From Acidimicrobiaceae bacterium (GTDB lineage: Bacteria; Actinomycetota; Acidimicrobiia; Acidimicrobiales; UBA8592): a stretch of DNA of 53,018 nt. This document shows positions 1 to 53,018 of the stretch, piece after piece; position 1 is the first letter of the stretch; the number at the start of each line of letters is the position of its first letter. The position numbers and the translations under genes were made by a program. The DNA lies in NCBI GenBank assembly GCA_002720485.1, contig PBIQ01000049.1, positions 1 through 53,018 on the forward strand, in the 5' to 3' direction. The notes beneath the pieces are model-generated. The model ran no database searches and was not told the DNA's origin. It worked only from the letters and a program-made list of their open reading frames with translations.

Positions 1-1561
1 CTCCGAATCCTTCTGCCATTCCGATAAGTTCTGCGAGGTTTTCGATTCGGCTGTCTGCTTCTACTGATCGTTGGGATTCAAGGTCGGTGATATAGCCCGA
101 TGCGTCAAGGATTTCATGTAGTACTTGTGCCGGTCCTTCATCGATGGAGCTCTGGGCTTGATCTAGGATCCTTCGAAATTGCTCTAGTCCTCTGACTGCT
201 TTTCCTGTCACTCCCGCTTCTGGGGCGCGATCGAGCATTTCTATGAAGCTTTCGTCATTAGTAGTTGCGAAGGCTTCAAGTTTGGCGATGCTGCTGTCGC
301 CAACTCCGCGCTTTGGAGTGTTGATGATTCGTTTGATAGCGACTTCATCGTTTGGATTGCTGACGACTTTCAAATATGCGAGTGCGTCTTTGACCTCTTT
401 CCGATCAAAAAATCGGGTTCCGCCGATAACTTTGTATGGTTTTTGCGATCGAACTAGTTGTTCTTCGATGACACGACTTTGCGCGTTGGTTCGGTAGAAC
501 ACGGCAATGTCTTTCCATGGAACATCTTCTTCTTCGTGTAGTCGTTGGATTTCTCCTGTGACCCAGAGAGCTTCTTCAGTTTCGTCATCTGCTTTGTAGC
601 GGACGATTTTTTCCCCTGTGTCTCCTGCAGTCCATAGTTTTTTGGGCTTGCGGCTCAGGTTGTTAGATATGACTGAATTGGCGGCATCAAGAATTGTTTG
701 TGTGCTGCGGTAATTCTGTTCGAGAAGAATCACTGTGACATCAGGGAAATTCGTTTCGAATTCAATAATGTTCCTGATATCGGCAGAACGGAATGCGTAG
801 ATTGATTGGTCTTGGTCTCCGACAACGCAGACGTTTCTGTTTTTACTTGAAAGTTGGATAACGAGTTCGTTCTGTACGGGGTTCGTATCCTGGTACTCAT
901 CGACAAGTATGTGTTGAAATCTATTCTGATACTGGTCAAGAATCTCCGGGTTTTTTTGAAATAATGCAACAGCATTTCCCAGAAGGTCATTAAAGTCCAT
1001 CGCTGCCGATTTAAAAAGCCTTTTTTGATATTCAATATAGATCTCTGCGACCTGTTCATCAGCGTAGGTTTCAGCGTGTTGTTCGAATGCTTTTGCGCTA
1101 ATCAATTCATTTTTTGCTTTCGAGATAGCTGAGTGAACGCCGCGAGGTGGATACTGTTTTGTATCCATGTTCAGATCACGCATTACGTAGGTGGTGAGGC
1201 GTATCGCATCTGCTTGATCATAGATTGTAAATGATGAGGGGTATCCTAGCGCTGCTCCTTCTCGTCGGAGAATTTTGACACATGCTGAGTGGAATGTTGA
1301 AACCCACATGTTTTCTGCGACAGGTCCAACGAGCGCTCCGACTCGCTCTTTCATTTCTGAAGCTGCCTTGTTGGTAAACGTAATTGCAAGGATCTCATAG
1401 GGGGAAACCCCGAGATTTTTTATAAGGTGGGCTATGCGATGAGTTAAGACTCGTGTTTTTCCTGATCCGGCTCCGGCGACAATAAGAAGAGGGCCTGAGC
1501 TATGGGTCACCGCGTCTAATTGCGTTGGGTTTAATCCATCAAAAAAAGTGTCAGATGCCAT
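1..1561 (-). CDS. pcrA: UvrD/PcrA-type superfamily 1 DNA helicase (3' end cut by window edge)
   Basis: ATP-dependent 3'-5' DNA helicase of the UvrD/Rep/PcrA family, used in excision repair and replication-fork maintenance. About 520 N-terminal codons are present; the C-terminus lies beyond base 1. Reading from ATG at 1561, Walker A AGAGSGKT is at residues 29-36, followed by the motif Ia region AITFTNKAA. Motif II DEYQDT is at about 221-226, and GDQDQSIYAFR and QNYRST (motifs III and IV) follow. All ATPase motifs are intact, so this is a functional gene truncated only by the window. The strong match to SF1A motifs makes the family certain. PcrA versus UvrD2 or AdnB cannot be settled without the C-terminus. 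It is divergent from the acidic protein gene at 1686. Confidence 0.95.
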   Translation of the reverse strand, partial: MASDTFFDGLNPTQLDAVTHSSGPLLIVAGAGSGKTRVLTHRIAHLIKNLGVSPYEILAITFTNKAASEMKERVGALVGPVAENMWVSTFHSACVKILRREGAALGYPSSFTIYDQADAIRLTTYVMRDLNMDTKQYPPRGVHSAISKAKNELISAKAFEQHAETYADEQVAEIYIEYQKRLFKSAAMDFNDLLGNAVALFQKNPEILDQYQNRFQHILVDEYQDTNPVQNELVIQLSSKNRNVCVVGDQDQSIYAFRSADIRNIIEFETNFPDVTVILLEQNYRSTQTILDAANSVISNNLSRKPKKLWTAGDTGEKIVRYKADDETEEALWVTGEIQRLHEEEDVPWKDIAVFYRTNAQSRVIEEQLVRSQKPYKVIGGTRFFDRKEVKDALAYLKVVSNPNDEVAIKRIINTPKRGVGDSSIAKLEAFATTNDESFIEMLDRAPEAGVTGKAVRGLEQFRRILDQAQSSIDEGPAQVLHEILDASGYITDLESQRSVEADSRIENLAELIGMAEGFG

Positions 1562-1685
1562 CACCGACACCATACATGGCTATGATGCCCAGTACTGTAT
1601 TACACGAAGCACTTCGTGTCTGTTGCAATTTTGTATATGGTTCTAAGTGCTTATATTTGAAGCATTTTTGAGATTTAGGGTACGA

Positions 1686-2183
1686 ATGAGAGAAAATAAA
1701 GAGCTAGATGTCGCTATTGAGTTGTTCAATAGCGAATTGGAAAAGCTTAAAGAGGAAAAGAAAGCTCAGGATGATGTTCGCAAAGCTGAGCGCGAGAAAG
1801 CCGCAGCGGTTAAGGAGTTACAGGACGCTGAGAAGAACCCTAACCTTTCAGCGGAAGAGAAAGCTGCTGCAAAGGATAAATGGATTCAAGCTGATGAGAA
1901 CTTGAAGGTCATTCTTGCAGGAGGGCAACCTGATATGTCTGGTGAGGATGAACCGGCAGACGAAAGCGTTGAACCAGCTGGTGAGACGGAAGAAGATACT
2001 AGCACCCAAGACGATGATGCTGAACCGGCTGAAATTATTGATGATCCGGATGTTCTCGGTTGCGGAGTTCCTATTGAACAAGTGCAGGAGACAGTGAAAG
2101 AAGACAAGCAGGAAAGTCAAGGCGATAGCGAAGGTTCGGCAACTGATGCAGAATCCGAAGATCTATCGGCTGAGGATGCTTAG
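1686..2183 (+). CDS. Acidic coiled-coil protein of unknown function
   Basis: Not recognised. A 165-residue protein. The N-terminal half is rich in Lys, Glu and Ala in a heptad-like pattern (ELEKLKEEKKAQ onward), which suggests a coiled coil. The second half is dominated by Glu, Asp, Ser and Ala and is probably disordered, with one short hydrophobic, Cys-containing island (VLGCGVPIEQ). No signal peptide or membrane segment is visible. An in-frame GTG exists at 1647, but ATG at 1686 has AGGG five bases upstream and begins the charged helix directly, so it is preferred. The gene is divergent from the helicase and followed by an unrelated flavin oxidoreductase. Base usage fits coding DNA, and the other frames are broken. 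Confidence 0.7.
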   Translation: MRENKELDVAIELFNSELEKLKEEKKAQDDVRKAEREKAAAVKELQDAEKNPNLSAEEKAAAKDKWIQADENLKVILAGGQPDMSGEDEPADESVEPAGETEEDTSTQDDDAEPAEIIDDPDVLGCGVPIEQVQETVKEDKQESQGDSEGSATDAESEDLSAEDA

Positions 2184-2305
2184 ATTAGAGCTCTTGTCTG
2201 TCTGGCGGTGTCAATAATAGGTTGAGATTTAGAATCGCTTTCTCCGCTTTCAAAATGTACGATCATTGAAGCGCGATACTAGGTTGATGCAGAGGGAAAA
2301 ATACT

Positions 2306-3427
2306 GTGAAATTTTCAATTATTTTCGAGTTCCAATGCTCAGACGTATCCGCTGAGGGTGAAAGGGAAACTCTTCTCAATTGTGTGGACCAGGCAGTGTT
2401 CGCTGAAGAAATGGGTTTCGATCGGGTATGGGCGGTTGAACACCATGGACTGAAACATTATGCACATATGAGTGCTCCAGAAGTTTTTTTGACCTGGGTT
2501 GCCGCCAAGACATCGAAAATTAGAATCGGCCATGGAGTTGTGTGTATGCCTTTCGGGTACAACCATCCGCTTCGTGTAGCTGAACGTGTCGGCATGTTGG
2601 ATAGCCTTTCCGGTGGCCGATTGGATGTTGGCGCGGGAAGAGGCGCGACAGCGATGGAAATGTCTGGGTTCGGTGTTAATAAGGAAGATACTTACCCGCA
2701 GGTAAAGGAATCGTTAGAAATATTAAGCCGATGTTGGCAGGACGATATCTTTGAATGGAATGGAAGCATCGAGATATCGCCGAGATCAGTTATTCCCCGG
2801 CCTGTTCAGCTTCCACATCCCCCACTTTTCATGGCCTGCACTAAAGATGAGACGGTCAAACTTGCGGCGGAATACGGAGTAGGTGCCCTTGTTCTCGGCT
2901 TCTCCGGGCCTTCACAGGTTCGGGAGTTGCGGAAAATCTACGATGAGGCAATTACTGCGAGAAATGATGAGGATTGTATCTCAGCGACACCAACTAATTT
3001 TCTTTCAGCGCTTTGTCCGACAATTGTGCTTGACGACGCGGAGAAAGCTTTTCAGGTTGGAGCTAGGGGCCAGAAATTTTTTGCGGAATCTATCCAGCAT
3101 TGGAATATAGGAACTCCTCTTCCGCAACTTGTTCCAGATGATGTTGATATACGTGACGCGGTTCGCGACGCTAAAGAGCGGGTAGAGGCTTTCATGGTTG
3201 AAGGCGGCCATCCCGTACCTTCAGTGGTCGCATCGACAGGGCCCTTTAACATAAATCACGCATATGGCGATCGGGATGATGCAATCAGCTATGTTGCTGA
3301 GTTAGAAAGGTCCGGAGCTGACGAGATCATGTGCATCATGCAGATGGGTGGAATTCCTCATGAGATTGCAATGGAAACAATTCGCCAATATGGAGAATAC
3401 GTGATCCCACATTTTGCATCTAGTTAA
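2306..3427 (+). CDS. LLM-class (luciferase-like) flavin-dependent oxidoreductase
   Basis: Probable FMN/F420-type flavin-dependent monooxygenase or reductase of the bacterial luciferase superfamily, 373 residues, cytosolic. The N-terminal strand (KFSIIFEFQCSD), the EEMGFDRVWAVEHH segment and the SGGRLDVGAGRG turn are characteristic, with a TIM-barrel pattern throughout. The GTG start at 2306 has a good upstream GAGGGA. The substrate cannot be told from sequence. In actinobacteria such enzymes often act on hydrophobic or xenobiotic carbon, which fits the P450, Rieske and acyl-CoA genes elsewhere here. Its stop overlaps by a few bases the stop of the convergent HAD gene. Confidence 0.9.
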   Translation: MKFSIIFEFQCSDVSAEGERETLLNCVDQAVFAEEMGFDRVWAVEHHGLKHYAHMSAPEVFLTWVAAKTSKIRIGHGVVCMPFGYNHPLRVAERVGMLDSLSGGRLDVGAGRGATAMEMSGFGVNKEDTYPQVKESLEILSRCWQDDIFEWNGSIEISPRSVIPRPVQLPHPPLFMACTKDETVKLAAEYGVGALVLGFSGPSQVRELRKIYDEAITARNDEDCISATPTNFLSALCPTIVLDDAEKAFQVGARGQKFFAESIQHWNIGTPLPQLVPDDVDIRDAVRDAKERVEAFMVEGGHPVPSVVASTGPFNINHAYGDRDDAISYVAELERSGADEIMCIMQMGGIPHEIAMETIRQYGEYVIPHFASS

Positions 3428-4155
3428 CTAGCTGCAAAGAGATTGACGATCTCGAGATGATTTTCGATTACATGGTCTGCTTCATCTCCATCTTCGGGGT
3501 CGTCTCGTCCTCCGGTGTATCGAACCGTTGTCATATTAATTGCTCGTGCTCCGGCGACATCTGTTCTCTTTAAATCTCCCACGTGAATACATCGAGATGG
3601 CTCGTCGATCCCCAAGCCTGCAAGTGTTGCATTAAAGATTTTAGGGTCGGGTTTATAGACACCTATTTCGTCAGAAAATCCAAAATAGTCAAAGTATTCA
3701 TCCACACTCAGGTCGTTTAGCCAAGAACGAAGACGGCTGCTAGGGATTGTTCCTACATCGCATATCACGCCTATCCGGAGACCAATTTCTTTTAAGTGTT
3801 CGAGCGTTTGTTGAACATCTGGAAGGAGGCTTCGAGGGGTTGATTCCGATGCTTCTAGGTAGGCTTCGGTCAATTGTGCTCTGATATCGGTAGTGATACC
3901 TTCTGGGAGTTTCGTTATTGCTGCGTTAACTACTTTGTCTAACGAGGATTGGACATTGTTTCTCCAATTGGTGTCAAAGTAGTTCCATCCTTCTGTGAAC
4001 GCGTTATCCAGTTGCTGTTGTGTCACCTCAATGCCATTCTCGAATAGGATCTCCGTCCAAAGGACTCTTCTTCTGTCTAACGAATTGGTTGTTTCGGCAA
4101 TGAGCGTGTTCCAGTAATCGTAAGTTACGGCCTGATAGTTACCTGAATCCGTCAT
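3424..4155 (-). CDS. HAD-superfamily hydrolase
   Basis: Probable phosphatase of the haloacid dehalogenase superfamily, about 243 residues. Motif I is DYWNTL, with nucleophile Asp13 in a DxxxT variant. Motif II lies in GVICDVGT, the motif III Lys is in GVYKPDPKIF, and motif IV is HVGDLKRTD with its acidic pair. The helical cap lies between motifs I and II, as in class C1 enzymes (phosphoglycolate phosphatase- or YjjG-like). ATG 4155 was chosen; an in-frame GTG at 4167 would add four residues and sits 4 bases from the purM stop. It follows purM closely on the same strand and is probably co-transcribed, so a nucleotide or phosphosugar substrate is plausible but unproven. Confidence 0.87.
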   Translation of the reverse strand: MTDSGNYQAVTYDYWNTLIAETTNSLDRRRVLWTEILFENGIEVTQQQLDNAFTEGWNYFDTNWRNNVQSSLDKVVNAAITKLPEGITTDIRAQLTEAYLEASESTPRSLLPDVQQTLEHLKEIGLRIGVICDVGTIPSSRLRSWLNDLSVDEYFDYFGFSDEIGVYKPDPKIFNATLAGLGIDEPSRCIHVGDLKRTDVAGARAINMTTVRYTGGRDDPEDGDEADHVIENHLEIVNLFAAS

Positions 4156-4171
4156 TCTTTCCCGCACATAC

Positions 4172-5218
4172 TCAAATTATCTGGACAGAACCTGTTCCAT
4201 TTTCCCTTATAGTTCCAATTCGGGTTGATGATAGGCCAGTCGATTCAATGATTTTCTGCGTGCTCTCAGCACTTTGTTGATCAACGATCAGTGTCATTCC
4301 TATTCCCATGTTGAAAACTTTGAACATCTCATCCTGTTCGATGTTTCCAAGTAATTGGATTTCTGTGAAGATTTTAGGAGGAACCCAACTTTCTTTGAGT
4401 ATTTCAGCGTCAGTGTTGGGTGCTAGTACACGGTTGATGTTTCCTGGTAGCCCTCCTCCTGTGATATGCGCTATTGATTTGATGGGGTGCTGCTCCAGTA
4501 TTTTTAGAATTGTTGGTGTGTATATCACTGACGGACGCAGAAGTTCTTGGGCGACTGTTACGTCTGCGCTGTCCCATGCAGGGTCATTTAGTGATTTCTT
4601 CGCAATATCAAAGAACACTTTTCGTGCAAGGGAGTACCCGTTGCTTCGAAGTCCCGGGGAATGTAATCCGATGATCGTGTCACCTGGAATAACATTATCG
4701 CCGGTGATCATGTCCTCTTTGTCAACGACTCCTGCGCTGAAGCCTACGAGTTCAAACTCTCCTGATTCCATCAAGCCTGGATGTTCAGCCATTTCGCCAC
4801 CGATAAGGGCACATCCTGCTTCTTTGCATCCCGTACTGATTCCTTTGACGATTGATTCGATTTGGCCTGGAATTAATGTTCCGACAGAAATGTAGTCAAG
4901 AAAGAAAAGTGGTTCTGCTCCTACGCAGACGAGATCGTCAACGCACATCGCTACGAGATCTATGCCGATAGTTTCATATTGACCTGCCATAACTGCTACT
5001 TGGGCCTTCGTTCCTACCCCATCGGTCGAGGAGACTAGCACTGGATGCTTTCTGCCGGTTTGGGTTATGTCGAACGCTCCTCCGAACCCCCCAATACTGG
5101 TAAGAACTTCTGGACGCAGCGTTGTTTCTACCAGCGGCGTGATTCGCCGAACAGCTTCTTCCCCGGCAGCTATATTGACGCCAGCGGATTCATATGTTTC
5201 TTCACTTTGGTTACTCAT
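4172..5218 (-). CDS. purM: Phosphoribosylformylglycinamidine cyclo-ligase (AIR synthetase)
   Basis: Step 5 of de novo purine synthesis: ATP-dependent closure of FGAM to AIR. 348 residues, the usual length. The ATP-binding segment STDGVGTK near residue 65, the GGEMAEHPG loop, and the HITGGGLPGN and GIGMTLIVD C-terminal motifs are intact. An upstream in-frame extension to 5278 lies inside purF and lacks conservation, so ATG 5218 (MSNQSEE) is the start. It overlaps the purF stop by 8 bases, implying translational coupling in a purF-purM operon. Confidence 0.96.
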   Translation of the reverse strand: MSNQSEETYESAGVNIAAGEEAVRRITPLVETTLRPEVLTSIGGFGGAFDITQTGRKHPVLVSSTDGVGTKAQVAVMAGQYETIGIDLVAMCVDDLVCVGAEPLFFLDYISVGTLIPGQIESIVKGISTGCKEAGCALIGGEMAEHPGLMESGEFELVGFSAGVVDKEDMITGDNVIPGDTIIGLHSPGLRSNGYSLARKVFFDIAKKSLNDPAWDSADVTVAQELLRPSVIYTPTILKILEQHPIKSIAHITGGGLPGNINRVLAPNTDAEILKESWVPPKIFTEIQLLGNIEQDEMFKVFNMGIGMTLIVDQQSAESTQKIIESTGLSSTRIGTIRENGTGSVQII

Positions 5219-6740
5219 GGATCTCACTGAAGGACTGTTGGACGATATCTGCCTGCGGCTGTTGGGCTGGCTCTTCAAGAATTTTCTTTGAAAGGTTAAG
5301 TGGGATATCCACTGGGTAATTTCCAGTTAAACATGCAGAGCAGAATCCAGCGTTGTTAGCTCCAGTAGCTTCTAATAAATTATCAAGTGTTAAATATGCT
5401 AGTGAGTCAACGTCGAGGTATTCCTGTATTTCTTGGACTGTAAGATTAGCTGCAAGAAGTTCAGATCGAGTTCCGGTATCCATTCCATAGAAACACGGCC
5501 ATCTGTAGGGTGGGGAGGAAATCCTCATGTGTATTTCTTTCGCTCCAGCTTCTCGAAGCATCCGTACCATGGCTCGCGTTGTTGTTCCCCGAACAATTGA
5601 GTCGTCAACGACGATGAGCCTGTTTCCATTAATTGTGTCTTTGAGAGGGTTTAGTTTCATGCGAACGCCCAATGAACGCAGTTCCTGATTCGGAGCGATA
5701 AATGTTCTCCCGATGTATCGGTTCTTGACTAGTCCTTGGGCATATGGGATTTTTGCTTCTTTCGCATATCCTTCTGCCGCGGGAATGCCTGATTCGGGCA
5801 CTCCCATTACTACATCTGCTTCAACTGGGGCTTGCTTAGCTAGGAATTCACCCATCCGGACGCGAGCGTGGTGGACGCTTTGGGTGTACAGCTGGGTATC
5901 TGGCCTAGCGAAATAGACGAATTCGAAAACACAAAGTGTTGGGTTTATTCGTTCAGTTGGAAAGGGCTGCACAGAACGTACGCCGGTAGCGTTAATGATC
6001 ACCATTTCACCTGGGTCAATTTCACGGACGAAATGGGCGCCAATGATATCTAAAGCTGGTGTTTCAGAGGCAAGGACCCAACCGTTATCTAGTTTTCCCA
6101 AACATAGAGGTCGGAATCCGTTGGGGTCGCGAACGCCTATGATGTGTGCTTCGTCCATAAGAACAAAGGAAAAGGCTCCTTCTAATTTGGGAAGGATTTT
6201 TGTGAGGGCACGTTCCAGCTCTCTCCCGTCTGATGCATTGTGATTAGAAACATGACTGATTTGTTTTGCTATTAATTCAGCGACAAGATCGCTGTCGCTT
6301 GCGATCGTTCCGGGGAGCATTCCGGATTCATTGGCCAATGTTTCAGTATTGGTTAGGTTGCCATTATGACCTAAAGCGAATTCTCGTTCGGCTGCTCCTC
6401 TATACACGGGTTGAGCGTTTCGCCATGACGAAGACCCAGTGGTGCTATAGCGTGTTTGACCAATTCCCAAATGGCCATCGAGGCCTGCCAAAATACGGTC
6501 ATTAAAAACATTGGAGACGAGACCCATATCTTTTACTACGGTGATTCTTTCACCATCACTTGTTGCTATTCCAGCGGATTCCTGGCCACGGTGTTGAAGA
6601 GCATAGAGGGAGAGGTAACTGAGATGTGCTACTGGTTGACCAGGAGCATAAATAGCTACTACTCCACAAGCTTCTCGTGGCGAGTCATCGCCCAATTGAG
6701 TTTGTTCCTCCACCACTATGGAATTCTGCCAGACAAACAC
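5211..6740 (-). CDS. purF: Amidophosphoribosyltransferase
   Basis: Committed step of purine synthesis: PRPP plus glutamine to phosphoribosylamine. 509 residues. The N-terminal nucleophile is Cys25 in EACGVVAIY after a propeptide of 24 residues that would be removed; QHRGQESAG follows. The PRPP-binding motif VVDDSIVRGTT is intact. Cysteines in RWPCFYGMD and in GFCSACLTG mark this as the [4Fe-4S], propeptide-processed type known from Bacillus and actinobacteria. The start is uncertain: GTG 6740 is used, with GTG pairs slightly downstream as alternatives. It is divergent from the P450 gene across a 145-base gap that should hold both promoters. Confidence 0.95.
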   Translation of the reverse strand: MFVWQNSIVVEEQTQLGDDSPREACGVVAIYAPGQPVAHLSYLSLYALQHRGQESAGIATSDGERITVVKDMGLVSNVFNDRILAGLDGHLGIGQTRYSTTGSSSWRNAQPVYRGAAEREFALGHNGNLTNTETLANESGMLPGTIASDSDLVAELIAKQISHVSNHNASDGRELERALTKILPKLEGAFSFVLMDEAHIIGVRDPNGFRPLCLGKLDNGWVLASETPALDIIGAHFVREIDPGEMVIINATGVRSVQPFPTERINPTLCVFEFVYFARPDTQLYTQSVHHARVRMGEFLAKQAPVEADVVMGVPESGIPAAEGYAKEAKIPYAQGLVKNRYIGRTFIAPNQELRSLGVRMKLNPLKDTINGNRLIVVDDSIVRGTTTRAMVRMLREAGAKEIHMRISSPPYRWPCFYGMDTGTRSELLAANLTVQEIQEYLDVDSLAYLTLDNLLEATGANNAGFCSACLTGNYPVDIPLNLSKKILEEPAQQPQADIVQQSFSEIHE

Positions 6741-6885
6741 TTAGAGTGCAGGGTATTGCTTTAAGAAGTTTAAATCTTTCTTCTCAGTTGGGAGATGGTT
6801 GCAAGATTCTTGTTGTATCGGCAATATGGCTGAATGGGGCTTGTTTGCTATAGAGTCATCTGTAGGAAAAGTGAGGGGATTCCGC

Positions 6886-8151
6886 ATGACAGAGATTGAT
6901 CTAAGTACTTACGATCCGATGGACTATGACGTTCAGCAATGCCCATTTGCTCATTACGAGGCTCTTAGAACTCATGGCCCTATTTTCTTCCATGAGCAAA
7001 CTGGCATGTTTTTTGCTTCGCGACTGGATGTCGTTAATGAAATCCTGCGCGATACGGAAACCTTTTCATCACAAATGTCGAATACGACAACGAAACCTGA
7101 TCCTGAAACTCTGGAGGCGATGACGGAAATTATGAGTGAGGGTTGGCCTCGTGCTGAGACTATGCTCACTGTCGACCCTCCTCGCCATACCGCTTACCGG
7201 AAGCTTGTATCTCGAACGTTCTCGGCGAGAAGAATCATCGCCTTAGAGGATAAGGTTCGAGAGATTGCTGTTGGCTTGATTGACGCTTTCCCTGAAAAAG
7301 GAACCATCGATTTCCATGCTGATTTCGCTGTTTCGTTTCCGGTCCAAGTTATTCACTTCGCTCTTAATATGGCTCCGGAGGTTGAAGGAAAGATCAAGGG
7401 CTGGTCAGATGATGCTGTGGCAGCTATTGGTAATAAGTTGACGCATGACGAGTGGATTAAAGCCACGATGGGGCAGTTGGAGAATCAGAAATATTGGTTC
7501 TCTGAGTATGAGAAACGTCTGGTTGACCCTCAGGAGGATGTTCTTTCTGGTTTGGTCCATGCTGACTTTCCCGACCCTGACTTGCCAGATGGGGAAACAA
7601 GAAAGCTTGAATTTAATGAGGTTTATAGCATCGTTCAGCAATTGATGGTGGCTGGGAATGAAACGACGACGAAATTTCTCAATGAGACGATGCGTATCCT
7701 GATTGAACAACCTCAGTGGTGGGAAGCGTTGGAAAATGATCCGGAAGGGCTTGCATACGGCGTCGTAGAAGAAGGTCTTCGTATGTCTTCACCGAATCAG
7801 GGTTTGTTCCGTATCGCTACGAAGGATACTGAAATCCATGGGGTGAAAATTCCCAAAGGTTCAAGAATATGGGTTATATTCGCTGCAGCTAATCGGGATG
7901 GTGAAACATTTGTAGATTCTGAATCTTTTGACCCAACTCGAGAAAATCTGAAAGATCACGTCGCTTTTGGAAAGGGACACCAATTCTGTATTGGCGCTCC
8001 TCTTTCAAGATTAGAAGGTAAGGTCGCATTTGAAGAGCTGGTCAAGCGCATAAAGTTGCCTTCGTTTTCTGCAAGTAACACCTTTGAATATGAACCCAGC
8101 TTTGTTCTGCGTGGGTTAGCATCGCTGGAACTTGAAATTGAAAAACGCTAG
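6886..8151 (+). CDS. Cytochrome P450
   Basis: Soluble bacterial class I-type P450 monooxygenase, 421 residues. The I-helix oxygen-activation motif AGNETTT is near residue 255, ExxR (EEGLR) near 295, and the haem-ligand loop FGKGHQFCIG has Cys368 as thiolate ligand. In this loop the usual His two residues before Cys is Gln, although the residue before it is His. ATG 6886 was chosen because GAGGGG lies 7 bases upstream and MTEIDLSTYDP is a typical P450 N-terminus; the longer frame from 6799 is not conserved. No ferredoxin or ferredoxin reductase is adjacent. It sits opposite in strand between purF and purL, so it is an insertion in the purine locus. The substrate is unknown; steroid, terpenoid or alkane-like compounds are plausible. 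Confidence 0.95.
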   Translation: MTEIDLSTYDPMDYDVQQCPFAHYEALRTHGPIFFHEQTGMFFASRLDVVNEILRDTETFSSQMSNTTTKPDPETLEAMTEIMSEGWPRAETMLTVDPPRHTAYRKLVSRTFSARRIIALEDKVREIAVGLIDAFPEKGTIDFHADFAVSFPVQVIHFALNMAPEVEGKIKGWSDDAVAAIGNKLTHDEWIKATMGQLENQKYWFSEYEKRLVDPQEDVLSGLVHADFPDPDLPDGETRKLEFNEVYSIVQQLMVAGNETTTKFLNETMRILIEQPQWWEALENDPEGLAYGVVEEGLRMSSPNQGLFRIATKDTEIHGVKIPKGSRIWVIFAAANRDGETFVDSESFDPTRENLKDHVAFGKGHQFCIGAPLSRLEGKVAFEELVKRIKLPSFSASNTFEYEPSFVLRGLASLELEIEKR

Positions 8152-8160
8152 ATCGTAGCT

Positions 8161-8247
8161 ATGGCGGCTGACGTTAAGATTGATTTGGACAATTACGACC
8201 CTAGCTATGTAGTTCGCTGGTTGAGTGCTTTACATATTGACGTGTAG
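8161..8247 (+). CDS. Possible 28-residue peptide downstream of the P450 gene
   Basis: ATG to TAG, 28 codons, 9 bases after the P450 stop. The peptide begins MAADVKIDLDNYDP, and IDLDNYDP resembles IDLSTYDP at the P450 N-terminus, after which similarity ends and the frame closes at a tag codon. No convincing ribosome site is present, although coupling to the P450 stop is possible. It may be a short coupled peptide, a remnant of a second P450 N-terminus, or chance. Confidence 0.3.
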   Translation: MAADVKIDLDNYDPSYVVRWLSALHIDV

Positions 8248-8292
8248 AAGAAATCCTAGGTCTATTGCTCGACATGTGGTGATACACGCCTC

Positions 8293-10503
8293 TTACCCTT
8301 GGGTTGTTCCTCCATCGAGCGCGTCTGCAAGACGACTACTCCACCTTTGTTCTAGTTTCTCAACTTGAACTGTGCACAAGTTTTTGACTGATAAGGTATC
8401 GCCATGTGCAAGCCCCATACGAACACAAGGAACGTCGTATTCGCCGGCGAGTTCTTCGACTTCTGGCATGTTTTCTGGATCCACTGCAGCAAGAACTCGG
8501 CTGGGAGATTCAGAAAAGAATGAAATATGGTCAGGGATACGAGCTAATGTGCAACCTATCCCGGAATGAATCGCCATCTCAGCAGCACATACTCCGAGTC
8601 CTCCAGTTGAAACATCGTGCAATCCAGTAACTAGTTTTCTCGTAACGAGGGCCCGTGTGAGTGCGCATACTCTCTGGTGTAATTCTAAGTCAATAGCGGG
8701 TAATGATCCGTTCCGATGCCCTTTGTGAAAAGCCCAAGCACTTCCACATAAACCATTCGCTTCTGGTCCAAGAAGCATAATGCGGTCACCTTCATTCCAT
8801 GCTTGGCCGGGTGGCGGTTCGTTTAGGTCATCGATTATCCCGATCACTCCCACAATTGGTGTTGGGTCAATGTTTACGCCTTGACTCTCGTTATATAGGG
8901 AAACATTCCCACCGACTACGGGAAGGTTAAACGCGTTACAGGCCTCAGCCATACCGTCGACTGCTTCACTTAACTGCCACATGACGACAGGATTTTCTGG
9001 ATTGCCGAAGTTTAAACAATTGACTAACGCCTGCGGAACTGCTCCTACACACGCTAGATTCAGGACCGCTTCAGCTACGGTCATTGCTGCCCCGATGCGA
9101 GGATTAACAGCGCACCACCTGTGGTTTCCGTCAGTAGTGAGGGCTATCCCCCTTCCAGTGTTACGACCTGTTGTTGGATGTTTAAGTCGTAGTACGGCTG
9201 CGTCGCTTCCAGGACCTACAACGGTATTGAGGAACAGTTGCGAATCATATTGGGAAGTCGCCCATTGTGGACTTATCAATAGGTCCTTTAGGTCTTCTTC
9301 GATTTGTTCGGGTGGGTCAAGCTGTATCGCTTGATCGGCTGCTATTTCATCAATTTGATCGGGTTCAGCCATGGGCCGTTGATACAGCGGGGCGTCTTCA
9401 TGGAGAGAAGACGCAGGAACTTCTCCCAGCACCTCCCCATCAAAATCATCGACAATTCGAAGCGCTCCCGTCGATGTGACTTTTCCAACAACCGATGACC
9501 GTATTTCCCATTTTCGGCATATCGCAAAAACTTGTTCTAGATTGTCTGGCTCTACAATCGCTAGCATACGTTCTTGAGATTCGCTGGTCATAATTTCAAA
9601 TGGCTCCATACCTGCTTCTCTTTGTGGGACTGCTGAGACATTAAAGTCCATACCGACTCCACCTCGGGATGCGGTCTCTGATGACGCGCAGGCTAGGCCC
9701 GCTCCCCCTAGGTCCTGTATGCCGACAACTAAGCCTTCGTTGAGAAGTTCCAAACAACCCTCGATTAGACGTTTCTCTTCGAAAGGATCACCTACTTGAA
9801 CACTTGGCCGTTTTTCTGCGTCTTTTTCTTCATCTCCAAACCCCGCTGATGCAAGGACACTTACTCCACCAATTCCATCTCTTCCAGTAGTGGAGCCAAG
9901 AAGTACTGCTAGATTTCCTACTCCGGAAGCTTGACCAAGTACAAGCCTTTCTTTAGGAAGTATTCCTACACAAAGAACATTGACCAGAGGATTCCCTACA
10001 TAGGTCTCATCAAACACGATCTCACCGCCGACATTAGGAACACCTACAGAATTGCCGTAGCCGGAAATACCACTAACAACTCCTTCAGCTACCCATCTAC
10101 TTCGCGCATCATCTAGTGGGCCGAATCGTAAGGGGTCCATAATCGCTATAGGACGGGCGCCCATAGTAAAGATATCCCTGATAATACCGCCTACACCTGT
10201 AGCTGCTCCTTGATATGGCTCGATATAGCTGGGGTGGTTATGGCTTTCAATACGGAGAGCAATCGCTATCCCATCGCCTACGTCTATCACTCCGGCATTC
10301 TCTCCTGGGCCTACTAAGACATTGTCTCCTTCTGTGGGAAGACGTTTGAGGTGTATGCGCGATGACTTGTAGGAACAATGTTCACTCCACATAACAGAAT
10401 ACATGGCGAGCTCGAGGTGGTTGGGCTCTCTTCCAAGAATGTCAATTATGCTCGCAAGCTCATCGTCCGTTAGGCCTAATGAGCGGTGTAATGGCTCAGT
10501 CAT
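8293..10503 (-). CDS. purL: FGAM synthetase, large subunit
   Basis: ATP-dependent amidation of FGAR to FGAM, working with PurQ (glutaminase) and PurS. 736 residues, the size of the small (three-subunit) PurL. The N-terminus has EHCSYKSS and GVGGIIRDI; the middle has DLGGAGLACASSE; the second half repeats the PurM-like fold with DVSTGGLG. ATG 10503 (MTEPLHRSL) has AAAGG 8 bases upstream. An apparent 53-residue N-terminal extension overlaps purQ in another frame and is not real. It is 29 bases after purQ in a purS-purQ-purL operon. Confidence 0.97.
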   Translation of the reverse strand: MTEPLHRSLGLTDDELASIIDILGREPNHLELAMYSVMWSEHCSYKSSRIHLKRLPTEGDNVLVGPGENAGVIDVGDGIAIALRIESHNHPSYIEPYQGAATGVGGIIRDIFTMGARPIAIMDPLRFGPLDDARSRWVAEGVVSGISGYGNSVGVPNVGGEIVFDETYVGNPLVNVLCVGILPKERLVLGQASGVGNLAVLLGSTTGRDGIGGVSVLASAGFGDEEKDAEKRPSVQVGDPFEEKRLIEGCLELLNEGLVVGIQDLGGAGLACASSETASRGGVGMDFNVSAVPQREAGMEPFEIMTSESQERMLAIVEPDNLEQVFAICRKWEIRSSVVGKVTSTGALRIVDDFDGEVLGEVPASSLHEDAPLYQRPMAEPDQIDEIAADQAIQLDPPEQIEEDLKDLLISPQWATSQYDSQLFLNTVVGPGSDAAVLRLKHPTTGRNTGRGIALTTDGNHRWCAVNPRIGAAMTVAEAVLNLACVGAVPQALVNCLNFGNPENPVVMWQLSEAVDGMAEACNAFNLPVVGGNVSLYNESQGVNIDPTPIVGVIGIIDDLNEPPPGQAWNEGDRIMLLGPEANGLCGSAWAFHKGHRNGSLPAIDLELHQRVCALTRALVTRKLVTGLHDVSTGGLGVCAAEMAIHSGIGCTLARIPDHISFFSESPSRVLAAVDPENMPEVEELAGEYDVPCVRMGLAHGDTLSVKNLCTVQVEKLEQRWSSRLADALDGGTTQG

Positions 10504-10532
10504 AACGGACCTTTCTCTGACATCTCGGGTGT

Positions 10533-11207
10533 TTAGACTGTCGCATGTGCCCCCTGAAGGAAACTTTCTAACAGGACACGACCATCGGTGCTTCCCAGCA
10601 GAGGATGGCATGCACGTTCTGGGTGGGGCATTAATCCGACTACGTTTCTTTCTGCATTGCAAATCCCTGCAATGTTCGCCATGGAACCATTTGGGTTGTC
10701 TGTATATGTCAAAATAATCTGATCTTCTTCCTGTAGCTCGGTGAGCGTTTCTTCAGTACAGGTGAAATTCCCTTCGAAATGGTTTATAGGAATTCGAAGA
10801 GTTTGACCTTCATACGCCATATTCGTAAGGACAGAATTTGTGCTTTCAACCCGGAGTTCAACTTCTTTGCAAAGAAATTTAAGTCCGGCGTTCTTCTGGA
10901 GTGCACCTGGTAAAAGTCCAGCTTCGGTTAGTACTTGAAATCCGTTACAGATACCTAAGACGGGACCGCCGTTGTGGGCGAATTCAATGATTGCTTCCAT
11001 AGCCGGTGAGAATCGTGCGATCGCTCCGGGTCGAAGGTAATCACCGTGGGCGAATCCTCCTGGTATGACAACTGCATCTACCCCCCGAAGTTCACTATCT
11101 GCATGCCATAGCAATGTAGGAGTAGCGCCTAGATCTGCTAGTGCTTCCATGGCATCTTTTTCACAGTTTGATCCGGGAAAAACAACTACGCCAATGCTTG
11201 GATTCAC
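10533..11207 (-). CDS. purQ: FGAM synthetase, glutaminase subunit
   Basis: Class I glutamine amidotransferase that supplies ammonia to PurL. 224 residues. The N-terminus GVVVFPGSNCEKD, the nucleophile elbow GICNGFQ with catalytic Cys, and C-terminal MPHPERA with catalytic His and Glu are all present. The ATG overlaps the purS stop by 4 bases (ATGA type), so translation is coupled. Confidence 0.97.
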   Translation of the reverse strand: MNPSIGVVVFPGSNCEKDAMEALADLGATPTLLWHADSELRGVDAVVIPGGFAHGDYLRPGAIARFSPAMEAIIEFAHNGGPVLGICNGFQVLTEAGLLPGALQKNAGLKFLCKEVELRVESTNSVLTNMAYEGQTLRIPINHFEGNFTCTEETLTELQEEDQIILTYTDNPNGSMANIAGICNAERNVVGLMPHPERACHPLLGSTDGRVLLESFLQGAHATV

Positions 11208-11458
11208 CCGGCTACCTGTATTTCAATTACTGCTTCTTCTATGACAGGGTTTGTTAGAAAACGGTCACAGAGTTCGGTAACTATGCTGTTAGCTTCTTCG
11301 TCATCTTTAGCTTCGACCTGGAAGCGAATAGATTTCCCCACGCGGACATTGGTGATTCCGGTAAATCCTAGATTCGCCGTCGCTTTTTCTATCGTGGAAC
11401 CTTGGGGGTCAGCTATTCCTTCACGAAGCTTCACTTCTACGCAGGCGTCATAAACCAT
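11204..11458 (-). CDS. purS: FGAM synthetase, PurS subunit
   Basis: Small structural subunit that bridges PurL and PurQ for ammonia channelling. 84 residues. It starts VYDACVEVKLREGIADPQG and contains GFTGITNVRVGK and the C-terminal FLTNPVIEE, all hallmarks of PurS. It is first in the purS-purQ-purL operon. No strong Shine-Dalgarno precedes ATG 11458, so the transcript may have a very short leader; a promoter is expected in the 69-base gap to the Rieske gene. Confidence 0.95.
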   Translation of the reverse strand: MVYDACVEVKLREGIADPQGSTIEKATANLGFTGITNVRVGKSIRFQVEAKDDEEANSIVTELCDRFLTNPVIEEAVIEIQVAG

Positions 11459-11527
11459 TTGATAATGCTGCCACAGCTCAGTGGGTAAAGGGAGTATCCT
11501 GCTGCCGAGATTTTGATTTTCTGGTCT

Positions 11528-12901
11528 TTACGCTTCGAGATACGCCCTCACGCGCTGCTGTAGATGCCTGACTCTGATTTCCTGATAATTTCCAAGTGTT
11601 TGTCCGCTTTTGAAACTGGATTTGAATCCACGTGTTTGTGCCGCAAGATTGGCAGTGTCTTGATCATAAACTCGTCCTAGAGGGCCAACTCCTTCAGCTT
11701 GCGAATAGCTTTCATCTATCCCTAATTCAATGACTTCTGGAGGAGGAGGTGCTTGCCCCTCTGGAGGTCGGGGCCTCATGAAAAGGAGGTCGAAGTAGCT
11801 GAAGTCGGGACTAGATGGGTCTGGACGGAAGCGATAAACCATTGGAAGGGATAAACCTGGGAAGAAAAAGGCATTTGGGAATAGGTAGTACTCAATGGAG
11901 TCGAGAGTTATTGACTCGCTCAGATCCGAGAAGTCATGCCCGTATCGTTCGCCCATAGTCTTTTGTACATGTTTCGCGTAGTAATCTCGGGCCCGGACTC
12001 CCGGCGGAAGCTTAAGGTCTCCTTCTCCAAGAGTGCGGCCACTGATCCTTGCGAGAAGCTCATCTTCTGTTCGTGGATCTTGCCGAAGAGGACTATTTAA
12101 ACCGCGAGTATGGATGAATCGGGATACGTTTTGTCCAAAAACGTCATATTGCGTTGTGACCTCATCTCCGAGTTGTCCTGTTGCGTGGGTTTCTCGAACG
12201 TGGTACGACTCAATGAATGCTTCAGCTGCTGCTTTCCAATTACATGGAAGGTGCTTACGAACATGTGTTTCTATGTATCTTTCCTTTAAGCCCCAGTCTT
12301 TCCAGTGTTGTGGAAGTACCCCTAAATATTCATGAAGAGGTTCCGCTTCCCGGTCAAAATTGACAAAAACAAAGCCTTCCCAAACGTCAACAGGCATTTC
12401 GGGAAGTCGGTGAGAATCAGCGGAGACATGTGGAAAATCCCATGCTTGCGGAAGGTCCACCAGTTGTCCTTCAAGAGACCATGTCCATCCGTGGAACGGA
12501 CATCGGAGTTCTTTACTGAAACCACAGGTCCCCGGTTGTTTTAACTGTGTTCCGCGGTGCATGCATGCATTGAAATATGCTTTGATTCCCCCATTCTCGG
12601 TTCGAACGATAAGAGAAGATAGATCTCCGATGTCGTAGACAAAATAATCTCCGGGTTCGGGAATATGATCCACGTGGCAGGCCCACTGCCAGACCTTAGA
12701 CCATAACTTCTGATACTCAGCTTGAGCGAAATCAGGAGAAAAGTAGCTCTCAAATGATATATCTTCATCTCCAAGAAACTCATATGACTCTTGAAGGAGT
12801 GGAGCCGGAGGTGGTGTGGGATCTCGGAGAAGTTCATCGCGCAAAGAAGGCCCTTGCTCTCTTGCCTCACCCGGTTTTAATTTCTTATCTTGCGTTCCCA
12901 T
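11528..12901 (-). CDS. Rieske non-haem iron oxygenase, alpha subunit
   Basis: Catalytic component of an aromatic-ring-hydroxylating or related oxygenase, 457 residues. The Rieske [2Fe-2S] ligands are Cys113 and His115 (CMH) and Cys134 and His137 (CPFH). The mononuclear iron site has His234 and His239 in ESYHVRETH. C-terminal RHO-alpha features include EYYLFPNAFFFPG. No beta subunit, ferredoxin or reductase gene is adjacent, so electron donors must be encoded elsewhere. It sits between purC and purS on the same strand although it has no purine role. A proline-rich N-terminal tail (residues 20-36) precedes the domain. The substrate is unknown. Confidence 0.92.
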   Translation of the reverse strand: MGTQDKKLKPGEAREQGPSLRDELLRDPTPPPAPLLQESYEFLGDEDISFESYFSPDFAQAEYQKLWSKVWQWACHVDHIPEPGDYFVYDIGDLSSLIVRTENGGIKAYFNACMHRGTQLKQPGTCGFSKELRCPFHGWTWSLEGQLVDLPQAWDFPHVSADSHRLPEMPVDVWEGFVFVNFDREAEPLHEYLGVLPQHWKDWGLKERYIETHVRKHLPCNWKAAAEAFIESYHVRETHATGQLGDEVTTQYDVFGQNVSRFIHTRGLNSPLRQDPRTEDELLARISGRTLGEGDLKLPPGVRARDYYAKHVQKTMGERYGHDFSDLSESITLDSIEYYLFPNAFFFPGLSLPMVYRFRPDPSSPDFSYFDLLFMRPRPPEGQAPPPPEVIELGIDESYSQAEGVGPLGRVYDQDTANLAAQTRGFKSSFKSGQTLGNYQEIRVRHLQQRVRAYLEA

Positions 12902-12965
12902 GAGGGTTAATACTAAAAGGTTTTGTGATAATGGACCATTTTGGGTGTGAATCTTTCATCATCAG

Positions 12966-13877
12966 CTACAAGCTGTCACCTGCTCCTGGCCACTCTGCAA
13001 GAAGTTGTCCCGTGATGCGTTCATATCCTTCCTGATACCTTTTTGAACTCTCGGAGATCACGTCGGGTGGTAGCTCAGGAGGTGGCGGGGCTTTATCCCA
13101 ACTAAGACCATCAAGGTAATCGCGGACTGGTTGCTTATCGAATGAAGGTGGAGTTGTTCCTGGCTGCCAGTCAGCTTCAGGCCAGAATCGGGATGAGTCT
13201 GGTGTGAGCATTTCGTCGGCAATGACTAGTTCGCCATCGACATAGCCCATTTCAAATTTTGTATCGGCGATGATGATACCCCGTTCGAGTGCATGAGATG
13301 CACCAGCTTTGTAGAGCTCAATGGATTTCTGCCGGACTTCTTCCGCTAATTCAGATCCTATAATTTCTTCAGCTTGTTCATATGAAATATTCTCATCATG
13401 TAAGCCATCTTCTGCTTTCGTTGAAGGAGTGAAGACAGGTTCAGGTAGTTGATCTGATTCTTGGAGGCCGTCTGGAAGTGGCATACCGTTCATGGTTCCG
13501 TCTAAGAGATATTGTTTCCAGGCAGAACCTGTGATGTAGCCGCGAACAATACATTCAATAGGGAGCATTTCTGCTTTACGGACGAGCATAGATCGTCCTT
13601 CTATCTCAGGGACCTGAGCTGCTGGAGGAAAATCATCGATATTTGTTGAGATGAGGTGTGATGGCATCGTTTGAAATAGGTGTTGGAACCAGAAAGAAGA
13701 CATGGCCATGAGTACTCTTCCTTTGTTTGGTACGGTTTGGTTCATGACGACATCAAAGGCTGAAATCCGATCGCTGGTGACCATAAGGTAATTGCCATTA
13801 TCGGCATCGTAGATGTCTCGGACTTTCCCAGAATATACATGTGGGAGATCAAGTTCGTAAGCTGGGGGACGTGTCAT
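12966..13877 (-). CDS. purC: SAICAR synthetase
   Basis: ATP-dependent condensation of CAIR with aspartate. 303 residues, the longer variant common outside enterics. YSGKVRDIY near the N-terminus, SDRISAFDVVM, ECIVRGYITGS, and DTKFEMGY toward the C-terminus are diagnostic. ATG 13877 has GCGAGG 5 bases upstream; a 20-residue extension would run into purB. The gap to the purB stop is about 10 bases, so purE-purB-purC form a tight operon. Confidence 0.96.
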   Translation of the reverse strand: MTRPPAYELDLPHVYSGKVRDIYDADNGNYLMVTSDRISAFDVVMNQTVPNKGRVLMAMSSFWFQHLFQTMPSHLISTNIDDFPPAAQVPEIEGRSMLVRKAEMLPIECIVRGYITGSAWKQYLLDGTMNGMPLPDGLQESDQLPEPVFTPSTKAEDGLHDENISYEQAEEIIGSELAEEVRQKSIELYKAGASHALERGIIIADTKFEMGYVDGELVIADEMLTPDSSRFWPEADWQPGTTPPSFDKQPVRDYLDGLSWDKAPPPPELPPDVISESSKRYQEGYERITGQLLAEWPGAGDSL

Positions 13878-13887
13878 AGAAGCCTCG

Positions 13888-15300
13888 CTAAATAATTGTT
13901 TGGGGTTTATACGATTTTGATTCGGGGTGCCGCTCAATGACTTGTTGTACGTTCTTTTCGACCTCTTGGATTTGTTGACCTGTTCTTCCTATCTCTGAGG
14001 TTGCGATTGCGTTCTTTACTTCGTCGAGACTGAGGGGAATTTTAGAGTCGTCAGCTATCCGTTGCAGGAGCGTATTTTCTCCTCCGTCGTTGTCTCTGAG
14101 GTCGAGTGCGGCAGAAACAGCGTGGGCTTTGATGGCTTCATGGGCTTCTTCTCGGCCCATTCCGGCCTGAGTGGCAGCTGTAAGAAGACGTGTGGTATTC
14201 AAGAAAGGTAAATAATGGTTGAGTTCGCGTTCGATAACTTTTGGATACGCTCCAAAGTCTTCTAATACAGACAAAAGTGTTTGGAGGAGTCCGTCGATAG
14301 CAAGAAATGCGTCGGGAAGGGCCACCCTTCTGACTACGGAACAACTTACGTCACCTTCGTTCCATTGATCTCCAACGAGCGATGTCACCATCGTCAAATA
14401 TCCTTGGAGCACGTGAGATAACCCGGAGATACGCTCACAGGAACGCATATTCATTTTGTGGGGCATTGCTGATGAACCAACTTGCCCGTCTTGGAATCCT
14501 TCTGTAACTAGGTCATGACCTGCCATAAGTCGAAGCGTTTTCGCTAGGTTCGCTGGGGCGCTAGAGAGTTGAACAAGGCCACTGATGACATTGAAGTCAA
14601 GAGAACGTGGGTAGACCTGACCGACACTGGAGAAGGTGTTGTTAAATCCGAGATGATTTTGGATCTGCTGTTCAAGTTGTTCTACTTGCTCGGGGCCTCC
14701 GAGCAGATCTACCAGGTCCTGTTGTGTTCCAACGGGTCCTTTGATACCTCTTAGCGGATACGTTGCGAGTATTTGTTCGAGATTTGTGAAGGCATAGATC
14801 ATTTCTTCCGCTGTTGTGGCAAACCTCTTCCCTAACGTTGTTACTTGCGCGGCAACGTTATGTGTTCTCCCCGTTACCGGTGTTTCGGCGTAAGTTCTCG
14901 CGTTTTCAGAAAGCAGACGAAGGGCTGCTGCTGCCTGACAACATATGAGTTCCAAAGCTTGACGTATCTGGAGTTGCTCTACGTTTTCTGTAAGGTCACG
15001 AGATGTCATTCCTTTGTGGATGTGTTCGTGTCCTGCAAGGTCGCAGAATTCTTCAATTCTGGCTTTTACATCATGTTTAACGATACGTTCCCTGTCGTTT
15101 ATAGATTGGAGATCAACATGGTCAATAACCTTCCTATAATCTTCGATCACGCCGTCAGGTATTTGCTGTCCAAGATCTTTCTGGGCTTGGAGAACAGCTA
15201 GCCAAAGTTCGCGTTCGAGAATGATTTTGTTTGTCGCATCCCAAATTTCCACCATTTCTTTACTGGCGTAGCGTGAGGCTAGAACATTCGGAAATTTCAC
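13888..15300 (-). CDS. purB: Adenylosuccinate lyase
   Basis: Cleaves SAICAR to AICAR and adenylosuccinate to AMP. 470 residues, fumarase/aspartase superfamily. The signature loop GSSAMPHKMN, GMTSRDLTEN with catalytic-region residues, and the TGRTHNVAAQ helix are present. The start codon overlaps the purE stop by 4 bases, so translation is coupled. The single gene serves both IMP synthesis and, with purA in the same locus, AMP synthesis. Confidence 0.96.
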   Translation of the reverse strand: MKFPNVLASRYASKEMVEIWDATNKIILERELWLAVLQAQKDLGQQIPDGVIEDYRKVIDHVDLQSINDRERIVKHDVKARIEEFCDLAGHEHIHKGMTSRDLTENVEQLQIRQALELICCQAAAALRLLSENARTYAETPVTGRTHNVAAQVTTLGKRFATTAEEMIYAFTNLEQILATYPLRGIKGPVGTQQDLVDLLGGPEQVEQLEQQIQNHLGFNNTFSSVGQVYPRSLDFNVISGLVQLSSAPANLAKTLRLMAGHDLVTEGFQDGQVGSSAMPHKMNMRSCERISGLSHVLQGYLTMVTSLVGDQWNEGDVSCSVVRRVALPDAFLAIDGLLQTLLSVLEDFGAYPKVIERELNHYLPFLNTTRLLTAATQAGMGREEAHEAIKAHAVSAALDLRDNDGGENTLLQRIADDSKIPLSLDEVKNAIATSEIGRTGQQIQEVEKNVQQVIERHPESKSYKPQTII

Positions 15301-15746
15301 TTATTTGCCATTTCTTTTTTGTAGTCGGATAGCTTCGCAGCAAGTGATTCGTCTGTGATGCCGAGCATTTGAACCACTAGAAGGGCCGCATTTTGGGATC
15401 CATCGATTGCCACAGTAGCGACGGGAACTCCTTTAGGCATTTGCACTGTTGCATACAGCGCGTCTTGACCGTTCAGAGCTCCTCCAGACATCGGAACTCC
15501 AACGACAGGAAGGGTTGTGTGGGCAGCTACTACTCCCGCTAGATGTGCTGCCATACCAGCTCCACAGATGAACGCCACATACCCGTTTTCTCGAGCTGAT
15601 GACACAAGTTCAACTACCTGTTCCGGATTTCGGTGGGCAGATAGAACACGCCAATCGTATTCGATCCCGAATTCCTCGAGTGTTTCTTTTGCTTTTTGCA
15701 TTTTGGATTCGTCTGATGTCGAACCCATCAGGATTCCAACTTTCAT
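15297..15746 (-). CDS. purE: N5-CAIR mutase
   Basis: Class I PurE, 149 residues; moves CO2 from N5 to C4 of the imidazole. GSTSDESKM, LSAHRNPE, and GAGMAAHLAGVVA with VPMSGG are the conserved nucleotide-binding segments. Class I enzymes need PurK to make N5-CAIR, but no purK lies next to it, unusually for this tight gene block. An AAGGA ribosome site precedes ATG 15746. It is first in the purE-purB-purC unit. Confidence 0.95.
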   Translation of the reverse strand: MKVGILMGSTSDESKMQKAKETLEEFGIEYDWRVLSAHRNPEQVVELVSSARENGYVAFICGAGMAAHLAGVVAAHTTLPVVGVPMSGGALNGQDALYATVQMPKGVPVATVAIDGSQNAALLVVQMLGITDESLAAKLSDYKKEMANK

Positions 15747-15808
15747 ATCTAGTTCCTTTTCGTAGGTTTTGTTGATGACCTGGTACCAATCCCCATAATA
15801 CGCGTCAT

Positions 15809-17029
15809 TTAAATCCCCTCTGCGATGTCTTGCCTTTTATGTAGACCCTCCCAATGAATTTTCTCTGCACCTGTGTACGCGTTTTGGCGTGCTGATTCAA
15901 TTGTCACGCCACGGCCAGTGACGGCAAGAACCCTACCCCCAGCAGTTACTGGTTGTTGTTGTTCATCGAGGCTGATGCCGGCCACATACACTTTTTCTAT
16001 TCCCTTGGAACTGGATGCTTCTTCCATCCCTGTAATGCGGTCTCCTACCCGAGGGGATACTGGGTATCCCTCAGTTGCACAGACGACGGTCACCATTGCG
16101 TCATTGGTAAAGCGAGGTGGTGTTTGTATCTCTCCTCTTGAAGCTTCTATGAGAAGTTCCGTTAAGCTGCTTTCGAAGCGGGGAAGGACCACTTGGGCTT
16201 CTGGATCGCCGAATCGAACATTGTATTCGAGGAGTTTCGGACCGTCTTCAGTAATCATCAGTCCTGCGTACAGTACCCCCCGATAATCGATTCCTCTCTG
16301 TCGAAGTGTAGCAATCGTGGGTTGGATGAAATTGTTGAGGACATCTTCCACGAGAGTGGGGATAGCTATTGGAACTGGGGAGTACGCTCCCATTCCTCCT
16401 GTGTTTGGGCCAAGATCGTTGTTGTGAAGTCGTTTGAAATCTTGGGCTGGGCTGAGGGCTACGGCTTTTTTCCCATCACTGATTGCAAGGATTGATATTT
16501 CCGGACCGAGAAGTCCTTCTTCAAGAACTATTTTTTCACCAGCTCCTCCGAATGCGGTGCCTGAAAGGTATTCCTCTATTGCGACTCTGGCATCATCTAG
16601 CGAATCGGTAACTAGTACGCCTTTTCCTGCCGCAAGCCCATCGGTTTTTATAACATATGGGGCTGTCATGGTCTCGAGGTAGGTTTGGGCTTGGATAATG
16701 TCTGTGAAGGTTCCGTGCTGGGCGGTTGGGACACCTGCTTCCATAACAAGATCTTTCATCCATGCTTTTGAGCCTTCTAATTGAGCTCCATCAGCGCCAG
16801 GTCCGAAAACTAGTTTTCCTTGTTCTCGTAGTTGATCGGCCAGTCCGTCAACAAGTGGAGCTTCAGGTCCAATGACATAAAGATCAGCGTCAATTTCTGA
16901 TGGAGAAGTTGGAGTCGAGTTGGGGATAATCGGATTTCCTGGTGTGACGATAACGTCTGCGTCTCTGCCAATGACGTCAGCGAGAGCGTGTTCGCGTCCG
17001 CCTGACCCAACGATTACGACCTTAGTCAT
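15809..17029 (-). CDS. purD: Phosphoribosylamine-glycine ligase (GAR synthetase)
   Basis: Second step of purine synthesis; ATP-grasp ligase of 406 residues. It starts KVVIVGSGGREHAL (N domain). The ATP-grasp region has KTDGLAAGKGV, NTGGMGAYSP and NVRFGDPEAQ. The size is slightly below the usual 420-430, but all domains are complete. ATG 17029. The 62-base gap to purE and 66-base gap to purA are compatible with one transcript. Confidence 0.96.
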   Translation of the reverse strand: MTKVVIVGSGGREHALADVIGRDADVIVTPGNPIIPNSTPTSPSEIDADLYVIGPEAPLVDGLADQLREQGKLVFGPGADGAQLEGSKAWMKDLVMEAGVPTAQHGTFTDIIQAQTYLETMTAPYVIKTDGLAAGKGVLVTDSLDDARVAIEEYLSGTAFGGAGEKIVLEEGLLGPEISILAISDGKKAVALSPAQDFKRLHNNDLGPNTGGMGAYSPVPIAIPTLVEDVLNNFIQPTIATLRQRGIDYRGVLYAGLMITEDGPKLLEYNVRFGDPEAQVVLPRFESSLTELLIEASRGEIQTPPRFTNDAMVTVVCATEGYPVSPRVGDRITGMEEASSSKGIEKVYVAGISLDEQQQPVTAGGRVLAVTGRGVTIESARQNAYTGAEKIHWEGLHKRQDIAEGI

Positions 17030-17095
17030 GGTGATCTCTTTTTGTTGGGTTGGAGTGTGGTGTATTCGCCGGCTTGCGCTCGTCGTGTAGCTTCA

Positions 17096-18400
<1,305 letters not shown>

Positions 18401-18475
18401 TTACCTACCCACTGTAGACATAATTTCTCTAAATATGCCTATACAGCATGAAGATTCTCGGGGAAATCTTTGGGA

Positions 18476-19963
18476 TTAATTCCCGAATGATCCACCTTCA
18501 CCTTCAGTATCAATCACATCCGATATCGGTGTGAACGTAAGGCTGCCGTCAATAACTTGCACTTCCTGTATTTGAGCGGCTTCGGTTACATATGCGTCGT
18601 TGGTGCCGTCGAGAATAATTTTACCTCCGAGGAGATTGTCGTTGATGGTCGTGAGGTTCCACGTCGCTTCCATAACATTTACTCTGTTGATCCCACCGGG
18701 TAGCTCGTGAGCTGCCCTGAGAATATCGACGACTACCTGGGCGAAGAAAATTCCTCCTGAGTAAGAACCATCTTCACATGTGACGCTGCTGTAATCCTCT
18801 AGCACCATTCTGGTTAGAACCATAGAAGGGTCGTTTTCATACCGTGGGTCTCCGCAAATTTTGTTGTAGTTTGCCATCAGCACTCCAGATCCTTCTTTTT
18901 GAAGGGTGTCAGCGAAATCTTGGACGGGAGCGAAGAACGCTGGAAGGTTGTTGCATGTGTATGACATGAAAAACATTGGACGCCAAGATGGGATACTGGC
19001 AAGTGTTCCGACCGTTTGAGGGCAGAATGCTGCAGTTGTTCCAGCTACGAGAACCTGAGCTCCTGATGCGACAAGTGTGGTCATTTCATTGGTGACGTCA
19101 GGTGCAGCAGGGTCATGAAGTTCTTCGGCTATTAGATCAATGTCCCCTCGGTCTTCACATCCTTGCAGTGTTTGTTGATAGGTTTTCCCAAAGTCATTGT
19201 TCATAAACAGGGCAGCAACCGTTGCTCCTTGCCCGAGTTCAGCGACAATGTGCTGACACCAGATTTCTGTTTCTGTGGCGTAGTTCAAAATATTCCCGAC
19301 GGTCCAAGGGAAGTTGGCTGGATCACCCCATTGAGGAAAGCCAGAGAGGTTAAGTAATTGTGGTACGCACGCTTCATCTGTGATTGGTCGAATTGCGAAG
19401 TTGTTTGGAGTTCCAATCACACCGGCGAAGCCGAGAATGTTTTCTGTTTCTAACATCTCTTCCACGTTCGCTACAGTTCGGCCCGCTTCATAACCATCAT
19501 CTTTCGCTATGAGGACGAGTTCATAATCTCCAATCGGGTCTTGGTCGTTTACAAAATCAAAGTAGATTTGCATTCCATCTCCAATAGCCCCGAATGCAGC
19601 AAGTTGGCCTGATTGTGGAAGCGAAGTCCCAATACGGACTTGGCCGTCTTCTGTGACACCTTGGTATGGATCCCAGTCATCGGGACATTCATCAAGGTCG
19701 AGAACTGTTCCGGTGGCTATCTCGACCTGTCCGGTTGTCGGAGCTGTGGCCGCTTCTTCTGCGTCACTACTAGATTGCGATGTGTCACTTGCAGCAGAAC
19801 TGGAATCGGATGACGAACCTGAAGATAATGAGGCTGAACTTGAAGACGATGATTCGGAGTCGCCGACAGATCGCACTCCTGCACCATCATCGCTACCGCA
19901 TCCTGCTGCAACAAGACTGAACGTACCAAAAATACATAAAAGATAAACAACTAGTTTTTTCAT
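18476..19963 (-). CDS. ABC transporter substrate-binding lipoprotein, branched-chain amino acid/urea type
   Basis: Extracytoplasmic receptor of the type I periplasmic-binding fold (Leu/Ile/Val-binding family), 495 residues. The signal peptide ends in lipobox VAAGC with lipidated Cys22. A Ser/Asp/Ala-rich low-complexity linker (about residues 30-75) would extend the receptor from the membrane. The mature domain begins near VRIGTSLPQSGQLAAFG, typical of the family. ATG 19963 has GAGGAG just upstream. It is last in the livG-livF-livH-livM-receptor order. Ligand identity cannot be read from sequence: branched-chain amino acids, amides, urea or aromatic compounds are all possible. Confidence 0.92.
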   Translation of the reverse strand: MKKLVVYLLCIFGTFSLVAAGCGSDDGAGVRSVGDSESSSSSSASLSSGSSSDSSSAASDTSQSSSDAEEAATAPTTGQVEIATGTVLDLDECPDDWDPYQGVTEDGQVRIGTSLPQSGQLAAFGAIGDGMQIYFDFVNDQDPIGDYELVLIAKDDGYEAGRTVANVEEMLETENILGFAGVIGTPNNFAIRPITDEACVPQLLNLSGFPQWGDPANFPWTVGNILNYATETEIWCQHIVAELGQGATVAALFMNNDFGKTYQQTLQGCEDRGDIDLIAEELHDPAAPDVTNEMTTLVASGAQVLVAGTTAAFCPQTVGTLASIPSWRPMFFMSYTCNNLPAFFAPVQDFADTLQKEGSGVLMANYNKICGDPRYENDPSMVLTRMVLEDYSSVTCEDGSYSGGIFFAQVVVDILRAAHELPGGINRVNVMEATWNLTTINDNLLGGKIILDGTNDAYVTEAAQIQEVQVIDGSLTFTPISDVIDTEGEGGSFGN

Positions 19964-20048
19964 TTGACTCCTCTAAGACTTAAAAAAAACCTAGTTATTC
20001 TTTCTTGCTGGCGCAACAGTTCTTTACGATTTCGGAAGAATTCTGGCC

Positions 20049-21203
20049 CTATCGTGCAGTTGAGAGTTCTTTTCTTAGCAGCTTGTTTTTGAATTTTCGC
20101 CATCCCATGACAATTCCGCCGGGAAGGAAAAGAGTTAAGACGATCAGTAGCACTCCGAGAATTAGCGAGCCGGTGGGTCCTTGTAGCCATCGTTCGGGAA
20201 CGAATGAAACAGATTGAGTTGAGGACGCCCAGTCAGGGACAAGCGCATAAATAAGACCTCCGATGACAGCACCCGGGAGAGTTCCGACGCCTCCGACAAC
20301 AAGTCCAACGATTAAGTAGATAGCGACTAACGAGCTGAAGTCATCTGGAGACGCTATCCCTATTTCTGCTACATATATTGCTCCTCCGACTCCACCAAGA
20401 GCTGATGCGACTCCAAATGAAAGTGTTTTAGTGAGGGCGAGATTCACTCCAGAGACGGCAGCGCTTGTTTCGTTGTCTCGAATCGCTCTCATTGCGCGAC
20501 CTGGACGGCTGCGTATTAAGTTATGTACAAGCCAGAAGCACAATCCTGCGAGAAGGCTGAAGAGAATGAATTTCCATAGCCGTGATTCTTCTCTTGTTGA
20601 GAGCGGGCCATCACCAAAAAAATCACCAAGTAGCGGTATTTTCTGAAGTGCTTGAGCCACTTCATCAAACGGAAGCCACGACGGTGCGATGAATTTGTAA
20701 TTGCTTGTTAGCTTTCCTCCTGCTCCGCCGGTGTAGCCATAGAGTTTGTCGAGTTTAACAATGGATGGGAAAACGGCTGCCAATCCGAATGTAAGTAAGG
20801 CAAGATAAAGGCCACGAATCCGGAGGGCTGGGAGTCCAAGAATCATCCCGATGAGAAAGCATGAGGGTATGACAATAAGAAGTGTTAAAAGAAAGGGCCA
20901 GGAATGGTCAGCGATGAGCCAAGCAGAAATGTATGCCCCCGTTCCGAAGAAGAAGCTTTGCCCGAGGGCGATTTGCCCGGTGTATCCGATCACGACTTGG
21001 AGGCCGAGTATTGCGATGGTGTAGGCGATCGCTTTATTCAGCCGGATCAAGGAGAGGTTGTAGTTATTGGATCCGATAGAAATCGTCCCTACATCAACAT
21101 ATGCGAACGCAATCAGAAGGAGTGCGATAACGAAAAAAGTCCATTTCGCTATCTGGTAGTTGCGTTCCGGTGTGAACCTGCTGCTATAGAGTTTTTGTAA
21201 CAT
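20049..21203 (-). CDS. livM: ABC transporter permease, LivM type
   Basis: Inner-membrane permease of the branched-chain amino acid importer family, 384 residues with about 9-10 hydrophobic segments. LGLPALRIRGLYLALLTFGLA is the conserved LivM core region, and SRPGRAMRAIRDNETSA is the cytoplasmic EAA-like loop that contacts the ATPases. An insertion of about 60 residues between these (GYTGGAGGKLTSNYK to REESRLWK) is typical of LivM. The C-terminus is charged. It follows livH after 8 bases and precedes the receptor gene. Confidence 0.9.
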   Translation of the reverse strand: MLQKLYSSRFTPERNYQIAKWTFFVIALLLIAFAYVDVGTISIGSNNYNLSLIRLNKAIAYTIAILGLQVVIGYTGQIALGQSFFFGTGAYISAWLIADHSWPFLLTLLIVIPSCFLIGMILGLPALRIRGLYLALLTFGLAAVFPSIVKLDKLYGYTGGAGGKLTSNYKFIAPSWLPFDEVAQALQKIPLLGDFFGDGPLSTREESRLWKFILFSLLAGLCFWLVHNLIRSRPGRAMRAIRDNETSAAVSGVNLALTKTLSFGVASALGGVGGAIYVAEIGIASPDDFSSLVAIYLIVGLVVGGVGTLPGAVIGGLIYALVPDWASSTQSVSFVPERWLQGPTGSLILGVLLIVLTLFLPGGIVMGWRKFKNKLLRKELSTAR

Positions 21204-21211
21204 AGCTTTCC

Positions 21212-22102
21212 CTATACTCTTTCCACAGCCTTTGTCCCTAGTACCCCTGATGGGCGGAGCGTGAGGACGATGAGAAGTACCACTACCGCAGCTGAAAGAC
21301 TCATCTCATTGGGTATAAAAGGGATGTACTGGACGACAACACTTTGAACGAATCCAATAGTTAAGCCTCCTATTAATGCCCCCCATAGACTGTCTAAGCC
21401 TCCGAGTGCAGCTGCTGTTACTGAGAATATAAGTGCCCGTAGCATCATCGAAGGTTCAATTTGGAGGACTGGATTCGCGGCGTAGATTGACGCCCCTAAT
21501 GTTCCTGCAGCAGCAGCTAATGCCCAACCGAACTGAAGCGTTGGGCCGATTTTTATTCCACTTAGCCTGCTTGATTCAAGATTGGAAGATACTGCTCGAA
21601 ACGCCAATCCGATCTTTGTTTTGGTTAAAAGTGTTTGGAATACGACGAGGACGAGGACGCAGCTACCAAACGCGAAAATCGAGTACCACGTGAGTCGGAC
21701 ATTGTTATAAGTGAATGCGTTTCCGGAAGGGAAAAGCTGAGGAAATGATTGTGGGTCGAAACGCCAAACGATCGCAGCTATAGCATTGATGACTAAAAAC
21801 AGTCCTAGGGTGATTATCACGAGAGGCAAATGGTCAGCTGGATCGAATTTCCTAATAAAAACTCGTTCTAAACCTGCGGCAAGAACTGCGGAAAAGAGCA
21901 TTCCAATAATGACCGCTCCCCACATCGGGATTCCCCAATACCAAAGTTGGAGTACTGCGAATGCTCCTAAAATTGCTTGTTCACCCTGCGCGAAGTTGAT
22001 GAGCGTCGTCGCCTTAAATATGAGAACCATCGCAACAGCAATGAGGGCGTAGGTAGAACCATTGGTTATTGCGTCAAATACTCTTTGAAGGAATAGATCC
22101 AT
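21212..22102 (-). CDS. livH: ABC transporter permease, LivH type
   Basis: Second permease of the importer, 296 residues, mostly hydrophobic. GSTYALIAVAMVLIFKATTLINFAQGE at the N-terminus is the LivH signature, and FRAVSSNLESSRLSGIK is the ATPase-coupling loop. ATG 22102 is directly adjacent to the livF stop (no gap), so the genes are translationally coupled. Confidence 0.92.
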   Translation of the reverse strand: MDLFLQRVFDAITNGSTYALIAVAMVLIFKATTLINFAQGEQAILGAFAVLQLWYWGIPMWGAVIIGMLFSAVLAAGLERVFIRKFDPADHLPLVIITLGLFLVINAIAAIVWRFDPQSFPQLFPSGNAFTYNNVRLTWYSIFAFGSCVLVLVVFQTLLTKTKIGLAFRAVSSNLESSRLSGIKIGPTLQFGWALAAAAGTLGASIYAANPVLQIEPSMMLRALIFSVTAAALGGLDSLWGALIGGLTIGFVQSVVVQYIPFIPNEMSLSAAVVVLLIVLTLRPSGVLGTKAVERV

Positions 22103-22816
22103 TTAGGCCCCCAAATACGCCCGGCGTATAGCGTCGTCCTTGGCGAGTTCTTCTGCCTGACCTTCTAGGGTGATCTCTCCTGACTCTAAAACGTATGCGC
22201 GGCCCGCTATATCTAGCGCTAATTGTGCGTTTTGTTCAACTATCAACATCGTGGTCCCTTGATCTTGGTTCATTGTCACAAATCGGGCGAATAAGTCTTC
22301 TACGATCTGTGGGGCAAGCCCTAAAGATGGTTCATCCATGAGTAAGAGTTGAGGGCGTGACATGAGTGCCCGTGAAACAGCTAGCATTTGCTGTTCTCCA
22401 CCTGATAACGAACCAGCTGTCTGTGTTCTCCGTTCATAGAGAACGGGGTAACTCTCGTAGCATGTTTCAATATCATTGCTTATGTCTTTGTCGCTTCGGA
22501 TAAATGCGCCTACCTTTAAGTTTTCTTCAACGGTTAATTCAGGGAAAGTCCCTCTTCCTTGAGGAACATGGGCGACGCCTCGGCGGACTATCTCTGATGG
22601 ATTCAGCTTTTTGATTGACTCGCCACCTATTTCTATGAGGCCGCTTGTTTCTACCATTCCGGAAATAGAACGAAGAACCGTTGTTTTCCCAGCTCCGTTT
22701 GCGCCTAGGACAACTACTATTTCTTTTTCATAAACGCTGAGAGCAATGCCATGGAGAACTTGAACGGGACCGTATCTGGCTTCGAGTCTTTCTACACGAA
22801 GTAAAGGCGTTGTCAT
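22103..22816 (-). CDS. livF: ABC transporter ATP-binding protein, LivF type
   Basis: Cytosolic ATPase subunit, 237 residues. Walker A GANGAGKTT, signature LSGGEQQM, Walker B LLLMDEPSLGLAP and the H-loop region with TMLIVEQNA (Asn-Ala after Gln as in LivF) are intact. It overlaps the livG stop by 4 bases. Confidence 0.94.
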   Translation of the reverse strand: MTTPLLRVERLEARYGPVQVLHGIALSVYEKEIVVVLGANGAGKTTVLRSISGMVETSGLIEIGGESIKKLNPSEIVRRGVAHVPQGRGTFPELTVEENLKVGAFIRSDKDISNDIETCYESYPVLYERRTQTAGSLSGGEQQMLAVSRALMSRPQLLLMDEPSLGLAPQIVEDLFARFVTMNQDQGTTMLIVEQNAQLALDIAGRAYVLESGEITLEGQAEELAKDDAIRRAYLGA

Positions 22817-23580
22817 TTAGGGGCTCCGAGGTAAGCGGAAACAACTAACGAATTGTTTTGGATTTCTGTGGGGGTACCTTCAGCTATCTTTTCGCCGAAG
22901 TCGAGAACAACAACTTTTTCTGACATGCCCATAACCATGCCCATGTGATGTTCTACCAGCAGGATTGTTAGGTCGAAGTCATCTCGAATTGAAATAATAA
23001 GTTCGGATAATTCAGCTACTTCTGAGTGGGTTAATCCCGTCGCTGGCTCATCTAAAAGAAGAAGCTTCGGGCTACTTACCAGAGCCCGTGCTAACTCGAT
23101 CCTTTTCATCGTTCCGAATGGCAATCCATCGCAAGGGTTTTCTGCGAACTCTGAAAGGTCTAGCATTTCTAAGGTTTTGTAAGCTTCGTTTCTAAGGCTT
23201 CGCTCTTCGGCCTTCAGTCCGATACGTGCCATCGCTGAGAAGAAATTTTGCTTGCCTCTAATGTGCGCTCCGGCCATGATATTTTCTACAACGGTCATTC
23301 TTGGCCATAGGGCGAGATTTTGGAACGTTCGGGAAATCCCAGCGTGTGAGATTCCGTGCGGGGAAAGGCTCAGCAGGTCAATTCCATTAAAGGTAATCTT
23401 CCCCTCGGATGGGTCATAGATTCTGCTAATGACATTGAACAAGGTGGTTTTCCCAGCTCCATTCGGACCAATCAGGCCACAGATCTGCGTCGGTTCAACG
23501 GAGAATGTGAGGTTATCAAGTGCAGTGATGCCACCAAATTGGATTGTGATTCCTTCAACTTCTAGCAATCCTTCGGCCAT
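22813..23580 (-). CDS. livG: ABC transporter ATP-binding protein, LivG type
   Basis: Partner ATPase of LivF, 255 residues. Walker A GPNGAGKTT, the LivG-type signature FGTMKRIELARAL, Walker B LLLLDEPATGLTH, and ILLVEHHMGMVM are present. ARISRTFQN-like text (GISRTFQNLALWPRMTV) confirms LivG. It is the first gene of the transporter operon. The 74 bases upstream separate it from hspR; no hairpin terminator is obvious there, so read-through from the dnaK operon cannot be excluded. Confidence 0.94.
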   Translation of the reverse strand: MAEGLLEVEGITIQFGGITALDNLTFSVEPTQICGLIGPNGAGKTTLFNVISRIYDPSEGKITFNGIDLLSLSPHGISHAGISRTFQNLALWPRMTVVENIMAGAHIRGKQNFFSAMARIGLKAEERSLRNEAYKTLEMLDLSEFAENPCDGLPFGTMKRIELARALVSSPKLLLLDEPATGLTHSEVAELSELIISIRDDFDLTILLVEHHMGMVMGMSEKVVVLDFGEKIAEGTPTEIQNNSLVVSAYLGAPK

Positions 23581-23654
23581 GGCTAGCTATAGTATCGCTA
23601 AATAGGACTTGCGGCGATAAGGAAGAAAAGTTAGTTCAGCGTCGAATTTGGGGT

Positions 23655-23939
23655 TTAGACTGCGGCGATCTGTTCTTTGAGTGCCTTTATCTCTGATTCA
23701 AGAAGTAGAACCTTTTTTACCCCTGCAAGATTAAGGCCGGATTCTCGGAGTTCTTGGATTCTGAGAAGCATATCTATATCGTCTTGGCTGTATCGTCTGC
23801 TCCCGCCGCTAGTACGGGCAGGAAGAACAAGACCTTTTCGTTCATAAATTCTTAGAGTTTGTGGGTGCAGGCCCGTTAACTCTGCAGCAATAGATATCAC
23901 AAAGTAGTTCTGAAGGTAGCTTTTAGCTCTTCTGGTCAT
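23655..23939 (-). CDS. hspR: Heat-shock repressor HspR (MerR family)
   Basis: 94-residue MerR-type regulator. The N-terminal winged helix has YFVISIAAELTGLHPQTLRIYERKGL, with the SGGSRRYSQDDI wing, and a short coiled C-terminus. In actinobacteria HspR binds HAIR inverted repeats (CTTGAGT-N7-ACTCAAG), and DnaK acts as co-repressor. Its ATG overlaps the dnaJ stop by 4 bases, giving dnaK-grpE-dnaJ-hspR. A HAIR-like site lies upstream of dnaK at 27348-27376, so autoregulation of the operon is the expected circuit. Confidence 0.95.
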   Translation of the reverse strand: MTRRAKSYLQNYFVISIAAELTGLHPQTLRIYERKGLVLPARTSGGSRRYSQDDIDMLLRIQELRESGLNLAGVKKVLLLESEIKALKEQIAAV

Positions 23940-24844
23940 AGATCTCCTAAGTGCTGACGTGGATTTTCTGGATTTGTTTGCGCGTACTCTTGTAACGATG
24001 TGATCTGCTGGTCATTTAATTGCTTCGGGATAGCAACTTCGACTGTTACCAGAAGATCACCCTGGGAGGACCCAACGGTTATGCCCTTCCCTTTCACTCG
24101 GAACGTTTTCCCTGACTCTGTCCCAGAGGGAAGTCTAAGAGTGACAGGGTCGCCGCCGTATGTTGGAACTTGAATGTCAGCTCCGAGAGTAGCTTCAGGA
24201 AAGGTAACCGGGAGGTTTAAGCTAAGCGTTTTCCCTTCTCTGGTAAAAAGCTCGTGAGGGGAGACTCGAATAATCACAATCAAGTCGCCAGGTGGTCCGC
24301 CGTTACTTCCCTTTCCTCCTTTACCTTTCACTCGAATCCGTTTTCCATCATAGACGCCGGCTGGGATCCGTATTTTGACAGACTGTGAAGCCCCATCTAC
24401 TCCAGAAATTGCGACGGAAGTGGTAACACCTTGGATCGCTTCGTCAAAAGTCAGGCGGAGTTGTGCTTGTTGATGGGCGCCGGGCCGAGGCATATTGTGT
24501 CCTGCAGCTCCAAAAGGGTTTCCAGCTCCGCCAAACATCCCATTTAGGAGATCATTTAAGTTCCCAAAGTCATTACCGTGGGTATTAAATCCTCCCATCG
24601 CTGATGGACCCATTCTACGAACATCATCATATTGGGTTCTTGTTTCCGGGTTTCCGACGACATCGTATGCAGTGGATACTTCTTTGAACCTATCTTCTGC
24701 TTTTTGATCATCTGGGTTCCTATCCGGATGAAGCTCTCGAGCTAATTTTCGGTATTTACTTTGAATTTCTTTATCGGATGCATCTGGGGATATGCCGAGG
24801 GTCGCGTAGTAGTCCTTTTCGAGCCATTCACGCTTTATGTCCAT
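23936..24844 (-). CDS. dnaJ: DnaJ-family co-chaperone lacking the zinc-finger domain
   Basis: J-domain protein, 302 residues. The J domain at residues 10-75 contains the HPD motif (LHPDRNP). A Gly/Met/Phe-rich linker (about 78-115) follows, then two DnaJ C-terminal beta domains. The CxxCxGxG repeats of type I DnaJ are absent, so this is a type II (CbpA-like) J protein occupying the operonic position of DnaJ1. GGGGGT precedes ATG 24844. It stimulates DnaK ATPase and delivers substrates; lack of the zinc domain predicts weaker independent holdase activity. Confidence 0.93.
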   Translation of the reverse strand: MDIKREWLEKDYYATLGISPDASDKEIQSKYRKLARELHPDRNPDDQKAEDRFKEVSTAYDVVGNPETRTQYDDVRRMGPSAMGGFNTHGNDFGNLNDLLNGMFGGAGNPFGAAGHNMPRPGAHQQAQLRLTFDEAIQGVTTSVAISGVDGASQSVKIRIPAGVYDGKRIRVKGKGGKGSNGGPPGDLIVIIRVSPHELFTREGKTLSLNLPVTFPEATLGADIQVPTYGGDPVTLRLPSGTESGKTFRVKGKGITVGSSQGDLLVTVEVAIPKQLNDQQITSLQEYAQTNPENPRQHLGDL

Positions 24845-24902
24845 TTCAACCCCCTTCTTTTACTCTGCAGAGAACTGTGAATTCAGGCCATGTGAAAATT
24901 CA

Positions 24903-25421
24903 TCAACCCTTTACTTGAACCATCGCTGGACGTATCGTTCTACCATTCCAGGTGTATCCGGACCTCATAACTCCATGGACAATCGGTATCTCTGTTTCGT
25001 CGCACGGCTCGTGGCTAACCGCTTCATGGTGATCGGGGTTGAACTCTTCGCCTTCAACCCCGACAATTTCCAGTCCGCTTGCTTGGAGGATTTCTAGCAG
25101 AGACACCTGAATGGGCTGCACATCTTTTGCGCCTTGTTGTATCGCCGCTTCGCATGCATCGAGGACAGGTAATAACTTCTCGACAATACCGCTCGCTGCG
25201 TGCTCGGTGAGGTCGTTTTGCCGTTTTTGTGATTGGCGTCGGAAATTATCGAAATCAGCTTGAATCCTCTGAAGGTCCGATAGGTAACTGTCTCGTTCCG
25301 ATTGAAGTTGTTCAATGGCGGTTACTGTGTCTTCGTCAATTTCAAAGCTTTGTGTTTCTTCTCCCTCAGGAACTTCAGTTTCTAACTCGCCGTCTGGGAT
25401 GGTTTCTTCCTCTTCGGTCAC
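24903..25421 (-). CDS. grpE: Nucleotide exchange factor GrpE
   Basis: 172 residues. An acidic, disordered N-terminus (Glu-rich to about residue 28) precedes a long helix (IEQLQSERDSYLSDLQRIQADFDNFRRQ). The beta-wing domain ends with conserved HEAVSHEP and GYTWNGRTIRPAMVQV. The start is GTG 25421 with AGGAAG upstream, only 2 bases after the dnaK stop. It releases ADP from DnaK. Confidence 0.95.
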   Translation of the reverse strand: MTEEEETIPDGELETEVPEGEETQSFEIDEDTVTAIEQLQSERDSYLSDLQRIQADFDNFRRQSQKRQNDLTEHAASGIVEKLLPVLDACEAAIQQGAKDVQPIQVSLLEILQASGLEIVGVEGEEFNPDHHEAVSHEPCDETEIPIVHGVMRSGYTWNGRTIRPAMVQVKG

Positions 25422-25423
25422 GT

Positions 25424-27241
25424 TTATTCTTCCTCATCGATGATTTCCGCATCTATGATGTCGTCCGACCCATCGGTTTCATCGTTGCCCTCTTGTTGCG
25501 CTGCTGCTTCGTAAAGCCGTTGCGCAAATCCTTGACTTGCCGTGTTAAGGTTCTCTGCAGCTTCCTTTATGGCATCAAGATTGGTTCCTTCACCTTCCAA
25601 CGCTTCTTTGAGAGAAGCGATTTTCTCATCAACATCTGCTTTTTCGTCGTCAGTGATTTTATCTTCATTCTCACGAACCATTTTTTCGGTTTGATAGAGC
25701 AACGAATCAGCTGAGTTCCGAGCTTCAGCTTCTTCGCGCCGTTCCCGGTCTTCGTTGGCGTGAGCTTCAGCATCAGCAATCATCTGATCTATCTTGTCTT
25801 TTTCTAAAGAAGATTGACCGGTTATGGTGATGGATTGCTCTTTCCCTGTCGCCCGGTCCTTCGCTGAAACATGGACGATGCCGTTCGCATCGATATCAAA
25901 CGTCACTTCAATCTGAGGAACTCCTCTGGGGGCAGGAGGGAGATCCACGAGTTGGAACTTTCCAAGAGTTTTGTTGAACTGCGACATTTCACGTTCGCCT
26001 TGGAGAACATGGATTTCCACAGATGGCTGGTTATCGTCGGCTGTGGTGAATACCTCCGTCCTTCTCGTCGGAATCGTCGTGTTACGTTCAATCAATTTCG
26101 TCATTACCCCACCTTTCGTTTCAATTCCTAATGAAAGTGGAGTTACATCAAGCAGAAGAACATCTTTAACTTCTCCTCGGAGCACACCTGCTTGAATAGC
26201 AGCACCAACTGCTACTACTTCGTCAGGGTTTACACTCTTATTTGGTTCTTTCCCCGTCAGGCTTTGAACTAGTTCCGATACTGCTGGCATTCGGGTGGAA
26301 CCACCTACCATAATCACATGGTCAATATCGCTTTTCGCTAGGTTCGCATCTTTAATTGCTTGCTCGAAAGGTTTACGGCATCTCTCGAGCAAATCTTCGG
26401 TGAGTTCCTGGAATTTCGACCGAGAAAACGAGTAATCCATGTGTAACGGCCCGGCGTCAGTGGCGGTGATAAATGGAAGGTTGATTTGGGTGCTTTGGCT
26501 TGCTGAAAGCTCAATTTTTGCTTTTTCAGCAGCTTCTTTTAGGCGTTGAGCCGCCATATTGTCCTTAGATAGATCGACACCATGGTCGTTGTTGAAAGAA
26601 TCAACCAACCATTGGATAACTCGTTCGTCCCAATCATCTCCTCCAAGTTCTGTATCTCCGCTTGTAGATTTCACTTCGAAAACGCCGTCTCCGATTTCCA
26701 AAACTGAAACATCGAAGGTTCCACCACCGAGATCGAAAACAAGAATGGTTTCGTCTTCTCCGCCTTTATCGAGGCCGTATGCCAAAGCAGCAGCTGTCGG
26801 TTCGTTGATGATCCGGAGAACTTCAAGTCCAGCGACTTTTCCGGCTTCTTGGGTTGCGGTTCGTTGAGCGTCATCGAAATAAGCGGGAACAGTTATAACC
26901 GCTTCGGTGACAGTGTCACCTAAGTAGGATTCAGCGTCTCTTTTGAGTTTCATAAGTGTCCGCGCTGAAATTTCCTGCGAGTTGTAGGACTTATCATCAA
27001 TGCTGATATTCCAGCTTGATCCCATGTCTCGTTTGACAGATCGGATGGTGCGTTCTGGGTTTGTGATTGCTTGCCGCTTGGCGACTTCCCCAACGAGAAC
27101 CTCTCCATCTTTTGCAAATGCAACAACAGAAGGCGTCGTTCTACTTCCTTCTGTATTCGCTATCACTGTTGGTTCTCCTCCTTCGAGAACTGCGACAACT
27201 GAGTTTGTTGTTCCTAGATCTATTCCGACGGCCTTCGCCAT
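25424..27241 (-). CDS. dnaK: Hsp70 chaperone DnaK
   Basis: 605 residues. N-terminal ATPase with [35 protein letters not shown] and MVGGSTRMP. The interdomain linker [15 protein letters not shown] is followed by the substrate-binding domain and a lid ending in an acidic [12 protein letters not shown] tail, matching the EEVD-like bacterial end. AGGAG lies just before ATG 27241. It is first in the operon and downstream of a HAIR-like operator about 107 bases away. Confidence 0.98.
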
Positions 27242-27333
27242 GTTTTTCTCCTATTCGGCGCTGGGTGCGCTAGTTCTTACTATTAGTTGCAGATCATCCT
27301 GCATTTAGGTCAACCATTGCATGGTGTGATTTA

Positions 27334-27348
27334 TTCCCAAAATGGGAA
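27334..27348. promoter_or_regulatory. Short perfect palindrome next to the HAIR site
   Basis: TTCCCA-AAA-TGGGAA: 6-base arms and a 3-base spacer, located on the dnaK side of the HAIR site and sharing its last base with the HAIR arm. It may be a second operator or a core-promoter-overlapping element. No regulator can be named. Confidence 0.4.
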
Positions 27349-27376
27349 AAAGTTGAGTTACTTTGACTCAACTTTT
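27348..27376. promoter_or_regulatory. HAIR-like HspR operator
   Basis: Perfect inverted repeat with 11-base arms (AAAAGTTGAGT and ACTCAACTTTT) around a 7-base spacer TACTTTG. The core TTGAGT-N7-ACTCAA matches the established actinobacterial HAIR element CTTGAGT-N7-ACTCAAG except for the outermost base of each arm. It lies in the dnaK/Fe-S oxidoreductase divergent region and hspR is in the same operon, so HspR binding is strongly expected. Confidence 0.9.
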
Positions 27377-27509
27377 GGCTTTCTCCCACTTAGACAGTCA
27401 TTTCATGGGGATTCTTTGGGAAAGCGACTGTGATTTCTGGCATATTCATCAAATTTCACGCCTTCAAAACAAGTTCTTAGCGCCCCTACAGGCTACCTTT
27501 GAGTTAGTC

Positions 27510-30158
27510 ATGGAAGAGGGAAGTAATAAAAGGTTTCAGCCGCAAGATTGGATCATTGGCCTCGGAATAGCTGTCGCCGTATTCACAGCTTTATCCGGTG
27601 TGGCCGCTGCGGTTTTCGATCAGCATGGAAACCACTCTATACATCGAGAAGTCTTCGGAAATATCCCCACAGCTGCAAAGGTTGCTTTCTACACCATAAT
27701 CCCTGCGCTCATTATTTACGGGGCGTGGAATTTTTCACTTCGGGTGAGAAACTGGACACGCGGTCAGCCTGACAACCGGTCAACTACTACGAAGAATGTA
27801 CATCGCCGGGCGAAAGATCTGCGCGCCGGTTTGTACATGAAAACTTTAATGCGGGATCCAGCGGCCGGACTAATGCACTCATTGATGTATTTCCCCTTCA
27901 TTATCCTTCTCGGGGTTACAACAACTTTAGAGATAGACCACCAGTTACCGAATGATCTCAAATTTCTCCATGGTGGGGTGTACAAAGGCTATTCCTTAAT
28001 TGGTGATGTGGCTGGCGTTTTATTTCTTATTGGGGTCACGTGGGCGCTTTTGCGCCGGTACGGGCCTCGGCCATTCCGACCGTATCGAATCAGAATCAAA
28101 TCACGGGGCGATCATGCTATCGGACTCGGACTCCTATTTGGATTGGGCGTCACAGGGTTCATCGCTGAAGGCTTCCGTATTGCTCTGGAGAGCGAACCGG
28201 CATATGAAAAGTGGTCCATTGTTGGATACCCTCTTGCCAAACTTTTCAACGGGGCTGGGAACCTAAGCGGATGGCACCAGGTTTGGTGGTACGCGCATGT
28301 AATCTTCTTCATCGGTTTCCTTGTCTTCCTTCCAATTACAATGCTCCGGCATATATTCACTTCCCCGCTGAACATGTATCTCAAAGATCGTGACCGTCCC
28401 AAGGGAGCGATGAAACCGCTGCCGAATTTAATGGAAACAGAACTAGAAACGTTTGGAGCTTCAACTATCGAAGACTTCACTTGGAAACAATTGTTGGATA
28501 CTGACGCCTGCACAATGTGCGGAAGATGCACTGCTGTCTGTCCGGCACATGCCACCGGTAAACCGTTAGATCCTAGAGAAATTGTCTTGAAAACAGGTGA
28601 GGTAATGGCGGCAACTGGTACCCCAGTAACGAGCCCACCGATAGGTGTCGACGCGGAGATTACTGTTCCTGCAAATTGGATGTTTGACCGTGTCAGCAAC
28701 GACGAATTGTGGGCATGTACGAGCTGTAAGGCATGCGATGAAAACTGTCCGGTGAACATTGAAATCCTCGACAAAATTCTTGACATGCGGCGGTACAAGT
28801 CTCTAATGGAGTCTGACTTCCCAACTGAACTTGGAAATGCATACAGGGCAATGGAAAATTCCGGAAATCCATGGTCAATATCACAATCAGAACGGGCTGA
28901 TTGGGCAAAGGACATAGAAGGAATCGAGATCATCGCAGGAGGCGACCCGTTCGAATCAGAATGGCTGTATTGGGTCGGATGCGCTGGAAGTTTCGATGAC
29001 AAGAACAAGAAGGTGAGTCAGGCAATGGCGAAACTTCTTAACCGTGCCGGCATCGACGTGAGTATTTTGGGACCAGCAGAAAACTGCACTGGAGATCCTG
29101 CTCGCCGATCCGGCAATGAATACATCTTTCAAATGCTCGCCATGCAAAATATTGAAACCCTTAACGGAATGGGAGTAAAGAAAATCATCACCCAATGCCC
29201 GCATTGCTTCAATACCTTGCAGAACGAATACCCTCAACTTGGCGGACATTACGAGGTGATTCATCACACACAACTGCTGGAACAACTTATTGAATCCGGC
29301 GATTTAGATATGTCGAACGCCACCTTATCTGAACGGATTGTCTACCATGACAGCTGCTACCTGGGCAGGCATAACGATATCTACATGGCTCCACGAAAAG
29401 TTATCGGGAGCCTGTCTGGCGTCGAAATAGTCGAAGCCCCGCGGAACGGGACAAAGGGGATGTGTTGTGGAGCTGGTGGGGCCAGAATGTGGATGGAAGA
29501 GGACATCGGCCCGAAAGTCAACGACGTTCGGGCCCAAGAACGGGTTGAAACCGGAGCGAGCCGAATAGCGACCGCCTGTCCGTTCTGCTACATCATGATG
29601 GACGACGGAGTCAAAGCAGCCGGAAAAGAAGAGGACGAGGTAAAGGTAGCTGACTTGGCCATTCCCCTTGTGGAAGCTTTGGAGTCAGGGGAAGACAATG
29701 CAGAGGAGTCACGAAAGGCCCTTCTTGAAACCCCGAACGTCGCTACACCTGATTCTGTCCCCGCTGACGACGTCATCAAACCAATACCTGTCGGAGATCC
29801 TGTTCCAGTCGGTGCTATCCAGAGAGTCGTTCCGCAAACAGGGAGACCAGGAGCTGTTAAGCCCAAAGCAACCATCTCAGCGAGTCCAGCTCAATCTCTT
29901 GAAACTGATGTACCCGAGACGTCAGATATTACCGAAGATTCTGAAGATACAGGCAAGCCCGATAATCTTTCACTCATTAGGGGCTTGGACCCTTATAGTG
30001 CTCAGCGTCTTAATGAACGAGGGATCAAGAGATTCGTCCAAGTTGCTCGCCTCACCGACGCTGAAGTAGCTGCTATCGAAGAGGAGTTTGATTTACCAGG
30101 TTGCTTTAACAGGTTCAGCTGGAGGTACCAGGCTGACCAGCTTGCTAGAGAAGATTAG
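27510..30158 (+). CDS. Membrane-anchored Fe-S oxidoreductase with CCG domains and a C-terminal helix-hairpin-helix
   Basis: Large fused redox protein (882 residues) related to heterodisulfide reductase HdrD/GlpC-like proteins and the actinobacterial fused Fe-S oxidoreductases. The N-terminal third has several membrane helices of nitrate-reductase-gamma type, with His residues that could bind haem b. Two [4Fe-4S] motifs follow (CTMCGRCTAVCP and CTSCKACDENCP), then two Cys-rich CCG domains (GCAGSF to CPHCFN; HDSCYLG to MCCGAGGA and ACPFCY). A Pro/Val-rich linker leads to a C-terminal HhH-like module (about 820-882: LIRGLDPYSAQRLNERGI). ATG 27510 is preferred; the longer frame from 27363 would start inside the HAIR operator. 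Likely moves electrons between a membrane quinone and thiol or flavoprotein partners. Donor and acceptor are unknown. Confidence 0.88.
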   Translation: MEEGSNKRFQPQDWIIGLGIAVAVFTALSGVAAAVFDQHGNHSIHREVFGNIPTAAKVAFYTIIPALIIYGAWNFSLRVRNWTRGQPDNRSTTTKNVHRRAKDLRAGLYMKTLMRDPAAGLMHSLMYFPFIILLGVTTTLEIDHQLPNDLKFLHGGVYKGYSLIGDVAGVLFLIGVTWALLRRYGPRPFRPYRIRIKSRGDHAIGLGLLFGLGVTGFIAEGFRIALESEPAYEKWSIVGYPLAKLFNGAGNLSGWHQVWWYAHVIFFIGFLVFLPITMLRHIFTSPLNMYLKDRDRPKGAMKPLPNLMETELETFGASTIEDFTWKQLLDTDACTMCGRCTAVCPAHATGKPLDPREIVLKTGEVMAATGTPVTSPPIGVDAEITVPANWMFDRVSNDELWACTSCKACDENCPVNIEILDKILDMRRYKSLMESDFPTELGNAYRAMENSGNPWSISQSERADWAKDIEGIEIIAGGDPFESEWLYWVGCAGSFDDKNKKVSQAMAKLLNRAGIDVSILGPAENCTGDPARRSGNEYIFQMLAMQNIETLNGMGVKKIITQCPHCFNTLQNEYPQLGGHYEVIHHTQLLEQLIESGDLDMSNATLSERIVYHDSCYLGRHNDIYMAPRKVIGSLSGVEIVEAPRNGTKGMCCGAGGARMWMEEDIGPKVNDVRAQERVETGASRIATACPFCYIMMDDGVKAAGKEEDEVKVADLAIPLVEALESGEDNAEESRKALLETPNVATPDSVPADDVIKPIPVGDPVPVGAIQRVVPQTGRPGAVKPKATISASPAQSLETDVPETSDITEDSEDTGKPDNLSLIRGLDPYSAQRLNERGIKRFVQVARLTDAEVAAIEEEFDLPGCFNRFSWRYQADQLARED

Positions 30159-30808
30159 ATTGCATCAGCTGGTTTGACTTTCTTCCAAAGGAAAAAAACA
30201 CATCCCAAAGCAAATACGACACCTAAAGCAGCTAACGGGGCTGTTTGTACCCATTTGACAGTATCGTCACCATAAATTGCCAACACAGCTGTAATCGGGA
30301 CAAGGCCGATTGCCGTTCCGAGAAGAAAATCTCTCATTTGGACCTTTGAAATTCCTAAAACCCAGTCAGCTGCTGGCGCATAACCAGTTACTAGCCGCAA
30401 CACAACGACAGATAGGAATGCACGCTCGGAGAGTCGCCGGTCCCATTTCAGAAGTTTTGCCGGTAATCTCTTCCGCACCCAATCTTGGGCTATCCAGCGG
30501 GAAACAGCAAAGCCGAATGTGCTCGCAATAATTCCACCGACCATGCTGTAGAGAAGGACTTCCCACCATGACCATACGAACGTAGCGGGAATGATTAAAG
30601 CTGCTCCGGGAAGGCTAAGCGGTTGGGCGGCGACAAATGCCAAGATGTAAATAATGGGACCAAGTACTCCAGAATCTTGAAAGAAGTCTTCAACCTTTTC
30701 CCGGTCGTGGAGAAAGTCGAAAACGCCAGAAAAGAAAAGGACAAGAACCGTAATAACGACTAAAACCACAAATGCTTTTCGCAGGGTTTTTTTATTCGCG
30801 TTCTCCAA
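30155..30808 (-). CDS. TVP38/TMEM64 (SNARE-associated, DedA-like) membrane protein
   Basis: About 217 residues with 5-6 hydrophobic segments. The core has PLSLPGAALIIPATF, then GGIIASTFGFAVSRW, and FLSVVVLRLVTGYAPAADWVLG, the conserved re-entrant/TM pattern of the VTT family implicated in lipid scrambling or membrane homeostasis. The start is probably TTG 30808 with GGGAG about 4 bases upstream, overlapping the dcd stop by 17 bases. ATG 30880 in the same frame would overlap dcd by 89 bases and adds an unconserved charged segment. Tail-to-tail 4-base overlap with the Fe-S oxidoreductase gene. Confidence 0.82.
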   Translation of the reverse strand: MENANKKTLRKAFVVLVVITVLVLFFSGVFDFLHDREKVEDFFQDSGVLGPIIYILAFVAAQPLSLPGAALIIPATFVWSWWEVLLYSMVGGIIASTFGFAVSRWIAQDWVRKRLPAKLLKWDRRLSERAFLSVVVLRLVTGYAPAADWVLGISKVQMRDFLLGTAIGLVPITAVLAIYGDDTVKWVQTAPLAALGVVFALGCVFFLWKKVKPADAI

Positions 30809-31364
30809 AATTCTCCCAATATCGGCTTGGTCGCGGCCCAGTCTGATTCTGGTATTTTGATCCCAGAGCGGTCGACCCATATGGGTTCTCTGCTGGTGTT
30901 GTCATCTGTTGGAAACTAATTTGCCCTATCTTCATACCGGCATACAAGGTAATAGGGAGATTAGCGACATTCGACAACTCTAAGGTAAGTTGCCCATCCC
31001 AACCCGCGTCAACAAATCCGGCCGTGGAGTGAATAAGCAAACCCAGCCTACCTAAGCTGCTTTTCCCTTCTAGCCGGGCTACGAGGTCTTCCGGAACTAC
31101 GACCCGCTCTAATGTACTTCCAAGAACGAACTCGCCTGGGTGAAGGATAAAGGGCTCATCATCAGTGACTGTAACTAGTTCGGTAAGGTCTTCTAAATTC
31201 TCTCTGACGTCGATGATTCCGAGCGAGTGGTTTCTAAAAACCCGAAACTGGGCGTCAATTCGTAAATCTACAGAGCTTGGCTGAATCGCATTTTCGCCTA
31301 ATGGTTCAATAATGATTCTTCCGGTTGCGAGATATTCTTGCAGAGTTTTGTCAGAAAGGATCAC
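30792..31364 (-). CDS. dcd: dCTP deaminase
   Basis: Trimeric dUTPase-fold enzyme, 190 residues, converting dCTP to dUTP for thymidylate synthesis (some actinobacterial members also hydrolyse dUTP; not decidable here). It starts ILSDKTLQEYLATGRI, with QPSSVDLRI, GKSSLGRLGLL and STAGFVDAGWDGQLTLEL with the catalytic/nucleotide-binding residues. The start is GTG 31364; the upstream extension is not conserved and overlaps the divergent ligase region. With tdk nearby, it forms a small pyrimidine deoxynucleotide group. Confidence 0.93.
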   Translation of the reverse strand: MILSDKTLQEYLATGRIIIEPLGENAIQPSSVDLRIDAQFRVFRNHSLGIIDVRENLEDLTELVTVTDDEPFILHPGEFVLGSTLERVVVPEDLVARLEGKSSLGRLGLLIHSTAGFVDAGWDGQLTLELSNVANLPITLYAGMKIGQISFQQMTTPAENPYGSTALGSKYQNQTGPRPSRYWENFGERE

Positions 31365-31475
31365 GAACAGCAGATTAGTGGCAGGAATGGGTTGTTCGTC
31401 AACCCTGCACAAGAAAATGAAATGTTTTTCAACTTCCATGAACTTAAGTTCACGGTGTACGGTTCGAATGTGACA

Positions 31476-33020
31476 ATGGATCATTTGACGTATCACGCCG
31501 AAACGGTAGGAGACCGAATAGCAGTAATAGATGACCGTCCAGAGGTACCTGTCAGAAGAATTAACTACTCTTCGTTCAATACTCTTGTCAATCAATTAAC
31601 AAATGGGCTTCTCGAGCTCGGCGCTGTACTTGGGAGCCATATCGCCTGGTGGGGAAACAATAGTCTCGAAACACTTGCGGCGATGCATGCGATTCGAAAA
31701 GCGGGAGGGGTGTCTGTACCTATCCCGTACCGGTCAACACCTGGAGAAGCTTCGTACCTGTTGGCCCATGCAGATGCACGTATCCTCATCATTGAAGCAA
31801 CATACCTTCCTGTGCTTTCTTCCATCAGAGGACAACTACCTGCCTTACAGCACGTTATTTCCTATGGCGGCACCGAAGAATATTCAGGAGTTATGTTATG
31901 GGAGGATGCTCTGGGTAAAGTGCACACTCCCACCAGTGAAGGGAAAGCAGAAAATGCCCTCACAATGATCTACACGTCGGGGACAACTGGAAAACCGAAA
32001 GGCGCCATGCGGCGTGTTGGAGGAGAAATCAACCAGTATGGGGCTCTTTTGGAATTTATCGGTTGGGACAAGATGGAAGAACTTATCTTTCTTACCACCG
32101 GGCCCCTCTACCACTCCGGCCCTTCTGGATTCGCTCGCCGAGCCCAGCTCGTCGGCGCCACAATTGTCTGCCAATACACGTTCGATCCGGAAGACTGGCT
32201 CCGTCTCGTTGATACGCACCGGGTTTCTGCGACATTTTCTGCCCCTACCCCGATTCGCCGGATCACTGCCTTGTCGAAAGAAACCAAAGACACCTACGAC
32301 GTATCATCGATGCAATCGATGATCGCAAATGCTGCCCCATGGACAATGGCGCTCAAAAGAGCCTACCTTCGAGACTTTCCCACTGATTCGCTATGGGAGA
32401 TTTATGGTTCCACCGAACTTTCAGTCTGTACCGTATTAGCACCAGAGGATCAGCTTCGAAAACCAGGATCATGTGGTCTTCCATCTCCTGGGGTCGAAAT
32501 TCGACTCATCGACGATGAAGGACAAATCATTGACCAGCCAGATACTCCAGGTGAACTGTATGCACGTTCCGTTGCTCTTTTTGATACTTACTATAAGGCT
32601 GAAGAAAAGTATCTGGAAGACCATCTTGATGGGTTCCAAACTGTTGGCGATATCGCATATAAGGATACGGACGGTTATTTCTATATCTGCGATAGGAAAA
32701 AAGACATGATCATTACTGGTGGAGTGAACGTCTATCCGGCTGAAATAGAAAACGTGTTAGATGAACATCCAAAGGTTCATGAAGTTGCTGTAGTTGGGGT
32801 AGCAGATGAGGAATGGGGAGAGGTAGTTTCTGCGATTGTTGTTCGAAATGGGGAGTGCTCGCAGGAAGAGCTGATCGAGTTCGCTCGCGAACGCCTTTCT
32901 GGGCCCAAAACACCAAAGGTTGTTATTTTCGCCGATGAGCTTCCGAAAACAGGGTCGGGGAAAGTCCTCAAAAGAGAACTACGAAATCAAGTAGACCTCC
33001 ACATCCAATCAGAGAGCTAA
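31476..33020 (+). CDS. Acyl-CoA synthetase (AMP-forming)
   Basis: ANL-superfamily ligase of about 514 residues that activates a carboxylic acid as acyl-AMP then acyl-CoA. P-loop YTSGTTGKPKGAM, A5 motif YGSTELS, A8 hinge DRKKDMIITGGVNVYPAEIE, and C-terminal Lys in KTGSGKVLKRELR are intact. ATG 31476 (MDHLTYHAE) matches the usual N-terminus; GTG 31470 is an alternative, and the longer frame overlaps dcd. Substrate class (fatty, sterol side-chain or aromatic acid) is not determinable. A hairpin follows its stop. Confidence 0.92.
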   Translation: MDHLTYHAETVGDRIAVIDDRPEVPVRRINYSSFNTLVNQLTNGLLELGAVLGSHIAWWGNNSLETLAAMHAIRKAGGVSVPIPYRSTPGEASYLLAHADARILIIEATYLPVLSSIRGQLPALQHVISYGGTEEYSGVMLWEDALGKVHTPTSEGKAENALTMIYTSGTTGKPKGAMRRVGGEINQYGALLEFIGWDKMEELIFLTTGPLYHSGPSGFARRAQLVGATIVCQYTFDPEDWLRLVDTHRVSATFSAPTPIRRITALSKETKDTYDVSSMQSMIANAAPWTMALKRAYLRDFPTDSLWEIYGSTELSVCTVLAPEDQLRKPGSCGLPSPGVEIRLIDDEGQIIDQPDTPGELYARSVALFDTYYKAEEKYLEDHLDGFQTVGDIAYKDTDGYFYICDRKKDMIITGGVNVYPAEIENVLDEHPKVHEVAVVGVADEEWGEVVSAIVVRNGECSQEELIEFARERLSGPKTPKVVIFADELPKTGSGKVLKRELRNQVDLHIQSES

Positions 33021-33024
33021 CCAT

Positions 33025-33050
33025 CCCCTACGTTGGCTAGCTTGTAGGGG
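33025..33050. terminator. Hairpin between the convergent acyl-CoA ligase and tdk genes
   Basis: CCCCTAC and GTAGGGG form a perfect 7-base stem around a 12-base loop just after the ligase stop. The right half overlaps the last codons of tdk. Without a long U tract on either side it is a probable bidirectional terminator rather than a classical one. Confidence 0.55.
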
Positions 33051-33723
33051 TATTTAGAGGAAGATCAATAACTTCCGCAGGTCCGGTTTGTTGATCTAGT
33101 AGTTCAAGTTGTTCGCCTTGACGGCGGCGAAGGCCTGCATGCCAGTGCTTCCTACACATAAGCTCATAGGTGACTTCAACAGCCTCTTCTTTCTCCTCAT
33201 CAGTGGTGTCGCCGACAACTTTTAACGCTCCGGAGTAAACCTGAATGCCATTCACGAGACGAGCATTGTGGGTTGCGCGAGAACCGCACCAGCAACGAGC
33301 CTCTACCTGTACCTGATTTCGTTCATCTGCAAGTTCAAGTAGGCGTGCGGTACCTGGGAACAACTCACCCTGAAAACTCGTGAGTAGACCAAACGCATAC
33401 ACGTCCACGTGAAGGTCATCTACCACTTGCGCTAATTGTTCAATCTGTTTGGGCTCATAAAACTGGGCCTCATCACAAACCATCGCATCTAACCCAGAAG
33501 CTTCAAACGCTGTTCGAGCTAATTCAAAAAGGTTAAGTTTCGTATCAACGATCTCAGCTTCGGCTTCAACTCCGAGGCGACTAGAAACCTTTCCAGCTTG
33601 CCGATCAAGTTGAGTGGTCAGAATTACGTTAAGTCCTCTTGCGGCAAGGTTATGGCGAATTTGGAGAGCTTGAGTGCTTTTACCTGAACCCATTGTCCCG
33701 AAGAAAAACCGTAATTCTGCCAT
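33037..33723 (-). CDS. tdk: Thymidine kinase
   Basis: Type II thymidine kinase of the salvage pathway, 228 residues. Walker A GTMGSGKST is at residues 9-17, the Walker B-like VCDEAQFY follows, and the zinc-binding ribbon has CWCG and later MCRKHW. The lasso region VQVEARCWCG is complete. The C-terminal tail (from about residue 195) is longer than in E. coli and low in conservation. ATG 33723; divergent from the sortase gene across 192 bases. Confidence 0.95.
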   Translation of the reverse strand: MAELRFFFGTMGSGKSTQALQIRHNLAARGLNVILTTQLDRQAGKVSSRLGVEAEAEIVDTKLNLFELARTAFEASGLDAMVCDEAQFYEPKQIEQLAQVVDDLHVDVYAFGLLTSFQGELFPGTARLLELADERNQVQVEARCWCGSRATHNARLVNGIQVYSGALKVVGDTTDEEKEEAVEVTYELMCRKHWHAGLRRRQGEQLELLDQQTGPAEVIDLPLNTPTS

Positions 33724-33915
33724 ATGGAGAAACTACACCCTTGTGATTCTCAGTCAAGTGGTAACAGTCTTATCTAGAATTTATTTTTCCGTCAGAATCA
33801 GAGCAGAAAGACTACAAAGAAGAAAAAGTCCCAGTCCTATTTCTACCAAGGAAGAGTCTTTAGAATGAAGAAATACCCTTCGACAACTACACGCTGACAC
33901 GCTTTAAAGGGCTCT

Positions 33916-35058
33916 ATGCAGTCAACAAAACTAGAAAACGTTTTTCGCCGAACCGGTCTCATTCTGATCGGTTCAGGTGCTCTACTGTTTTTATTCGCAC
34001 TCTACCAACTGTTCGGCACTGCACTGATCACTACGCAAGCTCAAAATGGGCTTGAATCCGACCTTGATACGGTTACTAAAGAACTCGCATCAGATGAATT
34101 TTTCCAAAACACGTTCACGAAACTCGAAACGATCACTATCAGTGAAGATATCGAACGCACTGAAACGGTCGAAACTGAAGTATCTAGCTCCCCATTTGAA
34201 AATCTCACTGCCGAGGAGATCTCGACCCTCGGCACCATTGTGTATAAACCCCAAGGAGAGGCTATCGCCCAGATCATCGCCCCCGCTATGGGCTTAGATT
34301 CTATTGTGGTTTCTGGAACCGCTGTGAGTGCTCTTCGTAAGGGGCCAGGCCACTACGCAGATTCGGCTGCCCTATGTTCGACTGGAAACGCAGCCATCGC
34401 CGGCCACAGAACAACCTACGGCGCGCCCTTCGGTGACATCGCTAACCTCAAATTTGGTGATGAAATACGAGTCAACACCCCTTACGGCAATTGCATCTAT
34501 ACGGTGACGGAACGTTTTGTGGTTGACCCTAGCGATACATGGGTTGTGAAAGACCAAGGAGATAACAGATTGACGTTGACATCGTGCCATCCGAAGTACT
34601 CGGCGGCGCAGCGCTACATTGTGGTCGCCGAACTTGCAGAAACTAATGTTCCCTACTTGCCAACTCAGGAAGAAATCAATGAGCTGATTGTGAGCACAAC
34701 TGAAACCACGGTCGTGTCTGAAGAAGTCACGACAACAGAGACCGTTGATCGAGATGTTGAAGTAGCGACAGAGGTAACCAATACGGTCCGTAGTGAAGTT
34801 CACGCTGCCATCGAGACGACGAACAGCGTAACGGAAGGATTTGGCAAGGGATTAGACGGAGATGATGGCCAGCTGCTCGCTGTTATATTGTATGGACTTG
34901 TTTTCTTCGCACTGTGGTATCGGATCTACCGGATCGCGAACAAAGAGAATAAAGAGAGGAAATTCAAGTACATCACCTATGGTGTCGGAGTGTTCCCATT
35001 ACTTGTTGCTATGAGCTTGTGGTTTTACAGAATTGATCTTTTTCTTCCCAGTTACTGA
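33916..35058 (+). CDS. Sortase (class E-like) with two membrane anchors
   Basis: Transpeptidase that cleaves a sorting signal and attaches surface proteins. 380 residues. An N-terminal membrane helix (about 12-38), an extracytoplasmic stalk, and the sortase barrel with catalytic His164 (AGHRTTYG), Cys224 (TLTSCHP) and Arg233 (AAQRYIV) are visible. A Thr/Val/Glu-rich spacer and another two hydrophobic helices at the C-terminus follow. The His-TYGAPF and TLTSC patterns fit the class E/actinobacterial type. AAGGG precedes ATG 33916. No sorting-signal substrate gene is recognisable in the window, so it may act as a housekeeping enzyme on distant targets. Confidence 0.9.
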   Translation: MQSTKLENVFRRTGLILIGSGALLFLFALYQLFGTALITTQAQNGLESDLDTVTKELASDEFFQNTFTKLETITISEDIERTETVETEVSSSPFENLTAEEISTLGTIVYKPQGEAIAQIIAPAMGLDSIVVSGTAVSALRKGPGHYADSAALCSTGNAAIAGHRTTYGAPFGDIANLKFGDEIRVNTPYGNCIYTVTERFVVDPSDTWVVKDQGDNRLTLTSCHPKYSAAQRYIVVAELAETNVPYLPTQEEINELIVSTTETTVVSEEVTTTETVDRDVEVATEVTNTVRSEVHAAIETTNSVTEGFGKGLDGDDGQLLAVILYGLVFFALWYRIYRIANKENKERKFKYITYGVGVFPLLVAMSLWFYRIDLFLPSY

Positions 35059-36567
35059 TTAGTGAACCTGTCGTTCGTGCCCTTCCCAATAGGGTTCGCG
35101 AAGTATTTTCTTTAAAACTTTTCCGGTTGCGTTGACGGGGAGCTCTTCGACGAATTCCACTGATTTGGGGACCTTATAGCCTGCGAGGTTCTCTCGAGCG
35201 TAAACAAGTAGGTCGATTTCTTTGAGTGATGCGTCTGGGTGCAGGACAACGATTGCGTGGACTTGTTCACCCCAGCGTTTATCGGGGATACCGATGACGG
35301 CGGCCGAATGGACAGCTTCATGGGAAAAGAGGACATCCTCTACTTCTCTCGGATATATGTTCTCCCCCCCAGATATGATCATGTCTTTTTTCCTATCGGT
35401 GATGTATAGGTAACCTTCGTCGTCAAGTTTCCCGAGGTCTCCGGTGTGCATCCACCCTCCTCGTAATGCGGCTGCTGTCGCTTCTTCATCTCCTAAGTAG
35501 CCGTCCATGAGCGCCGGACCGCGGCAAATAACTTCACCTACCTCTCCGACTTCAACGTCAATGTCTTGATCGTTGACGACACGAACTTCGAAGCCGTGGG
35601 CGACAACTCCCGCAGACGATAGTAGATGTGGTTTGTTGACTGGATCGTGGTCTTCGGGTCGTAAGGCCGTGCATCCTGACGTTTCGGTCATCCCAAAAAG
35701 TTGGCAAAAATCAGCATCGAAGACCTCGATGGCTTTCTCAAGAACAGAAGGGGGAATCGTTGAAGCTCCATAGGCGACGAAATCGAGAGAGGAAAGATCA
35801 GCTGTTTCTATATCGGGATGATTGATCAGAAGATTGATCATAGTTGGGACGAATAATGCATCAGTGACGTTTTTTTCTTCCAATACGTGGATCACGTCAG
35901 CAGGGTTGAATTCTCGGATAACAATGTTGGGGACGCCATTGTATGCGTAGGTGAACGATACATTTGCTGCGATGTGAAAGAGGGGAAGTCCCTGGAGGTA
36001 AATGTCGTTCGGGTCTGGCTTGTACTCAAGGGTGAACGAAACTATCCGGGCCCACAATGCTTGATTTGATATCAGAGTTCCTTTTGGCCTCCCAGTCGTT
36101 CCGCTTGTGTATAGGACAGAGCAGATGTGCGAAGCATCTATCGGTGATCGTTCTAACGGAGGAACTGATTCTAACGCTTGTTCATACTCGGGTCCTAGAG
36201 CTAATCGTTCAGGACAGTTAAGTTGTTGTCCTATTTCATGAAAACCCGGTCCGGTAATGAGGAGCTGGGGGTTTGAGTTTTCCATTATGAAGTCGAGTTC
36301 AGGGACGGCGAGTCGAAAATTCAGTGGGACTAGGGCAACTCCTGCGCGGATAGCGCCTATTTGGATTTCAAAAAACTCTTTCTCGTTCATCGCTAGAAAC
36401 GAAATACGCTGTCCCGGGGATATCCCCATGGTTTTGATCAGGTGCGCTAGGCGGCTTGCTCGTTCATCGACTTCAGCGAAAGTTAATTCCTCATTATTCA
36501 CAGAAATGGCGCACCGGTTCGGGAATTGAAAAGCTGACTGCTGGATAATATCTGGAACTGTTATCAC
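35059..36567 (-). CDS. Acyl-CoA synthetase (AMP-forming), second copy
   Basis: ANL ligase, 502 residues, of a different subfamily from the one at 31476 (FadD13/long-chain-like N-terminus: QQSAFQFPNRCAISVNNEELTFAEVDERASRLA). P-loop YTSGTTGRPKGTL, FGMTETSG, DRKKDMIISGGENIYPREVE, and NATGKVLKKILRE are intact. It starts GTG at 36567 with only weak Shine-Dalgarno similarity. Convergent with the sortase, with no gap between stop codons. Confidence 0.93.
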   Translation of the reverse strand: MITVPDIIQQSAFQFPNRCAISVNNEELTFAEVDERASRLAHLIKTMGISPGQRISFLAMNEKEFFEIQIGAIRAGVALVPLNFRLAVPELDFIMENSNPQLLITGPGFHEIGQQLNCPERLALGPEYEQALESVPPLERSPIDASHICSVLYTSGTTGRPKGTLISNQALWARIVSFTLEYKPDPNDIYLQGLPLFHIAANVSFTYAYNGVPNIVIREFNPADVIHVLEEKNVTDALFVPTMINLLINHPDIETADLSSLDFVAYGASTIPPSVLEKAIEVFDADFCQLFGMTETSGCTALRPEDHDPVNKPHLLSSAGVVAHGFEVRVVNDQDIDVEVGEVGEVICRGPALMDGYLGDEEATAAALRGGWMHTGDLGKLDDEGYLYITDRKKDMIISGGENIYPREVEDVLFSHEAVHSAAVIGIPDKRWGEQVHAIVVLHPDASLKEIDLLVYARENLAGYKVPKSVEFVEELPVNATGKVLKKILREPYWEGHERQVH

Positions 36568-36636
36568 CCACTTATGTTTACAGATTTTTTCTTATAGGTC
36601 TAAAAATCGTTCAAGTTGGTTTTGTGAGAAAATATT

Positions 36637-37866
36637 TCAGCAGCTTGCGAACATTTCCGTTAGGGCGTCTTGCTCTCCTTGGGAGAGACCCGTTCCGGTG
36701 CCACGATAGTTTTGGAACGCGTTGGCCCCGTTGAAGTAGGCGGTGATTGCGTCGGCGAGGAACTCTTCTCCTCCGAAGAGGTTCCGGAGATCAACTCGGT
36801 AGGTTTCCCCAGTTGAGTTGTTTACACAGGTTCGCATAATCATGTAGCTGTATGCGTGGGCGGCTTCATGGACTGCTACGTCGGCGAGGCGCCCTCCTTC
36901 TACGGCACGATTTGATATCCATAAGCTTCGGGCCCAGTCAGCTCCGTAGGTTCCATCGGCTTTCCATCCGGCGCTATCCCAAACACCATAGACACAACGT
37001 CCTTTAGATGCATATGCGTAAGGGTGGCAGCCGTTAACAATATCTACTCCATTTAATGCTCGTTGGAGTTCAGCTGGGAGGGCGTTGATAGCGGAGTTAA
37101 CTGCTGCTTGGTTCTGCCCCTCATACCCGTTCCAGCATGACATTCCAGAGCATGTAGTTGATGGTGCTTGATTAGGAGCAGGGGTCGCTGGAGGAGCTGA
37201 AGGAACATTATCGGTTAATAAGCCACGATCAGCTAGGGCAGCTAGGTGGGCTTGTCTCGTTGCGTTTCCATAGACGCCATCAACTGATGTGCCCAGCAGC
37301 ATCTGTAGTTCGATAGTTTTTTGGGAGAATTCCCCCCAGGGATATTCTCTTGTTAGTACTAGCTCTGCCTGAGATATAAGCCGAGCCATTTCAGCAGCGT
37401 ATGCTTCGACTTGTCGTTCAGCTTCTAGTCGCTCTTCTGCCTCAGCAGCGGTTTTTTGGCCTTCTAGACGGGTTGTTTCAGCTTGATCTGCGGCTTGTTG
37501 GTTCGCATGATCGGTCTCAACTCGTTCTTGTTCCTTGGAAGCTTCGTGCTGAAGCCTACTTTCATCAGCTGATTCTGTTGTAGCGCTAAGTGGAACTTCG
37601 CTCGCTTCGGGTAAGACAACAATTTCACTATGGTCGTGACCATGGTCGTGGTTGTGGTCGTGGTTGTGGTCGTGGCCTTCAGATTTTTCTAATACAACAT
37701 TGATCCCCGAAGCAATACTCTGGTTTGCTTCCTCCTGTACCTGAATTACTTCTGTTTGTAATGGTTGCGCTGTCTGGGTGTTTCCTGCTTTGAAACAGCC
37801 TCCAGCGAATACCGCGGTTCCTAATAGGATGCTTATGAAAGAGATAGAGTTCATTTTTTTCGACAT
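36637..37866 (-). CDS. Lipoprotein with His/Asp repeats, peptidoglycan-binding-like motif and HEAAH metallopeptidase-like domain
   Basis: Not assigned to a characterised protein. 409 residues. The lipobox FAGGC has Cys24 as the lipid anchor. Residues 65-79 alternate His with Asp/Asn/Gly, a likely Zn, Ni or Cu binding tract. A charged Glu/Ala/Arg-rich segment (about 100-165) looks coiled-coil. Residues 176-217 contain DGVYGNATRQAH, resembling a PG_binding_1 repeat. The C-terminal domain carries HEAAH at 333-337 (HExxH zinc motif) and EEFLADAITAYF, which could give the third ligand as in gluzincins, plus several Cys for disulfides. ATG 37866 has AAAGGAGG. Together these predict a secreted zinc hydrolase that binds cell wall. 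It follows another lipoprotein gene after 11 bases. Confidence 0.8.
   Translation of the reverse strand: MSKKMNSISFISILLGTAVFAGGCFKAGNTQTAQPLQTEVIQVQEEANQSIASGINVVLEKSEGHDHNHDHNHDHGHDHSEIVVLPEASEVPLSATTESADESRLQHEASKEQERVETDHANQQAADQAETTRLEGQKTAAEAEERLEAERQVEAYAAEMARLISQAELVLTREYPWGEFSQKTIELQMLLGTSVDGVYGNATRQAHLAALADRGLLTDNVPSAPPATPAPNQAPSTTCSGMSCWNGYEGQNQAAVNSAINALPAELQRALNGVDIVNGCHPYAYASKGRCVYGVWDSAGWKADGTYGADWARSLWISNRAVEGGRLADVAVHEAAHAYSYMIMRTCVNNSTGETYRVDLRNLFGGEEFLADAITAYFNGANAFQNYRGTGTGLSQGEQDALTEMFASC
37631..37676. repeat. 12-base tandem repeats encoding the His/Asp tract
   Basis: Near-perfect copies of a 12-base unit (GGTCGTGGTTGT type) within the metallopeptidase-like gene, giving alternating His-Asp/His-Asn codons on the minus strand. 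Their purity suggests recent expansion and possible length variation between strains. Confidence 0.75.
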
Positions 37867-37877
37867 GGTTTCCTCCT

Positions 37878-38252
37878 TTAACCAATGCATGGATACTCCG
37901 CAACGAAAGTTTCTACTTGTTCGGAAGCTGGACTGAATCCGACGAGATCTTCTCGAGAGTCCCCACATTTACTAGGTTCCTCTCCCGGTAGATCTCCTTC
38001 CGTGTAACTCGGTGGTTCGACTTCGTCAAAGGAAGATGTGTTGCTACTGGTATTTTCCGGAAAGACATTCTGATAGCCGTCTGAAAGAAATGGTGCTTGC
38101 CCAGTGGTTTCTAGATAGGTGCTTCCTTTCCCTTCAGGATCATCAGTAATAGACGCTGTTACGTTTGAACTACAGCTGATTACTGAAAGTCCTAACAGCG
38201 CTGCTAGTGCTGTTGTTGTTACGAATTGAGTTAGGTTTCGTTGATTCATCAT
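37878..38252 (-). CDS. Small lipoprotein of unknown function
   Basis: Not recognised. 124 residues. A hydrophobic signal segment ends in lipobox VISCSS with Cys27. The mature part is Ser/Thr/Glu/Pro-rich and probably disordered, ending with a Cys pair (SKCGDSREDL and EYPCIG) that could form a disulfide. Two consecutive ATGs (38252, 38249) are possible starts. It is upstream of, and probably co-transcribed with, the HEAAH lipoprotein 11 bases away, so a shared cell-surface role is plausible. A 6-base-arm palindrome (38297-38314) lies in its upstream region. Confidence 0.75.
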   Translation of the reverse strand: MMNQRNLTQFVTTTALAALLGLSVISCSSNVTASITDDPEGKGSTYLETTGQAPFLSDGYQNVFPENTSSNTSSFDEVEPPSYTEGDLPGEEPSKCGDSREDLVGFSPASEQVETFVAEYPCIG

Positions 38253-38296
38253 GATTTCATTCTGAAGGTTTTCACGATGAGGGTTTGAGGATCAGT

Positions 38297-38314
38297 GTCC
38301 ATTTATGGATGGAC
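38297..38314. promoter_or_regulatory. Palindrome upstream of the lipoprotein operon
   Basis: GTCCAT-N6-ATGGAC, perfect 6-base arms, about 45 bases upstream of the small lipoprotein start. It could be an operator or simply chance; no recognisable regulator is linked. Confidence 0.3.
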
Positions 38315-38432
38315 TCAGGTCCTATTTACGCTCGAAGTTTCTCTGCAAAACCTCCGGTTCGATAAATTACGGATATGGAGTTTTTACCGATTTCTGCTGG
38401 GTGTCCCGTTTTTTTGTACTGTGGACCTAGAT

Positions 38433-38488
38433 GCGGGTGTAGTTCAATCGTAGAACTTCAGTTTCCCAAGCTGAAAACGAGAACCCGT
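38433..38488 (+). pseudogene. Degenerate tRNA-Gly copy
   Basis: The first 42 bases match the intact tRNA-Gly at 39052 at 39 positions. Differences are G to C in the D-loop GG, A to T at position 26, and C to T in the anticodon stem. The anticodon loop TTCCCAA is intact. The T-arm is missing: after a short A-rich variable region comes AACCCGT, which can still pair with the 5' GCGGGT. The leader motif GTGTCCCGT is shared by both copies, about 32 and 34 bases upstream. It is best read as a decayed duplicate including promoter sequence. Confidence 0.85.
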
Positions 38489-38500
38489 AGCCAGATGGTC

Positions 38501-38519
38501 TAAAAACGAGGGGTTTTTA
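38501..38519. terminator. AT-rich hairpin after the tRNA-Gly remnant
   Basis: TAAAAAC-GAGGG-GTTTTTA, a perfect 7-base stem with five bases in the loop, ending in a short T run. It could terminate transcription from the remnant's promoter before the next gene at 38540. Confidence 0.45.
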
Positions 38520-38539
38520 AGTTTTGGTATGGTGTGGAT

Positions 38540-39007
38540 ATGAGATCTGTTGATGAAATTCCGGTGGCGCACACTCCTGAGGGGGGATGGGCGGAGTTCC
38601 CTGACCTTGTGCTTGAACATTGCGCTGATGAATTATCCGATGATGCTATTGACATGCGGGGCATGTGGGAAGTTACTGAAATTAGGGTGGATGGTGAAGT
38701 TGTCGAAAACCATTTCATGATTGGCCATATGCAACGCATAGAGCAGGCTGCCAACCGTGTAGTAGTGATGGCGAGTGGGGTTATCCATGATATGAGATGC
38801 GATGGAACTGTTGAGAACGGAGTGAATGATGTGGATGCCGATTTCACTCGCGAAATATCTGTAGTCGCTACCTTTGAAGATGGGATTCATGTTCTGAGAC
38901 CGGTGGATATGCCTGTAGAGGTTCGGCGTTATTTTGATGGACCAATACTTGTGTGGGAATACGGTCCGTTCTTCACAGCTCGCCTAAAAAAGAACAGAGA
39001 TTTATAA
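38540..39007 (+). CDS. Conserved-looking protein of unknown function, between tRNA-Gly copies
   Basis: Not recognised. About 155 residues, soluble, without signal peptide. The pattern MRGMWEVTEIRVDG, with repeated short amphipathic strands (RVVVMASGVIHDM, REISVVATFEDG, PILVWEYGPFFTARLKK), suggests a mostly beta protein, perhaps a lipocalin-like barrel. ATG 38540 is chosen over an in-frame GTG 38534. It lies 44 bases upstream of the intact tRNA-Gly and 51 bases downstream of the remnant, so it is bracketed by the direct repeat. Its base composition does not differ obviously from its neighbours. Confidence 0.7.
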   Translation: MRSVDEIPVAHTPEGGWAEFPDLVLEHCADELSDDAIDMRGMWEVTEIRVDGEVVENHFMIGHMQRIEQAANRVVVMASGVIHDMRCDGTVENGVNDVDADFTREISVVATFEDGIHVLRPVDMPVEVRRYFDGPILVWEYGPFFTARLKKNRDL

Positions 39008-39051
39008 ATTTGGTTTAGTGTCCCGTGGGTTTTAGAATCCTATAACTGTCT

Positions 39052-39122
39052 GCGGGTGTAGTTCAATGGTAGAACATCAGCTTCCCAAGCTGAGGACGGG
39101 GGTTCGATTCCCCTCACCCGCT
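39052..39122 (+). tRNA. tRNA-Gly, anticodon CCC
   Basis: 71 bases with full cloverleaf: acceptor GCGGGTG/CACCCGC, D-arm GTTC-AATGGTA-GAAC, anticodon stem TCAGC/GCTGA with loop TTCCCAA (anticodon CCC), T-arm GGGGG-TTCGATT-CCCCT, discriminator T. The 3' CCA is not encoded. A degenerate copy lies 0.6 kb upstream. Confidence 0.97.
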
Positions 39123-39185
39123 CGGACCGCCAAACTACAAGGCCCCATAGCAGGTGTTGGAGGATAACTGTTGTAGAGTTCGTGA

Positions 39186-40436
39186 GTGAGTTCTACCGGA
39201 AGTAATCTTCAAGAAAATGATGCTGGGTCCGCTCCTCACGGCTTACGACGAAGAGAGCTTTTAACCTTAATTTCAGCGCTCATGGCGCTCATGGCTTTAG
39301 GGATCGATATTATCCTGCCAGCTTTCGACGATATTCGGTCCAGTTTCAATCTTCCAGATAGCGGAGGGCAGGAACGCCAGATCATTACGATCTATTTCGT
39401 CGGTTTAGCGATCGCCCAGTTGTTTTTTGGACCGCTTTCAGATTGGTTTGGTCGAAAACCCGTTCTCTATATTGGAATATGCATCTATCTGGTAGGTGCT
39501 ATCGGATCTGCGCTCGCTCCAAGCTTTTCTTTACTCATGGCCGCCCGGTTCGTATGGGGCATAGGAGCTGCGGGGTCACGGGTGGTAGCTGTTGCGATCA
39601 TCCGTGATTCTTTCGAAGGGAATCGCATGGCGAAAGCCATGTCAGAGATCATGGCGGTGTTTGTGCTCGTCCCGATCGTCGCCCCCGCATTGGGCGCAGG
39701 CATTATCGCCATGTTCCCATGGCAGGGAATTTTTTGGTTCTGTGTGATCTGGGCTGTGGCAATAGGTACATGGAGTCTTCGCCTGTCGGAAACCCTCAAC
39801 CCTGAGTACCGGACAAAATTTGATCTCAAAACAACGCTTCGAGGCTACAAGCGTGTCTGCACCACTCGCATTCCCGCTACCTATACCGTTGCTTCGATCT
39901 TCCTCCAGGCGATCTTCGTTTTGTACCTATCGGCGAGCGAACAAATGATTAGCGATATCCTCGGGCGTGACGGCCAGTTTCCGTTTATTTTCGGTATGGT
40001 CGCTATTCTCTTCGGAGTTACTTCCCTGTTGAATGGTCAGTTCGTAATGATTTTTGGCATTCAAAAGATCCTCTTTTGGGCTTCTCTTTTTCTCGTTCTA
40101 ACGTCAGCGGCGCTTCTTATCGTGACTGTGACCGCCGACGGGGTTCCTCATTTCTGGGCATTCATCCCGATTCTGGCCATCATGCTCGCAACCTTCATGT
40201 TCTTGATGCCGAATCTGAATTCCGCTGCCCTGTTTCCTCTCCCCGATATTGCCGGAACAGCTTCAGCGCTGACAAGCGCCATCCGGATGGGTTTTGGCGC
40301 TCTCATCGGTGGGCTCATCACTACGCAAGTTGATACATCGCTAACGCCATTCTCTATCGGCGTCTTATGCCTCACTACCGCTACAGCTATAACGGTCATT
40401 CTTGCTGGTGACCCTATGCCAAAAGAACAGATCTAA
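39186..40436 (+). CDS. MFS transporter, Bcr/CflA-like multidrug exporter
   Basis: Major facilitator protein, 416 residues with 12 predicted hydrophobic segments. GPLSDWFGRKPVLYIG is the loop 2-3 motif A; ARFVWGIGAAGSRVVAVAIIRDSF resembles the Bcr/CflA motif C region. It would export a small hydrophobic compound or drug using the proton gradient. The GTG start at 39186 is tentative; a strong GGAGG lies too far upstream (about 25 bases) to serve it. It follows tRNA-Gly. Convergent 4-base overlap with the molybdenum hydroxylase gene. Confidence 0.88.
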   Translation: MSSTGSNLQENDAGSAPHGLRRRELLTLISALMALMALGIDIILPAFDDIRSSFNLPDSGGQERQIITIYFVGLAIAQLFFGPLSDWFGRKPVLYIGICIYLVGAIGSALAPSFSLLMAARFVWGIGAAGSRVVAVAIIRDSFEGNRMAKAMSEIMAVFVLVPIVAPALGAGIIAMFPWQGIFWFCVIWAVAIGTWSLRLSETLNPEYRTKFDLKTTLRGYKRVCTTRIPATYTVASIFLQAIFVLYLSASEQMISDILGRDGQFPFIFGMVAILFGVTSLLNGQFVMIFGIQKILFWASLFLVLTSAALLIVTVTADGVPHFWAFIPILAIMLATFMFLMPNLNSAALFPLPDIAGTASALTSAIRMGFGALIGGLITTQVDTSLTPFSIGVLCLTTATAITVILAGDPMPKEQI

Positions 40437-42814
40437 GAACCTGAAGTAAGTTCATCAAAGATCTCTGGCGGTTCCCTCCAAGGATCAGGTAACGCCCCTC
40501 TTTCTGCGGCTTGGATCGTTTTCCATACCCGTTCCGATGTACATGGCATGTCGATGTGGCGGACTCCAAGATGCGCCAACGCATCGATGACAGCATTTTG
40601 GACAGCGGGCGTTGAACCGATTGTCGCTGCTTCTCCTATACCTTTTGCTCCAAGCGGATTCAAATGGGTCGGGGTAACCGTGTGGTGGGTTTCAAAATCG
40701 ATCATTTCAGCCGCAGACGGAAAAGCGTAATCCATGAAATTTCCTGTCTGAGGGTTCCCTTCATCATCGTACAGATCCTCTTCGTACAGCGCTTGGGAGA
40801 TCCCCTGCCCGATACCTCCTTGTTGCTGTCCTTCAAAAATAAGCGGGTTAATGACAGTGCCAGCGTCATCAACAGCGACATGTCGAACAAGAGTAACTTC
40901 GCCGGTTTCAAGATCTACGTCAACAACCGAAATATGGGTACCGAATGGGAACGTTCCATTCTCCTGCTTGAAATCAAGTTGAGCGGCAAGGCCCTCCATG
41001 CCGTCTTCACTGTCGAGAATACCTTCAGGTACTTCCTTTTTCGAAGCTGCCGCTAAGTTCCCCCAGCTCAACGCAGTCGCCGGAACACCAGCAACGCCGA
41101 TAGTTCCATGCTCGGTATTGACGACGATGTCATCAACGGAAGCTTCAAGGAGGTGCGCTGTGAGGTCTTTCGCTTTCGCTATGACCGCGTCTGTTGCTTC
41201 CTTCACAGCCGACCCTCCAAGCTGCAGGGACCGTGATCCGCCTGTACCGCCGCCGCGGGGGACGATGTCAGTGTCGGATTGGACGAGCGTGATGCTTTCT
41301 ACAGGAATACCTGTATGTTCGGAGACGATCATAGCGAAGCTAGTTTGGTGCCCTTGACCATGAGCTGATGTTCCTGCTTTCATGGTGGCAGTTCCATCAT
41401 CGTGTATTTCCAGCGACGCGTATTCTGACCCGCCTCCGCCGCTGGTCACCTCGACGTATGAAGCTACACCGATCCCTAACGCCCGGTTGGATCCCTGTTC
41501 TCGCCGTTGACGTTGTTGTTCACGAAGATCGTCATAGCCGATAATCTCAGCTGCTTTTTCCATCGACGTGATGTAATCGCCAGTGTCATATGTCCATCCG
41601 GTGAGGGTATCGAACGGGAACTGGTCAGATTGGATGAAGTTTCGGCGTCGGATCTCTAATGGGTCTATACCCAGTTCTATGCTTGCTTGATCCATGGCTC
41701 GTTCAATGAGCGCTGTAGCTTCCGGCCGTCCAGCACCGCGATAAGCTCCTGTTGGAGATGTGTTCGTGATCGCTACCGCCACATCAAACCGTACTTTCGG
41801 AAAATTGTAGGTGCCGTTCGCCATTTGTTTCGTTAACCCGGGAAGCAGCGCACCCATGCTGGGATAGGCGCCTGCGTCGCCGACAAGGCGTACCCGCATC
41901 CCGGTGAGTTTTCCATCCTCGTCGAATCCTGTTTCACAATATTGAATTTGCGCTCGGGAATGAGCGAGCGCGACCATATCTTCGCTTCGTGTTTCTGTCC
42001 ACGTCACTGGGCGATCATACTTTTCTGCCAAGACGGCAAGCACCGGAAATTCAATATAGAGCCCTGCCTTAGCTCCAAAACCTCCGCCAACATCTGGAGC
42101 TATCACCCGAATTGTATCGGCATCACGGTTAAGCGTTTCAGCGAGTTTATCTTTTAAGCTATGTGGCATTTGGGTGGCACAGTAGAAGGTTAACTTGTCG
42201 CCGTTGACGATAGCGGCTGCGGAGTTAGGTTCGAGCGGGGCGCCGGCGACACGCTGGTTGACGTACCGGCCGCGCACGACATGTGTTGCGTCTGCGAGCA
42301 CATCCGATTCCGGATCGAGCATCGTGATCGCAACATTGTCTGTTTTTTCGGGGAAGATCAGTGGACTGTCGGCGTCCAACGCGCTTTCTGGATCAACGAT
42401 TGTCGGGAGGAAATCGTATTCGATATCGATGAGTTCAGCGGCGTCAACTGCTTGTTGGAATGATTCAGCTACGACAACGGCGATAGGGTCGCCAACATAG
42501 CGGACAAGATCTACCGCTAAAGGCTCTCGGGCGAACGCGTCGTTGACTTTGGCGATTCCGGCACTGAACGGGGCAATATCCAGATCGGCGGAAGTAACTA
42601 CCCCAACAACACCAGGAGCTGCAGCTGCTTCGGAGGTATCGAGGTTGGTTATTGTTGCGTGGGCGACCGTAGAGCGAACAAAAAACGCGTAAGCGAGGTT
42701 TTCTAACGCAAGGTCGTAGACGTAGGTACCACCGGACGTGAGAAGCTGCCTGTCCTCTGTTCTAGGTACTCTGTTGCCAAGAATCGATCCAACCATTGGC
42801 GTAGAGTACCGCAT
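40433..42814 (-). CDS. Molybdenum hydroxylase large subunit (xanthine oxidase family, form II CoxL-like)
   Basis: Mo-molybdopterin cytosine dinucleotide-type catalytic subunit, 793 residues. N-terminal Ald_Xan_dh a/b hammerhead (GNRVPRTEDRQLLTSGGTYVYD), active-site loop AYRGAGRPEA, which is the form II pattern rather than the AYxCSFR of true CO dehydrogenase, and near the C-terminus GAKGIGEAAT with the catalytic Glu. The FAD medium and [2Fe-2S] small subunits normally encoded beside it are absent from both sides in this window. The oxidised substrate is therefore uncertain: an aldehyde, N-heterocycle or similar. The start could be 42814 or ATG 42796. Divergent from the acyl-CoA dehydrogenase gene. 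Confidence 0.92.
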   Translation of the reverse strand: MRYSTPMVGSILGNRVPRTEDRQLLTSGGTYVYDLALENLAYAFFVRSTVAHATITNLDTSEAAAAPGVVGVVTSADLDIAPFSAGIAKVNDAFAREPLAVDLVRYVGDPIAVVVAESFQQAVDAAELIDIEYDFLPTIVDPESALDADSPLIFPEKTDNVAITMLDPESDVLADATHVVRGRYVNQRVAGAPLEPNSAAAIVNGDKLTFYCATQMPHSLKDKLAETLNRDADTIRVIAPDVGGGFGAKAGLYIEFPVLAVLAEKYDRPVTWTETRSEDMVALAHSRAQIQYCETGFDEDGKLTGMRVRLVGDAGAYPSMGALLPGLTKQMANGTYNFPKVRFDVAVAITNTSPTGAYRGAGRPEATALIERAMDQASIELGIDPLEIRRRNFIQSDQFPFDTLTGWTYDTGDYITSMEKAAEIIGYDDLREQQRQRREQGSNRALGIGVASYVEVTSGGGGSEYASLEIHDDGTATMKAGTSAHGQGHQTSFAMIVSEHTGIPVESITLVQSDTDIVPRGGGTGGSRSLQLGGSAVKEATDAVIAKAKDLTAHLLEASVDDIVVNTEHGTIGVAGVPATALSWGNLAAASKKEVPEGILDSEDGMEGLAAQLDFKQENGTFPFGTHISVVDVDLETGEVTLVRHVAVDDAGTVINPLIFEGQQQGGIGQGISQALYEEDLYDDEGNPQTGNFMDYAFPSAAEMIDFETHHTVTPTHLNPLGAKGIGEAATIGSTPAVQNAVIDALAHLGVRHIDMPCTSERVWKTIQAAERGALPDPWREPPEIFDELTSGS

Positions 42815-42857
42815 ACGGCGAGATAAATGCAGTTGAGGAATACAAAATTTTTGTGCT

Positions 42858-44072
42858 GTGACATACAGTTACGTGAGAGATGCAGCGAAGCGAGGGATAG
42901 ATCCGTTGGATTTTGAAAAAAGTTCTGAAATTGAAGAAATCAGAGAAGCGATTCGCCGTATTTGCGCCGATTTTCCTGACGAGTATTGGCGTGAAAAGGA
43001 CGACGCCCATGAATTCCCTTGGGAGTTCTATGAGAAAATGGCTGAGGGTGGTTGGATCGGTATCGCCATTCCTGAAGCGTTCGGCGGTGGTGGACGAGGA
43101 ATAACGGAAGCGTCGGTCATTCTTGAAGAGATCGCTGCGTCTGGGGCGGCGATGAATGGATGCTCGGCGATTCACCTTTCGATCTTCGGGATGGAACCTG
43201 TCCGCAAATATGGGTCGCCGGAACTTGTCGCCGATGTTCTTCCCAGAGTCGCTTCTGGTGAGCTGCATGTCGCGTTCGGAGTAACGGAACCGGATGCGGG
43301 AACGGACACAACGAAGATCCGAACGAGAGCTGAACGAGATGGTGATGAATATGTGATCACGGGCGCGAAAGTCTGGACGAGCAAAGCCCCGTACTGTGAC
43401 ATGTGCCTGCTTCTTGTGCGAACAACTCCATACGAGGAGGCGGCAAGTCCGACAGATGGGATTTCGCTTTTCCTCGTCGATTTAGATGATCCGGCAGTCG
43501 ATATTACCCCTATAGCGAAGGTCGGCCGGAATGCTGTGGTGTCGTGTGAAGTTCGCTATGACGGTTTACGGGTTCCAGCGTCACGCCTTATTGGGAACGA
43601 AGGTGAGGGTTTTCGCTATATTCTCGATGGGTTAAATCCGGAACGTATTCTTATCGCTGCTGAAGCTTTGGGAATTGGGAAAGCTGCGGTTGACCGGGCT
43701 GTCGAGTATGCGAATACTCGGGTTGTTTTTGACCGGCCGATCGGCAAGAACCAAGGAATTTCGTTTCCTCTTGCCCAAGCCCATATGAAATTGCACGCTG
43801 CGGAATTGATGATTAGGAAAGCGTCATGGCAGTACGATCAGGGGATTGGGTGCGCTGAAGCGGCAAATACGGCAAAATATTTAGCTTCGGAGGCCGGTTT
43901 CTTCGCTGCTGATCGGGCGATGCAGACCCTTGGCGGGTTCGGGTACGCCAGCGAATACCATGTGGAGCGCTATTGGCGGGAAGCGAGACTCATGAAGATT
44001 GCCCCTGTCAGCCAAGAAATGGTTTTGAATTTTATCTCAAGTAAAACCCTTGGGTTACCTAAATCCTATTGA
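42858..44072 (+). CDS. Acyl-CoA dehydrogenase family flavoprotein
   Basis: FAD-dependent enzyme of 404 residues with the three-domain ACAD layout. WIGIAIPEAFGGGG, FGVTEPDAGTDTTKI and GAKVWTSKAPY (FAD-binding middle domain), RILIAAEALGIGKAAVDRAVEYANTRVVFDRPIGKNQ, and LGGFGYASEYHVERYWREARL identify the family. In the position where many ACADs have the catalytic EGT the sequence reads IAPVSQEMV, so the base lies elsewhere or the reaction differs. GTG 42858 or GTG 42873 may be the start. Neighbours with two acyl-CoA ligases support a role in degradation of a carboxylic acid. Confidence 0.93.
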   Translation: MTYSYVRDAAKRGIDPLDFEKSSEIEEIREAIRRICADFPDEYWREKDDAHEFPWEFYEKMAEGGWIGIAIPEAFGGGGRGITEASVILEEIAASGAAMNGCSAIHLSIFGMEPVRKYGSPELVADVLPRVASGELHVAFGVTEPDAGTDTTKIRTRAERDGDEYVITGAKVWTSKAPYCDMCLLLVRTTPYEEAASPTDGISLFLVDLDDPAVDITPIAKVGRNAVVSCEVRYDGLRVPASRLIGNEGEGFRYILDGLNPERILIAAEALGIGKAAVDRAVEYANTRVVFDRPIGKNQGISFPLAQAHMKLHAAELMIRKASWQYDQGIGCAEAANTAKYLASEAGFFAADRAMQTLGGFGYASEYHVERYWREARLMKIAPVSQEMVLNFISSKTLGLPKSY

Positions 44073-44086
44073 TTTTTGCTGAGGCG

Positions 44087-45472
44087 TTACGGTCCGACGA
44101 TACGGATTTCAAGGATGACCTCTCCGCGTGATGTTGGACTTGCGGGGTCGCGTAGATCGATTGCTGAGAGCACGTCATCTCCGGCTGTTAGTGTCCCAAA
44201 AACGGTGTGATTTCCTGTGAGGTGAGGGGTGGGTGCGAACGTGATGAAGAATTGGCTGCCGTTCGTGCCGGGGCCCGCATTTGCCATGGCAAGAAGACCT
44301 CTTGATTCCATAGCTGGACCATCATCAACTTCATCTTCGAACTGGTACCCGGGACCGCCGGTTCCCTGTCCTGCTGGGTCGCCGCCTTGTGCCATGAAAC
44401 CTTCAAGGACCCGATGGAAAATCACTCCGTCGTAATATCCATCTTCAGTGAGGTTTACAAAGTTGTTGACTGTGATAGGAGCAGTTTCAACGAGGAGGTC
44501 GAAGGTCATGTCGCCATCGGCTGTAGTGATAATTGCCTGATATGACCCACTTGTATCGATCGTCATCGGTGGAGCTTCCGAGTAGGTGTTATTTCTCGCG
44601 GGGGGAGCCACTTCAGCGAGGGCTCTTTGTCCTTCCCATGGAACGAAGACATCGGGAACAGCGGGTAATAGATCTTCGAATAGGGCTTTCTCGCATGACT
44701 CTACTAAGGCCGCTACAGCTGCGAGCTGTTCGGCATCTTGAGTCAAGAACGCTGCTTCCCAAAAGGAAGAGGCAATACCGGAAGTAGCAAGTTCACCAGT
44801 GAGGCAGTCCTGATCAACGTCAACGGAAAAGTTACGTGTTTGCAGATATTGAAGAGATAGTTGGTTGGCGAGAAGATCATCGGCCACGCATGTCGTAAGA
44901 GTCTCAACAGTTGCATCTGCATACTCTGGAGGTATCGGGTATTGCACGGTAACAGCGGCGAGTCCGACAAAAGCGGCGTCACCATTTGAGTCGGCGGTTT
45001 GTTTCATAAGGCATTCAAAAAGGTCATCGCTTCCCTCGCCAAGCGACAGCCCAGTTGAAATTGCTTGATTCATGCGTTCTAAACCGACACAGTCACGGAC
45101 GCCGATAACCAGATCAGAGAATTCTTTTCCCGAGAGCGGGGCCTGATTCGCTAGAACAGCAGAAATAGCGTTGGCGAAGTCCGGGTTCGATTGGGCGGCG
45201 GAAAATAGGCATGATTCGCCTTCTTCGCCAACGGGTTCACCGATCAGTGCTTCCGCTACTTGGATAGAGAAAAGAACTTCTTGGGAGATGGTCGCTGTTT
45301 CGTTCTGTTCGGAGGTGGCTTCAGCAGAAGGTGTTGCAGCAGCATCAGAAGCAGCGGGCGGTGTCGTGGAAGAGTTAGATGAGGTTGCGTCTCCTCCGCA
45401 GGAAACCACGAAAGCTGCGATGAGAGCGATACAAAGACTGCGTGAGGCAGAAAATAGCTTCGTTAAGGGCAT
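44087..45472 (-). CDS. Lipoprotein peptidyl-prolyl isomerase (cyclophilin)
   Basis: 461 residues. A signal segment ending FVVSCGG anchors the protein at Cys25; a Ser/Thr/Ala/Pro-rich linker follows. The C-terminal cyclophilin domain (about 305-461) has FHRVLEGFMAQGGDP with the catalytic Arg, GPGTNGSQFFIT, and HTVFGTL. The middle region (about 60-290) is a helical, Cys-containing domain that I do not recognise, with at least six cysteines that may form disulfides. It would accelerate proline isomerisation of secreted proteins outside the membrane. Divergent from selD across 145 bases. Confidence 0.9.
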   Translation of the reverse strand: MPLTKLFSASRSLCIALIAAFVVSCGGDATSSNSSTTPPAASDAAATPSAEATSEQNETATISQEVLFSIQVAEALIGEPVGEEGESCLFSAAQSNPDFANAISAVLANQAPLSGKEFSDLVIGVRDCVGLERMNQAISTGLSLGEGSDDLFECLMKQTADSNGDAAFVGLAAVTVQYPIPPEYADATVETLTTCVADDLLANQLSLQYLQTRNFSVDVDQDCLTGELATSGIASSFWEAAFLTQDAEQLAAVAALVESCEKALFEDLLPAVPDVFVPWEGQRALAEVAPPARNNTYSEAPPMTIDTSGSYQAIITTADGDMTFDLLVETAPITVNNFVNLTEDGYYDGVIFHRVLEGFMAQGGDPAGQGTGGPGYQFEDEVDDGPAMESRGLLAMANAGPGTNGSQFFITFAPTPHLTGNHTVFGTLTAGDDVLSAIDLRDPASPTSRGEVILEIRIVGP

Positions 45473-45617
45473 ACCTAGTCATATCAGCTTTCCTTTGTTT
45501 CTCAACCGCGGCTAGAAAAGAACTTCACACTTATGGAATTGAAAAGAAGGTTGCAAGATCCGAGTCACCCTTCTGACCTCTTGGGGAACTAGCCTTTAAG
45601 TAAGAGAAAGGAGCGGC

Positions 45618-46658
45618 ATGAGTGAAAAAGAAACTGTGTGGTTAACCCAGTTCAGTCATGGAGCTGGTTGAGGCTGCAAACTCGACCCGAGTGAATTAGC
45701 TCACGTCGTGAGCCTCTTGAACACTACAAATAACCCCAACGTCCTCGTCGGACTAGAAACAGGCGATGACGCTGGTGTATGGAGTCTCGGAGATGATCGT
45801 GCATTAATTTCCACTGTTGATTTCATCACACCAGTGGTGAACGACGCGCGCACCTGGGGCCGTATTGCCGCTGCCAATAGCCTCTCCGATGTCTACGCTA
45901 TGGGTGGTATACCCTTATTTGGGCTAAACCTTGTGGCATGGAATAATGATGAACTACCAACAGAGCTTCTCTCCGAAGTTCTTCAGGGAGGTCTAGATAT
46001 CGCCGAGAAGGCGGGAATGGCGATCATCGGCGGCCATAGTATTTCTGATCCGGAACCCAAGTATGGGATAGCTGTCACCGGCGAAGTCGACCCAGACCAT
46101 GTCCTAACTAACACAGGATTACAGGGCGGACAGGACCTGATCTTGACAAAGCCCTTAGGGATAGGAGTAATCACTACGGCGATCAAAGCTGGAACGGTAG
46201 ACGATGACAGCTTAGAAGCAGCTATCAACTCGATGGAACGATTAAACGATGTAGCGTCACGAGTAGCGATATCAGCAGGTACCACGGGGGCAACAGACGT
46301 CACCGGATTCGGCCTTCTCGGACATTTAGGGAAGATGACCAAAGCATCAGGCGTGAATGCAGTGCTGTATGTCGACCAGATACCGTTTCTACCTGCAGCA
46401 AGACAATACGTAGAAGATGGAATTGTTCCCGGTGGAACCCGAAGAAATCTTGCTTGGATAGCGGACCAGGTTGATGCCAGATCATTTAGTGAGATCGATC
46501 TGCTGCTTTTAGCTGACGCTCAGACATCTGGAGGTCTGGTCTTTGGCGTCGATAAAGACAAATCATCTGATGTGTGCGCTGAACTAGAAGAGCTAGGTGT
46601 GGATGCTGCATTGATTGGTGAAACCGACGCGGGCGAAGGAAAGATCAGTCTTCGGTAG
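45618..46658 (+). CDS. selD: Selenophosphate synthetase, itself a selenoprotein (in-frame UGA at 45669-45671)
   Basis: Makes monoselenophosphate from selenide and ATP for selenocysteine and selenouridine synthesis. The full frame is 346 residues if the TGA at codon 18 is Sec: the N-terminus reads VWLTQFSHGAG-U-GCK, aligning with the catalytic Cys-Gly-Cys-Lys of SelD. Without read-through the gene starts at an unsupported GTG (45708) and loses the catalytic loop. ATG 45618 has AAGGAG 5 bases upstream. Later conserved elements are ETGDDAGVW, IIGGHSISDPEPKYG and TDVTGFGLLGH. The UGA is followed by a candidate SECIS hairpin. It is first of a run that leads to gpmI 23 bases on. Confidence 0.93.
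45699..45713 (+). promoter_or_regulatory. Candidate bacterial SECIS in selD
   Basis: GCTCAC-GTC-GTGAGC: perfect 6-base stem with loop GTC, G first and U second. The loop begins 33 bases after the UGA (45671), within the usual 16-37 base range of bacterial SECIS elements. The closer hairpin at 45680-45692 has loop ACC and is too near. Confidence 0.72.
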
Positions 46659-46681
46659 CTGACTTCTTCTAGGATGGCCTT

Positions 46682-48307
46682 ATGGCACTTTCATTGGATC
46701 AACACACGACATTCCCGGGCCGTTCAGGTCCGGTCCTTGTCGTTGTCGCCGACGGGGTCGGAATCGCCGACAACGTTGAAAGTAATGCCGTGGCCCAAGC
46801 ATCAACACCGACCCTCGATGCTCTCGTTGATTCGCCGTTTTCTGCACAACTCGCCGCTCATGGTACTGCCGTCGGATTACCCACTGATAGTGATATGGGT
46901 AACAGCGAAGTTGGCCATAACGCAATAGGGGCAGGAAGAATTTTCGCTCAAGGCGCAAAACTCGTAAACCAGGCTCTAGAAACGGGAACACTATACGAGT
47001 CAGACGTATGGAAAGAGGCTGTTGCACATGGGCGATCAGGGACGATGCATTTCATCGGGCTGCATTCTGATGGCAACGTCCACAGCCACATCGCCCATCT
47101 CGAACAGTTGATTACTCAAGCAGTAGAGGAAGGCGTACAGCGAATACGCCTCCATATTCTCCTTGACGGCCGGGACACACCTCCCAGATCAGCGATGAAA
47201 TACATTGACCGGACTGAAGCTTTTCTTGAAACGGTGAACGCAGCATCAGGCACGGATGTTCGTATTGCTTCGGGCGGGGGGCGCATGACCATAACCATGG
47301 ACCGATACGAGGCTGACTGGGAAATGATCGAACGCGGATACAACTGCCACACCCATGGCATCGGACGACCATTCACTTCAGCCAAACACGCAGTAGAAAC
47401 CCTGTATGAAGAATCCGATCTTGGAGACCAATACCTAGAACAGTTCGTGATCATAAATGAAGCGGAAGAACCAGTAGGAAAAATCCATGATGGTGATGCT
47501 GTCATCGTTTTTAATTTTCGCGGAGACCGTTCCATAGAAATCTCCCAAGCATTTGAAAATGAAAAATTCGAAGCGTTCGATCGCGGAAACCATCCGAAAG
47601 TGTTCTACGCGGGAATGTTGCAGTACGACGGTGACCTACTTGTCCCGAAAAACTATCTGGTTGATCCTCCCCTGATTGATAGGACGATGGGTGAATATCT
47701 TGCAGAGATGGGAGTGCCTTCGTTTGCGATAAGTGAAACACAGAAATTCGGTCATGTTACGTATTTTTGGAATGGAAACCGAAGTGGATACATCAACGAA
47801 GAAATAGAAACTTACATTGAGATCCCCTCGGATAATGTTCCTTTTGATGAAGCGCCAGCTATGAAAGCACAAGAAATTACTGATGTTACGATTGAGCTTC
47901 TTCGTTCGGGGAACTACCGGTATGGTCGGGTGAATTACGCAAATGGAGATATGGTCGGGCACACCGGAAATCTCGTAGCGGCTATCACAGCTATGGAAAC
48001 GGTGGACGACTGCGTACGGCAATTAGTAGACGTTATCGAGGAGCTCGGAGGAGTCCTGATTTACACATCTGATCATGGAAACGCCGACAAGATGTTCACG
48101 GAAACCTCAGATGGGGATCGTGTCCCTATGACATCACATACGTTGGCTCCTGTCCCGTTCGTCATTCACGACCCCGAAAACAAAAACGAGTATGAGCTCA
48201 ACCCTCCACCGGACGCGGGACTAAGCCATATTGCCTCAACGACGTTGAATCTTCTGGGATTTCAAGCCCCCGAAGATTACCAACCGAGCCTTCTTAGCTT
48301 CCAGTAA
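46682..48307 (+). CDS. gpmI: 2,3-bisphosphoglycerate-independent phosphoglycerate mutase
   Basis: Manganese-dependent interconversion of 3- and 2-phosphoglycerate in glycolysis and gluconeogenesis, 541 residues, alkaline phosphatase superfamily. VVVADGVGIADN (metal Asp), active-site Ser in DMGNSEVGHNAIGAGR, LHSDGNVHSH, GRDTPP, and TSDHGNAD are conserved. ATG 46682 has AGGA 8 bases upstream. It follows selD by 23 bases and is probably co-transcribed, although no functional tie to selenium is known. Confidence 0.95.
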   Translation: MALSLDQHTTFPGRSGPVLVVVADGVGIADNVESNAVAQASTPTLDALVDSPFSAQLAAHGTAVGLPTDSDMGNSEVGHNAIGAGRIFAQGAKLVNQALETGTLYESDVWKEAVAHGRSGTMHFIGLHSDGNVHSHIAHLEQLITQAVEEGVQRIRLHILLDGRDTPPRSAMKYIDRTEAFLETVNAASGTDVRIASGGGRMTITMDRYEADWEMIERGYNCHTHGIGRPFTSAKHAVETLYEESDLGDQYLEQFVIINEAEEPVGKIHDGDAVIVFNFRGDRSIEISQAFENEKFEAFDRGNHPKVFYAGMLQYDGDLLVPKNYLVDPPLIDRTMGEYLAEMGVPSFAISETQKFGHVTYFWNGNRSGYINEEIETYIEIPSDNVPFDEAPAMKAQEITDVTIELLRSGNYRYGRVNYANGDMVGHTGNLVAAITAMETVDDCVRQLVDVIEELGGVLIYTSDHGNADKMFTETSDGDRVPMTSHTLAPVPFVIHDPENKNEYELNPPPDAGLSHIASTTLNLLGFQAPEDYQPSLLSFQ

Positions 48308-48340
48308 GAAAGTTTCGGGTTTACGTTTTCTAGTGAAGTG

Positions 48341-48363
48341 CGTTCGATGTAGATGTTCGAACG
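48341..48363. terminator. Hairpin between convergent gpmI and peroxiredoxin genes
   Basis: CGTTCGA and TCGAACG form a perfect 7-base stem with a 9-base loop in the 57-base gap between two convergent stop codons. No long U tract, so bidirectional terminator is likely but not certain. Confidence 0.5.
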
Positions 48364-48364
48364 A

Positions 48365-48853
48365 TTATGCCTCGACGATAGCGTCAAGAACTGCTGAGCA
48401 AGTTGAGACCTCGATGCCACCTTCGTCAACAGCCAGATGAGTGATCGTGCCGTCCTCTATGACAGCGGCGTAGCGCTTTGAACGGCTTCCAAGGCCAAAA
48501 CCTGATCCGTCCATTACCAGACCCATGGCGGCAGCGAACTCACCATTGCCGTCGGCCAGCATCATAATATCGTCAGAGCCGTGAGCTTCTCCCCATGCTC
48601 CCATAACCCAAGCATCGTTCACTGCAATACATGCAATCGTTTCCACACCTTCACCAGCAAGATCAGAAGCTCCCTCCACGAACGTAGGGAGATGCATTAG
48701 CGTGCAACCTGTTGTGAAGGCACCCGGAACGGCAAATAATACAACTTTTCCAGTTCCCAATACTTCACCTGTCTGTACTGAAGTTGGCATGCCGCCCTCA
48801 TCTAGAACTCGTACTTCGATATCTGGAACTGCGTCTCCGACATTAATGGCCAT
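48365..48853 (-). CDS. Peroxiredoxin, Prx5 (AhpE/thioredoxin-like) type
   Basis: Thiol peroxidase of about 162 residues. VGDAVPDIEV at the N-terminus and VPGAFTTGCTLMHLPTFVE with peroxidatic Cys in the PxxxTxxC context identify the Prx5 subgroup; GSRSKRYAAVIEDG is the conserved Arg region. A second Cys near the C-terminus (VSTCSAVLD) might act as resolving Cys. ATG 48853 has GAGG 5 bases upstream; a longer frame to 48994 is unsupported. It removes peroxides using thioredoxin, glutaredoxin or similar donors. Divergent from the next two genes, with which it may share oxidative functions. Confidence 0.93.
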   Translation of the reverse strand: MAINVGDAVPDIEVRVLDEGGMPTSVQTGEVLGTGKVVLFAVPGAFTTGCTLMHLPTFVEGASDLAGEGVETIACIAVNDAWVMGAWGEAHGSDDIMMLADGNGEFAAAMGLVMDGSGFGLGSRSKRYAAVIEDGTITHLAVDEGGIEVSTCSAVLDAIVEA

Positions 48854-49038
48854 AACTACCTCACTTGTTGGGTTGGGGATTGATTCAGTTCGGAGCATAG
48901 CCCGCTCATCCCTATTCGACAAGTAGCAAAATCCGAGATTGAAAGGTGAAGAAGTCGCTGGAGCTCTACACGAACCTGTCAGTAAAAGAGCCATGAATCG
49001 GAAATGCCGTATTTATAAAACCTTGCTAGTGTTTTTTT

Positions 49039-50094
49039 ATGGCGACGTCCTTTACCTTTACGGAACACGATGTGCAGGAAGAGTTCTTCGCCCGTGGCTG
49101 GACCGACGGCCTACCGGTTGTACCACCCACACCTGATCGTGTTGAAGCGATGCTGGCGTTTGCTGGCGTTACTGCTGGGGATGTTGTTGGGACCGTCCCT
49201 GAACGTTCTCGGAATATCACAGCGGAAAAGGCGGCAATTAATGCGGTGATGGCTGGCTGTGAACCGCAACATTTTCCAGTGGTTCTCGCTGGGATCGCCG
49301 CTATGTGCGATCCAATATTTGGGTGTAATACCGCAATTACCAGCACCGGTGGGGCTGCTTTGTGCTTGGTTGTTAGTGGGCCGAATCTCGAAGCTTTAGG
49401 GTTAAATGCCAACAGGAATGCTCTCGGCCCCGGATATCGGGCAAATGCAACTATCGGTCGGGCAATGCGACTAGTAGCTATGAACGTCCTTGGTGCCCGC
49501 TCCAACTATCTTGACGGGTCATCCATCGGACATCCGGGCAAGTACACGATGCTTGTGGCTGAAGACTCTCCACCTGAAGGTTGGGACCCGCTTCGAGTTG
49601 AGCTTGGCTACAACCAGGATGACACAACCGTGACTGTACTTGCAGCTGAAGGATCCCATCAGGTATCGAACCAGCTCAACGGCACGCCTGAGGGAATACT
49701 CGCAACGTACGCCGCCGCTATGACAAACCCGACAACGTACGGCGTTGGAAAAGGACACCAAGTGCTGCTGATACTCGGCTATGTACATCGAATGATCCTC
49801 GCTGAGGCAGGCTGGACCCGTCAAGCAATCCGTGAACATCTCACTGAAGCGACACGAGTAACCCCCGCCTATTTGGAAGCAGCAGGGATCGTGATGGAAC
49901 ACACAACACAGAACGATATGACACCTGACGCTGATGGAAAACTCGCAACCGTACGCAGCCCTGACGATATCTTTCTGGTTACCGCTGGTAGTCCAGGGGC
50001 TGGTTGGAGTGCCTACATTCCAACGTGGGCTCCAACAATTCATTCATCTGCCTCTAGCAGAAAAGTGCAGCCTCCCGGCGGTGGGCTACCATAG
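49039..50094 (+). CDS. Uncharacterised Cys-containing protein, partner of the UGSC-type selenoprotein gene
   Basis: 351 residues, soluble, no signal peptide. I do not recognise a characterised family. The N-terminus FFARGWTDGLPVVPPTPDRVEAML looks strongly conserved, and the middle part has cysteines in AGCEPQHF, AMCDPIFGCN and ALCLVV that could be a redox or metal site. The C-terminal Gly/Pro-rich tail looks disordered. It starts at ATG 49039 without a ribosome site; a TATAAA box about 20 bases upstream may mean a very short leader. The selenoprotein ATG follows the stop by 19 bases, so they form one operon and probably one pathway. Confidence 0.82.
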   Translation: MATSFTFTEHDVQEEFFARGWTDGLPVVPPTPDRVEAMLAFAGVTAGDVVGTVPERSRNITAEKAAINAVMAGCEPQHFPVVLAGIAAMCDPIFGCNTAITSTGGAALCLVVSGPNLEALGLNANRNALGPGYRANATIGRAMRLVAMNVLGARSNYLDGSSIGHPGKYTMLVAEDSPPEGWDPLRVELGYNQDDTTVTVLAAEGSHQVSNQLNGTPEGILATYAAAMTNPTTYGVGKGHQVLLILGYVHRMILAEAGWTRQAIREHLTEATRVTPAYLEAAGIVMEHTTQNDMTPDADGKLATVRSPDDIFLVTAGSPGAGWSAYIPTWAPTIHSSASSRKVQPPGGGLP

Positions 50095-50113
50095 AAACAA
50101 GAAGGAAATCACT

Positions 50114-50647
50114 ATGACCACCATTGATGTTCTCAACCCAGAATATGAAACCGAAGGGCCGGATGAAGTCCGTATGGCGGATCGGTCAACACTGGGTGAT
50201 CCGGTAGTGATTACCGTGATCGAGAATTCTAAGCCGCACGCGAAAGAACTCTTAACCTATGTGGCTGAAGGATTGCAGGAGCGCTTACCTGTCGCCGAAA
50301 TTGTGGTCCATTCAAAACCCAGTGCCTCTAAGCCTATTGATGCAGATGAGGCGGAAATGTTCGCAGCCCGGTCCCATTTGGTGATCTCCGGCCTTGGTGA
50401 TTGAGGGGCATGTACGGCGTGTAGTTTGCACGATGCGGTTCAGATGGAAGCCCATGGGATCCCAACTGCTCTTGTCATTACCGAGCCCTTTGCCCCTATT
50501 GTCGCCGGTTTCGCACCAACGGTGGGGATGGAAGAATACACCGGCTCTATCAAGGTGCCGCATCGGGTCGCCCAGATGGATGACGATGATCTGCGAAAAC
50601 TGGCCGATTCAATTATTGACGAAGCGATCGCCTGCCTTATCGCGTAA
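50114..50647 (+). CDS. UGSC-family selenoprotein (in-frame UGA at 50402-50404)
   Basis: Two apparently separate reading pieces fuse into one 177-residue protein if TGA at codon 97 is Sec. Just across it the sequence reads GLGD-U-GACTACSLHDAVQMEAHG: a UxxC redox motif (Sec97, Cys100) plus Cys103. The part after the UGA (IPTALVITEPFAPIV and onward) continues the same alpha/beta fold, has no start with ribosome site of its own, and ends in TAA. This agrees with the UGSC-containing family described from marine metagenome selenoproteomes, here with Ala for Ser. RBS AAGGA precedes ATG 50114. A SECIS-like hairpin follows the UGA. The reaction is unknown; a thiol/selenol oxidoreductase role is inferred. 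Confidence 0.88.
50418..50432 (+). promoter_or_regulatory. Candidate bacterial SECIS in the UGSC-type selenoprotein gene
   Basis: CGTGT-AGTTT-GCACG: 5-base stem (closing pair T-G) with a 5-base loop, G second and U third. The loop begins 18 bases after the UGA, inside the 16-37 base range. It lies within coding sequence, as bacterial SECIS elements do. Confidence 0.65.
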
Positions 50648-50679
50648 ATACTCTACATCTTTTTGCCTATAGTTCAGTG

Positions 50680-51777
50680 ATGCGTTTATTAGGAAAAATC
50701 GTTATCTCTACTTCCCTTGGGATAATGGTATTTGGTTGCGGAGGAGGAAATAAAGAAAGCCTAGATAACGCTTCTCAGGAAGGTATCGAAAGCAGCGCAA
50801 CAATAGATTCTGAAGCTGTACCCACAGAATCAACGAGCCCGACGGCAACAATTCTGACAGAAGCATCTGAGCCGACCCAAGTTCCAACTCCCGAACAACC
50901 TCCCACTCCTCTACCCGCAGAAACTCCGACTCCGGCACCCGAACAACCTCCCACGCCAAGTTCTTCGTTCACGCCAACAGTGGTTGGAACTCCTGAAAAT
51001 AGTCTCCTGATTCAGCTCAACACCTTAAGTCTTGCTCCTGAAAATGCAGTCTCTGACTACGACAGGTCTGAATTTCCGCATTGGGACGATGAAGATGGAG
51101 ATGGAATGAATACGAGACTAGAAGTTTTAGCTGTAGAGAAAATATCAGGGGTGGGATGGTATTCACGGTGGGATGGAGTTTGGTATGAGGGAGAAGGTGG
51201 CTTAAGTGCTCCAAGTTTTGATATAGACCATATTGTCTCCCTTTCAGAGGCATGGGATTCAGGAGCTAGTGAATGGGATCCGTATGATCGAGATATTTTT
51301 GCTGATGATATTTTAAATCTTGTAGCTGTTTCAGCTTCCAGCAACCGAAGTAAAGGAGCAAGAGATGCTGGAGAGTGGTTGCCACCGGATCCTGATGGGA
51401 GGTGTTTTCTTGCTATTCGCGTGATACAGGTGAAATCAAAATGGGATCTATCTGTCGATCAGGTTGAATACGAAGCTTTAAGAAATCTGATAGAAGATTG
51501 TGGGTCAAATATCCCTCAGATTCCTGCCCCTCCCGAAAGTAGCTCAACTCCAACACCTATCCCTTCCGCACCAGTCCCAACCACTCAATCGTCTTATGGT
51601 GGTTCCTACTACAGAACTGCTAATGGGGTGGATATCGATCAATATGACGCTAACGGAAATGGCGATATTAATTGTGGGGAGCTCCCTTCTGCTGCAAAGC
51701 CGGTAACCGTGTTGAATCCCGTTGAGGATCCGTACAGGTTAGATGGAGATGGTGACGGGATTGGGTGTGAGAGTTAG
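50680..51777 (+). CDS. Secreted lipoprotein with HNH nuclease-like and Excalibur domains
   Basis: 365 residues. Lipobox MVFGC with Cys20. A Pro/Thr-rich stalk (about 50-100) resembles cell-wall-spanning spacers. Residues 130-275 form an HNH/DUF1524-type nuclease-like domain with DIDHIVSLSEAW (DxDH at 181-184), NLVAVSASSNRSK and an internal disulfide-capable Cys pair. A second Pro-rich linker follows, and the C-terminus (about 320-365) contains an Excalibur-like calcium-binding motif (DGDGDGIGCES). ATG 50680 follows a GTG that could also start. It may degrade extracellular DNA for nutrient phosphorus, or act on competitors. It is 32 bases after the selenoprotein gene, so it may be transcribed with it by read-through. 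Confidence 0.87.
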   Translation: MRLLGKIVISTSLGIMVFGCGGGNKESLDNASQEGIESSATIDSEAVPTESTSPTATILTEASEPTQVPTPEQPPTPLPAETPTPAPEQPPTPSSSFTPTVVGTPENSLLIQLNTLSLAPENAVSDYDRSEFPHWDDEDGDGMNTRLEVLAVEKISGVGWYSRWDGVWYEGEGGLSAPSFDIDHIVSLSEAWDSGASEWDPYDRDIFADDILNLVAVSASSNRSKGARDAGEWLPPDPDGRCFLAIRVIQVKSKWDLSVDQVEYEALRNLIEDCGSNIPQIPAPPESSSTPTPIPSAPVPTTQSSYGGSYYRTANGVDIDQYDANGNGDINCGELPSAAKPVTVLNPVEDPYRLDGDGDGIGCES

Positions 51778-51804
51778 GCTCAGCTGACGATGAACAGTGG
51801 GCCT

Positions 51805-52812
51805 CTAGATTTTGATTATTGATTTACCAATGTTTTTGCCTTCGAAAAGGTTCTTGTATACAGTGGGGGCGTTTTCGATACCTTCGGTTTCATCAAACCT
51901 CATTGAGATTAGATTTTGGTCTATCCATGTGCGTATCTGCGTATCGGATTCTTCCATACGGGGGAAAAAATCTCTGGATAGGAATCCTGTGATGGTGGCT
52001 CGTCGCATGAGCAGCATGTCGAATTGGTAGGGGCCTGGAACTGGTTCTTCTTTGTTGTAATTTTCCATCATTCCGGACAGGGCGACCCTGCCATGGACGG
52101 CGATATTAGCAAGGACCGCGTCAAGGATCGGACCGGCGACGTTATCGAAGTAGACGTCGATACCTTCAGGACACGTTTTTCGGAGTTGATCTTCGACGTT
52201 TTCTGTTTTGTAATTGATTCCATGGTCAAATCCAAGATCGGACACAATCCAATCAAGTTTTTCCTGTGTTCCAGCTATGCCGATGGTTTTGCATCCGATG
52301 ATTCGGGCGATTTGGCCAGCTACTGAACCTGTTGCTCCCCCTGCTGCTGATACGACGAACGTTTCACCTTTTTTCGCTTTGCCTACGTCGGTGACGCCGA
52401 AGAAAGCTGTGAGACCGGTCGGGCCGAGGAGGCCGAGATAGTGGCGGATGTCGTCAATGTCTTGATTCAAGACGTGAACGGTGGCTTCTTCTGGTATGAC
52501 GATGGAGTAGTTGGACCATTGCCCCCACGCCCGTACGAGCTGGCCAGCGTGATAGTCGGGGTGTTCGCTAGCTTCTATGGTTCCGATAAGTATCCCGACC
52601 ATTGCAGCTCCGAGGGGTAACGGCGGGGCGAATCCATCTTCGCGGGCTTTTAACCAGTTTCGTGTTCCTGCGTCCATTCCGATGTAATGGTTCCGTATCA
52701 GGATTTCACCCTGATTCAGGGCGGGAATCTCTTCATTGGCGAGTGCGAAAGAAGAGTCCAAGTTTGAGCCTTCAGGGCGTTTGTTGAAACGCCAAATAGT
52801 TCGATCAGCCAT
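51805..52812 (-). CDS. NADP-dependent oxidoreductase, medium-chain dehydrogenase/reductase family
   Basis: Zinc-free MDR enzyme (2-alkenal/curcumin reductase-like), 335 residues. The GroES-like N-terminal domain has GMDAGTRNWL, the Rossmann dinucleotide fold has AAGGATGSVAGQIARIIG, and a conserved NYKTENV-type C-terminal half follows. Such proteins reduce the double bond of unsaturated carbonyls with NADPH. ATG 52812 (MADRTIWRF) is preferred over an in-frame TTG further upstream. Convergent with the HNH lipoprotein gene after a 27-base gap. Confidence 0.9.
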   Translation of the reverse strand: MADRTIWRFNKRPEGSNLDSSFALANEEIPALNQGEILIRNHYIGMDAGTRNWLKAREDGFAPPLPLGAAMVGILIGTIEASEHPDYHAGQLVRAWGQWSNYSIVIPEEATVHVLNQDIDDIRHYLGLLGPTGLTAFFGVTDVGKAKKGETFVVSAAGGATGSVAGQIARIIGCKTIGIAGTQEKLDWIVSDLGFDHGINYKTENVEDQLRKTCPEGIDVYFDNVAGPILDAVLANIAVHGRVALSGMMENYNKEEPVPGPYQFDMLLMRRATITGFLSRDFFPRMEESDTQIRTWIDQNLISMRFDETEGIENAPTVYKNLFEGKNIGKSIIKI

Positions 52813-52863
52813 ACGGCAGTGTAAATTCAACAGGGCGTGATAACAACCAGTAAGTAAATGGCG

Positions 52864-53018
52864 TTATTTCCATTTACCTTCTTCACAGACAAGGAGATTC
52901 TCACATAGTTGTTTCAGGGCTATAGCGATCCCTATGTTGTTGGCGTCAGTGACGACCTTAAAAATCTCAGCGGTGCGTTCCCCCTCAACCCTGCTCAAAG
53001 CGTCAGCTTCACGAGCTA
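52864..53018 (-). CDS. C-terminus of an unrecognised protein (cut by window edge)
   Basis: Minus-strand open frame from the window edge to TAA at 52864-52866, 50 codons (about AREADALSRVEGERTAEIF to CEEGKWK). It has helical, charged character with Cys near the end. No family can be named from this fragment. Confidence 0.55.
   Translation of the reverse strand, partial: AREADALSRVEGERTAEIFKVVTDANNIGIAIALKQLCENLLVCEEGKWK

Follow-up and report, generated by a model that had tools for sequence, protein, structure and literature searches.

The stretch of DNA analysed here (53,018 nt, contig PBIQ01000049.1 of an Acidimicrobiaceae bacterium, hereafter the window) carries a gene interrupted by an in-frame TGA, which raises the question of whether this codon is read as selenocysteine (Sec) and what the resulting protein does. 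Under the standard code, the region yields a 156-aa ORF (49934-50404) and a separate 73-aa ORF (50426-50647), the two truncated proteins that the initial annotation expected from automatic annotation. With TGA translated as Sec, we found a single gene on the forward strand (50114-50647), with an ATG at 50114, the TGA at 50402-50404 (codon 97) and a TAA at 50645-50647. The encoded protein of 177 aa contains SGLGD-U97-G-A-C100-T-A-C103-S, with both the UxxC motif (Sec97-Gly-Ala-Cys100) and the additional Cys103 described earlier. A Pfam profile search matched residues 6-175 to the UGSC family (PF24696; E=1e-39, 136.9 bits, cut-off 25), and the match spans both sides of the TGA, in agreement with the earlier view of one gene split by this codon. 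The NCBIfam model UGSC_fam (NF041046) gave a score of 121.2, just below its cut-off of 125, so the window copy would escape NCBI's model if that model were used alone.

The 2008 GOS survey of marine metagenomes reported UGSC-containing proteins as an abundant family of selenoproteins, with 255 Sec and 21 Cys sequences, and counted them with the most abundant selenoproteins of ocean and freshwater metagenomes (PMC2398784). According to a 2026 review, they are still without an assigned function (PMC13188914). The initial annotation had likewise described the family from marine metagenomes, with function unknown. The window gene is a new member of this known family. It shares the full-length profile match, the UxxC motif, the interchange of Sec and Cys and the link to marine metagenomes (PMC2398784), and differs in its Ala at the third motif position and its score below the NCBIfam cut-off.

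A profile comparison counting Cys and Sec homologues, which had been proposed as a check, covered 126 distinct family domains. Position 97 was TGA in 38 and a Cys codon in 88, with nothing else observed; the Cys loci outside the phylum sample were retrieved with a motif pattern, so Cys and the motif are present there by construction, and the Pfam search of the phylum used no motif pattern and recovered both types. The motifs were distributed as UGSC (29), CGSC (67), UGAC (6), CGAC (21) and UGGC, UDGC and UPGC (1 each). Ala in the third position, which had been pointed out for this copy, is indeed present but recurs in 26 other members, giving 27 of the 126 (6 Sec and 21 Cys). In the alignment of 97 sequences, only position 97 (Sec or Cys) and Cys100 were invariant. 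Cys103 is present in the window copy but not conserved across the family, where this position is Cys, Trp or Tyr. A large family expansion was seen in another genome of the same order (G423), with ten UGSC matches, nine of which have an in-frame TGA.

The TGA is kept at the same codon in four same-genus orthologues with 69-94% identity. In all four, substitutions are concentrated at third codon positions, upstream as well as downstream of the TGA, and for the closest orthologue dN/dS was 0.025 before and 0.041 after this codon. These comparisons indicate that purifying selection acts on both sides of the codon.

Folding, family comparison and covariation point to an apical hairpin of a bacterial SECIS, CGUGUA-GUU-UGCACG, at 50418-50432 on the forward strand, with loop nucleotides G23 and U24 at 50424-50425 (the U of UGA being 1). 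This position coincides with that of the E. coli fdhF SECIS loop (G23, U24). The 15-nt hairpin has a minimum free energy of -4.3 kcal/mol (z -3.4); longer spans were not unusual, and the 49 nt downstream of the TGA, folded alone, showed nothing unusual (z -0.2). The SECIS signal comes only from the short apical hairpin (15 nt) and from comparison across the family. The six inner pairs of the hairpin can be formed in 31 of 38 Sec genes versus 3 of 84 Cys genes. The Ser codon overlapping G23-U24 is AGT in 29 of 30 Sec copies versus 1 of 48 Cys copies (Fisher p=4e-19, with sequences counted as independent despite shared ancestry). Pair 21-27 covaries in the Sec genes, changing from C-G to G-C in six, and its covariation score exceeded those of all 500 shuffles, which ignore relatedness. 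G23 lies 19 nt past the UGA codon, inside the published range of 16-37 nt downstream of UGA for the bacterial SECIS apical loop (PMC10778597). This codon-level signature offers a clean means of distinguishing Sec members from Cys members in sequence datasets. Two Sec-type fusions with the motifs UDGC and UPGC (loci L040 and L077, genome G186) have no G23-U24 loop, and represent either another form of SECIS or a separate subfamily.

The source genome encodes SelA (368 bits), SelB (308 bits) and a tRNA-Sec with a TCA anticodon. SelD (selenide, water dikinase) is encoded in the window itself (45618-46658, forward strand; TIGR00476, 340 bits). Its gene also contains an in-frame TGA (45669-45671, GAG-U-GCKLD when translated as Sec), with a strong hairpin downstream of it (z -3.1). 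SelD is thus a second selenoprotein gene in the window, and ORF callers place its start at 45708. Elsewhere in the genome, a PrdB-like selenoprotein with a UPVC motif was observed (L080:1264-2208 on contig C23; GRDB match E=9e-8), but a search of the genome, at about 69% completeness, gave no match to a PrdA/GrdE gene (PF09338).

One in-frame TGA would also be the appearance of a true stop, a sequencing error, a pseudogene mutation or a reassigned code. Any such reading is very improbable here, since four genomes of the genus share the TGA and the sequence beyond it is under purifying selection, Sec and Cys interchange across the family, the SECIS codons are strongly biased in the UGA copies, and the genome has the full Sec machinery. 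We therefore consider it nearly certain, on these sequence comparisons, that the TGA of the window gene is decoded as Sec. The proposal of a UGSC-family selenoprotein is well founded, given the Pfam profile, the Sec/Cys census, the Sec machinery of the same genome and a SECIS hairpin that is constrained in UGA copies.

Immediately upstream lies a gene of 351 aa (49039-50094, forward strand) with a conserved AVMAGC segment (Cys74) and a conserved ANATIGRA stretch, whose stop is 19 bp before the UGSC start; we refer to it as the partner. It adjoins UGSC in the tested loci, and in each of the four same-genus loci an orthologue of it neighbours UGSC. An initial comparison of 29 strong loci likewise showed the partner next to UGSC or fused with it. 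In a sample of 396 genomes from the phylum, UGSC was above the cut-off in 27, all of which have the partner, and the partner occurred without UGSC in two genomes only. Outside this sample, the partner adjoins or is fused to UGSC at 80 out of 80 Cys loci, spanning Actinomycetota, Proteobacteria, Myxococcota, Binatia, Halobacteria and Archaeoglobi. Gene order is variable: across the 126 domains, the partner is upstream in 68 cases and downstream in 51, and the remaining 7 without a listed partner are mostly contig ends or duplicates dropped from the partner list. In many loci, the two are a single fused protein. Judged by gene content, UGSC and the partner form an obligate pair. None of the papers found reports such an obligate pair, and they name neither a partner nor a function for UGSC. 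The GOS survey reported a fusion of UGSC with a domain named Unknown_1 (PMC2398784), which may be the partner domain.

The partner had no Pfam, NCBIfam or PDB relative, and its relatives were likewise without a meaningful match; PDB sequence searches with the single protein and with a 94-sequence profile returned nothing meaningful. A fumarase or cyclic-amide hydrolase fold, suggested by Foldseek, was rejected (TM-scores 0.2-0.3, rmsd 10-19 A), and comparison with fumarase profiles was negative (E=0.07-0.14). A relationship to PrdA/GrdE (PF09338) was also rejected (E=0.32).

Several further copies were observed. The source genome has a second UGSC copy (L038 / L046:6510-7955, contig C17) with a UGSC motif and a partner bearing an N-terminal thioredoxin domain (CPTC), and a third partner copy cut by the contig end (contig C20:8-721). 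Contig C272 of genome G183 (L126) carries several partner domains in long frames, and UGSC was not detectable in that genome. One UGSC-partner fusion (L041, genome G136) has the motif GDMGTSS, without Sec or Cys, and is possibly a non-redox descendant. Plasmid p2-T1 of Acidovorax sp. T1 carries a Sec-type UGSC with a C-terminally cut partner (L217:7908-9443); the plasmid is a conjugative IncP element with IS1071 and IS91-type transposases near the locus, and the deposited annotation ends at the Sec codon ('hypothetical protein', 7908-8198).

To place UGSC structurally, we examined an AF2 model built from 27 sequences (pLDDT 94.6). It has five strands alternating with helices, and the helix after strand 3 begins at residue 98, just past Sec97. 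Flavodoxin-like and Rossmann domains are among the top Foldseek matches, with low TM-scores, and no thioredoxin-type match was among the listed matches. The model also does not have the thioredoxin topology with its antiparallel strand pair. UGSC is thus predicted to have a flavodoxin-like rather than a thioredoxin fold, and the earlier guess of a thioredoxin fold is unsupported because the PDB matches are of flavodoxin/Rossmann type. Sequence searches of the PDB were uninformative, giving only chance matches for the single protein and none for a 97-sequence profile.

The 97-sequence UGSC profile aligned with GRDB/PrdB (hhalign E=7.7e-7, probability 92%) over about 90 columns, with Sec on Sec. 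The alignment score of 49.5 compares with at most 20.5 in 60 column shuffles and at most 34 among 30 other neighbour families, the control score of 34 coming from a flavin monooxygenase-like Rossmann family matched via its nucleotide-binding loop. Neither the window protein nor any of 27 family members had a Pfam match to PF07355 (GRDB). The profile comparison thus suggests a probable distant homology to GRDB/PrdB rather than membership. UGSC shares with the GRDB family (PrdB, GrdB and the PrdB-like selenoproteins of the phylum; PF07355) a UxxC after a strand, followed by a G-[IV]-P strand and a C-terminal helix, and the enzymes of that family also have more than one kind of subunit and use a dithiol as reductant. 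In contrast, the long N-terminal part of GRDB is absent from UGSC. The usual partner of GrdB/PrdB is PrdA/GrdE, to which the UGSC partner is unrelated, so the analogy to glycine and proline reductase is incomplete. Many UGSC hosts are aerobes rather than amino-acid-fermenting anaerobes. In glycine and D-proline reductase, Sec forms and breaks a carbon-selenium bond, and D-proline reductase is reported to depend on NADH rather than thioredoxin (PMC10298544).

Thioredoxin is repeatedly linked to the pair. An N-terminal CxTC domain is fused to the partner in the second copy of the source genome and in eight other loci, and a profile of this domain matched solved thioredoxins (E=8e-7). Arthrobacter ERGS1:01 has an operon in the order TrxB-TrxA-partner-UGSC. 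In ten loci, a thioredoxin or thioredoxin reductase gene lies directly beside the pair on the same strand, one of them encoding a thioredoxin reductase-thioredoxin fusion protein. The window locus has no thioredoxin gene and no pathway context, so the general thioredoxin of the cell would serve this copy. The initial annotation included neither the partner nor the thioredoxin link because both lie outside the coordinates it covered. Two other genes were observed near the pair in the window: on the opposite strand (48365-48994) a Redoxin-family peroxiredoxin with Cys, a possible thioredoxin user, and directly downstream a protein with GmrSD_C nuclease-like and Excalibur domains (50677-51777).

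Elsewhere, the neighbours, taken from conservation-filtered clusters because longest-ORF calling in the GC-rich loci produced many antisense ORFs, include SDR, CoA-transferase, acyl-CoA dehydrogenase, enoyl-CoA hydratase, luciferase-like monooxygenase, P450 and Amidohydro_2 genes. This circumstantially suggests a role in the catabolism of organic acids, often in CoA-thioester pathways. In three loci from actinobacteria (L216:4669-5457, L173 and L154), a ComA-like gene (phosphosulfolactate synthase family) lies close to both the pair and thioredoxin genes and may hint at the substrate. A sulfonate pathway via ComA was not adopted, as ComA was found in these three loci only, apart from an annotated fragment in Natrinema.

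The sequence itself shows Sec decoding, the constant pairing, the thioredoxin fusions and operons, and a Sec-Gly-Ala-Cys motif where a helix begins after strand 3 of the predicted flavodoxin-like fold. Building on this, we consider it probable that the selenoprotein encoded by the window gene is the small, catalytic subunit of a reductase that has two components and is driven by thioredoxin, with the 351-aa partner as the large subunit. The selenolate of Sec97 would attack a substrate bound by, or positioned at, the partner. Cys100 would then resolve the product through a Se-S bond, which thioredoxin, whether fused, co-encoded or, for the window copy, the general one of the cell, would reduce to restart the cycle. 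Given the distant relationship of UGSC to the Sec domain of the glycine and D-proline reductases, the most likely chemistry, by analogy, would be a reductive step that breaks a bond adjacent to a carbonyl.

The authors of the GOS survey guessed at a stand-alone thiol or selenol redox protein with a thioredoxin-like fold acting on disulfides or peroxides (PMC2398784). The position of the UxxC motif at a helix start is in keeping with this. However, the strands of the model alternate with helices as in flavodoxin-like folds, with no thioredoxin-type protein among the listed Foldseek matches, and a stand-alone thioredoxin would be expected neither to keep a strict partnership with a second protein of about 350 aa nor to belong to systems that have a thioredoxin domain of their own, which makes the guess unlikely. 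UGSC shares with thioredoxin-dependent selenoproteins of the thioredoxin fold (Prx, Trx-like) a Sec or Cys with a resolving Cys and a link to thioredoxin, and differs from them in its predicted fold and its obligate second subunit. Somewhat less improbable, though still doubtful, is a two-component enzyme whose Sec or Cys serves non-redox chemistry (e.g. a thioester or lyase reaction) as nucleophile or acyl carrier, with thioredoxin needed only to keep the selenol reduced. The neighbours, mostly CoA-transferases, enoyl-CoA hydratases, acyl-CoA dehydrogenases and SDRs, would suit such an enzyme, and class I fumarases and cyclic-amide hydrolases appear in the Foldseek list of the partner with E from about 2e-4. 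Those structural matches have the poor TM-scores and rmsd given above, the fumarase profile comparison was negative, and a redox cycle accounts better for Cys100, the invariant resolving residue, and for the direct fusions to thioredoxin. We therefore prefer the thioredoxin-driven reductase.

The strict two-gene system, the thioredoxin link, the probable relation to GRDB and the corrected fold may be the new parts of this picture. More tentatively, UGSC and its partner could constitute a selenium/sulfur reductase of a new class, driven by thioredoxin and breaking carbon-heteroatom bonds in catabolism. Such an enzyme would correspond, in lineages that are mostly aerobic, to glycine and D-proline reductase. 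The pair extends across Actinomycetota, Proteobacteria and archaea, in some cases on plasmids, with interchangeable Sec and Cys versions. Culturable hosts of the Cys versions include Arthrobacter, Nocardioides, Actinomadura and Natrinema. With an obligate pair and a thioredoxin link, a family of unknown function becomes a system amenable to purification and assay.
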